64,000 nucleotides of DNA from a bacterium (GTDB lineage Bacteria; Hydrothermota; Tepidihabitantia; SM23-42; JAOAFX01), in the NCBI GenBank assembly GCA_036382775.1, contig DASVHD010000010.1, positions 1-64,000 on the forward strand, in the 5' to 3' direction. Positions 1 to 64,000 of the stretch are shown in pieces. A program made the position numbers and the translations under genes. The notes below the pieces were generated by a model. The model was given only the letters and a program-made list of their open reading frames with translations, had not been told where the DNA came from and did no database searches. Each line of letters opens with the position of its first letter. Position 1 is the first letter of the stretch.

Positions 1-146
1 TCCTTTTCGATGACCCGGTTTTCGCGCGTATGCTAAAGGCCATGATCATCCTGGGCATGGTTGTGGCGCTGTTTTTTATTGTTCCCAATCTGTTGCTGGT
101 TATCTATTTGAGGAGCAAAAAGATCAGGCAGGCGATGCGGAGCTAA
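1..146 (+). CDS. C-terminal fragment of a membrane protein (5' end outside window)
   Basis: An open frame enters from the left edge (codons in phase with position 3) and stops at TAA 144-146. The visible 47 residues contain one strongly hydrophobic segment of about 25 residues (MIILGMVVALFFIVPNLLLV) followed by a basic tail (RSKKIRQAMRS), as in a final membrane helix with a cytoplasmic positive end. It is too short to assign to a family. The hydrophobic helix and in-frame stop are seen directly; that this is a real gene is inferred from them and from the intergenic repeats that start just after it. Confidence 0.55.
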   Translation, partial: LFDDPVFARMLKAMIILGMVVALFFIVPNLLLVIYLRSKKIRQAMRS

Positions 147-162
147 CAATGGTTCCGAAGGT

Positions 163-234
163 GTAGTCGCAGGCTTTAGACTGCGCAGTAATTTATTAAT
201 TTCGTGTTTAGCGCAACCTGAAGGTTGCGGCTGC
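163..234. repeat. Intergenic repeat with GTAGYCGCA / TGCGGCTRC ends (copy 1)
   Basis: The stretch runs from GTAGTCGCAGGC to GGTTGCGGCTGC and contains 'ctttaga-ctgcgc' and 'gcgcaacc-tgaaggttgc' hairpins. A second copy with the same ends and the same 'GGCTTTAG-CTGCGC' core lies at 41682-41746, so this is a dispersed imperfect palindromic element, not unique sequence. Confidence 0.7.
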
Positions 235-246
235 ATTCATTCTTAA

Positions 247-360
247 AATTCTAAATCCGAAACCCTAAATCCTAAATAATTTCAAAATACTAATTTTTAA
301 ATTCAAAACCGTTTTGAACATTAGGATTTTGGATTTCGAATTTGTCTAGGATTTAGAATT
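247..360. repeat. AT-rich inverted repeat, 12-bp perfect arms
   Basis: AATTCTAAATCC at 247-258 is the exact reverse complement of GGATTTAGAATT at 349-360. Related CTAAATCC/GGATTT words lie between them, and a central small palindrome (TCAAAAC/GTTTTGA) sits at 303-317. It occupies the space between the left-edge gene and the 3' end of the PHP gene. No coding potential is seen. It could act as a bidirectional transcript end, but no U-tract terminator is evident. Confidence 0.65.
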
Positions 361-376
361 TAGATATTCGTGCATT

Positions 377-1216
377 TTATATTTTGAAAAATATCGGTTT
401 CCTTTTTTCAAACCCGCATACTGCCTTGAACCCGAACGACCGGGCGAACTCGTATCCTTCCTTGATCCCTTTGCCCAGGTCATCGACTTTGTGGCAATCC
501 GAACCGATGGCGATATTTTCCACGCCGGCTTCTTTTGCCATGCGCATGAACATACCTGATGGATAGAATTCGTCAACCCGGCGCAGGCCAGCAGTGTTTA
601 TCTCCAGAGCCAGGCCCTGCTGCGCCATTTTTTTAAAGATCACGTTCAGCCGTTCAACCGGCAGTTGCCGCATCGCTTCTGCCCCGTAATACCCGATGCC
701 GTATTTCTTATAGACGTCGAGATGCGCGAAAGTATCGAAGAGTCTGCTTTCAACCAGGGTTTCCGCCAACTTATAGTATTTTTCCATCAAGCGCGCGGCA
801 TCGTGCTTCGTGAAATAGCCTTCATATTCCCGGGAACTGTCGATGCATACGTGCTCAAGGCAATGGATCCCGGTAATCAGGTAATCAAGTTCCAGATCTG
901 CGGTCATGTCCCGGAGACGCTTCTCCACGCCCTCAAAGAAACCGACCTCAAGGCCGAACCGCACGATCAGGCCGGACTTCCGGTATTTATCCTTGACCCG
1001 CCCGACCTCTTCCTGCAGGACTGCCAGCGATGTCGGCGACAGGGGCAGCACCTGCCCGTCCAGACGGATGACATTATCATTTCGCTTAGGATCAAGTTCG
1101 CAGTGATTGGTAAAGCATATTTCGCTCAAACCCAAATTAAGGGCGCGCCGGCAATAATCATCAAGCGAACCCTCGGCGTCGCTCGAATGGACAGTATGGA
1201 TGTGATAGTCGATCAC
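377..1216 (-). CDS. PHP-domain phosphoesterase, HisJ (histidinol-phosphatase)-like
   Basis: 279 residues beginning MIDYHIHTVHSSDAEG, with the PHP metal-binding H-x-H (H5, H7) and D13. It continues with EICFTNHCE, GLEVGF, DYLITGIHCLE, FAHLDVYKKYG, EINTAG and the terminal IGSDCHKVDDLG motif, which supply the other histidines and acids of a trinuclear metal site. Length and motif order fit the HisJ histidinol-phosphatase family of PHP hydrolases. No his genes are nearby, so the substrate is open. The start is GTG at 1216, overlapping the stop of the upstream NYN gene (GTGA), so translation is probably coupled. Last gene of the hsp20-lon operon. Confidence 0.85.
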   Translation of the reverse strand: MIDYHIHTVHSSDAEGSLDDYCRRALNLGLSEICFTNHCELDPKRNDNVIRLDGQVLPLSPTSLAVLQEEVGRVKDKYRKSGLIVRFGLEVGFFEGVEKRLRDMTADLELDYLITGIHCLEHVCIDSSREYEGYFTKHDAARLMEKYYKLAETLVESRLFDTFAHLDVYKKYGIGYYGAEAMRQLPVERLNVIFKKMAQQGLALEINTAGLRRVDEFYPSGMFMRMAKEAGVENIAIGSDCHKVDDLGKGIKEGYEFARSFGFKAVCGFEKRKPIFFKI

Positions 1217-1962
1217 GACGCGTTCTTGCCGTTCGGATCCTCTCTCACGATCCGGTCGCGGCTCAGGATCACGTTCTCTTCCAGTGGCACGAAACGATCG
1301 GCTTTTTCCTTAAGGTCGTACGCCGTGTTCTCCGGGAACGAAAAGATCTCTACCCTGCGGTTCTTGCCCTTTATGAATTCCACGAGCGGAACAAAATCCC
1401 CGTCGCCCGATGCCAGGGCGACGGTATCGACGTGGTCGAGCATGCCCAGGATATCCAGCGCCATGCCCATGTCCCAGTTCGCCTTTGCCGAACCGTCGGA
1501 CCGTGTGCGCACGTCCTTTATTTTCACCAGATACCCGATCCTTTCCAGGCTCGAGGCGAACGGTTTCACGTCACCATCGGGCGGCTGTACGATATACGCG
1601 TACGCCCGGACCAGCGTCCGTTTGCCCGTGATCAAACGCATCAGCTTCTCGTAATCGACCTTTGCCGCGTATCCCATCCGCGCTGAATAATACAGGTTCT
1701 GGGAATCGACAAAGATCGCGATATTCTCCTTCTTTCCAAGATCGAGCGATTCAATAAAAGTTTTCAACGAACGGATCTCTTCATATAGTTTATTACAGCT
1801 TTCCCTGGACTTTTCAAAATATGACTTGATATCGTTCATGGTTTGAAAAAATGGATCCAGTTTTTTGCCGACCACATCGTCGATCCTGGAATCGATGTCT
1901 CCGGCATCATGCCCGGTTTGACCCTGTTGCTCCGGCTGCGCGGGCTGCTTATTTGATTCCAT
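1213..1962 (-). CDS. NYN-domain (LabA/DUF88-like) putative nuclease with N-terminal coiled coil
   Basis: 249 residues. The first 75 are polar and helical (coiled-coil-like, after a Gln/Pro-rich start). Residues 80-240 are a NYN/PIN-like domain: IAIFVDSQNLYYSA (D86, N89), KANWDMGMALDIL (D164) and ALASGDGDFVPLV (D187, D189) give the acidic metal-binding cluster typical of NYN RNases. No signal peptide, so probably cytoplasmic. A strong AGGAGG site lies just before ATG 1962. It is co-transcribed with the genes upstream and overlaps the PHP gene by 4 nt. The RNA target cannot be read from sequence. Confidence 0.85.
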   Translation of the reverse strand: MESNKQPAQPEQQGQTGHDAGDIDSRIDDVVGKKLDPFFQTMNDIKSYFEKSRESCNKLYEEIRSLKTFIESLDLGKKENIAIFVDSQNLYYSARMGYAAKVDYEKLMRLITGKRTLVRAYAYIVQPPDGDVKPFASSLERIGYLVKIKDVRTRSDGSAKANWDMGMALDILGMLDHVDTVALASGDGDFVPLVEFIKGKNRRVEIFSFPENTAYDLKEKADRFVPLEENVILSRDRIVREDPNGKNAS

Positions 1963-2012
1963 ATTTCCTCCTGAAATTCACTTGTCCAGCGGCACTGATA
2001 AGATGCTGACGG

Positions 2013-3299
2013 TTATTCCAGATTGAACTCGCGCCGTTTTGCCTCCGGCAGGTACCCGTAAAGCGAAGGCTGTGAACGTTCCCCCGGCGCGTTGGTCCAG
2101 ATCAGGGTATACTCGTTCGTACCGCGGATATCAACGAATATGAATTTTATTCCAGTATAATAATCCCACTGTTTGTAGGGCTTTGAAACTTCAATATCAA
2201 TGGTGCCTTCTTCGATTTCATCCGGCTCCCCGTATCTTATATAAATGCGCCCGCGGTCGGTCTTGTATCCCGGCTTATTCCCTTCCTTGTATTTTTCACG
2301 GGCATATTCGAACTTGTCGGCAATGGTATAGTAATTACGCCTGCTCCAGAATTTCTTTAGATAGCTCTCCTTGCCGGCTTTGTCCAGTGCTTTAAAATAA
2401 CCGTATTCCTTGGCGGATACAAAATACTCGATCTCCTCATAATAAGGCAGGCCTTCGTAGCTGACCGGTTCAATGACCTGACGGCGGATCTTGAAAGGGA
2501 TGCTCTTTTCCCGAACCCACTGCGCGCCGGAGTCCGATACCGTCACCTTGAACAAATAAGACCCGGCGCCCAGGTTCTGGATATTCAGACCGGCGTTCAC
2601 CGGCTGCGTGCGGTACGTTTTTTTCACGCTCTGCGAAACACGACGCAGCGCCTTGCCGCTGGAATCAATGATCTCGTACGTGACGACGAGAGGCTGACCG
2701 GTGGGATCTGGTTTGTAAAGCTCAAAATAGACGAAAAGGTTCTTATCGTTTTCCTTGAAAAGATGCGAGGGCCGGGGCACGACCCTGAGATCGCCCTTGC
2801 ACAGGTATCCGCTGCTCGTGTCCTTCTTGATCGCGCTGGCCAGAAGCACGCTGCTGAACGGGTACGCTTCCCGGTCCACGATCAGGCTGTCGACAACCGC
2901 ACCCTGGTTGCCGCCGGATACAATGTTTACCTCGTACTGGTAGGAACCTTCATTGACGAACATCCCGAACTGCACGATGAATGCCAATTCCTCCTGTGCC
3001 GCGGTCTTAAAAGAAACGATGCCGAAATCGCGCTTAAGAACATCGGTCAGCGAATCCTGATGCACGCGGTCAAGCATTTTGAAACGGATCTCGACGCTGG
3101 CCGTGATCTGGCTGTCGGTCTCGGCGTAATCCAGATCCTGGTACGGTATTTCGCAGTTGAATTCCGCGTAAAAAACTCCCTGCGGGACCGCCTGCACGCG
3201 TCCGGTCGAATCCTGCAGCGCAACCGGCATCTGGAATATGACCGGGTCAACAAAAAAATTCAATGGCGCAGCGGCCAGGAATATCAAGAGCACCGTCAT
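2013..3299 (-). CDS. GWxTD-domain exported protein (second of the pair)
   Basis: 428 residues with a short hydrophobic N-terminus (MTVLLIFLAAAPLNFF) that looks like a signal peptide. The C-terminal third carries the GWxTD family signature in the variant form PGYKTDRGRIYIRYGEPDE, followed by a Y/W-rich domain (KQWDYYTGIKFIFVD). The middle resembles beta-sandwich modules. The GWxTD domain is a family of unknown function found in Bacteroidetes, Acidobacteria and relatives, usually in exported proteins. It overlaps the preceding GWxTD gene by 4 nt (ATGA). The two proteins share the C-terminal half but little of the N-terminal half, consistent with an old tandem duplication or a heteromeric pair. 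Confidence 0.8.
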   Translation of the reverse strand: MTVLLIFLAAAPLNFFVDPVIFQMPVALQDSTGRVQAVPQGVFYAEFNCEIPYQDLDYAETDSQITASVEIRFKMLDRVHQDSLTDVLKRDFGIVSFKTAAQEELAFIVQFGMFVNEGSYQYEVNIVSGGNQGAVVDSLIVDREAYPFSSVLLASAIKKDTSSGYLCKGDLRVVPRPSHLFKENDKNLFVYFELYKPDPTGQPLVVTYEIIDSSGKALRRVSQSVKKTYRTQPVNAGLNIQNLGAGSYLFKVTVSDSGAQWVREKSIPFKIRRQVIEPVSYEGLPYYEEIEYFVSAKEYGYFKALDKAGKESYLKKFWSRRNYYTIADKFEYAREKYKEGNKPGYKTDRGRIYIRYGEPDEIEEGTIDIEVSKPYKQWDYYTGIKFIFVDIRGTNEYTLIWTNAPGERSQPSLYGYLPEAKRREFNLE

Positions 3300-4345
3300 A
3301 TGCGTTCTCCTTCCTGACTGATGAGATTGTACTCACCGAACCCGTGGCGGTCGTAAAAAATGAACCGCAGGTTCAGCTTGTAATAATACCAGACCTCATA
3401 GGGTCTGGTCGAAAGCTCGTACGGTTTTGACTGAACTTCATCGGGCGCGCCGTATTTCACATAGATCCTCCCCCGGTCACTGTGCCATCCCCGGTCACCA
3501 AAGGAAAAATGCTCGTCGGCGTAAGTGATGCGTTGAAAATATTCCGTCTCCTTTTCATTATTCGACGTGTTGGGCGTGGGATCGTATTGTTTCCAGAACA
3601 AAATCCACAGGGAATCCCGTGCTTCCTTATCCGCTTTTTTCAATTCATCGATCTCCGACGGCGTCGCGATGTATTCGAGCTGGCTCACCCTTAAACGCCA
3701 CGCTTTCTCATCCCGGTAGAACGGACGCGACACCTTAATAGGAACGACCAACTCGTCGGCTTTCTTGTTTTTGGTGAACAAAAGGAATTTAAGGAAGTAT
3801 TCGGCGATCGGCAGTTCGCTGACGCTGATGACAAGGGAATCGTTATAGATCTCCTTTTTCAGAATCGAGTGGTGGATATCCCGGTCATAGAACCTGACCG
3901 TCATGCTGTCCGCCTCCCCGTTCTTGTTCAGGACGGTGAAATACACGGTCACCGTATCCGACCGCGCAAACCAGCGGATATTTGAGAGAAAACGCGCGCG
4001 CAGGATCTTGGCTTTCACGGCGAATATTTCATAGGCGTACAGGTCGATCACGCGAAGGCTGTAGTTCACCGCTGCGGCCGGTACCAGGATTATGATCGTG
4101 TCCTGGATATCCGCGCTGTCCAGGGTGACATTCCTTTCCCAGTAATCACCGGCGACCTGCGTATTCTTTTTGTCGTAAACCTGGAGCTGGATCTCATAAC
4201 GGCCTGAAAACACGCTGTCGCGGAAGACGTTCTTGAGCTCATCCGGTGATATCGACAGGTAAATGCCGAGCTCGCTCGTTGAATCACTCAGGGGTATCGT
4301 CACGTTCTGGTATTGAACGGCCAGCAGAAATAAAAGGCAGATCAT
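3296..4345 (-). CDS. GWxTD-domain exported protein (first of the pair)
   Basis: 349 residues. The N-terminal MICLLFLLAVQYQNV is a short probable signal peptide. Residues from about 225 onward form the GWxTD domain: EIDELKKADKEARDSLWILFWK, then DRGWHSDRGRIYVKYGAPDE and YEVWYYYKLNLRFIFYDRHG. The signature here is GWHSD, close to consensus. The start ATG 4345 overlaps the lon stop codon (ATGA) and is preceded by AAGGAGA, so synthesis is coupled to Lon. Function is unknown. Placement directly behind a chaperone and an AAA+ protease suggests a link to envelope or protein-quality stress, by context only. Confidence 0.8.
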   Translation of the reverse strand: MICLLFLLAVQYQNVTIPLSDSTSELGIYLSISPDELKNVFRDSVFSGRYEIQLQVYDKKNTQVAGDYWERNVTLDSADIQDTIIILVPAAAVNYSLRVIDLYAYEIFAVKAKILRARFLSNIRWFARSDTVTVYFTVLNKNGEADSMTVRFYDRDIHHSILKKEIYNDSLVISVSELPIAEYFLKFLLFTKNKKADELVVPIKVSRPFYRDEKAWRLRVSQLEYIATPSEIDELKKADKEARDSLWILFWKQYDPTPNTSNNEKETEYFQRITYADEHFSFGDRGWHSDRGRIYVKYGAPDEVQSKPYELSTRPYEVWYYYKLNLRFIFYDRHGFGEYNLISQEGERI

Positions 4346-6684
4346 CGTTTTCTCCTTGATGCATGGATATTGAACACTTCACCCAGCGCGCTCGAGATCG
4401 TTCTCACAAACCTCACGCGCAGCCCGGCCCTGACATGGGGCGGGATCATTCTGAAATCCTTTTCATTATCCTGCGGCAGGTAGATCCTGCGGATGCCGGC
4501 GCGCTTTGCTGCAATGACCTTTTCTTTTATGCCGCCGACCGGCAGAACGCGGCCGGTGAGCGTGATCTCACCCGTGAACGCGGTGGCGGGATCAATGGTC
4601 TGGCCGCGGAACAACGAGGTCAGCGACATCACGACCGCCAACCCGGCTGACGGCCCGTCCTTTGGGATCGAGCCCGATGGTATGTGGATGTGGATATCCT
4701 GATCATCGACTGCATCATCGATGCCCCAGGCGCCGAGCCGGGTCTTCAAGAATGACAGTCCGGCCTGACACGATTCTTTCATCACATCGCCCAGCAGTCC
4801 GGTCAGGATCAATCCCCGTTTCCCTTTAATTCTGATAGATTCAATGAATATGATCTCGCCGCCGGTCGGTGTCCAGGCAAGACCCGTTGCCACTCCGATC
4901 TCACCCCGGCGCGCGGCGATTTCGGCAAAGATCTTGGGCGGCCCCAGGAATGTAGAAAGGTTTTTCTGGGTGACCCTCGCACCGCGTTTTTTGCCTTCCG
5001 CGATCGACTTGGCAACCTTACGGCAGACCGAACCGATCTCGCGCTCGAGGTTCCTTACGCCCGCTTCTCGCGTGTAATTACCGATGATGCCCTTAAGCGT
5101 GGTCTGGTCAAACACGACATCCCCGAGTTTCAGCCCGTTCTCCTGTATCTGCCGCGGGATCAGGTATTTTTTCGCGATCTGGAGCTTTTCCTCCAGGATG
5201 TACCCGGGCAGCTCGATGATCTCCATCCTGTCCTTGAGCGCCGGAATGATCGGATCAACAATATTCCCGGTGGCGATGAACATGACCCTGGAAAGATCAA
5301 AGGGGACTTCGAGATAGTGATCGGAAAAAGAATTGTTCTGTTCCGGATCAAGGGCTTCGAGCAGGGCCGACGACGGGTCCCCGCGGAAATCAGTGCCGAC
5401 CTTGTCGATCTCATCCAGCATGAAGACCGGATTATTCGAACCGCAGCCTTTCAACGATTGGATTATCCGGCCCGGCAGGGCTCCGACATAGGTGCGGCGG
5501 TGACCCCGGATCTCCGCCTCATCACGGATCCCGCCCAGCGATATCCTGATAAATTTCCGACCCAGCGCCCGGGCAATGGATTTGCCCAGAGACGTCTTCC
5601 CGACGCCGGGCGGTCCAATGAAACACAGGATCGTGCCTTTGGAATCCGGTTTCAGCTTCTTTACCGCCAGGTACTCGAGGATGCGTTCCTTGACCTTTTC
5701 AAGGTCGTAATGGTCCTCATCAAGGATCTTCTTGGCACGCCTGATGTCATTATTATCCTGAGTCGACTGGGTCCAGGGAACCGACACGAGCCAGTCAATA
5801 TAAGTCCTTGACACCGTGTACTCGGCAGCTTGCAAAGGCATCTTGGCGAGCCGGTCGAGTTCCTTGAACGCGGTCTTTTCCACGGTCTCGGGCATCCGGG
5901 CTTCGGTTATTCGCTTCCTGAGTTCCTCGATCTCCCTTGTGTGTTCATCGCTTTCACCCAGTTCTTTCTGGATCGCTTTCAACTGCTCGCGCAGGTAAAA
6001 CTCGCGCTGGCCTTTGTCGAGCTCGTTCTTGACCTGGGACCGGATCTTTGCTCCCAGTTCCAGGATGCTGATCTCCTTTTGCAGCAGAGGAATAAGCTTG
6101 GCGAACCGGTCCTTCGGATCAACGGTCTCGAGCAGGGCCTGCTTGTCGGGAAATTCGAAATTTGTATAGCTGGTCACGAAATCCGCGAGCCGGTCTGGAT
6201 CTTCGATGTTCATGATGATCGCGCCCAGTTCGTCGGGCAGGTAAGGGGCCAATGACACCAGCTGCTGGAACATGGTCACGACATTGCGCATCAACGCTTC
6301 CAACGCCATGGTCTTTTTGTATTCATGGGCGATGGTCTCGATCTTGGCCTTGAGATAAGGCTCGGCCTGGGAAAAACCCGTGACCCGGAACCGTTTTAAC
6401 CCCTTTACCAACAGCCTGATCGTGCCATCGGGGAACCTGAGCATCTTCGTTATCTGAATGACGCAGCCGATCTTGTAAACCTCGTGCGGTTTCGGCTCTT
6501 CGATGTCGGGGTTCAGCTGCGTTAGGGCACCGGCGAGCTTGCTGGTGGTCAGTATTTCATCGATCAATTTTGCCAGCTTTTGCGTCTGTATGATCAGGGG
6601 AACCGTTTGTTCCGGAAATACCACGCCGCCTTTGATCGGAATGATCCCCAGTTCGTCAGGAATGGTTACTGCTTTTTCTTCCAT
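4342..6684 (-). CDS. lon: ATP-dependent protease Lon
   Basis: 780 residues, the usual length for bacterial LonA. The order is N-terminal substrate-binding domain (1-210), helical linker, AAA+ module with Walker A GPPGVGKT (357-364) and Walker B (PVFMLDEIDK), then the Ser-Lys protease domain with KDGPSAG (catalytic S679) and GGIKEKVIAAKR (catalytic K722). Lon degrades misfolded and regulatory proteins in the cytoplasm. It lies 32 nt downstream of an Hsp20 gene and overlaps the following GWxTD gene by 4 nt, giving a proteostasis operon. It most likely depends on the promoter ahead of hsp20, since none is seen in the short gap. Confidence 0.97.
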   Translation of the reverse strand: MEEKAVTIPDELGIIPIKGGVVFPEQTVPLIIQTQKLAKLIDEILTTSKLAGALTQLNPDIEEPKPHEVYKIGCVIQITKMLRFPDGTIRLLVKGLKRFRVTGFSQAEPYLKAKIETIAHEYKKTMALEALMRNVVTMFQQLVSLAPYLPDELGAIIMNIEDPDRLADFVTSYTNFEFPDKQALLETVDPKDRFAKLIPLLQKEISILELGAKIRSQVKNELDKGQREFYLREQLKAIQKELGESDEHTREIEELRKRITEARMPETVEKTAFKELDRLAKMPLQAAEYTVSRTYIDWLVSVPWTQSTQDNNDIRRAKKILDEDHYDLEKVKERILEYLAVKKLKPDSKGTILCFIGPPGVGKTSLGKSIARALGRKFIRISLGGIRDEAEIRGHRRTYVGALPGRIIQSLKGCGSNNPVFMLDEIDKVGTDFRGDPSSALLEALDPEQNNSFSDHYLEVPFDLSRVMFIATGNIVDPIIPALKDRMEIIELPGYILEEKLQIAKKYLIPRQIQENGLKLGDVVFDQTTLKGIIGNYTREAGVRNLEREIGSVCRKVAKSIAEGKKRGARVTQKNLSTFLGPPKIFAEIAARRGEIGVATGLAWTPTGGEIIFIESIRIKGKRGLILTGLLGDVMKESCQAGLSFLKTRLGAWGIDDAVDDQDIHIHIPSGSIPKDGPSAGLAVVMSLTSLFRGQTIDPATAFTGEITLTGRVLPVGGIKEKVIAAKRAGIRRIYLPQDNEKDFRMIPPHVRAGLRVRFVRTISSALGEVFNIHASRRKR

Positions 6685-6716
6685 GTATTCCTTATTATTC
6701 TTTCCGATCGATCAGG

Positions 6717-7220
6717 TCAATCACCGTCGACCGGCACGACGTGCTCCTTTACCACGGGGACCACAATGATCAGAATACCGTTGTCATAATGGTACTGGCA
6801 TTGCCGCGCTTGCACCGGCACGGGAAAGTCGATGCGCCGTAAAAAATAACCATAGGGTATTTCTAAGTTATGATAGGTACAGTGTTTTTTCTCCATGGCA
6901 GCCGGTGATCTTCGCACGCCGTCGATAAGCATGCTGGTCCGCGATATCCGCACGGTGGTCTCGCCAAGCCTGATCCCGGCGATCTCAATACTGATTATCA
7001 ACCTGTCATCCGCCAGATAGAGATCATAAATAGGTTCCCAGTTTATTAACTCCCGGTTAAAGAAAACATCGCTATCCATGCTGAACATGGTGAGATCCGC
7101 GGCCGACGCTCCGGGTAATTCTTTCGGGAAAACGATCCTTAACCCATCCTTTTTAGTTTCCCTCATTTTTCCATGCCGTTTTCGGGGAAGCGTGTTTTTC
7201 ATCTTTTTTGTCCGTTTCAT
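6717..7220 (-). CDS. Small heat-shock protein Hsp20/alpha-crystallin-like
   Basis: 167 residues from the start proposed here. The core has the alpha-crystallin pattern: WEPIYDLYLADDRLIISIEIAG, RISRTSMLIDGVRR, a central HNLEIPYGYFLRRIDFPVPV and GILIIVVPVV. The basic N-terminus (MKRTKKMKNTLPRKRHG) is unusual. The open frame extends to 7277, but a TTGACA-N16-TATACT promoter lies inside that extension (7229-7256), so translation must begin at or after ATG 7220, which is 8 nt from the -10 box. Internal ATGs at 7202 or 7169 are alternatives. First gene of the lon operon; acts as an ATP-independent holdase, if typical. Confidence 0.8.
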   Translation of the reverse strand: MKRTKKMKNTLPRKRHGKMRETKKDGLRIVFPKELPGASAADLTMFSMDSDVFFNRELINWEPIYDLYLADDRLIISIEIAGIRLGETTVRISRTSMLIDGVRRSPAAMEKKHCTYHNLEIPYGYFLRRIDFPVPVQARQCQYHYDNGILIIVVPVVKEHVVPVDGD

Positions 7221-7585
7221 CCGGTTAAAGTATAGCACAAAAACCGGATCTGTCAAGAATATCCGATGGCTCATCATATCGTTTAGAGTCTTGACAAGGC
7301 ATAATTATTTATTATAATATACAATAATAAGAAGATCTATTTTATTGTAGCGATATGACGACTTAAGTCTTATGTAGAATCATGATCGTTGTATTGACAA
7401 TATAAATATTTCGGCTACAATAAAAATTACGCTCATTAACGTACGTATTGTTGTTGGAAGAATATTTTCATTAATATACAAAATAAAAAGGAGGTGATGT
7501 CATTAACATTACCATAGTGAACAATCTCCCTGTCATGACAGGGAGATTGAAAAGAATTAAACCTTAAATGAAGAAGGAGGAATTT
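7221..7585. promoter_or_regulatory. Divergent intergenic region with tandem promoters and structured leader of the S8 protease gene
   Basis: This 365-nt gap holds the minus-strand hsp20 promoter plus two plus-strand promoters: TTGACA 7291-7296 / TATAAT 7313-7318, and TTGACA 7394-7399 / TACAAT 7416-7421, each with 16-nt spacing. Downstream are an extended Shine-Dalgarno-like motif AAAAAGGAGGTG (7485-7496), a tiny frame ATG-TCA-TTA-ACA-TTA-CCA-TAG (7497-7517) and a perfect 28-nt palindrome (7522-7549, arms CAATCTCCCTGTCA / TGACAGGGAGATTG). The true ribosome site AAGGAGG then precedes ATG 7586. Confidence 0.65.
7229..7256 (-). promoter_or_regulatory. Promoter of the hsp20-lon operon
   Basis: On the minus strand TTGACA (7251-7256), a 16-nt spacer and TATACT (7229-7234), with ATG 7220 only 8 nt beyond. 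The predicted transcript starts at or next to the AUG. No CIRCE or HAIR-type operator is evident nearby. Confidence 0.75.
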
Positions 7586-10500
7586 ATGAGGAAATGTTTA
7601 GCATTGATGTGCGTTGCCGTGTTCCTGTTTGCCGCGAGCAAGGGAACGGGAACGGTCACAACTACCAGGGTTGCCCAGCCAGCCGTAAATGAACCTGTAC
7701 AACCGGTAGTCACGGTCGAACGGACCGGATCCTATCCAACCCAACCCGAAGCGTCCAAGAGCTATTTCGTCCCCGTAACATACGGCAACGCGACTGAAAT
7801 TTCGTTCTCCAACGGGATCGTTTTTAACACGATAAATTTAGGTAAAAGCGGCGAGCCTCAGCTGCCCGAAGACCTGAAAATAAGCTATCAGGATAATGAA
7901 AGCGGCTACTATATTATCCAGTTCAGCGGGCCGGTTTATAAGGCCCAGCGCGACTGGATCCAGTCAAAAGGCATCGACATCCATTTCTACATCCCGAACT
8001 ATGGTTTTGTCTGCACTATTAACAACAAAGCGCAAGCCGATGAAATCAGGGCTAATCCGGCGGTCAACTGGGCCGGTATTTACCAGCCGGCGTACAAGAT
8101 CTCAACCTTGTTTGACCGGGAAGGACAGGAGCCGAGCGTGGTGATCCTGCTGTTCCTGGATGCCGACCTTAATTCGACCTTGAATGAAGTTCGCGCGGTA
8201 ACCAGCCGCAGCGAATTCGAGGTTTCGGACAACGGCATCAACAAGATGATCTTCGGCGTGGTCAACAAAGACCAGCTGCACCAGCTGGCGCGGATAAAAG
8301 GCGTGTACTGGATCGAACCGGACCTGGAAAAGAAACCCCTTAACCAGCAGTACCAGTGGGTGGTCATGACCGGGTACCGGGCATCGGTTCCGACCGGTGA
8401 TGATAACACCGCCCGCCGCATGTGGGGCATGGGGATCATCGGCCAGGGCGAGATCATTGGACATGGTGATTCGGGCATCAACACGTCTCATTATGCCGCC
8501 CGCTCCGGCAGCGCGGCGATCACGACCTGGGGCGTTTATCCCGCGCACAACGCCATTGTCGCGTATGATTCAGGATCCCTATCAACGATCCTATGGGGAG
8601 ATATCAGTCCTTACCATGGATCCCATACGTCAGGCACGATCTCGGGCGATGACACAACTCATGCCACTTCCTACTATGACGGTATCGCTAAGATGGCGAG
8701 GATCTACCATAATGACTGCGGCGGTGCAAGTTCGACCAGTATCTACACGTTCGGCGACCTCAATGACCTCTTCATCCGGTCGTATAACAAATATTACGCG
8801 TCGAACGGCATCAGAGCGTATTCCCATTCCAATTCATGGGGTGCATCGGCCTATGGCGCCTACACCGCGACATCCCTGGCTTCTGATCAGTTCATGTGGG
8901 GACACAAGGACTACTGCATTTTCTATTCAATGGGAAACGACGGCGGTCCTAACACGACCGTCGGCGCGCCGGCTTCGGCAAAGAACGTCGTATCCGTGGG
9001 CGGGACTTCCAACAGCACGTCCTGCCGGACTTTCTACACGGTATCCAGCCGCGGTCCGTGCGCGGACGGCCGCATGAAACCGGATATATTAACCCCGGGA
9101 AGCGGCATAACTTCTTCCATCTCGGGCACTGCTACATACGGCTCGATGAGCGGTACGAGCATGGCATGCCCGGGTGCGGCCGGCTCTGCCGCCCTGGTCC
9201 GTCAGTATCTGAGAGAAGGCTGGTATCCATACGGCAAGAAAGTCGCCGGTGCGGCGTGGTCTTATATCAGCGCGGCAATGATCAAGGCCGTTCTGATCAA
9301 CTGCGCCGATAACGACATGACCGGCTACACAACCCCCAATAACAATACGGGCTGGGGCAGGATCGACCTCGACAGCGCTTTATATTTCAACGGCGACACT
9401 CGCAAGACTATGGTCTTTGACGACACGATCGGCGTTCTGACCGGCGAACGTGTGGAATACCATTTCAACGTTCCATCCGGCGCGGCGAACCTTAAGATCG
9501 CGGTGGTCTGGACCGATTATCCGGGCACCCCGTCAGCCAGCCGTCAGCTCGTCAATGATATCGATGTCACGGTGTTCGGTGACGGTACGACCTATTTGGG
9601 CAACGTCTGGGCAAGCGGCCAGTCTACGACCGGCGGTTCCAGGGACAGCTTGAACATCGTCGAATGCGCGCGCAGAAACGCGCCGACCGCCGGTGACTGG
9701 CTCGTGCGGATCGAAGGCCGCAATGTACCGCTGGGTCCCCAGCCGTTCGCGCTGGTCATCAGTTACAACGCGACCTCGGTCGCCGGTGCGGTCACGACCG
9801 ATAAACCCGTGTACCGCGCTAACGACTTCTTCATTGACACGGTCAGGGTCAGGGTCGAGGACACGAATTACGGCACAGTCGGTGTTCGCGACACGGTCCG
9901 CGTCACGATCCATGGCAAGTACATAGAAGCCGCGGTCGAGACCCTGAAGTGCGCCGAGTTGGCCGAGAGCGCCTACGTTTTCAAAGGCTCTATCCCCCTG
10001 CTCTTCCACAAACCGGTCCATGGCGACAACCGCGTATCGGTCTGCCAGGGTGACACAGTAACCGTTACCTATGTAGACGCCAGCCCATCTTATACCTGTT
10101 ATACCTGGGCCGCGATCGACGCCGACTACTTCATCATCAGCAATGTTCACTGCGAGAATATCGACGCTTTCTCGGTCGATGTATGCTGGACCACGAACGA
10201 CAACAGCACGAGCAAGGTCTTCTACGGCACCAACCCATCGAACCTCAACCTCACGGCTCAGCTGGATACTCCCTACATGATACCGCATCGGCTAAAGCTG
10301 ACTGGGTTGTCCTCCAAGACCACCTACTACTACGATGTCGAATCCAAGGACTTCCGCGGGAACCTGGTGCGCGACAACAACCATGACGCGCACTATTCGT
10401 TCACGACCAAGGGATCTGCCGGCACCGACGTGCTCGTCGTTCTGTTGAATTCCAATTTGCAGGGCGAAGAGTTCGCGCATCCGGAATTCCTGCAGACGGC

Positions 10501-12157
10501 ATTGACCGCGGGTGGCTGGACCTATAACTGGTGGAACACCAGGGACAACGGCCAGTTCACGCGTAACCAGCTCAAGCAGTACAAAGCGGTCTATTTCCAG
10601 GTCGGACAGGAGAACTATCCAGTCTGGACAGTGGCCCAGAAGGAAACGATCAAGCTCTACCATGATGGTGGCGCCCGGTTCTCCATGACCGGCCATGACG
10701 CCGGATGGGACCCCTGGGCGAACTCACCGACCGCGGATACTCTGTTCTGCAAGAACTACCTGCATTTCCGCTACCGCGGCGACATCGTCGCCACGACCTG
10801 GACGACATTATACGGCATGCCCGGCGATCCGATCAGCGGTGCCTTTACCGGCGGCGTCACGTATCAGCCGTTCCGACAGGGCGCGGCCGGCGATTCGATC
10901 CTGCTTTCCGGCACCGGCGCGGCCGGGACCGGATCGTTCGTCTGGCACGGCAATACGGGCGGCGATTCCTGCGCAATCAAGTGGGAATCAACGAATAACA
11001 TGGGTTCGCTTGGTGACGGGATCTGGGGCGGATATCACACCCGGGTCGTTCATAACGGGTGGGAGATCACCCAGATCGACACGACCATTCCGAACAGCGC
11101 GACCAGAGCCACGGTGCTTAATAACGTCTTTATCTGGCTGATCGGTCATGATCATCCGGATGTGACCCTGACCTCGCCAGTGGGAGGCAATACCTACACG
11201 ACCAGCCCGATATCGATCGCGTGGACCGCGACTGCCTATGGCGGTACGACCATAGATTCTACCTGGATCGAATACTCGCCGGACGGCGGCCAGACCTGGT
11301 TCACGATCGTCGCGGGCACGGGCATAACCTCGCCCTACTCCTGGAACATCACGTCCCTGAGCAACGGCGGCAAATATCAGGTTAAGGTGACGGTCAGCGA
11401 TGGCGGCCTTTATCCATCGATGAAGGGCTTTGCCGCGACCACAAACTTCACGCTCAACCGCACCGGCGGCGACCTGACCGGACCGGTCACGATCCCTAAC
11501 TCGATCGTCATGCTGGCGAATGCCAACCCGAAGATCGTTACGGGCGCGGCCAGCGACACCCTCGTGAGTTTCACGGCCGTGATCAGCGATTCCGCGACCG
11601 GCTTGAGCACGATCGGCGCGGCCCGCTGGTTCATTGCGGGATACGACACGTTCAACTGCTACGCGAATGACGGCTCTTATAACTCGGTACTTGAGACCGT
11701 AAGGGGCGATATCCGGATCTTCTACCTGCCCGGAACCACGGACATCTGTTCGCTCTACGTGCGCGGACGGGATAACGCGGCAAAAGCTCTGAACTGGGGT
11801 ATCTGGTACATGCGGACATTCACGCTCATTGACGGCGGTCTGGGCATCAACGTCGATGAGTTCGGCACGATCATCCCGTTCTCCTACGGGCTATCGGTCC
11901 CGCTGCCCAACCCGTCGGTCAACCACATCAAGATCGCGTTCGCACTGCCGCATCCGAAGAAGGTCAAGCTGAACGTCTACAATAGCGTCGGACAACTGGT
12001 CAAGACGCTCATTGACGAACACCGTGCGCCCGGCGTTTACAACGTGGTGTGGGACGGCACGGATGACAACGGGCGTTCGGCCGCTGCCGGCATCTACTTC
12101 TACCAGTACTCGACCGATGAATTCAAAGACACCAAGAAAGCGGTTCTGATAAGGTAA
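7586..12157 (+). CDS. Exported S8 subtilisin-like protease with Rossmann-like insert and C-terminal sorting domain
   Basis: 1523 residues. ATG 7586 is chosen because AAGGAGG lies 6-7 nt upstream and it begins a signal peptide (MRKCLALMCVAVFLFAASKG). The subtilase triad is visible: D295 in GHGDSGIN, H344 in PYHGSHTSG and S525 in SGTSMACPG, with oxyanion N in SMGNDGG. A P-domain-like region, an FnIII-like module (about 860-940), a GATase/ThuA-like Rossmann domain (about 947-1188) and Ig-like modules follow. The last ~90 residues (LPNPSVNHIKIAF...AAGIYFYQY...KAVLIR) are a FlgD-like/type IX sorting tail. It is probably secreted or surface-bound. A clear terminator follows, so it is likely its own transcription unit. 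Confidence 0.92.
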   Translation: MRKCLALMCVAVFLFAASKGTGTVTTTRVAQPAVNEPVQPVVTVERTGSYPTQPEASKSYFVPVTYGNATEISFSNGIVFNTINLGKSGEPQLPEDLKISYQDNESGYYIIQFSGPVYKAQRDWIQSKGIDIHFYIPNYGFVCTINNKAQADEIRANPAVNWAGIYQPAYKISTLFDREGQEPSVVILLFLDADLNSTLNEVRAVTSRSEFEVSDNGINKMIFGVVNKDQLHQLARIKGVYWIEPDLEKKPLNQQYQWVVMTGYRASVPTGDDNTARRMWGMGIIGQGEIIGHGDSGINTSHYAARSGSAAITTWGVYPAHNAIVAYDSGSLSTILWGDISPYHGSHTSGTISGDDTTHATSYYDGIAKMARIYHNDCGGASSTSIYTFGDLNDLFIRSYNKYYASNGIRAYSHSNSWGASAYGAYTATSLASDQFMWGHKDYCIFYSMGNDGGPNTTVGAPASAKNVVSVGGTSNSTSCRTFYTVSSRGPCADGRMKPDILTPGSGITSSISGTATYGSMSGTSMACPGAAGSAALVRQYLREGWYPYGKKVAGAAWSYISAAMIKAVLINCADNDMTGYTTPNNNTGWGRIDLDSALYFNGDTRKTMVFDDTIGVLTGERVEYHFNVPSGAANLKIAVVWTDYPGTPSASRQLVNDIDVTVFGDGTTYLGNVWASGQSTTGGSRDSLNIVECARRNAPTAGDWLVRIEGRNVPLGPQPFALVISYNATSVAGAVTTDKPVYRANDFFIDTVRVRVEDTNYGTVGVRDTVRVTIHGKYIEAAVETLKCAELAESAYVFKGSIPLLFHKPVHGDNRVSVCQGDTVTVTYVDASPSYTCYTWAAIDADYFIISNVHCENIDAFSVDVCWTTNDNSTSKVFYGTNPSNLNLTAQLDTPYMIPHRLKLTGLSSKTTYYYDVESKDFRGNLVRDNNHDAHYSFTTKGSAGTDVLVVLLNSNLQGEEFAHPEFLQTALTAGGWTYNWWNTRDNGQFTRNQLKQYKAVYFQVGQENYPVWTVAQKETIKLYHDGGARFSMTGHDAGWDPWANSPTADTLFCKNYLHFRYRGDIVATTWTTLYGMPGDPISGAFTGGVTYQPFRQGAAGDSILLSGTGAAGTGSFVWHGNTGGDSCAIKWESTNNMGSLGDGIWGGYHTRVVHNGWEITQIDTTIPNSATRATVLNNVFIWLIGHDHPDVTLTSPVGGNTYTTSPISIAWTATAYGGTTIDSTWIEYSPDGGQTWFTIVAGTGITSPYSWNITSLSNGGKYQVKVTVSDGGLYPSMKGFAATTNFTLNRTGGDLTGPVTIPNSIVMLANANPKIVTGAASDTLVSFTAVISDSATGLSTIGAARWFIAGYDTFNCYANDGSYNSVLETVRGDIRIFYLPGTTDICSLYVRGRDNAAKALNWGIWYMRTFTLIDGGLGINVDEFGTIIPFSYGLSVPLPNPSVNHIKIAFALPHPKKVKLNVYNSVGQLVKTLIDEHRAPGVYNVVWDGTDDNGRSAAAGIYFYQYSTDEFKDTKKAVLIR

Positions 12158-12173
12158 CGACAAACACAGCACT

Positions 12174-12208
12174 AAAACCGCCCCGTTTTAAACGGGGCGG
12201 TTTTTTTT
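12174..12208 (+). terminator. Rho-independent terminator after the S8 protease gene
   Basis: AACCGCCCCGTT and AACGGGGCGGTT form a GC-rich stem with a TTAA loop, directly followed by a run of eight T. It starts 16 nt after the stop codon. Confidence 0.93.
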
Positions 12209-12241
12209 GTCAACTTGATCGTTTTCACAAACGTATTACTA

Positions 12242-12297
12242 TTGACAATACGCTGGAATATGAATATTATTCTTTATTATCTTTATTATAAGGAGGT
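12242..12297 (+). promoter_or_regulatory. Promoter and ribosome site for the exported-protein gene at 12301
   Basis: TTGACA (12242-12247), 17-nt spacer, TATTAT (12265-12270), then a short U-rich leader and AAGGAGG at 12290-12296, 4 nt before ATG 12301. Confidence 0.75.
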
Positions 12298-12300
12298 ATT

Positions 12301-14895
12301 ATGAAACTTTACAGATTGCTGGGTTTATTTTTTTCCGTTTTGATCTTTCATTCACTGGCACTGGCATCCGCAACTCCCAATTTGATCCCCGTAAAGACCC
12401 TGCACAGTCAAAATATAAAGCGTGATCTTCTTGACCAGCGTAACCCCGGCGACACGATATTTTTCGATGATTTCGAATCCGGAGCAGTTGGCTGGACATC
12501 AATGGACATGGTCATCTCGGATACTTTCTGGCACATTGATCTTTTGAATGCTTATGAGGGCAACTCCTTCTGGTGCGGCACCATGTCCTTGCCCGGCTGG
12601 ATCAATCCCAACTACGGTTACGGCGATGAGTGGGCGCAATTTCTGGAATCGCCCTCGATCGATCTGGGCAGCGTGACCGGCGATACCGCGCTGCTTACAT
12701 TCGCTCACCGCCCGTCCAATGAGAGCCCGTCAGGCGGTTATCCCGGCGATCAATGGGACGGCTGGGACTGTATCACGGTATGGATATCCACTGATGACGG
12801 TACGACCTGGACGACGATCGAACCCGATACGATCCACTGGCCGAACACCGCTTACAATATCAGGGCGGCATGGAGTTATTACTATAATTATCTAGCGGGA
12901 GAATTCGACTCGGTCCCGGGCTGGGGATGGGGTCCGAATATGTCCTGGAGCGATGTCGGGTTTGACCTGACCCCTTATATCGGCGGCACCGTCAGGATAC
13001 GGTTCACCGGTTTCTCTGATCCGGCAGAATCCGACCAAAGCGGCTCAGGCTCATACAGCGGTATGTGGAACCTGGACAACATCCGGGTATACGACAATCT
13101 TGACAATACCTATTTTTATGAAAACGGCGAGAATGGCATGGGACAATGGAGCGCTCATCCCACTAATCCACTCGGCGATTACTGGCATCTTACCACCCTC
13201 AACTCGCATAGCCCCACGTATTCATACGGATGTTTCGACTCGTTAACGGGCCAGTTCCCCCTGACCGGCACATACTGCGCTCTTGTTTCGCCGTATTTCG
13301 ATCTCTCTGACGTCTCCACGGGCGAACCATGCGAACTCGATTTTTACTTAAACTACGCTTACCTCAATCCGTATGGTGACGACGGCTACAGGATCGAACT
13401 GAGTTCTGATAAAGGCGCGACGTGGTACAACGCGACCGGTTATTATTATAACGGCAGCACGAACGGTAACTGGGTAAGTTTCGGCCAGCAATACGGTCCC
13501 GTCATTCTCGACGACCTGGTGGGCATGGACAGCATCATGTTCAGGATCGTGAGTTGGACCCACCGCGTCAGCACGCCTGGCAGCGGGCTTTTTGTTGACG
13601 ACTGCATTATCACCGGCAAGTACATCGAATTCCCGACGCCCGATCAAGTGCTCATCTATGATGACGACCTCGACGCCCAGGATGTCTACGGCTTTGGCTG
13701 GGAAAAATACTATGAGAGCTCGCTTGCCAATATCGGCTACCGGTGCACGCGGATCAGCGAAGCGGACAACGGCGTCCCCGATTCCCTGTACCTGCGGCAG
13801 AACGGCATGGTCATCTGGAACCTGGGACCCAAGGGCTGGAAATATCTCCCCGAGAACCCCATCAACGACGCCGCTCTGCAAAATTTGTTCGGTTACTTGA
13901 GGATGGGCGGCAAACTGCTCCTTGTCGGGGAGGATTTCCTTTACAACAACTTCCCCTGCTATTTTGCCGATTCGATCCTGTTGATCACCGCGGTCACGAA
14001 CGACATTGGCTGTGACAGCGCTGTCGGGATCAGCGGCGATCCCATAAGCGACGGACTGAACTGCCCGATCGATTTCAACCACCTTAACGGCAATAATTAC
14101 GGCCTGGACTATACTGACGACGTTACCACCAGTGCCACGCCGGTATTTCTGAACAACCGCTCGTCAAATCCTTCGATGCTCAGGACATCGGCCGGCGCTT
14201 ACCGCGTGGTCTTCTCTACTTTCCCGATCGAGGCGATCACGAGCTTCCAGCTTCGCGATACCCTGATGAGCCGGATCATCAACTGGATAGATCCGTACCC
14301 GCCGGCGCCTAACGTCATCGCCGCGGTACCGCATCCGCCGACCGGCATCACGGTCTCCTGGCATCCCAATCAGCCGCAGGACCTCGCAGAATATCATGTT
14401 TACGGCGCCCACGCTTACAGCGGCCCTTACAGCCTGATCGGCGTAGCGACCCCGTTGGAGACCACCTATACCGACACATTGGTCTTGCTTGATTCCACTT
14501 ATTATTACGGCGTAAAGGCCTATGACTGGTCAGATCAGGAGAGCGGCATGTCAAGGATCGTCAGCACGATATACCAGGTTGGCGTTAAAGAAGATGTGTC
14601 CCGGACGGTCAAACCGTATGTCACCAATTTCAGCGCCCGACCCAATCCGTTCCACGCCCGGCTTGACATCATGTACTCGCTTTCCGGCAAACTGAAAACA
14701 ACGCTCAAGGTCTATGACAGTGCCGGACGGATGGTGCGTGATCTGACTCCGGTCTTCAACGCTCGATCACAGAACTACTGCGTTCCGTGGTCAGGCACGG
14801 ACATGTCGGGTAGAAACCTGCCCGCCGGCGTGTATTTCATACAGCTTGACGCCGGCGATGTTAAATTGACCGAAAAAACGGTCCTGTTAAAGTAA
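12301..14895 (+). CDS. Exported multidomain protein: two jelly-roll (choice-of-anchor J/MAM-like) modules, Rossmann-like domain, FnIII and sorting tail
   Basis: 864 residues with signal peptide MKLYRLLGLFFSVLIFHSLALA. Two related beta-sandwich modules start at FFDDFESGAVGW (about residue 54) and YFYENGENGMGQW (about 275), both with the D-W-...-LESP/LVSPYFDLS pattern seen next to M6 and other secreted peptidases. Residues 450-660 form a Rossmann-like domain (VLIYDDDLD, LRMGGKLLLVGEDF, SGDPISDG) shared with the S8 and FG-GAP proteins on either side. FnIII follows (about 670-755), then the sorting tail from ARPNPFHARLDI (about 779) to KTVLLK. No protease motif is seen. Probably an adhesive or substrate-binding surface protein. 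It is 15 nt upstream of the next gene, so the two are likely co-transcribed. Confidence 0.85.
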   Translation: MKLYRLLGLFFSVLIFHSLALASATPNLIPVKTLHSQNIKRDLLDQRNPGDTIFFDDFESGAVGWTSMDMVISDTFWHIDLLNAYEGNSFWCGTMSLPGWINPNYGYGDEWAQFLESPSIDLGSVTGDTALLTFAHRPSNESPSGGYPGDQWDGWDCITVWISTDDGTTWTTIEPDTIHWPNTAYNIRAAWSYYYNYLAGEFDSVPGWGWGPNMSWSDVGFDLTPYIGGTVRIRFTGFSDPAESDQSGSGSYSGMWNLDNIRVYDNLDNTYFYENGENGMGQWSAHPTNPLGDYWHLTTLNSHSPTYSYGCFDSLTGQFPLTGTYCALVSPYFDLSDVSTGEPCELDFYLNYAYLNPYGDDGYRIELSSDKGATWYNATGYYYNGSTNGNWVSFGQQYGPVILDDLVGMDSIMFRIVSWTHRVSTPGSGLFVDDCIITGKYIEFPTPDQVLIYDDDLDAQDVYGFGWEKYYESSLANIGYRCTRISEADNGVPDSLYLRQNGMVIWNLGPKGWKYLPENPINDAALQNLFGYLRMGGKLLLVGEDFLYNNFPCYFADSILLITAVTNDIGCDSAVGISGDPISDGLNCPIDFNHLNGNNYGLDYTDDVTTSATPVFLNNRSSNPSMLRTSAGAYRVVFSTFPIEAITSFQLRDTLMSRIINWIDPYPPAPNVIAAVPHPPTGITVSWHPNQPQDLAEYHVYGAHAYSGPYSLIGVATPLETTYTDTLVLLDSTYYYGVKAYDWSDQESGMSRIVSTIYQVGVKEDVSRTVKPYVTNFSARPNPFHARLDIMYSLSGKLKTTLKVYDSAGRMVRDLTPVFNARSQNYCVPWSGTDMSGRNLPAGVYFIQLDAGDVKLTEKTVLLK

Positions 14896-14910
14896 GAGCC
14901 GGGAGGAAAC

Positions 14911-17799
14911 ATGAAAAAATTGACTATATTGATAATCGCAGTTGCGCTTACAGAGATCGCCTATGGCAGCGCCGGCATGCTTGAACCCCTGGCGACATTG
15001 TACGGACCATCTAATTACGGCAAAACCGTGATCAGCGGTGTTGACATCAACGGCGGCGGCGCTGGCGACATTGTCGTAGGTTCTTATTTTGACGGACCGG
15101 GATACGAAGGCATGGTCTATGTTTATTTCGGCGAAGGCTTCGACACCATCCCGGACCTGCGCTTTAAAGGAGAAACCGGTTTCAGCTTTTTCGGCGAAGC
15201 CATATCCTTTTGCCCGGACCTCAACGGCAACGGCAGTTCGGAACTGGTCGTCGGCGCGAGGCTTTATAACGGCGGAGTGGGCAAAACTTACGTGTACTTT
15301 GGAGGAGCAGGGATCGACACGGCGGCTGATCTGACCCTTGTTTGCCCGACCGGCAGCCTTGAGCAGTTTGGATTCGCGGTCGCGTGCGGCAACCTCACCG
15401 GCACCGCGTCACCGGAGATAGCGATCGGCGCTCCCTGCTATTTTGACGGCTCGAACAACACTGGCCGGATCTATCTGTTCACCGACGTCAGCGCGGCTGG
15501 ACCCGCCGATACCCTGATCTTTGCGGGTGAAAGCGGGACCGGGTCGGACGAGCTCTTTGGCTCGGCGATCGCCACTGGACGGATGGACGGCAATATCGAT
15601 GCCTGGGATGATCTGCTGGTGGGCGCGCCAAGCGCCTATTATTCGGGAGGCAAAGCATACCTGTTCTACGGAAGCCCAACCATGGACATCAACCCGGATC
15701 TGATCTGGCAAGGCGGGTCAGGGGAGATACTGGGCGCCTCGGTTGCGAGCATCGCCGATATAAATCACGACGGCATGCAGGATTTCGCCATCGGTATTCC
15801 GCAGCGCAATAGCGGCCGCGGTGCATGCTATATCGTTCTCGGCAAAACGTCGCAGGATACAACGCCGGATTATATCCTGAACGGGGATCTGGACGGCGGC
15901 AATTTTAGTACCAGTATCAGCGCGGTCGGCGACGTTAATAACGATGGGTATTCAGATCTGGCGGTCGGCGCAAAAAATTACAACAGCGGCGTCGGCAGAA
16001 TATTCCTGTACGCGACCGAATTTGATACTGTCTATGAAGCATACGCGGACGCGCCCGATCCGAACAACAGTTTCGGCGTTTCTATTGCCGGCTGCGGGGA
16101 CTTGAATGGCGATGGTTTCGACGATATCATTGTCGGTTCGGATGGCAGCACCGGGCGAGCTTATATCTATCGGGGCCGCGACGAATTCGTGCCGCCGGTG
16201 ATCGACAGCGTCACCGCTTTAAGCGACACGGGATATTACGGACCGTTCGTAGTTTCGGCATACATTTACGACTCGACGGGCATCTCGAGAGATTCGCTTT
16301 ACTGTAATGTCAACGGCGCTGGTTATGTCCCCATGGCGCATGACAGCGTAAACGGCCAAACCTTCTTCTTCCACATCCCGGAACAGCCGCCGCCGGCTTA
16401 CGTGTCAACAACGGTCGAATGGTATCTCATGGCCCGGGACAACAGTTATCCCAGCATCAATCTCACGTGCTCGCCTCCCCGGGGCGCAGCATCGCCATAT
16501 TCGTTCCAAATATTCGACCGGGCCGGGCCGGTGATCACCAATACGACCGTCTGGGCTGATACCAGCTTCCTCGGACCATACCAGATCTACTGCAACGTGA
16601 CCGACGCTTCCGGTATCAGCCTCGTGAAGCTGTGTTTTTGGGAATCTCCAGGCCAGCAGCACATCCTGCCGATGTATCCGACCGGCACGCCCAGCCAGTA
16701 CTATGCGTCGATACCGGTGCAGAACTACGGCCGGATCATCGCCTACCGGGTTGAAGCCCAGGACAGTTTTGCCATGCCGAACATGGGTTATGACCCGGAA
16801 GATTACCCGACCGGCTATGCATTCATCATCGGACCGGTCAATCCCGCGTTACTGCTGGTTGACAACGATAACGGCGACACGATGGAGGTCTATTATAAAA
16901 AAGCGCTCGACTCCCTGCAGGTCAGTTATTTCACATGGCCGGATTCCTGGGGTTCGCCGCGGAATCTTATGGGCGACAATTTTCCCGTCGTAGTGTGGTT
17001 CACCGCCCAAAAAACCTCTAATATTCTCATTGCGAAAGACCAGGACAGTCTCGCCGCCTTTTTCACGCGCGGCGGGAAGCTTTTCATATCCAGCCAGAAC
17101 CTTGGCGAAGATATCGGCGCTACTTCTTTCTACCAGAACTACCTGCATGCCCAGTTCGATTCGGGCATGATCACCGAGATGCGAGCCATCACTGTGCCGG
17201 GCGATTCGGTCGGCGATATCTATAAAGATACGATCTCGATCGGCGGGATCGGCGGCGCCGACAACGCCGATTCTAAGGACCGGATCTTCCCCCTTGCCGG
17301 CGCCGATTCGGTGTACCGCTACCGGCAGATAGGCGGCAGCGCAGCCATCAAGTACAAGGACGCGGCCACTGGTTACCGGGTCGTTTATTTCGCTTTCCCA
17401 TGGGAGGCGATCGACGGTACGCCGGTATTGTTCGCGCAGCGGGGACCCGTAATGGTCAGTGTGCTCAGATGGCTCGGCGTTATCCCCGGCGTTGCGGAAA
17501 ATAACCCGGGTGTTCCCGGACCGGTGTTTGCATTGAACCAGATCAAACCCAATCCGTTCAGTATCCGGACCCGGATCCAATATTCAACGCCTGCCGAAGA
17601 GCACGTTTTCCTTAAGATCTATGACCTGAGCGGCCGGCTGGTAAGGGACCTCTACTCAGGCAAGGTCAAACCAGGAACATACTCCTGCACCTGGGAAGGA
17701 AACGACAATGCTGACCGGCTGGTACCCAGTGGTGTGTACTTCATCATCTATGAGAATTCGCAGGCCCGGAAAAGCCAGAAGATCGTGCTGACGCATTAG
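14911..17799 (+). CDS. Exported FG-GAP/integrin-alpha-like beta-propeller protein with sorting tail
   Basis: 962 residues. Signal peptide MKKLTILIIAVALTEIAYGS. Residues about 30-430 are repeated FG-GAP blades with calcium-loop motifs: DINGGGAGDIVVGS, DLNGNGSSELVVGAR, DINHDGMQDFAIGIP, DVNNDGYSDLAVGAK and DLNGDGFDDIIVGS. Two Ig-like modules follow. A Rossmann-like domain lies at about 645-850 (LLLVDNDNGDTMEVYY, FFTRGGKLFISSQNLGED, VPGDSVGD). The sorting tail runs from KPNPFSIRTRIQYS (about 878) to KIVLTH. GGGAGG precedes the ATG, 15 nt after the previous stop. The propeller probably binds protein or polysaccharide; no enzyme motif is seen. Confidence 0.87.
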   Translation: MKKLTILIIAVALTEIAYGSAGMLEPLATLYGPSNYGKTVISGVDINGGGAGDIVVGSYFDGPGYEGMVYVYFGEGFDTIPDLRFKGETGFSFFGEAISFCPDLNGNGSSELVVGARLYNGGVGKTYVYFGGAGIDTAADLTLVCPTGSLEQFGFAVACGNLTGTASPEIAIGAPCYFDGSNNTGRIYLFTDVSAAGPADTLIFAGESGTGSDELFGSAIATGRMDGNIDAWDDLLVGAPSAYYSGGKAYLFYGSPTMDINPDLIWQGGSGEILGASVASIADINHDGMQDFAIGIPQRNSGRGACYIVLGKTSQDTTPDYILNGDLDGGNFSTSISAVGDVNNDGYSDLAVGAKNYNSGVGRIFLYATEFDTVYEAYADAPDPNNSFGVSIAGCGDLNGDGFDDIIVGSDGSTGRAYIYRGRDEFVPPVIDSVTALSDTGYYGPFVVSAYIYDSTGISRDSLYCNVNGAGYVPMAHDSVNGQTFFFHIPEQPPPAYVSTTVEWYLMARDNSYPSINLTCSPPRGAASPYSFQIFDRAGPVITNTTVWADTSFLGPYQIYCNVTDASGISLVKLCFWESPGQQHILPMYPTGTPSQYYASIPVQNYGRIIAYRVEAQDSFAMPNMGYDPEDYPTGYAFIIGPVNPALLLVDNDNGDTMEVYYKKALDSLQVSYFTWPDSWGSPRNLMGDNFPVVVWFTAQKTSNILIAKDQDSLAAFFTRGGKLFISSQNLGEDIGATSFYQNYLHAQFDSGMITEMRAITVPGDSVGDIYKDTISIGGIGGADNADSKDRIFPLAGADSVYRYRQIGGSAAIKYKDAATGYRVVYFAFPWEAIDGTPVLFAQRGPVMVSVLRWLGVIPGVAENNPGVPGPVFALNQIKPNPFSIRTRIQYSTPAEEHVFLKIYDLSGRLVRDLYSGKVKPGTYSCTWEGNDNADRLVPSGVYFIIYENSQARKSQKIVLTH

Positions 17800-17810
17800 C
17801 GTTTGAAGGC

Positions 17811-17838
17811 TTGACAAGCGATAGAATGTGCCTATAAT
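17811..17838 (+). promoter_or_regulatory. Promoter of the M6 protease gene
   Basis: TTGACA (17811-17816), 16-nt spacer, TATAAT (17833-17838). It begins about 12 nt after the stop of the FG-GAP gene and drives a leader of about 215 nt. Confidence 0.8.
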
Positions 17839-17844
17839 TTTATA

Positions 17845-18053
17845 ATATAGGTATGAAGGTAAGGGCTACCCTTAATTAAATAAAGATAAAGGGTAGACTT
17901 AAATCTTTTTATTGGATCAGTTCTTTGAAAAATGAACATAAATATCTTAAAAAGGAGGTGGTGTCCTTAAGCCTGCTAAAAGTAAGCATGTGGTCAGGAA
18001 CAATGGATCGTAGTGATACCATTGAATAAAGCTAAAAAAGAAAATCAAGGAGG
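17845..18053 (+). promoter_or_regulatory. Structured leader of the M6 protease gene with extended Shine-Dalgarno-like motif and possible upstream ORF
   Basis: The leader contains a hairpin CTACCCTT/AAGGGTAG (about 17864-17894) and AAAAAGGAGGTGGTGTCC (about 17950-17966), whose first half is complementary to the 3' end of 16S rRNA. A short frame runs GTG 17961 to TAA 18029 (22 codons; its start lies only 2 nt from the GGAGG, which is poor spacing). A CAATGGATC/GAT-CCATTG hairpin overlaps the end of that frame. The gene's own site AAGGAGG is at 18047-18053. The S8 gene leader has the same motif about 92 nt before its ATG; here the distance is about 102 nt. Confidence 0.5.
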
Positions 18054-18059
18054 TTGTTT

Positions 18060-21000
18060 ATGAAGAATACGCTTAAATTAATGTTCATGCTTCTTCCCCT
18101 GGTGCTCTTAGCTGTTCCGAGCAACTGGAAAGAGGTTAAGACCTTCACCCAGCCGGACGGATCCAGTTTCCAGGCCAGGCTCATCGGTGATGAGCATTAT
18201 CACTTTTTTGAAGACCTGGAAGGCCATACGATCGTTCAAAACAATAACGGCTGGTATACGTACGCAAAAAAAGATAACGGCTTGCTGTCGCCGACCGAAT
18301 TCATCGTCAACCGAAGCGCGCCGCCCTATGAAACACCGATTAGGCCTTCAGCCGAGGTGATCGCAAAGCTCCCTGAGAATAAGGATAAGGTGATCAATAC
18401 CTGGCTGCCATCGGTCATCGCCAATGAGAACAAAATAAAGCGCCTGGGGAAAGAAAACGCAAGCAATGAGGAAAAAACCGGGATCCTGGCGTTGACCGGG
18501 CAGAACGCGCTGATTTGCCTTTTAGGCGCATTTAGCGATTCGGGGTTCGGATGGAATGCGGTCGGACAAACGCCGGCTGCGAACCTCGAGAGAAGGCATT
18601 TCATGGGCATTGCCTTTGGCGACAGCGTCCCCCCCTATGTACCAGATACATCGGTTTACTCGATGAACAACTATTACTGGGAAGCGACCTACGCCAAGTT
18701 GAAATGGATGGGCGACGTCGATTCGATCAGGAGTTCGGGCATGACTCGAGCGGCAGCTAACACATCGACTACCACGTATATTTCAAACGCATGCACCGCG
18801 GCAAATGCCTATGTCAATTTTGCAAATTACGACCTCGATAGTGACGGCGACGTCGACCAGTTGTTTGTCATCCATCCCGGGTATGGTGAGGAGGAATCAG
18901 GCAATACCGCTGACATCTGGTCTGCGTCATACACCGGTTCTTTTGGGACATATGACGGCAAACTGGTGAACCGCGCCGTCGTTATCCCCGAGAACGCGAA
19001 GCTCGGCGTTTTCTGCCACGAATTGTTCCACCAGTTCGCGTCCGCGCCCGACCTTTACGATTACGATTATGACGGCAACGGCGTCGATGTTTTCTGTCTT
19101 ATGTCTTCAGGCTCATGGAACGGCAACCCGGGCGGCGCCTATCCTTCACATATGTGCGGTTACCTGAAATATGACTGCGACGGTTCATGGAGCTCGATCG
19201 GCGGCTGGCTAGGCAATGCAGCGGTCCTGGACTCGGCGGAATTGACGACCTGCGGGAAATACAACATCACCCAGCTGGATTCCCAGCCCGGAACCGCGCT
19301 GAACTATCCGCGCGTGATCATGGTGCAGAACACCACCCTGCGCTCCGTGGGTGAGCTGTTCTTCCTGGAGAACCGCCAGTTGACCGGCCGGTATGAAAGC
19401 AGCCTGCCGAGAAGCGGTCTTGTGATATATCACCGGGACGGCACTGACATGTCGGGCGCGCGTTATAACAATGGTCCGCCCGCTTACCAGTATTACCGGC
19501 TGTTCACGGAACGCAACCTCTTCGATCCCAACTGGTACTACTATCTATCATCAGTGATTACCGGTAGAGATACCGTTAAATACTCACCGAACGACTTCTT
19601 TGCTCCGTTTGCCGCTGATTACGGGTACGCCAAGTTCGACTCCACAACGATCCCTAATTGCGGAAGGAACACGCGCTCGGGTACGACACCGGCTGGCTGG
19701 GGACCTTCGGTCACAGGCATAAGCAAAACAGGTTATAATATGTCCTTTTTCTTGAGCCGCATGACAAACACAGGGTCCCTGGCGGCAATAAGCCTTAATT
19801 CCTACGTCATAAAGGATCCGGTCACTTCCGGTACGAATAACGGCGCGGACAACCTGTTCAACGCGGGCGAGACAGATTCCTTGATCCTGACATTCTACAA
19901 CAGCGGCGCGCTTGCGACCGCGGTCCAGGAATCATTGTATACCAGCGATCCTTATCTAACGATCGTCCCCGCGGCGAGAAAGACGATCGCCGCGTCGATG
20001 GCAAATAATTCCTATGCCAGCGACGCTTCAAACCCCTACGTGGTCCAGGTCGGCTTCAACACGCCGCCCAACTACACCGCGCAATTGAAATACAAAGTAT
20101 GGGCTACGGGCTACGCAGATTCCGGAGTGCTGTGCATCCCGGTCAATGCCACTAATATCGCCTGGAGATTCAACTTCAGCACGGTAACCCATCCCGATTT
20201 CAAACCGCTGGCAATATCAGTGTATAGGGACACGATATTTCTATCGGATGGCGATTCACTGCCGCCGCTTGCGGGTTCCTGGCGCTTATACAAGTTCAGT
20301 CCCACTGGCGCGCTCATTACTTCTGCGGCGAATCCCGGCATGCGTTACAATGGTGCCTGTGATATCGCGGCTGACGGAAATATCTACTGGTCCAACGGCG
20401 ATACCCTTATCCAGACGACCAGGACATTGACCACGGTCACTCCCAAGGTCAGGCATTACAATGTCGACTGGGCTAACGTGCAGATCAAACGGGTAAGAGG
20501 CGTAACCTTCCCGCCGAGATATGCACCCATCAACTATATGAACGATTCCACTTTTGTCTACTGGCACGTCTACTATCTGGCAGACGGCGTTACCGGGTTG
20601 TTCGAGGAATCGCTCCGGGTCGAATCGAGACCGGCATCAGCCGGTACCGCGCTCAGCCGGGGGAAGTGGGTGATCCCTGAGGGAACACTAGCCCCCCAGG
20701 ATCACTGGCGCAATGGCCGGGGTATCGAGCACGACGGCTGGCGTATGTGGCGCATCTGTCTGTTCACCAACGAGATCTACCGCGGACGCGCGCCGGCCAG
20801 CGCTTCGACATCGATCGACACTTTGCTTACCATCCAGAACCCGAACCACTGGGGCGTGTATCCGGGCTATGATATTGATTTCCAAGGAAAGAATCCCTTA
20901 CTCGCCCTGGATACTATGTTGCCTTACAGCCGCGGCAACAAATACTATCTCTGGACAACGAACATCGAGAATTCCGAGGTCTTCAAAATCGACGTGACGA

Positions 21001-21638
21001 CCATCGTCCTGCCATCGGAAGTGTCCAATGTCACGGCCGTCAGTATGGGTGGCAGCAGTGTCAAGGTCAAGTGGGATAACAAGAATTACTCGACCAACCC
21101 TGACTCCATCGAAAAGGTGGAGCGATACATCGTGTACCGGACCACCGCTGTCGGAGCGCTCGGCGACAGCGTCGGCTATATCACGGCCTCGGGTTCAGGC
21201 GTGGCATCGGATTCGTTCATGGACGTGCTCCCCGGCCCGGTCGAGGCCGATTACTGGTACCGGGTTTCGGCAGTGAACTGGCACGGCTTTACGCCTGGTT
21301 ACTCGATCTCAGCCGGACCGATCGTGGGCATCGAGGAGAACCCGGGCAACGTCAAACACCATAACCTCTTCTACGACATCGCCCCGAGCATCACGGGCAG
21401 ACGCCTTACGCTGCAGTACGAAGTGGCGCAGGATTGCAAGGTCACGCTTAAGATCTACAGCACGCTGGGCGCGCTCATCCGCACGGTGGCAGCCAGAAAA
21501 CTCACTCCCGGCAAATACACGACCATATGGAACCTGACCGACAACCAGAGCCGCCGCGTCGCCAACGGTGTTTACTTCGTGAAATTCGAGACCGATCAAG
21601 GCTACGAAAGAACGCAGAAACTCATCCTGAATAAGTAA
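18060..21638 (+). CDS. Exported M6-family (immune inhibitor A-like) zinc metalloprotease with sorting tail
   Basis: 1192 residues from ATG 18060, 6 nt after AAGGAGG; a TTG 6 nt upstream is in frame but overlaps the spacing region. Signal peptide MKNTLKLMFMLLPLVLLAV. The catalytic domain has the zinc motif CHELFHQFASAPDLYDYD (H320, E321, H324) followed by VFCLMSSGSWNG with the Met-turn, as in M6 peptidases. Upstream DLDSDGDVDQLFVIHPGYGEE is also typical. CARDB/Ig-like modules, an FnIII-like module and a sorting tail (LQYEVAQDCKVTLKIYSTLG...NGVYFVKFE...KLILNK) follow. Expected to be an extracellular endopeptidase. Its own promoter is present; a strong hairpin follows the stop. Confidence 0.92.
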   Translation: MKNTLKLMFMLLPLVLLAVPSNWKEVKTFTQPDGSSFQARLIGDEHYHFFEDLEGHTIVQNNNGWYTYAKKDNGLLSPTEFIVNRSAPPYETPIRPSAEVIAKLPENKDKVINTWLPSVIANENKIKRLGKENASNEEKTGILALTGQNALICLLGAFSDSGFGWNAVGQTPAANLERRHFMGIAFGDSVPPYVPDTSVYSMNNYYWEATYAKLKWMGDVDSIRSSGMTRAAANTSTTTYISNACTAANAYVNFANYDLDSDGDVDQLFVIHPGYGEEESGNTADIWSASYTGSFGTYDGKLVNRAVVIPENAKLGVFCHELFHQFASAPDLYDYDYDGNGVDVFCLMSSGSWNGNPGGAYPSHMCGYLKYDCDGSWSSIGGWLGNAAVLDSAELTTCGKYNITQLDSQPGTALNYPRVIMVQNTTLRSVGELFFLENRQLTGRYESSLPRSGLVIYHRDGTDMSGARYNNGPPAYQYYRLFTERNLFDPNWYYYLSSVITGRDTVKYSPNDFFAPFAADYGYAKFDSTTIPNCGRNTRSGTTPAGWGPSVTGISKTGYNMSFFLSRMTNTGSLAAISLNSYVIKDPVTSGTNNGADNLFNAGETDSLILTFYNSGALATAVQESLYTSDPYLTIVPAARKTIAASMANNSYASDASNPYVVQVGFNTPPNYTAQLKYKVWATGYADSGVLCIPVNATNIAWRFNFSTVTHPDFKPLAISVYRDTIFLSDGDSLPPLAGSWRLYKFSPTGALITSAANPGMRYNGACDIAADGNIYWSNGDTLIQTTRTLTTVTPKVRHYNVDWANVQIKRVRGVTFPPRYAPINYMNDSTFVYWHVYYLADGVTGLFEESLRVESRPASAGTALSRGKWVIPEGTLAPQDHWRNGRGIEHDGWRMWRICLFTNEIYRGRAPASASTSIDTLLTIQNPNHWGVYPGYDIDFQGKNPLLALDTMLPYSRGNKYYLWTTNIENSEVFKIDVTTIVLPSEVSNVTAVSMGGSSVKVKWDNKNYSTNPDSIEKVERYIVYRTTAVGALGDSVGYITASGSGVASDSFMDVLPGPVEADYWYRVSAVNWHGFTPGYSISAGPIVGIEENPGNVKHHNLFYDIAPSITGRRLTLQYEVAQDCKVTLKIYSTLGALIRTVAARKLTPGKYTTIWNLTDNQSRRVANGVYFVKFETDQGYERTQKLILNK

Positions 21639-21651
21639 CAATGGTAGATTA

Positions 21652-21681
21652 CTCAGCGCTCCCCGCAAGGGGAGCGCTGAG
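21652..21681 (+). other. 13-bp GC-rich hairpin with GCAA tetraloop between the M6 and C25 protease genes
   Basis: CTCAGCGCTCCCC (21652-21664), GCAA, then GGGGAGCGCTGAG (21669-21681): a perfect 13-bp stem capped by a GNRA tetraloop. No T-run follows, so it is not a standard intrinsic terminator. It may be a processing or mRNA-protection element or a terminator of non-canonical type. Confidence 0.7.
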
Positions 21682-21735
21682 GGTCACAGAATTGGCGTGC
21701 GATCGCCTAAAAGGAAACTTTTTGATCATTTTCAT

Positions 21736-24700
21736 ATGAAAAAATATCTGGCATTGCTGATAATCTTTGATTCATTTTTACTCGGTCTGACCATAGACGT
21801 TCCGGTCAGCATGACAGACTATGAAATCGAAACCCGCCTGGGTTATGACCGCATCACGGTCAAGAGCGCAATAACCGCCGGCAATCCGGGTGCTCCCGAG
21901 ATCCCGGTTCTAACTTATTCTTACTGCCTGCCTGTCAACGAACGCGCGCGTTCCGTGAATATCGTCGAAGAGGTCTGGCAGGATATTGCCGGAACATATT
22001 ACCTGTTCCCCGAACAAGCCGCCACGTCGATCGAGGAACCCGAGTCGTTCACGCTGCCTGACCAAACCCGGTACGATTCTGACGAATGGTATCCATGCCA
22101 GACCATTATCGATCAGTCATCCGGCAACCTCCGCGGGTACCGCATCGTTCAATTTTCCCTGGCGCTTTTCCGGTACCAGGGATCGGGCAGAAAATTGCAG
22201 CGGCTCACGAAGGCAAAAGTGATTATTGAAACCAAACCAGGCGGCGGCATTGCGCCTTTACGGCAGTCGGCCTGGTCAAAAGCTTTTTTTGAATCATTCG
22301 TCGCTTCCCTGACGCAGAATAAACCATTTGCCCCGTCTTCGCGCATCGCCGCCAACCCTGAAGACGCCGCGCCGGCCGAGCTCCCTTCCCTGCTGGGGCC
22401 GCCCGTGGACCTCCTCATCATCACCACCGAGGACCAGGTTCCCGCCTACGAAGAGTTCCAGCATTTCAAAAAGCTCTTTGGGTTTAACGCGGTCTTAAAG
22501 ACGATGACCTGGGTCAAACAGCATTATACCGGCATTGACGATGCCGAACAATTGCGCAATTTTATCGCCGACGCCGTTGAAAAATGGGGTGTCAGCCAGG
22601 TCCTGCTGGGCGGCGATGTGCCGGCCATCCCCACAAGGTTGGTCTGGTTCGCGCCGCTTATGGGCCAGTATCCCATGCATATCGCGACCGACCTTTATTT
22701 CTCGGACCTTGATAATGAAGCTGCAGGCCAGGGAACCAGCTGGAATTTTGACGGCGACGATAAATTCGGCGAAGTTGAAGATTCGATCGATTTTTATCCC
22801 GACGTTTTTGTCGGTCGGCTGCCCTCCACGTCCGGACATCAGGTCCAAAATTACTTATACAAGCTCAAGCATTACCTGTCTCCCTCCACTGGGGCCGTGA
22901 AATCGTGGACCGACAAGGCGCTCTTCATCACCTCTGATTTTTACACATCGAATGATGCTTATAATATGGCAACGCGCCTGCGCGCGCACGTGCCACCGGA
23001 GTTTCATTCCCTGATCATCAACGAGCAGCCGTTGGCCGCGGTCAAGAACGAGATCTATAAGCCGTATGGCATGATAAACCTGCTGGGCCATGGCGACATC
23101 AATCAGGCACGGATCCGCACCAACCCCCGTGAAAATATGACGACCTTTTTCTGCGACTCGCTCACCAATATTGCCTATCCGCTCATGGTCATCATTACGT
23201 GTTATTGCGGGCCGTACGAGGTCGATTGCCTGGGTGAACACTGGGTCGTCGGCGATACGATCGGCGGCGGTGTCGGGTTCATAGGTCCTTCCAGTTCCAG
23301 TTCTGCCTACGACCACGAGGCGTTCACCATAGCGCTTTTTGATTATCTCTATTCAGATACGATTGGTCATCCGCTCCTGGGCGCGGCGCAGGCATTCCAA
23401 AAGATACCGTACATCGCTTCGTCGCAATGGTACAATTGGAAAAGAGTTTTTCAATTCTCGATCAACCTGCTGGGCGATCCGGCGATCCCGGTCTGGGACA
23501 CGCTTGCCTCGCGCTTCGCTTTGGTGGCGGTAGCGCCGGAAACATTGCAGGTCGGTGCCGATACCATTGCCCTGCTCGTTAACCCTGCCACGACCTTTGC
23601 CGCGGTCCTATACAAAGAAAACGAAGTATTTATCACGGACTCGGGCAGTTCCGGCTTTATCCAGATACCGGTCAAAACGATCTCCAGCGGCTACTTGAAA
23701 TATTCCATTATCAAGCACGGTTACGTGACCCACATAGACTCTGTCTTCGTAAAACCCGCGGGTCCCTGGGCGGTCTATGATACCAGCCGGATCGTCGATT
23801 CCCTGCATAACGATAACGGCGTCATTAACCCCGGCGAAGACATCTTCCTGTATGTTACGCTGAAGAATACCGGTGGGGCGATCGCCCAGAACCTCTGGGC
23901 GCGCATCGCCTGTTCCGATACTTTCATAACCATGATCTCGGACAGCACCTCGTATCCCAATATATTGCCGGGCCAGACCGGAGAGAATATCATCCCTTAC
24001 CATTTCCTGACCGCCTTTTCCCTGCCCGACGAACATTCGTTAGACCTGTGCATGACGATAAATTATACGAGCACTGCTGGTGCCGATACATTCCAGGTGG
24101 AATGCTCGTCCCCGCGCATCAGGCTTTTCAAACAGTCGAGCTCGTATTGCGCCGACACGATCGCGATCATGCCGACGTTAGAGAATGCCGGCAGCGCGCC
24201 GTCGGATTCATTAATCGCGCAGATATCGGCCGTCAGCGCCGATACACTGGTCATGCTCGACAGCCTGGTCATCTTCCCGCCCATGCAGCCCGGCGCCATC
24301 GTTTCCCCTTATCCGGATTCGTTCAAGGTGCTTCTCGCTTATCCCGGCGTACCCGAATATTTCATGCATCTAAAGTACCACGGTGAGCAGATCATGAATC
24401 AAAAGATCACGCTGGCAGTGCCTCCACCGCCGGATTCGGTCTGGGCATGGGGTAAAACCCACTCCATTGTCGTGGCCAACACCCCTGACCCGGCCGTATT
24501 TGGCTACCGGATCTACCGTTCCACCCAGGAGATTGGTCCATATACCTTTATCCGCAACCCGCTCAATTCAACCGCCATGTTCGAAGACTTCACGGTCCAG
24601 GACCGTACAAAATATTATTATTTTGTCACGGCGGTCGATTCTTCGATGAACGAAAGCGGCAGTTCTGAAACGACATGGATCTGGACCAACCCGCAGTTGA

Positions 24701-26244
24701 AACCGGGTTGGCCGACAACGGTCTATGGATACCAGTTCTCGTCGCCCAATTTTGGCAACATCGATCCGGCATACGCTGGTCTTGAGGTCGTGGCGACCGC
24801 GAAAGACGGAGGGCTGTACGCATGGCATTGCGACGGCACTCCGGTCACCGGTGACGGCAGACTGTACCAGGCCACGGGAGAGATCTGGTCGTCCCCGGCG
24901 ATCGGCAATATTGACAACAGCGGCACCCTGGAGATCGTTTTTGCCGTCCGGACGTGGTCATACGGTAACCTGTATGCCGTCGACAACCAGGGAGAAATTC
25001 TGCCGGGCTGGCCCAAAGTGCTATCCTCGATCATATCGTCGCCGGTGCTGGCGGACATTGATAACGACGGCGACCTGGAGATCTTTGTCTGTACCGAAAG
25101 CGGAGAATTATATGCGTTCCATCATAATGGTCAGGGCGTTTATAACGCGAGCGGTCTGCTCCGGCAGCTGTACGGCTGGATCGGCGGCACGCCCGCGATC
25201 GCCGATATCAACAATGATAACTTCCTTGAGATCGTCGTACCCGGCGGGGAAGACTGCGATTCGCTTTTTGTTTTCACCCATGACGGCATGAATCTACCGC
25301 CCTTCCCAATACCCGTCATGCGCCGCATGGTTTACTCGCCGGTACTGGGCAATATTCTGGGCGATGACAAGCTTGAAATATGCGTGTATTCCGACTCCAG
25401 CGACTATGTGCATTTCATCGATGCTTCGGGCAGCATCCTGTGGCAAAAGCAGATCAATTACCTGGGGGACGTGGAAGCGGGTCCGATCTTTGCCGATCTT
25501 ACGGGTGATGGACATCCTGAGGTGATCTGCGGCAACAGCACAACACTCCTGGCTCTGGACTCGCTGGGCAATGAGCTCCCGGGATTTCCTCCCTTTGAGG
25601 ACCATGACTACAACCTGCCCATCGTCGCGGATCTGGATGGCAACGATCTCATGGATATTACCTACGGTTCGACCGAATGGAGCCTTTTTGCCAATACCAG
25701 CACTGCCGATCCCGTGCCCGGATTCCCGATCAGCATGGGCAGCTATGTCGAGTCGTCGCCGGCAGCGTATGACATCGACAATGACTCCTGTCTTGAGCTC
25801 ATGTCCGGGGCTAACGGATTCAAATTTTTCGTATTCGATCTGGAGGGCATTAACTTCGAGTGGCCAAAATTCCGGTATGACCAGTACAACACCGGCGCCT
25901 ACCAGTCCGGCCATCTCCAGGTGGAAACCCCCAATACCTGGCCCGATCACGATGGCGCGCAGATCTCACTCAGTGTTTTCCCCACACCGTTTTGCGGTTC
26001 ATTGCGAATAACGCTGGTCTTCCCCAGTGAAGAAGGCGCCCAGCCGGCAGAACCGGTCCTTTCCATCTACGACGTAACGGGCCGCCTTGTAAAGCACTAT
26101 AGCCTTTTAACTAATCATTCATTTAACCAAATAATCTGGTCTTGTACCGACGATGCTGGCCGCGAAGTACCGGCCGGGATCTATTTTATACGACTCCAAG
26201 CAGGTCTCAAGACATTGACCGAGAAAACCATTCTGCTGAAATAA
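21736..26244 (+). CDS. Exported C25 (gingipain-like) cysteine protease with FG-GAP/PQQ-like propeller and sorting tail
   Basis: 1502 residues from ATG 21736, which opens a signal peptide (MKKYLALLIIFDSFLLGLTI). A GTG at 21697 is in frame but would add a charged leader. A propeptide-like region occupies about 20-215. The C25 catalytic domain (about 220-590) has VDLLIITTEDQ, ADAVEKWGVSQVLLGGD, FYPDVFVGRLPS, catalytic H452 in LLGHGD and C489 in IITCYCGPYEV; a 37-residue His-Cys spacing is also found in the second C25 protein of this window. CARDB/Ig and FnIII modules follow, then a propeller (about 985-1390; DIDNDGDLEIFVC, DINNDNFLEIVVP) and a sorting tail ending TEKTILLK. No good Shine-Dalgarno is visible, and no promoter was found. 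Confidence 0.88.
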   Translation: MKKYLALLIIFDSFLLGLTIDVPVSMTDYEIETRLGYDRITVKSAITAGNPGAPEIPVLTYSYCLPVNERARSVNIVEEVWQDIAGTYYLFPEQAATSIEEPESFTLPDQTRYDSDEWYPCQTIIDQSSGNLRGYRIVQFSLALFRYQGSGRKLQRLTKAKVIIETKPGGGIAPLRQSAWSKAFFESFVASLTQNKPFAPSSRIAANPEDAAPAELPSLLGPPVDLLIITTEDQVPAYEEFQHFKKLFGFNAVLKTMTWVKQHYTGIDDAEQLRNFIADAVEKWGVSQVLLGGDVPAIPTRLVWFAPLMGQYPMHIATDLYFSDLDNEAAGQGTSWNFDGDDKFGEVEDSIDFYPDVFVGRLPSTSGHQVQNYLYKLKHYLSPSTGAVKSWTDKALFITSDFYTSNDAYNMATRLRAHVPPEFHSLIINEQPLAAVKNEIYKPYGMINLLGHGDINQARIRTNPRENMTTFFCDSLTNIAYPLMVIITCYCGPYEVDCLGEHWVVGDTIGGGVGFIGPSSSSSAYDHEAFTIALFDYLYSDTIGHPLLGAAQAFQKIPYIASSQWYNWKRVFQFSINLLGDPAIPVWDTLASRFALVAVAPETLQVGADTIALLVNPATTFAAVLYKENEVFITDSGSSGFIQIPVKTISSGYLKYSIIKHGYVTHIDSVFVKPAGPWAVYDTSRIVDSLHNDNGVINPGEDIFLYVTLKNTGGAIAQNLWARIACSDTFITMISDSTSYPNILPGQTGENIIPYHFLTAFSLPDEHSLDLCMTINYTSTAGADTFQVECSSPRIRLFKQSSSYCADTIAIMPTLENAGSAPSDSLIAQISAVSADTLVMLDSLVIFPPMQPGAIVSPYPDSFKVLLAYPGVPEYFMHLKYHGEQIMNQKITLAVPPPPDSVWAWGKTHSIVVANTPDPAVFGYRIYRSTQEIGPYTFIRNPLNSTAMFEDFTVQDRTKYYYFVTAVDSSMNESGSSETTWIWTNPQLKPGWPTTVYGYQFSSPNFGNIDPAYAGLEVVATAKDGGLYAWHCDGTPVTGDGRLYQATGEIWSSPAIGNIDNSGTLEIVFAVRTWSYGNLYAVDNQGEILPGWPKVLSSIISSPVLADIDNDGDLEIFVCTESGELYAFHHNGQGVYNASGLLRQLYGWIGGTPAIADINNDNFLEIVVPGGEDCDSLFVFTHDGMNLPPFPIPVMRRMVYSPVLGNILGDDKLEICVYSDSSDYVHFIDASGSILWQKQINYLGDVEAGPIFADLTGDGHPEVICGNSTTLLALDSLGNELPGFPPFEDHDYNLPIVADLDGNDLMDITYGSTEWSLFANTSTADPVPGFPISMGSYVESSPAAYDIDNDSCLELMSGANGFKFFVFDLEGINFEWPKFRYDQYNTGAYQSGHLQVETPNTWPDHDGAQISLSVFPTPFCGSLRITLVFPSEEGAQPAEPVLSIYDVTGRLVKHYSLLTNHSFNQIIWSCTDDAGREVPAGIYFIRLQAGLKTLTEKTILLK

Positions 26245-26317
26245 CAGCTGTTTTGCGCATGGCCGCTGGTCCGCAGCCTCGGCCGTCCCTCATGCATACA
26301 TCCCGATCCAAGCGTAC

Positions 26318-26346
26318 TTGACATTGTTTCAAAAAATGGATACAAT
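26318..26346 (+). promoter_or_regulatory. Promoter of the fab operon (leaderless type)
   Basis: TTGACA (26318-26323), 17-nt spacer, TACAAT (26341-26346), then only 5 nt to the fabG ATG at 26352. No Shine-Dalgarno can fit, so the mRNA should begin at the AUG. Confidence 0.8.
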
Positions 26347-26351
26347 ACCAG

Positions 26352-27083
26352 ATGTCGTTTAAATCTAAAGTCGCCGTAATAACCGGCGGCGCCAGCGGCA
26401 TCGGTGCGGGCATTGCGCGGGCATTCGCCCGGGAACAAGCCCGCGTTGCGATCTGCGATATCGACGCCAACACCGGCGCGAAAACCGCTAGCGAGATCGG
26501 TGCTGCGGCGCGTTTCTTTGAGCTCGACATAACGAACGAAGACAACATCAACAATGCGATCAATACGATCATGAGCGACTATGGCCAGATCGACGTCCTG
26601 GTGAACAATGCCGGCATCACCAACGACCGCTTGATCCTGCGGATGACTGCGGGCGACTGGGATAAGGTGCTGAAGATCAACCTGACCGGCACTTTTCTCA
26701 TGACCAAAGCCGTGTCCAAACACATGCTAAAACAGCGCAGCGGTCGTATTATCAACATCGCTTCGGTCATCGGCCTGACCGGCAACGCCGGCCAGGCGAA
26801 TTACGCCGCCAGCAAAGCCGGGATCATTGGATTTACCAAATCTTGCGCTAAAGAATTCGCTCCACGGAACATCACGGTCAACGCGATCGCTCCCGGTTTC
26901 ATCCAGACCAGGATGACGGATGTTTTATCTGACGATGCGAAGAATTCGTATATAAAACTGATACCGCTGGGGCGGTTTGGTACGCCGGATGACGTGGCTC
27001 AGGTCACGCTCTTCCTGGCGTCGGACGCGGCCTCGTACATTACCGGTCAGGTATTGTGCCTTGACGGCGGTATGGTAATGTAA
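26352..27083 (+). CDS. fabG: 3-oxoacyl-[acyl-carrier-protein] reductase FabG
   Basis: 243 residues, the standard FabG length. Short-chain dehydrogenase motifs: TGGASGIGAG (NADPH-binding, 11-20), LVNNAGIT, and the catalytic set S138, Y151, K155 in NIASVIG...ANYAASKAG. C-terminal ITGQVLCLDGGMVM is typical of FabG. It reduces 3-oxoacyl-ACP in the fatty-acid elongation cycle. Next genes are acpP and fabF, a classical fab cluster. Confidence 0.95.
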   Translation: MSFKSKVAVITGGASGIGAGIARAFAREQARVAICDIDANTGAKTASEIGAAARFFELDITNEDNINNAINTIMSDYGQIDVLVNNAGITNDRLILRMTAGDWDKVLKINLTGTFLMTKAVSKHMLKQRSGRIINIASVIGLTGNAGQANYAASKAGIIGFTKSCAKEFAPRNITVNAIAPGFIQTRMTDVLSDDAKNSYIKLIPLGRFGTPDDVAQVTLFLASDAASYITGQVLCLDGGMVM

Positions 27084-27153
27084 TGTCATACCTGTTTTAT
27101 TTCGAAAGTAAAGCAGGAAAAAGTTAAGAAAGGATTAAGGAAAGGAGAAAAAA

Positions 27154-27387
27154 ATGGCGCTTTTCGACGATGTACGCAACATAATCGTGGAGCAACTCCA
27201 TGTTCCACCGGAAAAAGTCACGCTGGAAGCAAAATTCATCGAAGACCTCGGTGCGGATTCATTGGACACCGTGGAACTGATAATGGCGTTCGAGGAAAAA
27301 TTCAGCCTGCAGATACCTGAAGAAGAAGCGCAGAAACTGGATACGGTCGGCAAGGCTGTGTCGTTTTTGGAAACCAAAACCAAATAA
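27154..27387 (+). CDS. acpP: Acyl carrier protein
   Basis: 77 acidic residues with the phosphopantetheine attachment motif [10 protein letters not shown] (Ser36). Length and helices match bacterial ACP. AAAGGAG lies 7 nt before the ATG. The 70-nt gap after fabG shows no promoter, so it is probably part of the fab operon. Carries acyl intermediates as thioesters for FabG and FabF encoded on either side. Confidence 0.97.
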
Positions 27388-27396
27388 TAATTGATT

Positions 27397-28635
27397 ATGA
27401 AGCGCGTAGTCGTAACCGGTATCGGCGCGATCACACCCGTGGGTGATGATGTCAAGACCTCATGGGCGAACATGCTGGAAGGCAGGAGCGGCATCGATTA
27501 CATTAAGTCTTTTGATACTTCAAAGCATGTCGTAAAGATCGCCGGTGAAGTCAAAAACTTCAAACCCGAGCTGAGGGTCGACCCCAAAATGGCGAGAAGA
27601 CTTGACCGCTGCGTGCTGTTGAGCATGTGGGCAACCGTCGAGGCTGTCAATGACTCAAAGATCGACTTCAACAACTGCGACAAAGCGGATATCGGCGTCA
27701 TCATCGGATCGGGTATCGGCGGTCTGCTGACATGGGAAGAGGAACACACAAAATTTATGAACCATGGGCCGAGCCGGGTTTCACCTTTTCTGATCCCCAT
27801 GATGATACCGGATATGACCTCAGGATACATCGCCATCCACTATGGGCTGAAAGGACCTAACTACACGACTGTTTCGGCCTGCGCATCGGGCGCCCACGCG
27901 ATCGGCACCGCGTTCCGGGAAATCAAGAACGGCAACGCGGTCATGGTCATCAGCGGCGGCGCGGAAGCGCCGGTCACGCCATTCGCCCTGGCTGGATTCA
28001 CCAACATGCGAGCTCTTTCCCGGCGCAATGATGAACCGCAGAAAGCATCGCGGCCGTTTGACGTGAACCGCGATGGTTTTGTCATCGCCGAGGGAGCTGC
28101 GACGCTCGTGTTGGAAGAATTGGAATTCGCCCAGAAGCGCGGCGCCCGGATCTACGCCGAGATCTGCGGATTCGGCGCGACCGGCGACGGATATCACATA
28201 ACGGCTCCGGCACCGGATGGCGAAGGCGCGCGCCGGGCCATGGAAAGGGCGATCAAGGAAGCCGGCATCGTCCCCGGGCAGGTCGATTACATCAATGCCC
28301 ACGGCACGTCGACCGACTTGAACGATAAGTATGAAGCCAAAGCGATTAAAAACTGTTTTGGCGAACACGCTTCAAAGTTGCTCATCAATTCGACAAAATC
28401 GATGACCGGGCATACGCTGGGCGCAGCGGGAGCGATCGAAGCGATCGTTTCTATCATGTCTATGCGCGATGGACGAGTACATCCGACCGTGAACCTGGAA
28501 AACCCCGACCCCGAATGCGCCGGTTTGGACCTTGTTCCGGGCCGGGCACGCGACGCGAAGATCAACTGCACGATATCCAACTCGCTGGGTTTTGGCGGTC
28601 ATAACGCCACGCTCTGCATTAAAAGTTTCCCTTAG
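27397..28635 (+). CDS. fabF: Beta-ketoacyl-ACP synthase II FabF
   Basis: 412 residues from ATG 27397, 9 nt after the acpP stop (a TTG two codons upstream is also in frame). The thiolase-fold condensing enzyme triad is complete: C162 in TVSACASGAHAIG, H302 in NAHGTSTDLND and H339 in STKSMTGHTLGAAGA. The N-terminal MKRVVVTGIGAITPVG is typical. Catalyses malonyl-ACP condensation in fatty-acid elongation. Confidence 0.96.
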   Translation: MKRVVVTGIGAITPVGDDVKTSWANMLEGRSGIDYIKSFDTSKHVVKIAGEVKNFKPELRVDPKMARRLDRCVLLSMWATVEAVNDSKIDFNNCDKADIGVIIGSGIGGLLTWEEEHTKFMNHGPSRVSPFLIPMMIPDMTSGYIAIHYGLKGPNYTTVSACASGAHAIGTAFREIKNGNAVMVISGGAEAPVTPFALAGFTNMRALSRRNDEPQKASRPFDVNRDGFVIAEGAATLVLEELEFAQKRGARIYAEICGFGATGDGYHITAPAPDGEGARRAMERAIKEAGIVPGQVDYINAHGTSTDLNDKYEAKAIKNCFGEHASKLLINSTKSMTGHTLGAAGAIEAIVSIMSMRDGRVHPTVNLENPDPECAGLDLVPGRARDAKINCTISNSLGFGGHNATLCIKSFP

Positions 28636-28735
28636 ATAGAAACGACAACTTTTTGCGCGGTCATGCGGACATATACCACCGCCGGATCAAACCCCAGGGC
28701 GGTAGTATTGTGCATGAATTAACCCCCGGATCACC

Positions 28736-29329
28736 ATGAAATGCGTTAAGAGAAAGATCGTCGGTATTGGCGGGACCATCGGCAGCGGCAAGACAACGGC
28801 TGCCCGCTACCTGGAGCGCTGGGGTGCTTCCTGCGTATCCGCCGACCGGCTCGGCAAGCAGATCCTACCGTTGATCGCGCCTGCGCTGAAAAAAGCTTTT
28901 GGCCCCTCGGTCATGAAGGGGAACAGGATCAGCGTGCCACTTATGCGAAAGGCGGCATTTAACAGCTTGAAGAACACGCGGCTTCTCAACCGGATATCCC
29001 ACCCGGCCCTGGTTTCCCGGCTCCGGACGCGCATCCGCCGTTTCAAATCCGGCATTCTGGTGATCGATGCCGCGCTTTTATTCGGCTGGAAAGATGTCTT
29101 AAGGGATCTTGATTATATGATCCTGGTCAGCGCGCCAACCCACCTGAAAGAACGCCGGTCACTGGCAAAAGGTATTGACAAAGACACGTTTTGGCATATT
29201 ATTAACGTACAAAAGAAGGAACGGGATATGGCAAAGTATGCTGATTTTATCATCCGGAACACAGGTACGATCGCGGACCTGAAAAAACAGTGCCGTAAGA
29301 TCTATCAGGAGATCCAACATGGTTGTTGA
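28736..29329 (+). CDS. coaE: Dephospho-CoA kinase
   Basis: 197 residues with P-loop GIGGTIGSGKTTAARYL (K19), a CoaE-like C-SADRLGKQ stretch, then RISHPALVSRLR and VIDAALLFGWKDVL, matching the VLDIPLLFE region of CoaE. Phosphorylates the 3'-OH of dephospho-CoA in the last step of CoA synthesis. It follows fabF by 100 nt, where a weak ACCGCC/GGCGGT stem-loop is present but no promoter is clear. Linking CoA supply to the fab cluster makes sense. Its 3' end overlaps the next gene by 11 nt. Confidence 0.88.
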   Translation: MKCVKRKIVGIGGTIGSGKTTAARYLERWGASCVSADRLGKQILPLIAPALKKAFGPSVMKGNRISVPLMRKAAFNSLKNTRLLNRISHPALVSRLRTRIRRFKSGILVIDAALLFGWKDVLRDLDYMILVSAPTHLKERRSLAKGIDKDTFWHIINVQKKERDMAKYADFIIRNTGTIADLKKQCRKIYQEIQHGC

Positions 29330-29957
29330 ATGCCCGTCCTGTAAGACTAGATACAACGTCGACGAGAATAAACTTCCACCCGCGGGAGTAAAAGTCCGCT
29401 GCCACAAATGCCAGAATATCATTATCATAAAGAAACCGGCTCCGCCACCGGTCGTAGAACCGGTCGCGCCAGCACCTGTTCCTCCACCTCCAATACCAGA
29501 ACCCAAGACACCAGAGGTCGTGCCGCCTTCGATCCCGGAACCGGCACCTAAACCAGAACCGCCTAAACCCGAAATAAAAGCGCCTATCATCGAAACGCCT
29601 GCACCTGCACCATCCCCTCCTGATGTCACGCCGCCGACCTTCATCCATGAACCAGTGCCCGTGGTGGTGCAACCGACTCCGGCTCCAGCAGGACAGCTAA
29701 GCGCGGAAGACAAAAAATGGCATGAACGGGCAAAACGGCTCGCCAAAGCCCTGGCATCGGATCTTGTCCTTTATAACCAGACAAAAGTGGAACAGGGATT
29801 AAGAAATGGTACGCTGGTTCAGCTGCTCGGCTCTGAGATCCGGCGGTCCTGGGAATACTACTGTCAGCAGATCCCCAAGCACATTGTGGAAAGCACCGAT
29901 TACTTCAAAGAGCAGTTGAACAAGGTCGTCGGCAAAGGCAAAGAACTCTTTAAATAA
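29319..29957 (+). CDS. MJ0042-type zinc-ribbon protein with proline-rich linker and helical C-terminus
   Basis: 212 residues. Residues 1-36 are a zinc ribbon with C5-x2-C8 and C28-x2-C31 (VVECPSCKTRYNVDENKL). Residues 40-125 are a Pro/Glu/Ala-rich linker with repeated PxPEP words. The C-terminal ~80 residues are helical and charged (HERAKRLAKALASDLVLYN, EIRRSWEYYCQQIP). There is no membrane segment. This arrangement occurs in FCB and delta-proteobacterial proteins of unknown role. It overlaps coaE by 11 nt, so it is in the same operon, and converges with the DUF1648 gene 9 nt away. Confidence 0.75.
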   Translation: MVVECPSCKTRYNVDENKLPPAGVKVRCHKCQNIIIIKKPAPPPVVEPVAPAPVPPPPIPEPKTPEVVPPSIPEPAPKPEPPKPEIKAPIIETPAPAPSPPDVTPPTFIHEPVPVVVQPTPAPAGQLSAEDKKWHERAKRLAKALASDLVLYNQTKVEQGLRNGTLVQLLGSEIRRSWEYYCQQIPKHIVESTDYFKEQLNKVVGKGKELFK

Positions 29958-29965
29958 GCGAAAAA

Positions 29966-30931
29966 TCAACCGGGCTTTCGGATCCGGTTGTAGTAGACCC
30001 AGAAAAAGATCCCAACTAACCCCAAAAATACGATCACTGCGTAATGAATCGGCACGATATGAACCCCGCGCGTGTTGAACCAGCAGATGTCATAAGTGAC
30101 AAAGACCAGAAATGCCTGGATCAGGGAGAAAAGCAGCACCAGGAAAGCCGGGATATGAGGATCATGGTAGTGCGAGCGGAGAATAACGAACAGGATCGTA
30201 TTGAAGGCAAAGATCACCGCCGGCGGAACGATGCCCATCCAGATGAACGCCGTCTTTGGGCTCCAACCGTCAGCCACTCCCTGAAAATTGAAATGAGTCG
30301 CCAGTTTATCCGGCAGCTGGGGGTACCAGAGGATCACCATGATGATCGTAATGGCCATGATCAGGTCAGGGATGAGGAGATATGCCAGGCTTGCCGGCTT
30401 TGACGCGGCGCGCACCAGGGGCTGGGCAGGCAGTACTTTTCCTGTCATACCGCTGATCGTGCTGTGCATATATTCTCCGAACCGGTCCGCATCCTCCGGG
30501 CTGACCACATAATATCCCCGGATTGTTTCGATGAGAAATATTTTTTTCAACCTCGTCAGCTGGCAGTTTATCGTCCCGTACTCGCGCGTGGAGAATAACC
30601 CGTAGTATCCGAATAGCCCGCCGTTCCCAAACGATCGTATAGGTTTTAACTGCCTGAAGTCGGCCACCGGGCTATAACCTTTGATATCGGCTATATCGAT
30701 CACGATCTTTTTTCCGGAAACCTTTTCGATCACGAGTTTCGATCCTTCAAAGCGGTACCTTCGGGGCGCCAGAAGATAACTGAAGACCACGATCGACATC
30801 ATACCGGCTGCGAAAATAATGCCGATCGGGACTTTCACGATAAAAAAACCCGCCATCACGGCCAGAAATACGGTCGTAAAAGCGGATATCACCGTTGCTG
30901 CGGTGTCTAGTTTTGCGGTTTTGAATTCCAT
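29966..30931 (-). CDS. Membrane protein: PH-like domain followed by DUF1648
   Basis: 321 residues. Two N-terminal membrane helices (about 12-55), a soluble PH-like beta domain (KLVIEKVSGKKIVIDIADIKGY), then three or four helices carrying the DUF1648 motif YPQLPDKLATHFNFQG-ADGW. DUF1648 proteins include regulators such as SdpI-like immunity proteins, but most are uncharacterised. AGGAG precedes ATG 30931. The stop of the solute-binding protein gene is 3 nt upstream, so they are co-transcribed. Confidence 0.75.
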   Translation of the reverse strand: MEFKTAKLDTAATVISAFTTVFLAVMAGFFIVKVPIGIIFAAGMMSIVVFSYLLAPRRYRFEGSKLVIEKVSGKKIVIDIADIKGYSPVADFRQLKPIRSFGNGGLFGYYGLFSTREYGTINCQLTRLKKIFLIETIRGYYVVSPEDADRFGEYMHSTISGMTGKVLPAQPLVRAASKPASLAYLLIPDLIMAITIIMVILWYPQLPDKLATHFNFQGVADGWSPKTAFIWMGIVPPAVIFAFNTILFVILRSHYHDPHIPAFLVLLFSLIQAFLVFVTYDICWFNTRGVHIVPIHYAVIVFLGLVGIFFWVYYNRIRKPG

Positions 30932-30934
30932 TGA

Positions 30935-32185
30935 TCACTCCTGTTCAATGATGAGCCGGTGAGCGGCATTGTTCAATGCATCTTCCGGCGACCGCTCCAG
31001 TCTGAGTGCCTCTTCGAGCGCTTCACCAAGGTATATCCTGCCCGTGAACCACGCTTGTGTTTTCGGTTCGGTTCGGGCATAATCCAGTTGCTCTAGCACT
31101 TTCCGGTAAGCCGGATTTTCATCGAGGAATTTCTGGTATTCCGGCAGGATCGTGGCAGACCTCCGCACCGGCAGATAGTAGGTGGCGGCAGACCACCGCG
31201 CCTGATTAGCGGCCTGGAGAAAAAAGCGCACGAACTCCCATGCCAATTTTTTCTGGGCTTGTGAAATATTTCTGAAAAATCCAATGTTCGTGCCGGCGAT
31301 CACGACCGCCTTGAGCTCGCCCTGTGGGAACGGCGCGACGCCCATGGTGAACGACGGCCGGTCCTTCATGAATGCCCAGGACACGACCGACGCCGGGATC
31401 GTCGCCACATTGCCGGCAAGGAATTCGTCTTGCCGCTGGAACCCCGGGTTGAGGTAAAACAAGCTGTCCCGCACAAGGCGGCAAAGATACTGCAGAACCT
31501 TGACTCCCTCCGGTGAATTGAACAACGGCCGGTGGTTTGCCACGTCATACAGCGCGCCTCCCGACTGGTAAAGCATCGTGGAAAAATACCACACATCGAC
31601 CGGCCAGCTTGTCGCCCAGACTCCGGTCGAGTCAATCTTTTCGCATAAACGTCGGTAACCAACCCAGTCGCCGGGGAAATTTTGATAGCCGATCGCTTGC
31701 AGCTGGTCGGCGTTATAGTAGAATACCGGAACGCTTTTATTGAACGGCAGCGTCACGAGCATCGAATCATAGATATTGTCCTCAATGAACACCGGGTAAA
31801 TATCGTTCAGCGCAAACCCGGTGTCTCCGGCAAGCAGATCCTGCGCCGGTAACAAATAGCCGGCCCGGTAGAATTGGTCGGTCCATGATTCGTACATCTG
31901 GGCGATCACGGGCGGGTCATTCGCGGCTAGCGCGCCCATGAGTTTCTGGGCCAGAGCGTCATAGGAACCCATTTGTACGGATTTTATTTCACCTTCAGGA
32001 TGCGCGATATTGAAATCATTGATCATGACATCAAGCTTTTTGCCCACCGGTCCGCTCAGCACATGCCAGAAGGTCACGGTCGTCTTGTGCTCCCGGCCGC
32101 AACCGGTTGTCAGAAAAAAAACGATAATTGCGGAATTAACGATATGAACGAACCTAACGATACTAACGTTTTTAGCGATTTTAAT
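30935..32185 (-). CDS. ABC-type extracellular solute-binding lipoprotein; apparent non-AUG start
   Basis: The obvious frame from GTG 32077 gives 380 residues with family-1 solute-binding protein features (VTFWHVLSGPVGKKLDVMI, QKLMGALAANDPPVIAQMYE, W...VRFFLQAANQARWS), usually for sugars. Upstream of that GTG the frame stays open to the preceding gene's TAG (32189-32191) and encodes a lipoprotein signal peptide: KIAKNVSIVRFVHIVNSAI, then IVFFLTTGC, with lipobox LTTGC. No ATG, GTG or TTG exists in that stretch; ATT at 32183-32185 is the best-placed candidate, 3 nt after the stop. No permease or ATPase gene is adjacent. The extension is well supported; the exact start is uncertain. Confidence 0.72.
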   Translation of the reverse strand: MKIAKNVSIVRFVHIVNSAIIVFFLTTGCGREHKTTVTFWHVLSGPVGKKLDVMINDFNIAHPEGEIKSVQMGSYDALAQKLMGALAANDPPVIAQMYESWTDQFYRAGYLLPAQDLLAGDTGFALNDIYPVFIEDNIYDSMLVTLPFNKSVPVFYYNADQLQAIGYQNFPGDWVGYRRLCEKIDSTGVWATSWPVDVWYFSTMLYQSGGALYDVANHRPLFNSPEGVKVLQYLCRLVRDSLFYLNPGFQRQDEFLAGNVATIPASVVSWAFMKDRPSFTMGVAPFPQGELKAVVIAGTNIGFFRNISQAQKKLAWEFVRFFLQAANQARWSAATYYLPVRRSATILPEYQKFLDENPAYRKVLEQLDYARTEPKTQAWFTGRIYLGEALEEALRLERSPEDALNNAAHRLIIEQE

Positions 32186-32188
32186 GAA

Positions 32189-34990
32189 CTACCACTCGGA
32201 GCCCAGGGTCAGGTAGAATTTCCAGGATGAGCGCCGGCCGTGCTCGTCGGTCCAGCTCTTAAAATTGGTCGCCCGCGCCATGTCCAGTTTGAAGATCGTA
32301 TACAGGAAATAGAACCTGAGACCTCCGCCAACGCCCATGTACAAGTCTTTGAGCTTCAAGCCGTGATCCCATTCATAGATCTTGAACGAATCCGAGTACG
32401 TTCCGCCCAGGTCGGCGAACAGCGCTCCCCGGATGCTGGTGATCTCCATGGGCAGGGGGAACGCGATCTTCAGCCGATCAATGAACGGAAAACGATACTC
32501 AAAGTTAAAGAAACCGAGCTTCGTACCGTTGAACGTGTAATAATCAAATCCCCGCAGGGAACCCGCGCCGCCCATCGACCAGATATCGACCGTGTCGGCA
32601 AAGCTACCGGCCAGCACCAGGCGCGCCGCGAGCGAAGCGCGGGGCGTCAGCCGAAAGTACCGGCGGTAATCGAGCACCGCGCTCTTGATATCAAAATCGC
32701 TCAAGATGGTCGTGTATCCTTCCAATCTTACGCGCCGACCGTCATTCGGCCCGGTATCTCCCCACTTGGCATTGTCGAAGACAAGAGCCAGGCTCGGGTA
32801 GAAGAATGTATAGGACGTATCTACGTTAAGATCAGATATGTAATCCGGGAAAAAATTGATCCACCGTGTCTCCAGCACTTTATAGGCGTACAAGCCGAAT
32901 TCGAGCCGGATGAAACGATCCAGCGGGTACTGGGCCATGCCGCCGCCGCCTAAGTACCGCCAGATTATAAGATCGTTGTCCTGACCAAAATAATTGAGAT
33001 ACTGGAATGCCGCCAGGCCGAAATCGGTTCTTTTCTTCAGGTACCAGTAGCGCAGGTAGATGTCCGAATCGGTCAGGCTGCCGTAGATGTTCGCCGCCAG
33101 GCCGATCTGGTGATTTCCCAGGATGTCGCTCAGACCGATCTCGCTCATTCCGGAGAGACCCAGTGGTGAATAGTACGACGCGCTGGCAGTAAAGTAATCA
33201 AAGGTGAAGTGCGGCCGGTAATTCCGTATCCGGTCCTGGTCGAGCTCGGTCGGTTCGTACGAGTATTCGCTTTCCAGCGTATCCTTGACCTGCGTATCGG
33301 TCATCTTGCCAAGCGGCTCCTTGACTACGCAGATGTCATATCCATAATTGTTGAAATAACTAAACGCGATCTTTTTGCTGTCCGCGCTGATCGAGGGATA
33401 GTAGATCCCGGTCAGGATATCGGTCCGTTTTGTGATCCGCTGGTCCGCGAACGAATAGAAGTACAGGTTATATGCCGAATCATAATCGGCAGTGAAGAAG
33501 ATACCGGAATCAGTACCGGCATCGGTTGCCTTTGCCAGGAACGGCGACGCGACATACCCGACCCTCGGCGTTAACCGACTGAATTCCCCTTCTCCGGATA
33601 AGAACAGTGCGTACGCTCCGTACGGGTATTCTTCCGAGGAATCTGGACGGTCCGACACGAACAGGACCGAACCGTGCTCGTTCATCACCGGGTACTTATC
33701 GGCATAGATATCGTCCGTTATTTTCTCATAGCGGCCGGAAGCGATATCGACAATATAGATATCCAAATACGAATCTTTCATCCCGGAGAATACGATCTTT
33801 TCACCGTCCGGCGCAAAGGTCGGCGAGTAAATCCCGTCCAGTTTCAGAGCGAACCGCTTGAACTGGCGGCCGTTCTGGCTGTTGAGGATGTACAGGACAT
33901 CCTCGCCCCGGGACTTGGCTGCGAAGGCAATGTATTTTTCATCCGGCGACCACGTCAATCCGCCCTGGTACAGGTGCAAGCCTTCGTAACCCGAAGCATA
34001 TTCGGACCGTACCAGCCTCCTGAGAATTCGGCCGTCAATGCTCGATATGATGACGATCTCGGCGACGCCGGTCCGGTCGCTGATAAAGGCGATCTTATCG
34101 CCGTTGGGCGAGATCGCCGGCGAAGTATTGTAAAGCGTGTTCGTTTTCTTGTGATCATAAACGATCCGCGCGAATTCATCGAAATTCTCCTGCAGACCGA
34201 TCTTCGGCCAGTATCTGAGCTGATAGAATCTGACCCAGCGCTTGTTGAAATCATCGACGGTAACGCCAAAGACGCTCACGAAAGTCGCCTCGAGGTTCTT
34301 TTTGTTCTTCAGCATGTGCACGAATTCTCCGACTTTCTGCCGGCCGTATTTTTCAGCCACATAGTAATAGAAAGCCTGGCCTTCCTTGTAGACGATATAT
34401 CCGCCGTAAATGCCCAGGATATCCAGCATGACCACGTTGTTGTTCATGATCATGTCGCGCATGATGATATCGGCTTCCTCGTCCCAGCCGATCGACTCGA
34501 ATTCCGCCAATCCCTCCATCGCCCACAGCGGTATCGAATAAAAGATGTCGCCGCTCACCAGCGCTTCCAGTTTCGACGGGAAAAATATCGTGAATTCAAA
34601 AACATGCACCAGTTCATGGGCGAGCACATGCCGGAAATCTTTGTAATCGCCGGAGAACGGAATAACCATCCGGTTCTTGAGGATCTCGGTGAAACCGCCG
34701 ACCGATTCCTCGACCAGTTCCAGCGTAACATTGGTCTGGGAGAAATCGTTGGGCGAATTATACAGGATTACCGGGATCCGGAAATCAACCTCGGTACCCA
34801 GGTCTTCGCTGTACCGGCGGTATGCGTCCTCGAGCACATCCTCGGCAAAAGCTGCGAGGTCTTCGCCGCCGGGATAATAGTAAATATCAAAATGCTCCGT
34901 GTTAAAAATCTTGAAATCGTAGTCCCGGTACTGGACCTTGTTTTGGCCGAAGTACTGGGTGACAATTAACAAGCTAAGTAATAGGTTCAT
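32189..34990 (-). CDS. Fusion protein: MA-clan metallopeptidase-like domain, TolB/PD40 propeller and outer-membrane beta-barrel
   Basis: 933 residues with signal peptide MNLLLSLLIVTQYFG. Residues about 60-190 hold a gluzincin-like site: HVLAHELVHVFEF (H125, E126, H129) and WAMEGLAEFESIG (E159/E163). Residues about 280-560 are PD40/TolB-like blades (ISPNGDKIAFISDRTG, WSPDEKYIAFAAK, FAPDGEKIVFSGMKD). The C-terminal ~330 residues alternate aromatic and polar residues, as in a BamA/Omp85-type barrel (GGAGSLRGFDYYTFNG is an Omp85-like motif), ending in W. It should sit in the outer membrane with peptidase and propeller on the periplasmic or surface side. Leaderless-type promoter; first gene of a three-gene operon. 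Confidence 0.8.
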   Translation of the reverse strand: MNLLLSLLIVTQYFGQNKVQYRDYDFKIFNTEHFDIYYYPGGEDLAAFAEDVLEDAYRRYSEDLGTEVDFRIPVILYNSPNDFSQTNVTLELVEESVGGFTEILKNRMVIPFSGDYKDFRHVLAHELVHVFEFTIFFPSKLEALVSGDIFYSIPLWAMEGLAEFESIGWDEEADIIMRDMIMNNNVVMLDILGIYGGYIVYKEGQAFYYYVAEKYGRQKVGEFVHMLKNKKNLEATFVSVFGVTVDDFNKRWVRFYQLRYWPKIGLQENFDEFARIVYDHKKTNTLYNTSPAISPNGDKIAFISDRTGVAEIVIISSIDGRILRRLVRSEYASGYEGLHLYQGGLTWSPDEKYIAFAAKSRGEDVLYILNSQNGRQFKRFALKLDGIYSPTFAPDGEKIVFSGMKDSYLDIYIVDIASGRYEKITDDIYADKYPVMNEHGSVLFVSDRPDSSEEYPYGAYALFLSGEGEFSRLTPRVGYVASPFLAKATDAGTDSGIFFTADYDSAYNLYFYSFADQRITKRTDILTGIYYPSISADSKKIAFSYFNNYGYDICVVKEPLGKMTDTQVKDTLESEYSYEPTELDQDRIRNYRPHFTFDYFTASASYYSPLGLSGMSEIGLSDILGNHQIGLAANIYGSLTDSDIYLRYWYLKKRTDFGLAAFQYLNYFGQDNDLIIWRYLGGGGMAQYPLDRFIRLEFGLYAYKVLETRWINFFPDYISDLNVDTSYTFFYPSLALVFDNAKWGDTGPNDGRRVRLEGYTTILSDFDIKSAVLDYRRYFRLTPRASLAARLVLAGSFADTVDIWSMGGAGSLRGFDYYTFNGTKLGFFNFEYRFPFIDRLKIAFPLPMEITSIRGALFADLGGTYSDSFKIYEWDHGLKLKDLYMGVGGGLRFYFLYTIFKLDMARATNFKSWTDEHGRRSSWKFYLTLGSEW

Positions 34991-34995
34991 GCTAT

Positions 34996-35023
34996 ATTAT
35001 ATATAATTAGACGGAAGTGTCAA
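34996..35023 (-). promoter_or_regulatory. Promoter of the barrel-fusion operon (leaderless type)
   Basis: Minus strand: TTGACA (35018-35023), 16-nt spacer, TATAAT (34996-35001), then ATAGC (5 nt) and ATG 34990. No Shine-Dalgarno is possible. Confidence 0.82.
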
Positions 35024-35048
35024 TTAAAGGGTTTATTCCGTCTTTGCA

Positions 35049-35077
35049 TTGACAAGGCTCTCACTTTTTGATACAAT
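35049..35077 (+). promoter_or_regulatory. Promoter of hutU
   Basis: TTGACA (35049-35054), 17-nt spacer, TACAAT (35072-35077). A short leader with GCGAGG precedes ATG 35098. It is divergent from the barrel-fusion promoter, with the two -35 boxes 25 nt apart. Confidence 0.78.
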
Positions 35078-35097
35078 ACATCATCAAGCGAGGCCCG

Positions 35098-36789
35098 ATG
35101 AAAAGAATAAAAACCCTTAAAAAGTTGAAACAGTTTGTTTACGAGCCGGTCCGCGCGCCGCGCGGCACCAAACTCCACTGTAAAAGCTGGCAGCAGGAAG
35201 GCGCCCTGCGCATGCTCATGAACAACCTCGATCCCGATGTCGCGGAGAACCCGGAGGAACTGATCGTCTACGGCGGCAGTGGAAAGGCGGCGCGGAACTG
35301 GGAATGTTACCGAGCGATCGTTAAAACATTAAAAAATCTGGAAAACGACGAGACCCTGCTGGTCCAGTCTGGCAAACCGGTCGCGGTGTTTGAGACCTTT
35401 GAGCACGCGCCGCGCGTGATCATCGCCAATTCCCTGCTCGTGCCGGCATGGGCGAACTGGGACTATTTCCGGAAACTCGAGGTTCTGGGCCTTATCATGT
35501 ACGGCCAGATGACGGCCGGCTCCTGGATCTACATCGGCACCCAGGGGATTATCCAGGGCACATATGAGACCTTCGCGGCCTGCGGCCGCAGGCATTTTGG
35601 CGGATCATTGAAAGGCAAATGGGTTTTGACCGGCGGCATGGGCGGGATGAGCGGCGCCCAGCCTCTAGCCGTGACCATGAACGACGGTGTGATCCTGGAC
35701 ATTGAGATCGACCCCAGGCGCATCGAACGCCGTATCAAACAGGGTTTTTGTGATACTATGACATCGGACCTCGACTCGGCGCTTAAGCTGGTAACGGACG
35801 CGGTCCGGAAAAAAATCCCGCTGTCGATCGGACTCGTCGGTAATACGGCGGACATCGAACCGGAGTTGGTCCGGAGGGATGTCATCCCGGATATTCTTAC
35901 CGACCAGACCTCGGCCCACGATGAACTGAACGGTTACGTGCCAGGGGGCATGTCCTTGCGCGACGCCCTGCACCTGCGCGGCGTCAAGCCGGAAGAATAT
36001 AAGAATAAAGCCCTTGGATCCATGGCCCGCCAGGTGGAGGCAATGCTGGCCATGCAGAAAAAAGGAGCGGTCACGTTCGATTACGGCAATAACATCCGCG
36101 GCCAGGCGCATAGAGCCGGCGTGAAAAATCCCTTTGTCATACCGGGGTTCGTCCCTGAATATATCCGGCCTTTGTTCTGCGAGGGCAAAGGGCCGTTCCG
36201 CTGGGCGGCGCTGTCCGGCGATCCGCGCGATATCGCGGTCCTGGACCGCAAAGTGCTCGACCTCTTCGGGCATAATCCTTCGGTCCGGCGCTGGATCGAG
36301 CTGGCGCAAAAAAAGATCCCGTTCCAGGGCCTGCCCGCCCGCATCATGTGGCTCGGTTATGGCGAGCGGGACCGCTTCGGTCTTGAGATCAACCGGCTCG
36401 TGCAAAAAGGCGTCCTGCAGGCGCCCGTGGTCGTCGGCCGGGATCACCTGGACGCCGGTTCCGTGGCATCGCCGTACCGCGAGACCGAAGGGATGAAGGA
36501 CGGTTCGGATGCGATCGCAGACTGGCCCGTGCTTAACGCGCTTCTCAATACCGCCTCCGGCGCGTCATGGGTCTCGGTCCACCATGGCGGCGGCGTGGGC
36601 ATCGGCTATTCGATCCACGCCGGCCAGGTGCTGGTCTGCGACGGCACTGCCAGCATGGCGCAAAGGATCCAGCGGGTATTGACCAATGACCCGGGCATAG
36701 GCGTCGCCCGGCATTACGATGCCGGCTATCCGGAGGCGATCGCCTTCGCTAAAAAGCACAAAATAAAGATCCCGATATTTTCCGCTTAG
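35098..36789 (+). CDS. hutU: Urocanate hydratase (urocanase)
   Basis: 563 residues, the family's usual size. Start ATG 35098 is chosen because the apparent upstream extension (TTG 35068) runs through the -10 box. Characteristic blocks are [34 protein letters not shown], the NAD-binding [33 protein letters not shown] (conserved Cys, about residue 361) and [17 protein letters not shown]. It converts urocanate to imidazolone propionate in histidine degradation using tightly bound NAD. No hutH, hutI or hutG is in the window, so either the pathway is dispersed or the enzyme acts alone. Confidence 0.95.
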
Positions 36790-36821
36790 GCAAATTTTTT
36801 CTTATCTTATTTTTTATAGTG

Positions 36822-36943
36822 TGCCTCCTCCCCATTGATGGGGGAGGATAAAGGTGGGGGTGAATATTATAGCTTAGTGTAGTTTTTTTCACGATATTTC
36901 ACCCTCCCCTTTGTCCCCTCCCATCCAGGGAGGGGGGATAATA
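36822..36943. repeat. Pair of inverted CTCCCC-type repeat elements
   Basis: CCTCCTCCCC-ATTGAT-GGGGGAGG followed by ATAAAGGTGGGGGTGAATA (36824-36865) is mirrored by TATTTCACCCTCCCCTTTG and CCCCTCCC-ATCCA-GGGAGGGG (36895-36937). The two units are inverted copies of the same element, related to those at 44225, 50212 and 63353. Confidence 0.75.
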
Positions 36944-36978
36944 ATGAATTAGCGTTTGAAAATATTGGGAACTAAATC

Positions 36979-37006
36979 TTGACAGCCTTTTGTTATTTGT
37001 TATAAT
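36979..37006 (+). promoter_or_regulatory. Promoter of the M23 peptidase-nadA operon
   Basis: TTGACA (36979-36984), 16-nt spacer, TATAAT (37001-37006), 17 nt before ATG 37024. Confidence 0.8.
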
Positions 37007-37023
37007 ACCACTGGAACCATTAA

Positions 37024-37908
37024 ATGGAAATTATTGTAGTTTCCGGCAAGAGAAATAAACTGCTGACCTTTTCGCTGCATTTCTGGATCATGGTCACAAG
37101 TGCCGTCGTGGTCGCGACCATCGTCATCGCTTTTGTCTATAACCTGCTTAACGTGACCGTCAATGAAGTCGACCACACGAGGCTGAAGCAATTGAACCAG
37201 GAAAATGACGTAGTCCGCAGGGAACTCAAGAAGCTTGAAACCGAGGTCCAGACCATGAACACCATGATCGACAGCCTGGAATCGTATGACACCAGGCTTA
37301 GGGTCTATGCTCAGCTCGAACCGGTCGATCAGAACATCCAGAAAACAGGGACCGCCGGTGTTCAGGACAGCGTCGGCGACATAAAAGACCTCAGATTATT
37401 ATCGCCGTTGCTCGACAATCTCCTGATCCGCGCTGAAAAGCAGGGCGAAAGCTACAGGGCACTGCTCGAGCATGTCGGCGATAAATCGCAGCTGCGTGAC
37501 CACACGCCGTCCATCGTACCGGTCCAGGGCTGGTTTGTCAGCGGCTACGGGTACCGCCTTGATCCATTCACCGGGACCATTAAAATGCACGAGGGCATTG
37601 ATCTGGCCGGACCGCTCGGCTCACCGATCGTGGCGCCCGCCAGCGGTACCGTGCAATCGGTCGTCGAAAAACCGGGTTTTGGCCTGACGGTCGAGATCAA
37701 TCATGGTTTTGGTTATACCACGATCTACGCCCACTGCCAGCGCGCCAATGTGACCGAAGGCAGCGTGGTCAAACGCGGGGACATTATCGCCTTCCTCGGT
37801 GATACGGGAAAATCGACCGGCCCCCATCTCCATTATGAAGTCCGTGTTTCGGGTATCCCGGTCAATCCCATCAATTACATCCTAACATCCGGTTCGATCA
37901 CTGATTAG
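37024..37908 (+). CDS. M23 (LytM) family peptidase, membrane-anchored
   Basis: 294 residues. A single N-terminal membrane helix (about 20-43) is followed by a coiled coil (about 50-90) and the LytM domain (about 165-290). Zinc ligands are H189 and D193 in KMHEGIDLAGP and H270 in PHLHYEV, with catalytic H237 (YAHC) and H268, so this is an active-type site. Such proteins cleave peptidoglycan cross-links or activate amidases in the periplasm. Five nt separate it from nadA, so they share a transcript. Confidence 0.92.
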   Translation: MEIIVVSGKRNKLLTFSLHFWIMVTSAVVVATIVIAFVYNLLNVTVNEVDHTRLKQLNQENDVVRRELKKLETEVQTMNTMIDSLESYDTRLRVYAQLEPVDQNIQKTGTAGVQDSVGDIKDLRLLSPLLDNLLIRAEKQGESYRALLEHVGDKSQLRDHTPSIVPVQGWFVSGYGYRLDPFTGTIKMHEGIDLAGPLGSPIVAPASGTVQSVVEKPGFGLTVEINHGFGYTTIYAHCQRANVTEGSVVKRGDIIAFLGDTGKSTGPHLHYEVRVSGIPVNPINYILTSGSITD

Positions 37909-37913
37909 TCCGC

Positions 37914-38816
37914 ATGACCCGTCTGGTAAAAAAGATCCAGGAGCTTAAAAAGAAGCACAACGCGGTTATCCTCGCGCACAATTACCAGCTGCCCGAAGTC
38001 CAGGATATTGCCGACCAGGTCGGCGATTCCCTTGAACTGGCCAAGGCTTCGCGGGCAGTGAAGGCCAGTACGATCGTATTTTGCGGGGTCCATTTCATGG
38101 CCGAAACCGCGAAGATCTTCAACCCGGAAAAGCTGGTGCTCATGCCGGATATCCATGCCGGTTGTCCCATGGCCAATATGATCACGCCGGAGCGCCTGCA
38201 ACGAGAAAAGGACGCTCATCCCCGGGCCGCGGTTATAACGTACATCAATTCAACAGCCGAGATCAAAGCCATGGCCGATATCTGCTGCACATCCGCGAAC
38301 GGCGTCAAGGTCGCGCGCTCGCTAAAGGAATCAGAGGTCCTCTTCGTGCCGGACAAGTACCTCGGTTCATATGTCGCGCGAGCGGTCCCGGAAAAAACCT
38401 TTCACCTATACAACGGTTATTGCCCGACTCACATGCTCTTTTCCAAGGACGGTATCGCCAAACTCAAAGCGAAAAACCCCGGCGCCAGGGTTGTCGTCCA
38501 CCCGGAATGCCGCACTGATGTCCAGGAGATCGCGGATGCGATCTGCTCCACGTCACAGATGATTTCCTACGCCCGGGAGAGCGCTGCGAATACATTCATC
38601 ATCGGTACCGAGATCGGCATGCTCCACCGTCTGCAAAAAGAGGTGCCGGGCAAGAAGTTCATTTCGGGCAATCCCTATGCCCTCTGCCCGAACATGAAGC
38701 TCACCACCCTGGAAAAGATCCTTTGGTCGCTCGAAGACTCAAGCACTGAGATAACAGTGGATGAAATAATAAGAAAGAAAGCATATAGGGTCATCGAGCG
38801 GATGGTTGCACTTTAG
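37914..38816 (+). CDS. nadA: Quinolinate synthase A
   Basis: 300 residues. The three [4Fe-4S] cysteines are at the positions expected for the ~300-residue NadA type: C84 (HAGCPMA), C170 (GYCPTH) and C258 (ALCPNMK). Other signatures are AHNYQLPEVQDIADQVGDS, VYINS-like TYINSTAEIKA, and HPECR. It condenses iminoaspartate with DHAP to make quinolinate for NAD synthesis. No nadB or nadC is adjacent. Unusually it is coupled to an M23 peptidase gene. Confidence 0.96.
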   Translation: MTRLVKKIQELKKKHNAVILAHNYQLPEVQDIADQVGDSLELAKASRAVKASTIVFCGVHFMAETAKIFNPEKLVLMPDIHAGCPMANMITPERLQREKDAHPRAAVITYINSTAEIKAMADICCTSANGVKVARSLKESEVLFVPDKYLGSYVARAVPEKTFHLYNGYCPTHMLFSKDGIAKLKAKNPGARVVVHPECRTDVQEIADAICSTSQMISYARESAANTFIIGTEIGMLHRLQKEVPGKKFISGNPYALCPNMKLTTLEKILWSLEDSSTEITVDEIIRKKAYRVIERMVAL

Positions 38817-38818
38817 TA

Positions 38819-39042
38819 TTGACAAATAATGAAATATATATATAATCATTAATAGATTTGAGATTTGTATTATGTAATACCGAGCAAGTGCAGGCAGTTC
38901 TTCCGATAAATCGTGAATGAAGGTGACGGTGATCGCTGGTATGTAATTTAATGCTGTAATCTTTGGCAAAACCGGTTATTGAAAAAAACTAAGAAATGCT
39001 CAGATTGCATAGATCAAATTATAACCAAGATAAAAGGATAGG
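38819..39042 (+). promoter_or_regulatory. rho promoter and long leader
   Basis: TTGACA (38819-38824), 16-nt spacer, TATAAT (38841-38846), then a leader of nearly 200 nt to ATG 39049. The leader has complementary ATACCGAGC and GCTGGTAT words (about 38877-38942) that can close a stem over about 50 nt. It resembles no riboswitch class I know. Rho autoregulation through its leader is established in enterobacteria and is a plausible role here. Confidence 0.6.
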
Positions 39043-39048
39043 TGCCTA

Positions 39049-40308
39049 ATGGAGATAACCGAACTAAGAAAAAAGAAAGTCACGGAGCTTCATGATATCG
39101 CACGGGATGTGGGGCTCTCCAATTACACGGACATGAAAAAGCCGGATTTGATCCACGCCATCATCGAAGCCGAAACCAAGCGCGCCGAACTGGTACCGGT
39201 CGACGGCGTCCTGCAGATCCACGGCGACGGCTATGGTTTCCTGCGTTCGCCGAACTACAACTACCTGCAGAGCCCGGATGACATCTATCTTTCGATCTCG
39301 CAGATCCGTAAGTTCAACCTGAAGGTGGGCGACAGCATAAAAGGCCTGGCCCGGCCGCCCCGGGAAGGCGAGCGGTATTTTGCCATGATCAAGATCGAAT
39401 TCATCAATGAAGTGTCGCTGCCTGAGTTCCACGAAAGGGTCCTGTTCGACAACCTTACCCCCCTCTATCCCAATGAACGGATCCATCTGGAAATGACGGA
39501 AAAGAACGACCTTTCCATGCGCATCATAGACCTGTTCACGCCCATCGGCAAGGGCCAGCGCGGGATGATCGTTTCGCCCCCGCGCGCCGGCAAGACCGTT
39601 ATCCTCCAAAAAATCGCCAACTCCATCACGACCAACCATCCCGAGATCTACCTGATCGTGCTCCTGATCGATGAACGTCCCGAAGAGGTCACTGATTTCG
39701 AGCGCTCGGTCCAGGCCGAGGTCATTTCCTCGACCTTTGACGAGGTCCCGGAACGTCACGTCGAGGTGGGCGAGATTATTCTGGAACGGGCAAAACGGCT
39801 GGTCGAATCCAAGAAAGACGTGGTGATCCTGCTCGACAGCTTGACAAGGCTGGCGCGGGCGCACAACGCGATCGTGCCGCATTCCGGTAAAACGCTTTCC
39901 GGCGGGCTGGATTCAACCGCGCTGCAGAAACCGAAGAAATTCTTCGGCGCCGCCCGAAAGATCGAAGAGGGCGGCAGCCTTACGATAATCGCCACGGCCC
40001 TGATCGACACGGGCAGTCGCATGGATGAAGTGATCTTTGAAGAGTTCAAAGGCACCGGCAACCTGGAAATGGTCCTCGACCGCAGGCTGCAGGACCGCCG
40101 GATCTTCCCGGCGCTGGACCTTTACAAGTCAGGCACCAGGAAAGAAGAACTGCTGCTTTCCGAGTTCGAGATCAACCGCCTATGGGTCCTGCGCAAACTG
40201 CTTTCCGAAATGAACACCATTGAACAGATGGAATTTATCACCGAAAAAATGAAGCGGACCAAGAACAATAAAGAATTTCTGGATTCCATGAGCGAGGAGG
40301 TATTATGA
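39049..40308 (+). CDS. rho: Transcription termination factor Rho
   Basis: 419 residues. An N-terminal SAP-like helical domain ([20 protein letters not shown]) and cold-shock RNA-binding domain ([20 protein letters not shown]) precede the RecA-like ATPase with Walker [10 protein letters not shown] (176-184), [13 protein letters not shown] and [15 protein letters not shown]. It has no long insertion. Hexameric RNA helicase that ends untranslated transcripts. It overlaps rpmE by 4 nt (ATGA). Confidence 0.97.
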
Positions 40309-40541
40309 AAAAGGGGATCCACCCAAAATATGTAACCTGCGTCATAACCTGCGCCTGCGGCAGCAAGGTCGAGACCCGCTCCACGGTCGAGAAGATGTCC
40401 GTGGACCTGTGCTCGAGCTGCCATCCATTCTTCACGGGAAAACAGAAGATCGTCGACTCTGCCGGCCGGGTAGAAAAATTCAGGACCAGGGTCCAGAAGA
40501 AAAGCAAGGTCGCGCCCAAGCGAAAAAAGAAAACGGAGTAG
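40305..40541 (+). CDS. rpmE: 50S ribosomal protein L31, zinc-binding (C+) form
   Basis: 78 residues: [19 protein letters not shown], with zinc cysteines C16, C18, C36 and C39 (CACG, CSSCHPF) and FFTGKQK...GRVEKF, all L31 signatures. The C-terminus is a lysine-rich tail. Placement between rho and prfB, with a 4-nt overlap with rho, matches the conserved rho-rpmE-prf neighbourhood of many bacteria. Confidence 0.96.
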
Positions 40542-40547
40542 GTCGCC

Positions 40548-41673
40548 ATGTCCGAAGCCAATAGTAACCGCCCCGCGGCCGGTCACGTGAACTTAAACGA
40601 TATAAAAGATCTTCAGGCAAGGTTCACCTCATTAAAGGAGCATCTTTGACCTGAAGAAAATCCAGGTCGAGATCGCTTCACTCCAACAGAAAACAGCAAA
40701 TCCAGACTTCTGGAATAACCGCCAGCAGGCGCAAAGCGTCATGGCGGAGATCGACCGGAAGCAATTCTGGATCAAAGCCGCGCAGGATATCAGCCAGAAC
40801 CTGCAGCTGCTTTCGGAACTTATGGCCTTGACCGATCTTGATGAAAAAACACTCCAGGAAGCGACCGTCGAAGCGAAAACCGCGGAACGCAAGATCAAGG
40901 AGCTGGAACTCAAACTGCTCCTTGGAAAAGAAGACGATATAAAGAATTGCATAATCACGATCAATCCAGGCGCCGGTGGCACCGAGTCGTGCGATTGGGC
41001 GGAGATGCTTTTCCGGATGTACCTGCGCTGGATCCAGCAGCATAATTACGAAAACCGCATCCTCGACCTTCTGCCCGGCGATATCGCCGGCATCAAGAAC
41101 GCGACGATCGAGGTGGTCGGCGATTATGCTTACGGGCTGCTCAAGGCCGAGGTCGGCGTGCACCGCCTGGTCCGGCTGTCGCCCTATGACGCAAACCAGC
41201 GCCGCCACACGTCGTTCGCTTCGGTGTTCGTTTACCCTGAGATCGAAGACGTGACATTCGACATCAGCGAGGATGACTTGAAGATCGACACTTTCCGCGC
41301 CGGCGGGCATGGCGGTCAGAACGTGAACAAGGTCTCGTCGGCGGTCCGCATCACCCACCTCCCGACCGGCATCATCGTGTCCTGCCAGAACGAACGCTCG
41401 CAGCTGCAGAACAAGAACAATGCGATGCGGGTGCTCAGGGCGCGGCTCTATGATCATTACAAAAGAAGGGAAGAAGAAAAGATGGACAAGCTCGAAGCCC
41501 AGAAGACCGACATCGCCTGGGGGCACCAGATCCGTTCTTACGTGTTCCATCCGTACAAGCTCGTCAAGGATCACCGCACCGAATATGAGACCAGCCAGGT
41601 CGATGACGTCATGGACGGGGAGATCGACGATTTCATTGACGCGTACCTGCGCAAAACGGCTCGGATTCATTAG
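40548..41673 (+). CDS. prfB: Peptide chain release factor 2, expressed by programmed +1 frameshift
   Basis: The first frame runs from ATG 40548 to an in-frame TGA (40647-40649), giving 33 codons. Shifting +1 at CTT-TGA-C fuses it to the frame ending at 41673, total 374 residues, the normal RF2 length. The GGQ peptidyl-release motif is present ([17 protein letters not shown]). The stop-recognition tripeptide is SPY ([15 protein letters not shown]) instead of the usual RF2 SPF. The shift site and TGA-specific factor imply the known autoregulation: low RF2 favours frameshifting. Annotation that starts at 40741 misses about 64 N-terminal residues. Confidence 0.95.
40634..40650 (+). promoter_or_regulatory. 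prfB recoding signal
   Basis: AAAGGAG (40634-40640), a 3-nt spacer CAT, and the slippery CTT-TGA-C (40644-40650) reproduce the classical internal Shine-Dalgarno, 3-nt gap and slip-stop arrangement of bacterial RF2 genes. Confidence 0.95.
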
Positions 41674-41681
41674 CATAGATT

Positions 41682-41746
41682 GTAGCCGCAGGTCATGATC
41701 CTGCAAAGCGGGGCTTTAGCCTGCGCACCCTAAAGGGTGCGGCTAC
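41682..41746. repeat. Intergenic repeat with GTAGCCGCA / TGCGGCTAC ends (copy 2)
   Basis: Starts GTAGCCGCAGG and ends GGGTGCGGCTAC, forming perfect 9-bp terminal inverted repeats. The core includes GGGGCTTTAGCCTGCGC and an ACCCTAAAGGGT hairpin. It is homologous to 163-234 and lies just after the prfB stop. Confidence 0.75.
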
Positions 41747-41777
41747 TTTGCTTTACTTTCCCGCATGAATTTCATCC

Positions 41778-41820
41778 TTGACTTTTTCATCATATGAATT
41801 ACAATTAACAAGCAAGGAGG
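41778..41820 (+). promoter_or_regulatory. Promoter and ribosome site of the YncE-like gene
   Basis: TTGACT (41778-41783), 16-nt spacer, TACAAT (41800-41805), then AAGGAGG at 41814-41820, 4 nt before ATG 41825. Confidence 0.75.
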
Positions 41821-41824
41821 CTGT

Positions 41825-44479
41825 ATGAAAACTTTGTCATTGTTTTTTGCTTTGACTCTAATTTTAGGCTTAAGTATTGGATCAAGTGAACCGGTCAACA
41901 CTGGCGGTGATCCAGACATCATCACGGTCCGGGTTAAACCGGGACAGACTGTTAACGACTTTATCAACAATCCCTCATTCCAGTTGCAGTACTCCCAGAC
42001 CGATGTCGACCCGGGCATCGCGCCCGAGGGCGATTACATGGGCCAGGCGTGCTTTACCCGCGACGGATCAAGGGTCCTTTTGACGAACCGTGGGACTGAC
42101 AACATAACGGTCTTCAACTGGTCGACCATGGCCGTCATCACGAACATCCCCGTCGGGGACTATCCCTGGGGCATCGCGGTCACGGATTCTTACGCGGTAG
42201 TGGCCTGCGGCTTCGGCGACGAGGTTTACGTGATTAAGCTGTCTGACTACTCGATCGCCCATATCTTCACCCTGCCGGCCGGCCAGCAGCCTTGGGTCGT
42301 GCGCGTGAATCCTGCCGGCACCAGGGCGTTCGTCGCCTGTGACATCAGCAACACCTGCGAGGTATTCAACCTCCAGACCATGAACCATGACCTGACCATC
42401 AGCAATTTCCCGATCGCCCTGATGACGTATTCCTGGAACTCGGAGAACGGCCGCAACGCGTTCACGTTCACCAATTTCGAAGTCACGCCTGACGGCAATT
42501 ACCTCATTTCCAGCGGCTACCAGGACAGTCTTTATTTTATCAACGCTACCACGGGCAGCGTCGATTACGTGGTCCCCAATATCCTGGATATCGCCGCGGT
42601 CGGGATCTCGCTCGACGGTTCAAAGACTATTGTATTGAGCAATTTAAATCCAGGTGTTCTGTACCAGATCGACAATACCACGCACGCGGTCACCGGCACG
42701 GTTACCCTTGCCGGATACCAGTTCATGACCTACGAGGTCGGAGTCAACGCCACCGGCACCAAAGCGTACGTCGGCGTGAGCAACAACCGCAGCGCGATCG
42801 CGCGTTTCGCGACGAGCGATTTCGTGACCTTCACCCAGACCTATACCGCGTTCTGGATCGGCACTTCGCCCAACCGCGCCTACGCGATCAGCGGCCAGTA
42901 CAATTTTTCCGTAGTTGATTTTGCCGGCGAGACCGTGGTCGGTCAGTCGATCGGCAATTCCCAGAGCTGCGGCGCGGTTTCGCCCTCGGGCAACCGGGTC
43001 GTCGGGTTCGATCCGCACCGTCATGAGGGTCTTTACTTTTATGATTACACGACACCCAGCGCGCCTTCATACCGCGGCACCACGAACGCGGGTTTGAACC
43101 CGGAAGGCGACTGCCCGCATCGGGTCGCGATCACCCCCAACGGGACAAAGGCCGTCGTCGCCGAGGTGTTGTCGGACAACGCGACGATAGTCAACATGAG
43201 CACTTACAATGTCGAAGCCACCTTAAATATCGGCGACCGGCCCCAGGATGTAGCCATCACTTCGGATTCCCGCTGGGCAGTTGTGGCCAGCATAAATTCC
43301 AATCTGGCTGCGGTCATCGACCTCCAGACCAACACGGTCGTGGCCAGCGTGCCGACCGGGAGTGGATCCTCGGTCGTCTGTATCGCTCCCGACGATTCCT
43401 TCGCCTACGTCGGCAACATCGGAGCAAACACTATCTCGGTGATCAGGCTAAGCGGAGCGACAAGCACCGAGGTCGCCGAGATACCCTGCGGTGAGACCGG
43501 CATAGTCTGGGCATGCTATGGCGTGTGCAGCGGCATTAATATCGATCCTACGGGTTCATACGTCCTGGTCGCGGTCTCTTTCGACGACCAGGTAAAGGTC
43601 ATCAGCACGGCGACCAACACGGTGGTGGCAACGATCACGGTCGGCGACTTTCCGATCGAGGTCGATTTTGACAGCACCGGACAGTACGCGACCGTTACCA
43701 ACGCCTTCTCGGACAATTACTCGATCATATATGTCAACGGTTCGTCTTCATCTTTAGTGGGTACCTTTACGGCCAGTGATTATCCGCTCCGGCTTGATTA
43801 CAACAAGACCGCGGATGAAATGGGCGTTGGACATTACGGCAGCAAGACCATCTCCAATATCGACCCTCGCACGGGCGCCCTGCACAGCACTGATTCATAT
43901 ACCAGTTATGGGAACCTGTACCAGGTTATATTCGACGAGAACGGGGATCCGATCGTGCTCACGGGCCCGGTCGGAAACCTGCCCGGTCATATTCACCGGG
44001 GGACCGATATAATCCAGCTGCCCGCGTCGCCTGCGTATTTTGACTACTGCCCCACGGTCCAGAAAGCAGCAATCGCCATGCCCGGACCGGATATCTTGAC
44101 GGTCATTGACTGGGGCGGGACCGGAGTGGAACAGGTGGTGAATATACCGCTGTCGCAAAAATCTTTCTCACTTATGGTTGCACCGAATCCGTTCAACCAA
44201 CGGACTACAATCAAATTCCAAATCCACCCTCACCCTTGCCCTCCCCCCTCGAGGGGGAGGATAAAGGAGAGGGGGATCAAATCCCAAAATTCAATGAAGA
44301 TCTACGACACATCCGGAAAGCTGGTGAGATCATTTAACAATTTAACCATTCAACCATTTAACCTAGTCACTTGGGACGGTTTGGATGCCGATGGTTCTCT
44401 TGCCCAAGCCGGTATCTACTTCGTGGTCGCGCAAGCCGGCGCTCATACGGCAGTGCAAAAAATCACCCTGGTGAGGTAA
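41825..44479 (+). CDS. Exported YncE-like beta-propeller protein with sorting tail; repeat element inserted in frame
   Basis: 884 residues with signal peptide MKTLSLFFALTLILGLSIGS. Residues about 60-780 are repeated YVTN/YncE blades (NITVFNWSTMAVITNIPVGDYPW, VIDLQTNTVVASVPTGSG, VISTATNTVVATITVGDFP), a lactonase-like propeller probably for binding or adhesion. The sorting tail begins SLMVAPNPFNQRTTIKF and ends TAVQKITLVR. Residues about 801-817 (HPHPCPPPSRGRIKERG) are encoded by a dispersed CCCCCTCGAGGGGG repeat inserted without breaking the frame. A second low-complexity stretch (NNLTIQPFNLV) comes from an ATTYAACC-type simple repeat. Function of the propeller is not known. Confidence 0.85.
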   Translation: MKTLSLFFALTLILGLSIGSSEPVNTGGDPDIITVRVKPGQTVNDFINNPSFQLQYSQTDVDPGIAPEGDYMGQACFTRDGSRVLLTNRGTDNITVFNWSTMAVITNIPVGDYPWGIAVTDSYAVVACGFGDEVYVIKLSDYSIAHIFTLPAGQQPWVVRVNPAGTRAFVACDISNTCEVFNLQTMNHDLTISNFPIALMTYSWNSENGRNAFTFTNFEVTPDGNYLISSGYQDSLYFINATTGSVDYVVPNILDIAAVGISLDGSKTIVLSNLNPGVLYQIDNTTHAVTGTVTLAGYQFMTYEVGVNATGTKAYVGVSNNRSAIARFATSDFVTFTQTYTAFWIGTSPNRAYAISGQYNFSVVDFAGETVVGQSIGNSQSCGAVSPSGNRVVGFDPHRHEGLYFYDYTTPSAPSYRGTTNAGLNPEGDCPHRVAITPNGTKAVVAEVLSDNATIVNMSTYNVEATLNIGDRPQDVAITSDSRWAVVASINSNLAAVIDLQTNTVVASVPTGSGSSVVCIAPDDSFAYVGNIGANTISVIRLSGATSTEVAEIPCGETGIVWACYGVCSGINIDPTGSYVLVAVSFDDQVKVISTATNTVVATITVGDFPIEVDFDSTGQYATVTNAFSDNYSIIYVNGSSSSLVGTFTASDYPLRLDYNKTADEMGVGHYGSKTISNIDPRTGALHSTDSYTSYGNLYQVIFDENGDPIVLTGPVGNLPGHIHRGTDIIQLPASPAYFDYCPTVQKAAIAMPGPDILTVIDWGGTGVEQVVNIPLSQKSFSLMVAPNPFNQRTTIKFQIHPHPCPPPSRGRIKERGIKSQNSMKIYDTSGKLVRSFNNLTIQPFNLVTWDGLDADGSLAQAGIYFVVAQAGAHTAVQKITLVR
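44225..44275. repeat. CCCCCTCGAGGGGG palindromic element inside a coding sequence
   Basis: CACCCTCACCCTTGCC, then CTCCCCCCTCGAGGGGGAG, then GATAAAGGAGAGGGGG: the same layout as the intergenic copies at 50212-50262 and 63353-63411. It replaces or interrupts the normal first loop of the sorting domain yet keeps the reading frame open. Confidence 0.85.
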
Positions 44480-44546
44480 GATTTAGTAATCAGTAAATAA
44501 GTTATTATGTAATTAACAAATTACACATTTACACGATAACCAGGAA

Positions 44547-47500
44547 CTATCTTCTTGTTACTAGTATTTTCGGTATCGCCAGATTCGGCTTTTTGCCGAA
44601 TTCCGGGATCTTTGGTTTTTGTTTTCTCAATAGCTTCAGGCACTCAGCGATCGCGCGCGCCATCTGCGGGTCTTTTCCCTGCACCGCGTCCTGGGGTCTT
44701 ATCTCCACGACGATGTCCGGATCAGTGCCGTAATTCTCCACGCCCCAGCCCACGTCCTCGAACCAGAAAGAATATTCAGGCTGCGTCGTGAGACCACCGT
44801 CAGACAATCCATAGTATGGAGATATGCCGATCACGCCGCCCCATGTTCTTTTTCCGATCAGCGGCCCGATCTTGTAGAGCTTGAAACAATGGCTGAAAAT
44901 ATCGCCGTCTGAACCGGCATGTTCATCCGTAATGCCCACGACCGGTCCCATTACCGACTCGTCAGGGTACGCGAACGGCTGCTTTCTCCAGCGGGTGATG
45001 TTGTAACCAACCCTTTTTCGCCTTAACCGCTCGATCAGCAGCTCTGACACGTGCCCGCCGCGGTTAAACCGGATATCAACGATCATGGCAGGGTACTGTA
45101 TCTCGGTCAGAAAGTAGCGGTGGAATTCGGCGAAACCGAACGGTCCCATATCCGGGATGTGGACGTATCCAATGCGGTTCTTGCTTATTTCGTGCACGTG
45201 CTGCCGGTTCGCCTCGATCCACTCGCGGTAACGCAGGAGCGATTCATCGGGGAGGGTCTTCACCGTGACCGACCGCTTGTTCTTCCCGGTCGGACTGGTC
45301 ACGGTTAATAAAACATCGGCACCGGCGCGGTTGACCAGCAATTCCTGCGGCGATATGCGCCTGGATACACGCTGACCATTGACCGCCAGGATCAAATCAT
45401 TGTTCTTGATCTTCAATCCCGGTGCGATAAGCGGGGATGCCGCGTGTTCATCCCATGAATCGCCGGGCATGAGTTTCGCAATCCGGTACGCGTCGAATTT
45501 TCGGTCATAGACCAAATCCGCGCCCAGGAAACCCTGCCGGTATTGCGGTTCAAGACGGTAATCACCGCCCCATTCATACGCGTGCGATGTTCCCAGCTCG
45601 CCCTGCATCTCCCAGATCAGATCGGAGAATTCCGACCTTGTACCGACCCGCTGCAGGAGAGGGTAATACTTGTCATACACGCCCTGCCAGTCAATCCCCG
45701 ACATGGTGCTCGTCCAGAAGTGATCGCGCTGTAAGCGCCAGACATCGCGGTACATCTGCTGCCACTCGGTCCTGGGCTCGACCATCACCTTAACCCGGGA
45801 CAGGTCGATCCAACCGCTCCGTGGTCCTGGTCCCTGGCGGTCCAACTTGGCATCAACTTTTTCCACCGGTTTGATGACGCGCAATGCGTTCCTGGACCGG
45901 TAGATCAGCAGACCGTTCTTATTGGTAACCTTGAAGTCAAGGATGCCACTCGTGATCACCGAGAGTTTCAGATCCTTCATGTCATAGAGCATGAGCGTGC
46001 CGTTTGGCGGCGCGTAATCGGACATCCACAGGTATTTGCTGCCTTCCACCGGGAACGACGTGAGCACGGCTTTTTCCTTTAGCCCTGAGATCTGGCCATA
46101 CCTGCCTTCTGGTATAGGCAAAGGAATAACGCGGTTTGCGATGTCATCAAGATCGATCACGGTACGCGTTTTTTTCCTGGCTTTTGCTGCTTCCTTTTCC
46201 AGGTCCGGTGTTTCAAATCCGATCGGCGCTTTCTGTGTGTATTTGAACGGCGACGGCGTTTCCTTGCTCAGCACAACGAGATACGCCTTGATATTCGCCG
46301 GAAAACCCAGGGCGAACTGCATGGTGTCATAGGTTGGGTCAAAATGCCGGTTGGAAAGAAAATAAAGATACTTGCCGTCAGGATCGAAACTCGGCGAGAA
46401 ATCGCGCAGGACCGGTTTTGTGATCATGTATGTCTTCCGGGTCAAAACATTGCAGATCTTGATGCATGAAGTCCGCTCCGAGTCCCAGAAACTGTAGGCG
46501 ATCCACTCACCGTCCGGAGACCATGCCGGACCGGTAATCCGTTGGTACTTGCTTTTATCCAGAACAACGCGTTTTTTGGTCTGGACGTTCACCAGAATAA
46601 GCTCGTAACGCTGATTGGTCAAAGCAAGTAGGGATTTTATTGGCGACGGTTCGATCTCGATCGGCCGTCCGATATCCATTTTCGGCAGGCTTTGCGGACC
46701 AGCCGTTGCATCGGCGCCATAAATTTGCAGAGTATCATCGCCTTTTTCGTCGGTCACCACGACCATCCTTTTACCATCAGCAAGCCAGCGTCCCAGCCGG
46801 TACCGTGCGTTCTGCTTTTTCCCGTTCTGGCTGACCGGACCTTCCCAGTTGGCCATCGAAAAGACACGACCCCGGCTCGTTACGCTTACCCTTTCACCCT
46901 GCGGATGGATTGCGTAATCTTCGAGATAATGCGCGGCTTCGACAAATTTACGATTGGTCTGGACCCTTGGGCTGTTGTACGAAATCTTTAGCTTGCGTAT
47001 CCTGCCGCTGGCAGGGTAAAGTATAAATATGTCACTGCCGGCGTGATAAACTATGTTCTTCCCGTCGGTCCTGGCATTGCGCGCGTAGTAATCAACATGG
47101 TTTGTATGACGCTTAATATTTTTCCCGGCCGGCAGGCATGAATAGATATTGCCGACGCCCTCGTGATCGGAAATGAAATAAATACGGTTTGAGATCCACA
47201 TCGGTGACGCGAAGTTACTCTTGATCGACGTTAAAAGTTTCTTGAAATTACCTTTCCCCTGCGCATCGACCCAGAGTTCGCCGACCGTACCTCCCCGGTA
47301 TCGCTTCCAGCGTGATGGGTCGCCGGTGTTCCGTCCTACCACGACGCTTTTACCCGGACCAAAGGATATCGTCCTTGCCGGACCGGCCTTGATCAGTTGC
47401 GGTATGTCCTTTTCGCGGTCAACCGAAAAAATATTGAACGATCCCGGATACCATTGCTGATAAGTGGTGGCGAACAATATCCGCTGGCTGTCCTTGGTCC

Positions 47501-47774
47501 AGCCGGCGATGAAATTAGTGGCACCAAGGAAGGTCAGCCTTTTGGCAACTCCGCCCTGGCTGGGCATGCAGTAAACCTCGGGATGTCCTTCTTCCCGCCC
47601 GGTGAACGCCACCCATTTTCCGTCCGGTGACAAGAACGGATGCGCGACCTCGCCCAGGTTCGAGGTCAGGCGCCGGCAGACCGGATCTTTAATGGAAACT
47701 GTCCACAGATCGTCTTCGCTGACAAAAATGACCGTATCATCGTGAATCGTGGGGAACCGGTAATATCCTTGCAT
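44547..47774 (-). CDS. Tricorn protease homologue
   Basis: 1075 residues, near the 1071 of archaeal tricorn. ATG 47774 is chosen over ATG 47780 because AAAGGAGA has proper spacing only to it. Two N-terminal propellers (GVAKRLTFLGATNFIAGWT, WSPDGEWIAYSFWDSERTS) are followed by a PDZ-like domain and a C-terminal S41-like core. The tricorn tetrad is visible: S730-H731 (GTSHAYEWGGD), nucleophile S955 (HAGSDGD) and E1013 (GVENYGTDPD). No signal peptide, so cytoplasmic, where it would trim oligopeptides released by proteases such as Lon. Monocistronic. Confidence 0.93.
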   Translation of the reverse strand: MQGYYRFPTIHDDTVIFVSEDDLWTVSIKDPVCRRLTSNLGEVAHPFLSPDGKWVAFTGREEGHPEVYCMPSQGGVAKRLTFLGATNFIAGWTKDSQRILFATTYQQWYPGSFNIFSVDREKDIPQLIKAGPARTISFGPGKSVVVGRNTGDPSRWKRYRGGTVGELWVDAQGKGNFKKLLTSIKSNFASPMWISNRIYFISDHEGVGNIYSCLPAGKNIKRHTNHVDYYARNARTDGKNIVYHAGSDIFILYPASGRIRKLKISYNSPRVQTNRKFVEAAHYLEDYAIHPQGERVSVTSRGRVFSMANWEGPVSQNGKKQNARYRLGRWLADGKRMVVVTDEKGDDTLQIYGADATAGPQSLPKMDIGRPIEIEPSPIKSLLALTNQRYELILVNVQTKKRVVLDKSKYQRITGPAWSPDGEWIAYSFWDSERTSCIKICNVLTRKTYMITKPVLRDFSPSFDPDGKYLYFLSNRHFDPTYDTMQFALGFPANIKAYLVVLSKETPSPFKYTQKAPIGFETPDLEKEAAKARKKTRTVIDLDDIANRVIPLPIPEGRYGQISGLKEKAVLTSFPVEGSKYLWMSDYAPPNGTLMLYDMKDLKLSVITSGILDFKVTNKNGLLIYRSRNALRVIKPVEKVDAKLDRQGPGPRSGWIDLSRVKVMVEPRTEWQQMYRDVWRLQRDHFWTSTMSGIDWQGVYDKYYPLLQRVGTRSEFSDLIWEMQGELGTSHAYEWGGDYRLEPQYRQGFLGADLVYDRKFDAYRIAKLMPGDSWDEHAASPLIAPGLKIKNNDLILAVNGQRVSRRISPQELLVNRAGADVLLTVTSPTGKNKRSVTVKTLPDESLLRYREWIEANRQHVHEISKNRIGYVHIPDMGPFGFAEFHRYFLTEIQYPAMIVDIRFNRGGHVSELLIERLRRKRVGYNITRWRKQPFAYPDESVMGPVVGITDEHAGSDGDIFSHCFKLYKIGPLIGKRTWGGVIGISPYYGLSDGGLTTQPEYSFWFEDVGWGVENYGTDPDIVVEIRPQDAVQGKDPQMARAIAECLKLLRKQKPKIPEFGKKPNLAIPKILVTRR

Positions 47775-48170
47775 TATCATTCTCCTTTTAGATTAGAATC
47801 ATTTGCATAATTTCATTTAACTATTAAAATCAAATTTTAGTCACAATATCCGTGGCATATTATATTGAATATAAGGCTTTTTTCAAGACCTTTAGCTAAC
47901 CGAATATTGATTAGTGGTTTCAGACATTGCTGGCAAATCATTCTATCATATGTCATTCCGTGTTTAACACGGAATCCATTTATCCTGTAGAGCATTGTTC
48001 GAGAGGTACCAGGATGTAGTTGTATACTGATGTTTCAACACTTCAACAATTGAACAATTGTTCAACAATTTAATTATCAAAGCATCCCTCGATGCACCAT
48101 GCTTTCAATAGAAACAAAAACCGCTTTGAATATCGCCAATATTTATGTTACTGGCTTTTGCAGTTGCACC
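47775..48170. other. Intergenic region with two small repeat/palindrome elements
   Basis: This roughly 400-nt gap has no convincing gene. It holds a 21-nt palindrome at 47955-47975 (arms ATTCCGTGTT / AACACGGAAT), in the style of dispersed 'GTCATTCCGTG' elements. At about 48031-48075 lies an AT-rich low-complexity stretch of CAACAATT/GAACAATTG words, self-complementary around AACAATTGTT. The rest shows nothing recognisable. Confidence 0.55.
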
Positions 48171-48198
48171 TTGACAATATATAAAAAGCTCTTATAAT
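48171..48198 (+). promoter_or_regulatory. Promoter of hicBA (leaderless type)
   Basis: TTGACA (48171-48176), 16-nt spacer, TATAAT (48193-48198), 8 nt before the GTG start of hicB. Confidence 0.8.
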
Positions 48199-48206
48199 AA
48201 GATGCT

Positions 48207-48404
48207 GTGAAATACAGGGTTAATATAAAAAAAACTGAAGAAGGTTATGCAATATGGTGTCCAGGGTTGCCTGGCTGCTGGTCACAAGGCAAAACCGAGA
48301 AAGAAGCATTGGAAAACATAAAGGATGCGATTCACTCATATTTAGAGACCGTAAAAGAATTAAGTAAGAACAAAAAAACTCGTTATGTAGAAGTAGCAGT
48401 TTAG
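48207..48404 (+). CDS. hicB: HicB-family antitoxin
   Basis: 65 residues from GTG 48207: MKYRVNIKKTEEGYAIWCPG followed by LPGCWSQGKTEKEALENIKDAI, the partial RNase-H-like fold of HicB. It has no added DNA-binding domain, as in the short HicB type. It lies 2 nt before the HicA-like gene, and in toxin-antitoxin pairs it would neutralise the toxin directly. The order here is antitoxin first. The alternative ATG 48202 is out of frame. Confidence 0.9.
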   Translation: MKYRVNIKKTEEGYAIWCPGLPGCWSQGKTEKEALENIKDAIHSYLETVKELSKNKKTRYVEVAV

Positions 48405-48406
48405 CA

Positions 48407-48619
48407 ATGCCTAAACTGCCAGGCATTAACCACAAGCGTGCGGTTAAAGCATTTGAGAAAGCAGGTTTTTGGATAGCCAGAGAAGGAAAACACATTACAA
48501 TGACCAATGGGGAACGAATAATTACGATCCCGAGGTCAAATCCGGTCAATGCTTTTACGATGGCCGGAATCGTAAAAGATTCAGGGTTAAGTTTTGATGA
48601 GTTTAAGAAACTTCTTTGA
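48407..48619 (+). CDS. hicA: HicA-family mRNA interferase toxin
   Basis: 70 residues with the dsRBD-like HicA pattern: KLPGINHKRAVKAFEKAGFW, then REGKHITMTNGERIITIPR with the catalytic-type histidine in GKHITM, and HPVN-like SNPVNAFTMAGIVKDSGLS. It begins immediately after hicB and is surely co-transcribed. HicA toxins cleave mRNA independently of the ribosome. Both genes look intact. Confidence 0.9.
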   Translation: MPKLPGINHKRAVKAFEKAGFWIAREGKHITMTNGERIITIPRSNPVNAFTMAGIVKDSGLSFDEFKKLL

Positions 48620-48743
48620 ATTGAATAAAACCAAAAAGTCAACACAATTCGTGACTAACCCGCCGATATAATACTGCCAGTTGCCATTTTTCTGTTATTT
48701 TATCTTTATTCTCTTAGTTGTTTTATGGTTATTGGCGCTTTCA

Positions 48744-48771
48744 TTGACAAAAACAATAAGCTGGTTATAAT
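48744..48771 (+). promoter_or_regulatory. Promoter of the phosphohexomutase gene (leaderless type)
   Basis: TTGACA (48744-48749), 16-nt spacer, TATAAT (48766-48771), then CTAAC and ATG 48777. Confidence 0.82.
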
Positions 48772-48776
48772 CTAAC

Positions 48777-50180
48777 ATGGCGCTGATGTTCAGTGTTTCC
48801 GGACTGCGGGGTATCGCCAATACCGACCTGACCCAGGAGATCGCGGTCAGCGTCACCCGGGCGTTTGCCGCCTTCATGAAAGCGCATACCATTGTCCTGG
48901 GCCGGGACACGCGGCCTTCCAGTTCCATGTTCGCCAAAGCCATAACCGAAGCGCTCAAGACCAACGGCTGCCGCGTCATTAACCTGGATATCGTCCCGAC
49001 TCCGACCGTGCTGTTCATCGTGCGCCGGGTCAAAGCCGATGCCGGCATCATGATCACGGCCAGCCACAACCCGATCGATAACAACGGCATAAAGCTCATC
49101 AACTCCAGAGGCGAGTTCCTGGACGACAAAGCAGTAACCGATTTTCTGGCGTTCATCCGCCAGCCGGTCAGGCCGGCTTCCTCGTCCGTCAAGAGCCCGG
49201 TTGTCATGTACCGCGAAGCAGTTGACCGGCACATAAGCGAGATCCTTGATGTGCTGGATATGGGGAAGAAAGAAGAAAAGGACAAAAAAAGTAAAAAGGA
49301 TAAAAAAGGTAAAAAAGTTAGTATAAAGACTGAAACCGTTGCGGTCCCACTACGGATCGCTGTTGATGCGGTGAGCGGCGCGGGATCGTACGCCATGCCT
49401 GCGCTCCTGGAAAGGCTCGGCTGCACCGTGCTCCGATTGAACTGCGAATTCCGCTCGGCATTTCCACGGCCTCCCGAACCCACCCCGGAAAATATCACCG
49501 GGCTGTGCGAACTTGTCAAGCAGGAGCATTGCGACCTCGGCTTCGCCGTTGACCCGGATTGCGACCGTCTGTCGATCGTTGATAACCAGGGCAACGCGAT
49601 CGGCGAGGAAAACACGCTCGTCCTCGCCGCAGAGCAGGTCCTCGGCGCGGCCAGGCGCAAAACATGCCTGGTGACGAACCTGTCCACGACCAGCCGCATG
49701 GATCATATTGCCCGACAATACAGATCGCGGTTAATACGAACCATGGTCGGCGAGGCGCACGTCGTAGATGCCATTAAAAAAGCCAAAGCAATGATCGGCG
49801 GTGAGGGTAATGGCGGGGTCATTTACCCGCGGATCAACGCAACCCGCGACGCGCTGGTTGCGGCGGCCCTGGTCATAAAGCTCCTGACCAGCCGCAAGCA
49901 AAAACTCTCCGAACTGATAAGCCGATATCCGCCGCTTTACATGGTCAAGGAAAAAATCGAAACGACAGAGGAAAAATTCTTGGCCAAACAGGCGGCGATC
50001 ATAAGGGCTTTCAAGGGCAAGGTCAACAAGACTGACGGCTTGAAGATCACTAAAAAAGACTCTTGGGTGCACATCCGCCCCTCCAATACTGAGCCGCTCG
50101 TTCGGATCATCGCCGAAGCCTCAGACCAGAAAACCGCAAGAGAAATAATAAAAGCCGTCAAAAGAATTCTGAAGCGGTAA
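48777..50180 (+). CDS. Phosphohexomutase (phosphoglucosamine/phosphomannomutase family)
   Basis: 467 residues. Alpha-D-phosphohexomutase motifs are complete: phosphoserine loop MITASHNPIDNNGIK (S96), metal loop DPDCDRLSIVD, sugar-binding GGEGNGGVIYP and phosphate-binding RPSNTEPLVRI. GEGNG and the short SVSGLRG start fit the GlmM/ManB group. GlmM, which makes GlcN-1-P for peptidoglycan, is most likely but not certain. An unusual lysine-rich insertion (about 163-184, DMGKKEEKDKKSKKDKKGKK) separates domains 1 and 2 and is encoded by A-runs. No Shine-Dalgarno; leaderless promoter. Confidence 0.88.
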   Translation: MALMFSVSGLRGIANTDLTQEIAVSVTRAFAAFMKAHTIVLGRDTRPSSSMFAKAITEALKTNGCRVINLDIVPTPTVLFIVRRVKADAGIMITASHNPIDNNGIKLINSRGEFLDDKAVTDFLAFIRQPVRPASSSVKSPVVMYREAVDRHISEILDVLDMGKKEEKDKKSKKDKKGKKVSIKTETVAVPLRIAVDAVSGAGSYAMPALLERLGCTVLRLNCEFRSAFPRPPEPTPENITGLCELVKQEHCDLGFAVDPDCDRLSIVDNQGNAIGEENTLVLAAEQVLGAARRKTCLVTNLSTTSRMDHIARQYRSRLIRTMVGEAHVVDAIKKAKAMIGGEGNGGVIYPRINATRDALVAAALVIKLLTSRKQKLSELISRYPPLYMVKEKIETTEEKFLAKQAAIIRAFKGKVNKTDGLKITKKDSWVHIRPSNTEPLVRIIAEASDQKTAREIIKAVKRILKR

Positions 50181-50211
50181 AATCACGCTTCCACGTTCCT
50201 TCAGTCATTGC

Positions 50212-50262
50212 CCCCCCACCCTAACCCTCCCCCTCGAGGGGGGAGGAAAAAGGAGGGGGTGT
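50212..50262. repeat. CCCCCTCGAGGGGG palindromic element (intergenic)
   Basis: CCCCCCCACCCTAACCC, then TCCCCCTCGAGGGGGGA, then GGAAAAAGGAGGGGGTG. It lies between the phosphohexomutase stop and the folK promoter. Same family as 44225-44275. Confidence 0.85.
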
Positions 50263-50331
50263 ATTATCACTGGATATGCTGAAAAGAGTGTGACGACCGT
50301 TAGAAAGAACCCGGTTTATTTCCAACTTGAC

Positions 50332-50360
50332 TTGACAAGGCATGAGTTTTAAGATAGAAT
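50332..50360 (+). promoter_or_regulatory. Promoter of the folK-panB-queF operon (leaderless type)
   Basis: TTGACA (50332-50337), 17-nt spacer, TAGAAT (50355-50360), 8 nt before ATG 50369. Confidence 0.72.
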
Positions 50361-50368
50361 AACGAGGA

Positions 50369-50851
50369 ATGGATAATATTTTTATCCTTTTAGGCACGAA
50401 CGAGGGAGATCTTAAAAAGAATTTACAGACCGCGCTCAAGCATCTGCAGGAAAAGATGATCACGATCCAGAAAAAGTCCCGGATTTACATGACCAAGCCT
50501 TGGGGTAACACGGATCAGCCTGATTTTCTCAATATGGTGATCGAAGCATCATCGGAACGTTCGCCAGCCAAGCTCCTGCAATGCCTGAAATCGATCGAAC
50601 GCGATATGGGCCGGCGCAAAAACGCATTTTGGGGCCCGCGGGTCATCGATCTCGATATCCTTTTCTATGGCCGCCGCGTGGTAAACCAAAAGGACCTGAT
50701 CATCCCGCACAAAGAGTTTTTCCACCGGTCCTTTGCCCTGATACCAATGGCTGAGATCGCCGCTGACTTCAGGCCGCCCCGCCGGATCAAGACCATAAAG
50801 GAATACGCCCGGGAACTTGGTGATGAGGGAGTTAAGGTTTATCGCAATTGA
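50369..50851 (+). CDS. folK: 6-hydroxymethyl-7,8-dihydropterin pyrophosphokinase (HPPK)
   Basis: 160 residues. HPPK signatures: IFILLGTNEGDLKKNLQ, TKPWGNTDQPDFLNMVIE, RDMGRRKNAFWGPRVIDLDI (with the DLDI metal site) and IPHKEFFHRSFALIPM. Transfers pyrophosphate from ATP to 6-hydroxymethyl-dihydropterin in folate synthesis. No folP or folB is alongside. Its last 29 nt overlap the next gene in another frame. Confidence 0.95.
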   Translation: MDNIFILLGTNEGDLKKNLQTALKHLQEKMITIQKKSRIYMTKPWGNTDQPDFLNMVIEASSERSPAKLLQCLKSIERDMGRRKNAFWGPRVIDLDILFYGRRVVNQKDLIIPHKEFFHRSFALIPMAEIAADFRPPRRIKTIKEYARELGDEGVKVYRN

Positions 50852-51455
50852 AGGCGTGATCGGCGCCGGGAAAACATCCCTGGCAAAGATCCTCGCCGAC
50901 AAGTTCCATACCGGGCTTTTGCTCGAGGAATTTGACAACAACCCCTTCCTGGTAAAATTCTATTCCGATCCGTCGCACTACGCTTTTCACACCCAGATCT
51001 ACTTCCTCATGTCCCGGTACCGCCAGCAGCGCAAGATCGCCCAGATGGACCTTTTCAGTTCCCGGGTCATCAGCGACTACCTGTTCGCCAAGGACCGGAT
51101 ATTCGCCGAGGTCAATCTCTCCGAAGAGGAATTTTTTCTGTATGACAAGATCTACGCGATGCTGGTCAAAGAGATCCCGCGGCCGGATCTGGTCATTTAC
51201 CTCCAGGCGTCGTCCGATATCCTGTACAAGCGGATCAAGCAGCGCAACCGGGCATTTGAGCGGGAGCTGGAATATGAATACGTCGAGCGGCTGGCCGATA
51301 CGTACAACACTTTTTTCTTCCATTACAATTCATCGCCGCTCTTGATCATCAATATCAGCGGTTTTGATTTCATTGGCAACTCCCGCGATGTCGACGTGCT
51401 GGTCAATGAGATCACGCAATTGAAAGAACCCCGCCGCATCATTTCCCGGGCATGA
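50823..51455 (+). CDS. Deoxynucleoside kinase (dNK/dGK-dAK family)
   Basis: 210 residues from ATG 50823 (GTG 50820 and TTG 50817 are in-frame alternatives). P-loop AIEGVIGAGKTSLAKILA, then LLLEEFDNNPFLVKFYSDPS, SRVISDYLFAKDRIFA and the lid region RIKQRNRAFERELEYEYVERL are typical of bacterial dAK/dGK-type kinases that salvage deoxynucleosides. It overlaps folK by about 29 nt, long for coupled genes, and ends in a 4-nt overlap (ATGA) with panB. The precise nucleoside preference cannot be read. Confidence 0.9.
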   Translation: MRELRFIAIEGVIGAGKTSLAKILADKFHTGLLLEEFDNNPFLVKFYSDPSHYAFHTQIYFLMSRYRQQRKIAQMDLFSSRVISDYLFAKDRIFAEVNLSEEEFFLYDKIYAMLVKEIPRPDLVIYLQASSDILYKRIKQRNRAFERELEYEYVERLADTYNTFFFHYNSSPLLIINISGFDFIGNSRDVDVLVNEITQLKEPRRIISRA

Positions 51456-52237
51456 TCACCGTTGAAACTATCAGGGCCATGAAAAAGCAGCGGTCAAAGA
51501 TCGTCTGCCTGACCGCTTACGACTACCCGACCGCCCGGATCCTCGATGAATCCGGCATCGATATCGTCCTTGTTGGTGATTCGGCGGCGAACGTCTTTGC
51601 CGGTGAAAAAACGACCCTGCCGATCACGATGGAGGAAATGCTGTATCACACTAAGGTCGTGTCCCATGCTGTGCACAATGCCCTGGTCATCGCGGACATG
51701 CCGTTCCTTTCATTCCAGGTATCGGAAAGCGAAGCTATCTACAACGCCGGGAGGTTCCTGAAAGTGGGCGCAAGCGGGGTCAAACTCGAGGGCACGGTCA
51801 TTGCCAGCACAGTAAAAAAGCTCGTTGACATCGGTATCCCGGTCATGGGTCACATCGGGCTGGTCCCGCAATCGATCCATAAATTCGGCGGGTATAAACT
51901 GCAGGGCTCGACCAGGCCCGAAGCATCGAAGCTCTTGCGAGAAGCCAGGCTCCTTGCATACCTGGGCTGTTTTTCAATTGTTCTTGAAAAGATCCCGGCC
52001 ACCCTGGCGCGCAGGATCACCGGCAGTGTAAACATCCCCACGATCGGGATCGGGGCTGGTGTTCACTGCGACGGCCAGATCCTCGTGCTCCAGGACATGC
52101 TTGGGCTCTTTGAAGACTTCACGCCGAAGTTCGTAAAAAAATACGCCAATCTGGGACCGCAGATACGTCGGGCTGTTGCCGCGTACCGTCAGGATGTGAA
52201 GAACGGCAAATATCCGGACAAAAAACATTCTTTCTAA
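51452..52237 (+). CDS. panB: 3-methyl-2-oxobutanoate hydroxymethyltransferase (ketopantoate hydroxymethyltransferase)
   Basis: 261 residues. PanB motifs: VCLTAYDYPTARILDESG, LVGDSAANVFAGEKTTLPIT (metal Asp), VKLEGT, GHIGLVPQS, VLEKIP (catalytic Glu region) and PTIGIGAGVHCDGQILVLQD. Makes ketopantoate from 2-oxoisovalerate and methylene-THF, the first committed step to pantothenate/CoA. It starts within the dNK stop and is 10 nt before queF. Use of a folate cofactor gives a loose link with folK. Confidence 0.97.
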   Translation: MITVETIRAMKKQRSKIVCLTAYDYPTARILDESGIDIVLVGDSAANVFAGEKTTLPITMEEMLYHTKVVSHAVHNALVIADMPFLSFQVSESEAIYNAGRFLKVGASGVKLEGTVIASTVKKLVDIGIPVMGHIGLVPQSIHKFGGYKLQGSTRPEASKLLREARLLAYLGCFSIVLEKIPATLARRITGSVNIPTIGIGAGVHCDGQILVLQDMLGLFEDFTPKFVKKYANLGPQIRRAVAAYRQDVKNGKYPDKKHSF

Positions 52238-52247
52238 AGGAGCCATT

Positions 52248-52658
52248 ATGAAATTGAAAAGACCTTCGGCACCAGCCTATTCCAGGAAGCACGCGCTTGC
52301 GGGTTTGGACGCCAAACTCCCCATGCTCGATGTCCTTCCCAGCCAATTCAGTGATTATGCGATAACGATAACCATTCCTGAATATTCATCGGTCTGCCCG
52401 CGCACCGGTCTCCCCGACACGGGCAAGGTCACGATCGAATATGAGCCCGATCGATATTTTGTCGAGCTTAAGTCCCTGAAATTGTACATTCTGGCGTACC
52501 GTAACCTTGGAATTTTCTATGAAAACGCGGTCAACCGCATTTTCCACGATTTTGTTAAAGCCGTGAAACCGCGCCGGGCACGAGTCCTCGGCGAATTCAA
52601 TCCCCGGGGCGGGATCGCCACGACGGTCGAAAAGCAATTCCGACGCCAGAAACGTTAA
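52248..52658 (+). CDS. queF: NADPH-dependent 7-cyano-7-deazaguanine reductase QueF, unimodular
   Basis: 136 residues of the short (YkvM-like) QueF type. Active-site C50 in SSVCPRTGLPD with D57, the QueF motif ELKSLK (73-78), and the substrate-binding Glu in GEFNPRGG. Reduces preQ0 to preQ1 in tRNA queuosine synthesis. AAAGGAG precedes the ATG and a terminator follows. No queCDE genes are in the window. Confidence 0.95.
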   Translation: MKLKRPSAPAYSRKHALAGLDAKLPMLDVLPSQFSDYAITITIPEYSSVCPRTGLPDTGKVTIEYEPDRYFVELKSLKLYILAYRNLGIFYENAVNRIFHDFVKAVKPRRARVLGEFNPRGGIATTVEKQFRRQKR

Positions 52659-52692
52659 ACCGCCGTAATTACGGCGGTTTAACCGCTTTTTT
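52657..52692 (+). terminator. Terminator after queF
   Basis: AAACCGCCGTAA/TTACGGCGGTTT is a perfect 24-nt palindrome (52657-52680) that includes the last bases of the queF stop. It is followed by AACCGC and a run of T (52687-52692). The T-run is displaced by 6 nt, but the stem is strong. Confidence 0.8.
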
Positions 52693-52727
52693 ATACAGAT
52701 CACGCAACCCTTTACGACCTCAACACC

Positions 52728-52755
52728 TTGACATATCGTAAAATATGGATATAAT
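52728..52755 (+). promoter_or_regulatory. Promoter of the TPR-dksA-like operon (leaderless type)
   Basis: TTGACA (52728-52733), 16-nt spacer, TATAAT (52750-52755), then ACCTT and ATG 52761. Confidence 0.82.
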
Positions 52756-52760
52756 ACCTT

Positions 52761-53465
52761 ATGGATTCAGCGACCAAGAAGATGTATGTCGAGGCGCTCG
52801 AGCTGTATGATAAGGGTAAGGTAAAGGAAGCCCTCGAAGGTTTAAAGAAAGTTGCCAGTCAATATGCCAGTTACCCGGACGTTCATAACGCGCTGGGACT
52901 CGCCTATTCGCACCTGGGTAATAACCAGACGGCCATTGCGAGTTTTCAAAAAGCCATCGAGCTGAATCCGAACTACATAGAAGCGTACGTTAACCTCGCC
53001 ATCGTTTATAATGACCAGTGCCAGTTCGATGCCGCGATCAAATCATTCGAGCGCGCGGCCAGCCTGGAGACAAAGGATAAGGGCTTTTCGCCGCAGATCA
53101 AAGCGAAGCTAGCCAATACCTATGTCCAGCTCGGGGACACTTATTACGAGCTCCAGGAATTCCAGAAAGCGCGCGAAGAGTATGAACGCGCAGCGAAGAT
53201 CAGTCCTGCTTTTCTCGATATTAAACTAAAGCTTGCCAAGACCTACACTCAGCTGGATGATTTCAAGAAAGCGGAATCGATCCTGCATGAGATCCTGGAC
53301 CGGAATCGTAAGTACCTTGACGCACGAACGTTGCTGGGTTTGTGTTTCTACCAGCGGCAAAAATATTTAGACGCGCAGAAAGAGTGGGAAGAGGTCGTGA
53401 GGGTCGATCCTACGAATATCAAGGCAAAATCGTATCTAAACATGCTAAAGGAGAAAAGAAAATGA
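52761..53465 (+). CDS. Tetratricopeptide-repeat protein
   Basis: 234 residues, almost entirely TPR units: VEALELYDKGKVKEALEGLKK, HNALGLAYSHLGNNQTAIASF, EAYVNLAIVYNDQCQFDAAI, TYVQLGDTYYELQEFQKARE and RTLLGLCFYQRQKYLDAQKEW. There is no signal peptide, so it is a cytoplasmic scaffold-type protein; the partner is unknown. Its stop overlaps the next start by 4 nt (ATGA), so the TPR protein and the DksA-like protein are made together and might interact. Confidence 0.9.
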   Translation: MDSATKKMYVEALELYDKGKVKEALEGLKKVASQYASYPDVHNALGLAYSHLGNNQTAIASFQKAIELNPNYIEAYVNLAIVYNDQCQFDAAIKSFERAASLETKDKGFSPQIKAKLANTYVQLGDTYYELQEFQKAREEYERAAKISPAFLDIKLKLAKTYTQLDDFKKAESILHEILDRNRKYLDARTLLGLCFYQRQKYLDAQKEWEEVVRVDPTNIKAKSYLNMLKEKRK

Positions 53466-53833
53466 CGAAGATCAAAAAACTGAAGAAAAGCGAACTGAAG
53501 ATCTTTGAAAAACTGCTCATCAAAGAACGGGAAGGCATCCTGAAGGGCCTGGCGTACGATAGCGAGCAGATCGCCCGGACCCAGGTGGAAGCCTCCGGAG
53601 ACCTTTCCGCATACGCCAACCACATGGCCGATCAGGGCACGGAAACGGAAAAACGGGAGATCTCGTCGCAGATACTGTCCCAGCGTCGGGAAACGCTCTT
53701 TGAGATCGACCTGGCGCTCAGGAAGATCGCTGAAGGCAAATACGGTTTTTGCGAAAAATGCGGCAAGCCCGTGGAGAAACGGCGTCTCAAGTTCTTGCCC
53801 CGCGCCCGGACCTGCATCAAGTGTACAAAATAG
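53462..53833 (+). CDS. DksA/TraR-type zinc-finger regulator
   Basis: 123 residues starting at ATG 53462, within the TPR stop. A helical coiled-coil half (about 8-92) with HMADQGTETEKREI near the tip is followed by the C4 zinc finger C97-x2-C100 and C118-x2-C121 (GFCEKCGKPVEKRRL, ARTCIKC). This is the RNA-polymerase secondary-channel DksA/TraR fold. It lacks the exact DxxDxA tip of E. coli DksA, so ppGpp-type activity is uncertain; YteA/YocK-like proteins are closer. Confidence 0.9.
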   Translation: MTKIKKLKKSELKIFEKLLIKEREGILKGLAYDSEQIARTQVEASGDLSAYANHMADQGTETEKREISSQILSQRRETLFEIDLALRKIAEGKYGFCEKCGKPVEKRRLKFLPRARTCIKCTK

Positions 53834-53884
53834 CCCGCCGTCAATTTGACAGTTTCATTTTCACAACATAAACCATCATCCGGC

Positions 53885-54385
53885 ATGAATACCGGGGTCA
53901 TTAAGAAAAACATCCTGCTCCTAGTTTGTAGTATCGCCGTGGCGGTCGTCCTTGACCAGGTCACCAAGATCCTGGTCACCAACGCGCTGACGCCGTTCGA
54001 GCCGCCCCGGGAGATCTTCGGCTCATTGTTACGGTTCAAACTGGCGTACAATCCCTACGGCGTGTTCAGCCTGTCCTACGGGCATGGCATCCTATACTAT
54101 ATTCTCACCATCGCCGGCGTGATCCTTTTCACTTATATCGGATTATCCCAGACCGAGCGGCTGAAAGTCGCGATCTTTGGCCTTATCATCGGCGGCGCGC
54201 TCGGCAATCTGCTGGATCGTTTACGGCTCGGCCACGTGATCGACTATATAGATATGGGTCTTGGCAATTATCGATGGTTCACATACAATGTAGCTGACGC
54301 CTTCATAACGATCGGCGCCATTATATTGATCGTCCAGGAACTGCTGTTTAAAAAGAAAGATCAGTCCGACCCAACACCGCTGTAA
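53885..54385 (+). CDS. lspA: Lipoprotein signal peptidase (signal peptidase II)
   Basis: 166 residues from ATG 53885. The frame extends to TTG 53846, but that overlaps a TTGACA that may be the promoter -35, and family alignment favours the ATG. Four membrane helices; catalytic aspartates D120 (GHVIDYIDMG) and D138 (NVADAFITIG), plus VLDQVTKIL and GGALGNLLDR. It cleaves lipoprotein signal peptides, relevant to the SBP and lytic transglycosylase encoded here. The 3' end overlaps the convergent slt gene by 25 bp. Confidence 0.95.
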   Translation: MNTGVIKKNILLLVCSIAVAVVLDQVTKILVTNALTPFEPPREIFGSLLRFKLAYNPYGVFSLSYGHGILYYILTIAGVILFTYIGLSQTERLKVAIFGLIIGGALGNLLDRLRLGHVIDYIDMGLGNYRWFTYNVADAFITIGAIILIVQELLFKKKDQSDPTPL

Positions 54386-56484
54386 TCCCCGTACAAGCTG
54401 CTATATATGATCTGTCGTGCCATAATAAGCTTCACGTAATTCTGCGTTTCACTGTACGGTATCAGCTCTATGAACTCGTCAAGTTCGGCATTGGGGTCCT
54501 GGGCAAGCCATTTCTTGACCTTGACCGGCCCCGCATTATACGCGGCCAGTGCCAGCGGCACGGAATTGAAATCGCTGGTCACCAGTCCGTAGTAATAACT
54601 TCCGAACCGGATCGAAGTTTCCGGATCGTAAAGGGAATATTGATCGATACCGAAATCGCGGGCGATCAGCCGGCCCGTGGAGGGGATTATCTGCATGAGC
54701 CCGCGGGCATCCGCCGTGGAAGTGGCGCGGGGGTCGAACAGGCTCTCCTGCCAGATCAGTGCCAGGGTCAGGATCGGGTCGGTCTTCTGTTCCATGATAC
54801 TGAAGGCGTAACGCACCGGATAGATCATGTTCATGAATTCCCTGGGAAAATTCCTGATACCGCGCAATTCGGCGAGCGCCTTAATTTTCAGACCAAAGTT
54901 AACGGACAGCCGGTCGGCGCCGCAAAGACGGCACAAGCCCATGAGATAACACAGGTCCTGCGCTGACATGTCCTCGATCATTTCCAGTTCAGCCGCCACC
55001 GCCTCAACATCATTGAGGGCGAAATATCTGATCGCCCGGCTGACATGCAAAGAATCCTCGTGATCAAAGGTCACGGTCGAATCCCCCCATTGCTGGACCC
55101 ATTGGCTCAACGACAATGAATCAAAGACCACGGTCTTTCCGATTTTAAACAGGGAGTAGTAAGATAACGGGTACCGTCTGAACAGCAGCGCTTTCAGGCT
55201 GTCAGTGGGCTGGTTTAAACGATCCTTCGCGCGGATCTGCCAGTAGAGAAAACCGGGTTCGGTACTGTCATCCAGCACCGAGACGACCTGGTCCAGCCTG
55301 CCCAGACGGTATAGTTGCATGGCGGCCCGGAAACGCGTTCCCTTTTCCTTGACCTGCAGGAACACCTGAACCGCGGACAGCGTGTCGCCGATATCTTCAA
55401 GCAGGAATGCCTTGCGTTTCAGCGCCCTGGTCGCGTACCGGCTGTTCTTGTGAAGGCTGCATAACGAATCATATATGCCGATCGCCCGCGCGTAATCCAT
55501 CTGGTCTTCACAGATCCTTCCCCGGTAGTAGAGCGCTTCGGTCCAGCCGCTGTTCCTGAAATTGGCGAGCGCGCGCTCGAACTGGTTCCGGTTATATGCG
55601 ATCATGCCCAGCAGGTAATAGATCTCGCTGTCGCGCGAAGCCTTCTGGAACTGCTTTATGGCATCATCATATTTTTTCTGATAATAATAGACCTTGCCAC
55701 ACGCCCCGTGCTCTGCGGCGGTCAATGGTTTTACCAGCGACAACGCATAGTAAGCGCCGCTGGACCGCGGATATTTTTTTATCAGTCGCCAGGCGGTTTC
55801 CTTGATCTCGGTCCGTCGGTTCTGCTTTTCATACACCTTGAGCATGACATGGTCCCGCAGCGATGCGTCCTTCAGCTTACCGAGATCCTTTTTTACCGCC
55901 GCGATATCCGATGCCGCCAGCAGCATGTCAAAGAGCAGGCTCTGGTACCGGTCGGAAAGGTAATTATCCACCGAATCTATGCTGCCAAGCACACTCAGTG
56001 CGCTGTCGAATTTGTTTAAGGCATAATAGGTTTTTGCCAGGTACATGACCCGGTAGTTCGCCGGTTCGACATTTCTTTTCAAGTATTCGATCGCGCTGTC
56101 ATAATCGGCCCGGTTGTAATGCGCGATCCCCTTCAACAGGTTATCATCGGCCAGGGATAGTACCTTGTCCCACCGCTGGGCGTTCAGGGCCACCCGCAGC
56201 ATCAAATCCACGGGTAGGACAGCGGACCACGCCGTGCTATCAAGCAGGCGCTCGGCTTTTCCGTACTCACGCTGGTCAATGTACATCTGGAGCAGGACCT
56301 GCGCATGCTCCGGCGAATACGATGTCGCGGGGGCGGTCATGTTTTTCAAAATAACATATGCATAAAGCGGATTATCGCGGTATGTCCGCTGAGCTTCTCT
56401 GACATAATCAGGCTCGGGTATGGCTTTTACCTCGGGCCGCGGACAGGATATGATGAGGATAAAAAAGATTATTGATTTACGCAT
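54361..56484 (-). CDS. Soluble-lytic-transglycosylase-like lipoprotein with TPR superhelix
   Basis: 707 residues from ATG 56484, chosen because it starts a lipoprotein signal (MRKSIIFFILIISC, lipobox IISC) and sits 8 nt from a -10 box; the frame extends 12 codons further. Residues about 30-530 are TPR-like helical repeats (HYNRADYDSAIEYLKR, YYQKKYDDAIKQFQKAS). The SLT domain is C-terminal: IWQESLFDPRATSTADARG with catalytic Glu, LMQIIPSTG and LALAAYNAGP. It cleaves peptidoglycan glycan strands in the periplasm, probably outer-membrane anchored. Confidence 0.92.
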   Translation of the reverse strand: MRKSIIFFILIISCPRPEVKAIPEPDYVREAQRTYRDNPLYAYVILKNMTAPATSYSPEHAQVLLQMYIDQREYGKAERLLDSTAWSAVLPVDLMLRVALNAQRWDKVLSLADDNLLKGIAHYNRADYDSAIEYLKRNVEPANYRVMYLAKTYYALNKFDSALSVLGSIDSVDNYLSDRYQSLLFDMLLAASDIAAVKKDLGKLKDASLRDHVMLKVYEKQNRRTEIKETAWRLIKKYPRSSGAYYALSLVKPLTAAEHGACGKVYYYQKKYDDAIKQFQKASRDSEIYYLLGMIAYNRNQFERALANFRNSGWTEALYYRGRICEDQMDYARAIGIYDSLCSLHKNSRYATRALKRKAFLLEDIGDTLSAVQVFLQVKEKGTRFRAAMQLYRLGRLDQVVSVLDDSTEPGFLYWQIRAKDRLNQPTDSLKALLFRRYPLSYYSLFKIGKTVVFDSLSLSQWVQQWGDSTVTFDHEDSLHVSRAIRYFALNDVEAVAAELEMIEDMSAQDLCYLMGLCRLCGADRLSVNFGLKIKALAELRGIRNFPREFMNMIYPVRYAFSIMEQKTDPILTLALIWQESLFDPRATSTADARGLMQIIPSTGRLIARDFGIDQYSLYDPETSIRFGSYYYGLVTSDFNSVPLALAAYNAGPVKVKKWLAQDPNAELDEFIELIPYSETQNYVKLIMARQIIYSSLYGDYSGVGSD

Positions 56485-56492
56485 GCCTGATG

Positions 56493-56520
56493 ATTCTATC
56501 CAGAAAATGATTCGGGTCAA
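56493..56520 (-). promoter_or_regulatory. Promoter of the slt-like gene (leaderless type)
   Basis: Minus strand TTGACC (56515-56520), 16-nt spacer, TAGAAT (56493-56498), 8 nt before ATG 56484. Confidence 0.65.
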
Positions 56521-56558
56521 GACCGCCGGTGTGTATTTCGAATCAAATAACTTGAAAT

Positions 56559-59500
56559 TTATTTTAAAAACACTACTTTTTCGACCTTACAGTATGCATC
56601 AGCTTCGAGTTTTATAAAATATATTCCGTTTGCTAATTCTCCTGTTTTCAAAGGAACTTCATTCATGCCGGTATGTGCTTTGTTTGCAAATAACTTGTTT
56701 ACCAATCGGCCCGTAACATCATACAACTTAATGATCACCTGACGTTCATCCGGCGAATTGAATCTGATCTTGATCATTCCTTTTACCGGATTGGGATAAA
56801 TCCTATCCATAGAAAACGGCCGGCTGATCATGATCTCGCTGCCCTGTGGTCCACCGCCACCGACTATTTGCTCATAAATTTCAAATCCGCTTAAAACCGC
56901 GAGTGAACCGCTAAGCTTTTTAACTTTGATGGTTATTTCATTATCTGCCAAGCACGAATCCGGGATCCAGGTTTCCTGAATCACCTGCTCACAAGGATTG
57001 ACCCAGCGGTTATGATGCAGAATATCGTCAATGCTGAAATCGAGCTTGATCTTGTCCGGTTCCTGGTGATAATAGGTCCACTTGATCTTGTATTTCTTGT
57101 GGGGCGAATGCAAGGTCAAATGATAGATTAATTCCGTAGAATCGTAGTCTATGGTTTTGAAGTCTTCACTGCCGTAAGCTAAGAAACCATCACGCTGTAC
57201 CAGTACCGGCACCGGTGTTTCCGTCCCCAGATCAAAGGAATATACAGGAATCTCTTCGGTCAAGGGAAGGTTGAGATAATAGATGTAGCCCAGACTGTCC
57301 AGTTGGCTGTATTCGGTCCAGATCAGATCCAGGGATGGCGTTTGATTCTGTTTTTTTGGGTTGAACAGTATCTGTGGATAATTGATCAGATCCGTAGAAT
57401 AGTTGATTTCAACCGGGTCAATTAACCCGCTGGCTGGGATCGCGCCGTAATAGAGATGCGATAAATACCCATCTTGCTTGGTCCAGGCAAGATAGGAACC
57501 GCTGGCAATCGGATTTTCGCAGGCCGCAATGGTTATGGGTTGACTTAAGTTTTCGGTATTGGTCCAGCCAAAGCGGTACCGGATGGAATCTTTGGCGGTC
57601 CATAACAGTTGCACCTGATCGCCATTAACGGCAAGCGACGGAAAATCAACATTATTGCTTGTATTTATGTCGAACAATTGCCGATTGATCATGGAATCTG
57701 TAATGGTATAATATCTCATGGCCGTACTGTCGCCTTCCCATAAAATATGGGTAATGCCGGCCAAGTCATTCGTGATCGAAGGTGATATCAATAACGGCAC
57801 CAAGGAATCACGGTAGGTCAGGGTATCCACGGGATTGGGCGTCTTAATGATCGTGTCAATGATCTGGTAGGCAAAGGCATCGGGATTAGTCAACGCGAAT
57901 GTCCCATAGATCAATGCCGGGCCTTCCACAACTACAATATGGGGATAGGGCTCGCCCGGCGTAGGATTGATGGTCGGTCCATGATAGGATTTGAAGGTTA
58001 CATAGGCCATAGTGTCTTTGACCGCCAATGAGGGCGCGCCCACGCCCCAGAGATAGGTGCCGTAGGTATGAAACAGCAATTTCGTAGGTTTGGACCAGGA
58101 AACGCCGTTGTAAGAACGCATTCTCAAGTATTCCACATAATACGGCATACCTTCGAATTCCTGGTAGCCATGATAACACCAGATGCAGTAGAGTTTGCCG
58201 TCAGCGCCCATAGCAAGTGCTGGATATTTGCCTTCACCTAAAAATCCAGGTTCTGACCAAACCGTATCTTGTAAGACCGTATAATAAATATTATCTCCAT
58301 TGGTAAACACTAAATGCAGAATGCCATTATTGTCTTTTAACATGCGGTGCGCATTATTGTAGGCCGTGGCTTCAGGAATCTCTGATTCAGTAATCTGGGT
58401 GATATTTTGATTGGCTGATGGCAGATTGATGATTTTGCGTACCAGATAATAACTGGTCCCTACTTTTTCGGTCCATAGGGCAAATAGCTTCGGTCGTGTT
58501 ATACCACCCGTAACAAAACCTTGAGGGTACGAGGACACATTACTTAAAGTAGACGAAAGATTCCCTAGGGCTTGCCATGTGTTCGCACTAAGGCGACGTG
58601 CACAATAGATATCGTCGAGATATTTCCACATCACAAGATCCTTGGAAGCAAGATAAGTGTAACCTTCAATACCCTCTGGCGAACAGTCGATATTTGCGGT
58701 AACAATTTCCGGATTTTGTGGAATATAAGCTGTCCCGGAACGTATAAAAGATAAATACACAAGTCCAAAATTTTGACCATCATCGCCTTCAAATGTGATC
58801 CGTGCTTTATCATTGCCTGCCCAAAGCGCAGGCGTGCCGAACGCCGTACAGTTTGGTATGGACAGAGACTGCCAGGAACTCGATTGGCCAATTGTACGGT
58901 AATACAGTTTTAATGGCCCAGAATAATTTGCTGGTATATAGTCATACCCGATCACAAAAAGCCGATCATCTGATGGATTATTGATATCTCCCCGGTCGAT
59001 ACCAATGCTTGGAAATTGTGCTGAATTATTGCTACCGGGCACCGATGAAAAATTTGACGCAGCCGGGTTGCTCAAAACAAAGCTGACCATTTGCATATTA
59101 CTGGCATCATTTTTATTTTTGAACAAAATATAACCACTGTCAGATGGAAAACCAGCAGTTATGGCAAACGATGGCGGACTGAGACTGTCTTCGATCGGAT
59201 ACCACCCAGAGATTTCATTCATTTTATGAGCATAGATATCGCATGTGTGCCATTGATTGCTCAGCCAATAAGAACAAAAATAACCGCGAAACCAACCAGC
59301 AGTTCCTTTTTCACCCGACCAATAGATCGATCCCCAGACTACATAAGGCGTGCCGGTACTGGTAACGGCAATAGCCGGATTGCAGTGACATCCATTCGCA
59401 TTATATCCTGGAATTGGCAAAGGTTCTGATATGAAACTATTGCCGCCATCTGTCGAACGCAGGCAACATAGTTCACGTTCTCCCCAATCACCGATGATAC

Positions 59501-61910
59501 AAGCCGTATACACATTATTCCCATACCTAATTGTCTTCGCCCCATTATTAAATGCACTCATCTTAGAGTATGATGATCGAGCAATGGTGCCACAAACAAT
59601 AACTACCTCATTTGACCAGTTGGAAAAATGTTGATATCCAGTATCATAACAGCGTACTTTATATGTGTATTCATGCCCAAATTGCACATCAGTATCAATA
59701 TACTGGGTTAAATTTGATTGTGGTATATCTTTCCAGCTATTATTCCATGCTCCGTTATCTACTTTTCGGGCGATAATAAAACCTGCTTCTCTACCTGAAA
59801 AATCTTGCCAGGTCAATTTGATTGAAACCATGTTAGGTGATATTGCATTTAGAAAATTTGGACTTTTTATTGCAATAATATTTATTTGTTTTAGATTTGG
59901 TTTATAATTATGTTTTGTAACAGTTAAGTCTGCTGAGCCTTCATACAATCCACTGGGAATAGGTCCCAAGTAAATTTTACCATCGTTTCCGCTATAACCT
60001 GTAATATGAATACCTGCAGACCCAGTGTTTTCGTTCCAAATACATCCAAATGCATCGCTTAATGGGTTATATTGTGCGTCGTGTACATAAACTGGATAAA
60101 TTTGACCCCATTCAGCATTACCTGGCCAATCAAGAGATAATGTTTGGGGAATATCTGTCCATGCATATAATGTAGGATCTCCGAGTAAAGTCAGTCCATA
60201 AATACAATATCTGTATAATGTATCTCTAGTATCATGCAGAGCATAGGCAAGCGGAACATAGAGATATTTTGCTAATGAAAGTGCATTCCCTAATCTATAG
60301 TTATTAATCCGATGAAATAACCAATAGTCCAAATTTTCTGATGGTCCCATCGTTGGTGGAGTACACCATCCACTTTTGGAATTCACTACACACGCTACAA
60401 AACCACCATTGTTGTTATTAATTAAATGTTCTGCAATACAATCTTCGTTTTCATATAAGTAATTGAATTCACCAACATTGCAGGCAATGGATACTAGTAT
60501 TCCGTTTTTAGGATAATTTATCAAAGCATCAGCGGTTATAGTAGTGAATAAATTAGACCCACTTTGATATACAAATGCAGAATAACATCCATGGGAGGCA
60601 ATATGCACAAGTCCAAAACCTACATTTAAAGAGTCTTTAAGTATTTCCTCATTTAAATTTCCACTTGTTTGATAAAGCTTTGATTTTTGCCAATTATCCG
60701 GAAATAAATATGCTATATAATTGTTAATTATATCACCGTAATACGCCGGATCGGTAAAAAGCCTAATAGCAGGTAATAGAATTTTCGTCAAATAAACAGC
60801 AGGTGGATTTTTTTCATACGTGTTCCACTTATTATAATATGCAAGAAGCTCTGTGATATTTTCCACAGGAATCCTGCCAATGTGAATGTCAGCATAAAGG
60901 TCAACATCATCCTCAGCTTCTCCAAAAACGGAATTGTTATTACCATCCCAATTTCCTTCAAGTGCACTAAAATACAAATCACTGCAAATATCACTACTGC
61001 GCCACTCAACTAAACGGTAAGGCAAAATATCGATGTCTCCGATAAGCAATACATATTGTATTCCATAATTATCAAAATAATATTTTATAAAATTGCGCAT
61101 CTTTTCTGCATCATCTCTACCGGAGAGTGAGGAAAAATCCGATGGTGTTTTAACAATAGTACCTAAACCTGTTTTTGTTTTCCAATTCACGAGTTCTTGA
61201 ATATAGCTCGCGTTTGCTAGTGTCTGCGATGTTATAATTAATAAATCATATGATTCATTCCTTTCTGATATGATCGGTGGATGATTATTTTCTACGTCTT
61301 GAGGATTGATGACTATACTTTTTACTTCTTCTGCGAAAGCTGCATATTGTTTTGCAGTTAAGGTTATCTCATTATCATAATCATCAATCCATTCTATTTC
61401 CAGTTTAACATGTGTATAAATCTTCACTGTCCTTGATGCAGGCAAATATTGAAGGGGAAAAATCAGAATCCCGCCTATTCGAAATCCATCTTTTGTGCCT
61501 GTTCGCGAGATTTCTGTCATCTTTCCTGGATAATAAGTATTCAGAGCATATAATGAATCATTAGGCTGAACAAAAACAATGCTGTCGGTGTCTGAGACAC
61601 ATCTTGGGTATTGAATAGGATACAAATAATACTTCCCTGATAAAATAACGCTATCTAGAGGTATACATTCAGCGCGCGTGATTGTTGCATTTAGTGGTAC
61701 TATTATGTTGAAAAAGACTTTTGGAATCATTGGAAAACCAACTTTTTCTGCATAAAAATCGTGCTCATCCGCATCAATAATATCATAGCCATCTAACTGT
61801 CTAAAATTGAAAGTATCTAGTGGAAAAGCAATATTTTTACACCATGTTCCGGCTCTCAAAAATGCCATAGAAAGAAACAGCAATAATAAGCATTGTTTGC
61901 TCGTATTCAT
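56559..61910 (-). CDS. Exported C25 (gingipain-like) protease, very large, with sorting tail; AT-rich
   Basis: 1783 residues. Signal peptide MNTSKQCLLLLFLSMAFLRA, preceded by AAGGAGGG. The C25 domain (about 220-590) has YDLLIITSQTLANASYIQELVNW-type start, QYVLLIGDIDILPYRLVEW, DLYADIHIGRIPVENI, catalytic H440 (HIASHGCYS) and C477 (VSIACNVGEF), with the 37-residue spacing seen in the other C25 protein. An FnIII-like module (about 680-770) and a sialidase-like beta-propeller region with repeated short motifs follow, then a discoidin/CBM-like module and the sorting tail (YPNPVKGMIKIRF to KVVFLK). Base composition is well below its neighbours, most strongly in the catalytic half. Confidence 0.85.
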   Translation of the reverse strand: MNTSKQCLLLLFLSMAFLRAGTWCKNIAFPLDTFNFRQLDGYDIIDADEHDFYAEKVGFPMIPKVFFNIIVPLNATITRAECIPLDSVILSGKYYLYPIQYPRCVSDTDSIVFVQPNDSLYALNTYYPGKMTEISRTGTKDGFRIGGILIFPLQYLPASRTVKIYTHVKLEIEWIDDYDNEITLTAKQYAAFAEEVKSIVINPQDVENNHPPIISERNESYDLLIITSQTLANASYIQELVNWKTKTGLGTIVKTPSDFSSLSGRDDAEKMRNFIKYYFDNYGIQYVLLIGDIDILPYRLVEWRSSDICSDLYFSALEGNWDGNNNSVFGEAEDDVDLYADIHIGRIPVENITELLAYYNKWNTYEKNPPAVYLTKILLPAIRLFTDPAYYGDIINNYIAYLFPDNWQKSKLYQTSGNLNEEILKDSLNVGFGLVHIASHGCYSAFVYQSGSNLFTTITADALINYPKNGILVSIACNVGEFNYLYENEDCIAEHLINNNNGGFVACVVNSKSGWCTPPTMGPSENLDYWLFHRINNYRLGNALSLAKYLYVPLAYALHDTRDTLYRYCIYGLTLLGDPTLYAWTDIPQTLSLDWPGNAEWGQIYPVYVHDAQYNPLSDAFGCIWNENTGSAGIHITGYSGNDGKIYLGPIPSGLYEGSADLTVTKHNYKPNLKQINIIAIKSPNFLNAISPNMVSIKLTWQDFSGREAGFIIARKVDNGAWNNSWKDIPQSNLTQYIDTDVQFGHEYTYKVRCYDTGYQHFSNWSNEVVIVCGTIARSSYSKMSAFNNGAKTIRYGNNVYTACIIGDWGERELCCLRSTDGGNSFISEPLPIPGYNANGCHCNPAIAVTSTGTPYVVWGSIYWSGEKGTAGWFRGYFCSYWLSNQWHTCDIYAHKMNEISGWYPIEDSLSPPSFAITAGFPSDSGYILFKNKNDASNMQMVSFVLSNPAASNFSSVPGSNNSAQFPSIGIDRGDINNPSDDRLFVIGYDYIPANYSGPLKLYYRTIGQSSSWQSLSIPNCTAFGTPALWAGNDKARITFEGDDGQNFGLVYLSFIRSGTAYIPQNPEIVTANIDCSPEGIEGYTYLASKDLVMWKYLDDIYCARRLSANTWQALGNLSSTLSNVSSYPQGFVTGGITRPKLFALWTEKVGTSYYLVRKIINLPSANQNITQITESEIPEATAYNNAHRMLKDNNGILHLVFTNGDNIYYTVLQDTVWSEPGFLGEGKYPALAMGADGKLYCIWCYHGYQEFEGMPYYVEYLRMRSYNGVSWSKPTKLLFHTYGTYLWGVGAPSLAVKDTMAYVTFKSYHGPTINPTPGEPYPHIVVVEGPALIYGTFALTNPDAFAYQIIDTIIKTPNPVDTLTYRDSLVPLLISPSITNDLAGITHILWEGDSTAMRYYTITDSMINRQLFDINTSNNVDFPSLAVNGDQVQLLWTAKDSIRYRFGWTNTENLSQPITIAACENPIASGSYLAWTKQDGYLSHLYYGAIPASGLIDPVEINYSTDLINYPQILFNPKKQNQTPSLDLIWTEYSQLDSLGYIYYLNLPLTEEIPVYSFDLGTETPVPVLVQRDGFLAYGSEDFKTIDYDSTELIYHLTLHSPHKKYKIKWTYYHQEPDKIKLDFSIDDILHHNRWVNPCEQVIQETWIPDSCLADNEITIKVKKLSGSLAVLSGFEIYEQIVGGGGPQGSEIMISRPFSMDRIYPNPVKGMIKIRFNSPDERQVIIKLYDVTGRLVNKLFANKAHTGMNEVPLKTGELANGIYFIKLEADAYCKVEKVVFLK

Positions 61911-61919
61911 TATCCCTCC

Positions 61920-62528
61920 TTAGAAAAAACAACCGATCCCAAGTTGAAAAATATGGCTATCTAAATTCACATTATCAGCCAATGGTCTTACTGCCACACT
62001 CAATAATGAAGTGGATTGTTTCATCCCGATAGAAAAATGTTTTGTTATCCAAATACGTTCGATAACATGAAGGTCAACACCCCATCCAGAGCTTGAATAT
62101 ACATCTGTTGGAGAATGATTAAAACTATATTCACCAAAACTATACATAACATCAATCCCCGGTTTAAATGAAAATATCCAAACTGGGATATCGTAACCTG
62201 TGCCAAGCGATACATTTTTTAGTTCTAAGAATTGCGGGCAGGTTGTCGGACCCCCCAAGCTACCTATGGTGGATATTCGGGATAACGATATAGTTACCGG
62301 TACATGCTCAATAGGGTAAATTTCAATTTCGACCTCAGGAAGCATTGTTTTATTATCTGTCAGGTTCCACGGATCAATTGATGACGGATCCTCTAAATGA
62401 AGAGGACCATATCTCATGCTAATTCCTATGAGACCCTTTGATTGACTGCTAGCAGACTCAACATTTGCCTTCTGTCCATAGCTTAGTACGGCAATGAATA
62501 ACGAACAAGAAAAAATCAATTTACGCAT
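61920..62528 (-). CDS. Small exported, probable outer-membrane beta-barrel protein, unknown function
   Basis: 202 residues with signal peptide MRKLIFSCSLFIAVLSYG. The mature part alternates hydrophobic and polar residues (KGLIGISMRYGPL, VPVTISLSRIS, FSIGMKQSTSLLSVAVRP) and ends in phenylalanine (FQLGIGCFF), the usual barrel terminus. It resembles small 8-strand porin-like proteins; no family recognised. GAGGAG is 6 nt before ATG 62528. Nine nt separate it from the C25 gene downstream, with the same AT-rich composition, so the two form an operon and may have arrived together. A -10-like TATAAT (62552-62557) is upstream without a clear -35. Confidence 0.65.
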   Translation of the reverse strand: MRKLIFSCSLFIAVLSYGQKANVESASSQSKGLIGISMRYGPLHLEDPSSIDPWNLTDNKTMLPEVEIEIYPIEHVPVTISLSRISTIGSLGGPTTCPQFLELKNVSLGTGYDIPVWIFSFKPGIDVMYSFGEYSFNHSPTDVYSSSGWGVDLHVIERIWITKHFSIGMKQSTSLLSVAVRPLADNVNLDSHIFQLGIGCFF

Positions 62529-62887
62529 TTCATCTCCTCAATCATATTATGATTATACATTTATTGACTTCATGGTCTTTAATCTGTCATATTTCTTTTT
62601 ATTAGACATAATCTAATATCATATTATATTATTACATAGCTGTTTGTCAAGAGATGACTTAAACCTCGATTCAAACCATAATTTTAAGAATTTTTTTGCA
62701 GAGCTAAAGCTCTGTCATACTGCGCGATAAATAAATATTTAGTTATAAAGTAATTGTGCAATCAATATATATTACTAAATACTAGATAAAATAATTACAA
62801 AATTACTACATCTCATTTCCTACTTATTAAGTTATTAAGTTTGAATAACTACTTCCTACTTATTATCTTATGAGCTTATCGGTTTTT
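62529..62887. other. AT-rich intergenic region with short direct repeats
   Basis: No gene is seen. A small hairpin CAGAGCT/AGCTCTG lies at 62699-62714. Two imperfect direct repeats containing TTCCTACTTATTA occur at about 62803-62840 and 62848-62875, within AATTAC/TTATTAAG low-complexity sequence. No promoter with a -35 and -10 pair is convincing on either strand. Confidence 0.5.
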
Positions 62888-63307
62888 TCAGGAAACTATC
62901 AGCTCCTGCTCGTTGAAAAAGAACCGTATCTCCCGCTCCGGATTTTCATCGGGCGCCGACGCGTGCACAACATTCTCGCCGGTCGAAGTGCCGTAAAGAT
63001 GCCGGATCGTGCCCGGCGCGGCTTTCTTCGGATCCGTGGCGCCGACCACCTCGCGCAGCTTCTTAGGTCCTTCAGGATGCTGCAGGCAGCATACCACGAT
63101 CGGTCCGGACGAAATGAAATCGCACAACCAGTCGTAGAAATCCTTGTCTTTGTGGATCTCGTAGAACCTGCCGCCCTGTTCCCTGGTAAGCTGGATCAAC
63201 TTCATGCCCACGATCTTGAATCCGGCGTCGATTATATGTTTCAGGATCGCGCCGATAAGGTTTCTTTTAACGGCGTCGGGTTTGATTATCAGTAGTGTTT
63301 TGTCCAT
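62888..63307 (-). CDS. ndk: Nucleoside diphosphate kinase
   Basis: 139 residues from ATG 63307. The frame continues 14 codons upstream, but those overlap the promoter. Motifs: KTLLIIKPDAVKRNLIG, LTREQGGRFYEIHKDKDFYD, GATDPKKAAPGTIRHLYG and the phosphohistidine H115 in NVVHASAPDENPEREI. Equilibrates nucleoside di- and triphosphates. Monocistronic, transcribed from a leaderless-type promoter divergent from the thermonuclease-like gene. Confidence 0.96.
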   Translation of the reverse strand: MDKTLLIIKPDAVKRNLIGAILKHIIDAGFKIVGMKLIQLTREQGGRFYEIHKDKDFYDWLCDFISSGPIVVCCLQHPEGPKKLREVVGATDPKKAAPGTIRHLYGTSTGENVVHASAPDENPEREIRFFFNEQELIVS

Positions 63308-63312
63308 AGCCA

Positions 63313-63340
63313 AGTATACAAAAAAAGGAATTTTTGTCAA
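63313..63340 (-). promoter_or_regulatory. Promoter of ndk (leaderless type)
   Basis: Minus strand TTGACA (63335-63340), 16-nt spacer, TATACT (63313-63318), then TGGCT and ATG 63307. Confidence 0.82.
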
Positions 63341-63352
63341 CCGACTCAAAAT

Positions 63353-63411
63353 TCACCCCCTCCTTTTTCCTCCCCCCTCGAGGGGGAGGGTAAGGGTGGG
63401 GGGAGGGGGTA
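63353..63411. repeat. CCCCCTCGAGGGGG palindromic element between ndk and the nuclease gene
   Basis: CACCCCCTCCTTTTTCC, then TCCCCCCTCGAGGGGGAGGG, then TAAGGGTGGGGGGAGGGGG. It sits exactly between two divergent promoters. Same family as 44225 and 50212. Confidence 0.85.
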
Positions 63412-63436
63412 GCCATTACAACATTCAGAAAATCAT

Positions 63437-63464
63437 TTGACAATCTTTTTTTTCTGAATATAAT
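63437..63464 (+). promoter_or_regulatory. Promoter of the thermonuclease-like gene
   Basis: TTGACA (63437-63442), 16-nt spacer, TATAAT (63459-63464), 6 nt before an in-frame GTG (63471) and 12 nt before ATG 63477. Confidence 0.78.
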
Positions 63465-63470
63465 GGAACG

Positions 63471-64000
63471 GTGAACATGCGGATGACATTCATATCGTGG
63501 ATGACGATGACCGTTATGCTAATCATGGCCAACTGTTCCTCTGACCAGCTCGTTACCGAGATCGTCGACGGCGATACGTTCCGCCTGGGATCCGGCGAGA
63601 GCATTCGGCTCTTGGGCATAAACGCGCCGGAAATGAGCGACCCGGGCGGCGATATTGCGAAAGACTTTCTCACGATCATGCTCCATGATAAGAGTGTACG
63701 GCTGGTCCGCGATATCAGCGACAAAGATGATTATAAAAGGCTGCTCCGGCATGTTTACATCAACCGCACGAACATCAATGCCGAAATGATCAGGCTGGGA
63801 TATGCCGAAGCCAGGTTCTACCCGCCCGATACCATCCATGCAGTCGAATTCAAGGAATTGGAAAAGATCGCCATCCGCAACCGCCGCGGCCTGTGGATAT
63901 TCCCGGTGTTCCAGCTGCCCGATACGAGCGGGATCGCCGTGAAAACCGAACCTGGTTTCGATCAGGCTGATGTTATTTCACACACCCAGGCATCGCGCTA
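63471..64000 (+). CDS. Thermonuclease (SNase)-like exported protein, truncated by window end
   Basis: About 176 residues are visible, open at the right edge. GTG 63471, ATG 63477 or ATG 63483 could be the start; the first is at the predicted transcript start. An N-terminal hydrophobic segment (WMTMTVMLIMANCSS) is a signal peptide, with a cysteine at a lipoprotein-like position though the -1 Asn is unusual. The SNase fold follows: TEIVDGDTFRL (metal Asp), SIRLLGINAPE (Arg and Glu of the active site), DKDDYKRLLRHVYI (second Arg), AEMIRLGYAEARFYPP and RRGLWIFPVF. Expected to cut DNA or RNA outside the cytoplasm. Confidence 0.85.
   Translation, partial: MNMRMTFISWMTMTVMLIMANCSSDQLVTEIVDGDTFRLGSGESIRLLGINAPEMSDPGGDIAKDFLTIMLHDKSVRLVRDISDKDDYKRLLRHVYINRTNINAEMIRLGYAEARFYPPDTIHAVEFKELEKIAIRNRRGLWIFPVFQLPDTSGIAVKTEPGFDQADVISHTQASR

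Follow-up and report, generated by a model that had tools for sequence, protein, structure and literature searches.

Palindromic repeats that lie in frame within bacterial genes are commonly regarded as scattered accidents. The closest described systems are the Rickettsia palindromic elements (RPEs), which are dispersed palindromes found in frame in protein genes, where the extra peptide is tolerated (PMC10969869; PMC3733652). REPs within open reading frames (ORFs) are likewise on record for O. terrae, R. conorii and others (Di Nocera 2013, PMC3733652), and MITEs and other small mobile repeats (ERIC, RU and Correia) are non-autonomous and intergenic, occurring at times in ORFs (PMC10969869, PMC2229807, PMC2759123).

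The 51-nt element considered here (family F1) resembles RPEs, as far as descriptions can be likened, in being a dispersed palindrome that sits in frame in coding genes and is absent from their orthologues. It differs from them in length (51 nt versus about 150 nt), in the lack of a conserved peptide (identical DNA is read in two frames, whereas the peptide encoded by RPEs is conserved) and in the concentration of its coding copies in a single loop of a single family of paralogous domains, RPEs being found in unrelated genes. Unlike GTAG and CGTC REPs, F1 carries neither tag at its ends in an alignment of its copies. Set against MITEs, it has revealed neither the terminal inverted repeats of an insertion sequence nor a target duplication, which the AT-rich heptads flanking it would mask. 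A second family in the same genome, F2, has the GTAG tag, hairpin and inverted-dimer anatomy of GTAG REPs, its two hairpins standing head to head as in a REPIN; a RAYT linkage was found for F2 only, and only in a sister genus, and F1 is linked to none. The section on intragenic REPs in PMC3733652 features varied genes, many of them for DNA repair, and no secretion tails, whereas F1 and F2 here occupy such tails. In the library that we searched for sorting domains with palindromic repeats, no paper describes such a concentration in the loops of sorting domains. By these comparisons, the RPE-like mode appears to be known and the concentration in one loop to be the unusual part.

An in-frame palindrome in a sorting domain

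The stretch of DNA analysed (hereafter the window; 64,000 nt) belongs to a genome of 3.06 Mb in 51 contigs (G000) and encodes a YncE-like protein (Table 1) whose C-terminal sorting domain is assigned to the Por_Secre_tail or T9SS type A class by Pfam and NCBIfam. With the window's own seven tails as input, AlphaFold2 predicts a beta-sandwich (mean pLDDT of 78), in which the insert is a low-confidence loop (pLDDT of about 51) between strands 17-23 and 46-51 and the remainder mostly scores 75-94. The best PDB matches of the modelled tail are PorU, PorZ and the C-terminal domain of mirolase, with that of RgpB lower in the list. Sequence model and predicted fold both identify the host domain as a T9SS C-terminal domain, and a T9SS is likely in this bacterium because SprA was found in its genome.

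Table 1 Positions in the window of the YncE-like gene, its insert and related features
Feature	Position	Strand	Basis or remark
YncE/lactonase-like beta-propeller protein with C-terminal sorting domain, 884 aa	41825..44479	+	Pfam Lactonase, YNCE, FlgD_ig, Por_Secre_tail; NCBIfam TIGR04183
T9SS-type C-terminal sorting domain (tail) of the YncE-like protein	44186..44476	+	AlphaFold2 beta-sandwich and PDB matches
Strand 1 coding sequence ACAATCAAATTCCAAATC (TIKFQI), similar to AAATTCC, the AT heptad, and suggested as the landing site	44207..44224	+	
Palindromic F1 element of 51 nt, lying in frame in loop 1 and encoding HPHPCPPPSRGRIKERG	44225..44275	+	hairpin -35.8 kcal/mol, z -3.2
Sorting tail without insert, for comparison	14644..14892	+	
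Sorting tail without insert, for comparison	17551..17796	+	
Low-scoring, divergent half of F1, the first member of an inverted pair	36807..36870	+	covariance model, 20.8 bits, E 0.06
Second member of that inverted pair, its relatedness judged by eye alone	36895..36945	-	absent from the covariance model list
Intergenic F1 copy	50203..50269	+	covariance model
Intergenic F1 copy	63346..63412	-	covariance model

An earlier note on this DNA had claimed that the palindrome adds 17 residues in frame to loop 1, that it recurs between genes at two sites and that both flanks of the domain still match the window's other six tails, and each of these points holds. Specifically, the insert is a quasi-palindrome (CAC...GGGGG) of exactly 17 codons in the frame of the ATG at 41825; it brings loop 1 to 24 residues, compared with a typical 8 or 9 among 110 tails measured, and the alignment confirms the match of both flanks. 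The palindrome is confirmed as a genuine dispersed repeat: exact matches to CCCCCTCGAGGGGG lie at 44244, 50229 and 63373, where shuffles allowing two mismatches lead one to expect 0.23, and a longer element is common to all three sites (96% reverse-complementarity between 50212-50265 and 63350-63403; 80% complementarity between 44221-44275 and 50211-50265). The inverted pair that had been reported at 36822-36943 stands in part, the covariance model recognizing its first half as a distant relative and not listing its second. Rfam matches in the window between 44100 and 50400 all scored below the gathering score, and the candidate assignment of F1 to a known Rfam RNA family was rejected on these sub-threshold matches. 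Within the same interval, a separate AT-rich palindrome at 48029-48086 is built of CAACAATT-type repeats.

Across the genome, the F1 core CCCCTCGAGGGG has 38 exact sites and its reversed control none, and the covariance model places F1 at no fewer than 80 positions (88 distinct ones listed, 150 of 855 candidates having been scored); many related genomes from the same order carry F1 too, in variable numbers. Among 84 F1 places with sequence, drawn from a biased sample of 0.63 Mb in stretches chosen around elements and tails, 70 have no spanning ORF, eight lie in tails, one in folC and five under short or antisense ORFs called spurious by eye; a ninth, degenerate tail copy, on contig C22, falls outside this tally. 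Copies also occur within a tandem array of units of about 150 nt at contig ends (G000:C20:40752-41118 and C41:51), which is probably an assembly break in the repeat. At two other loci (L012:1501 and L024:3001), F1 and heptad repeats either immediately precede the apparent N-terminus of an exported protein or fall within it, the start codon there being uncertain.

The insert is derived rather than ancestral, because the YncE-like orthologues and the folC genes of 12 relatives lack F1. Orthologues with 60% (L176), 65% (L180) and 66% (G022 L292) identity, the last two possibly from one organism, have an ordinary loop 1 without the palindrome. The second coding copy is in frame in folC (L294; G000:C36:74608-75996), F1 being found in none of the folC genes of those 12 relatives; folC of the sister genome G001 has another insert in the same loop. 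The remaining accepted coding insertion outside tails is an in-frame F2 REPIN in queA (tRNA ribosyltransferase-isomerase; L306:773-1942, minus strand), which makes the protein about 53 residues longer at that point than T. maritima QueA (PDB 1vky). Dispersal and empty sites support the earlier suggestion that a palindromic element can be tolerated as protein-coding sequence in the manner of RPEs. They likewise favour the view of a mobile or expanding element, with movement read from empty sites and copy identity rather than observed.

Repeat families in the loops of sorting tails

The insert is not isolated, a point that the earlier note had missed: this loop is occupied by several repeat families, and in no fewer than 19 tails. 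The genome encodes about 130 sorting tails, and among the 110 with both anchors measured, 19 have palindromes in frame in loop 1 (nine F1, six F2, two F3 and the single hairpins F4 and F5, one tail each, which have no second copy in the 0.63 Mb and are not counted as dispersed families). All F1 copies in tails lie in loop 1, are of one subtype and one orientation, and are read in either of two frames, as HPHPFPPPSRGRIKEGG or as SPPPFPSPLEGEDKGGG. The encoded peptide itself is not the conserved part, because copies on contigs C23 and C5 with identical 51-nt DNA are read in different frames, in dissimilar tails; the peptide may well be functionless. Loop 2 is occupied by F3 in eight tails, including three near-copies of one tail; it reads LSAKQFGGIQPFNQ or a variant of this, and both sides of the hairpin show changes. 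Examples at G000:C49:5412 (L170) and G000:C50:13082 contain the in-frame hairpin TCCGCCAAACAGTTTGGCGGA, encoding LSAKQFGGIQPFN. In the sister genus, eight tails have, in the same loop as F2, an F2-like REP (at most three mismatches) whose end is read as VGQGFSLAIYD or a variant; those tails were chosen mostly for an interrupted look, such that a rate is not derivable.

The concentration in loop 1 is also seen in dispersed 14-mers, defined as those found in at least two other places outside tails. Within the same biased 0.63 Mb, they cover 10.8% of the bases of loop 1, 0.4% of strand 1, 1.8% of strand 2, 1.7% of loop 2, 0.6% of the rest of the tail, 0.6-1.2% of gene bodies and 4.2% of downstream DNA. 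With an assumed noncoding fraction of 10-15%, 0.6-0.9 F1 copies are expected in all loops and nine are seen (P < 1e-6); with six independent F1 events and the same assumed fraction, the enrichment has P < 4e-4.

Strand 1 of the F1-bearing tails is usually encoded by AAATTCCAAATT (KFQI), an AT-rich heptad. In heptad statistics from the same biased stretches, strand 1 reads [KR][FY]Q[IST] in 17 tails, 11 of which have F1, F3, F4 or F5, versus 2 of the 93 others (p 2e-9), and heptad words adjoin 19 of 38 F1 cores versus 3.9% of random positions. F2 insertions depart from this strand 1 rule. The adjacency suggests that the heptad may be the F1 target; alternatively, the heptad may have come with F1 as one piece of a composite insert instead of being a target that was there beforehand.

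Origin and meaning of the loop inserts

Among F1-bearing tails, identity is 92% for the element, 71% for strand 1, 64% from strand 2 to the end and 58% upstream, and the element is more identical than the downstream tail in 28 of 28 pairs; F2 behaves alike (88% versus 64-66%, 15 of 15 pairs). Because element identity exceeds that of the host tails, both inserts postdate the divergence of the tails. This makes it very improbable that a single ancestral insertion in one tail was followed by copying of the complete tail to further genes, an explanation that would fit the common subtype and orientation of the F1 tail copies and the existence of whole-tail near-copies (98%) on C15, C17 and C23. The identical C23 and C5 elements in other frames and dissimilar tails speak against it as well, the closest tails by flank are mostly without the insert, and in a weakly supported tail tree built without the loop the insert labels are scattered, needing eight changes for nine rows. 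Chance or low-complexity similarity, which the C-rich and G-rich runs might evoke as simple sequence, is refuted by the exact core sites against an empty reversed control and by the strong E-values of the structure-aware covariance model.

We consider it probable that F1, one of several dispersed palindromic families in this genome (most likely of candidate division WOR-3), is a short repeat that moves, or did so until recently, and that it has been taken over as coding DNA in a loop that is permissive and probably preferred. Elements would insert beside the AT-rich heptad coding strand 1 (KFQI), their landing place being loop 1, which joins beta-strands 1 and 2 at the very C-terminal end of some 130 proteins that are presumably secreted; surviving copies would be those that keep the frame and are free of stops, the beta-sandwich accepting the longer loop. 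The most serious competitor, possible although clearly less probable, is short-tract gene conversion or heptad-mediated recombination among paralogous tails and intergenic composites after one or a few insertions. It would account for the uniform subtype and orientation, for right junctions common to subsets (C10, C5 and C32; C27 and C50), for the 91% identity of C27 and C50 over 107 nt that include the junction, for heptads on both sides of F1 and for an intergenic heptad-F1-heptad composite of the coding subtype at L020. However, identical DNA in two reading frames needs different flanks, left and right junctions vary between subsets, and several unrelated families share the loop. Maintenance of the repeats for a DNA or RNA function, such as a 3'-proximal hairpin stabilizing or terminating mRNA in a merely tolerant loop, is unlikely in our estimation: the F1 hairpin is strong, several copies lie directly 3' of tails (C23:18682 and C23:16612) and REPs are described as preferring gene 3' ends (PMC3733652), but loop 1 lacks a palindrome in the majority of the 110 tails.

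Several unrelated families in one loop of a big paralogous family amount to a replicated natural experiment, in which insertion preference is separable from tolerance and the effect of REPs on secretion becomes testable. The tails also illustrate a route from noncoding repeats to protein sequence, and call for caution wherever a peptide like PPPSRGRIKEGG or VGQGFSLA is annotated, since it can be a translated repeat. A bolder proposal, to which we give little credence, is that the loop is an evolved landing pad, its heptad-written strand 1 attracting several families, which keep altering the secretion tags that dozens of surface proteins carry, with REP pieces becoming a strand (VGQGFSLAIYD in the sister genus); if true, it would constitute a repeat-driven way to vary secretion signals.

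Candidate mobilizing enzymes

The earlier note had pointed to a REP-associated tyrosine transposase as a possible partner of the palindrome. Nine Y1_Tnp (Y1/RAYT-type) matches were indeed found in the genome, but at the nine loci scanned the Y1 genes have no F1 core closer than about 1.5 kb, and the F1-RAYT link was rejected. F2 REPs were not seen beside these own-genome loci either. Judged by their coordinates, Y1_Tnp genes of the sister genus are bordered by F2 REPs (G002:C17 and G003:C98), and because of this arrangement F2 is best read, by its anatomy, as a REP/RAYT system, with a Y1/RAYT-type nuclease as its likely enzyme. At L032:1159-2070, a RAYT-like ORF has a start and an end that consist of repeated EHLRPSKDGRYKPPVASGFIRT, as if flanking repeats were translated.
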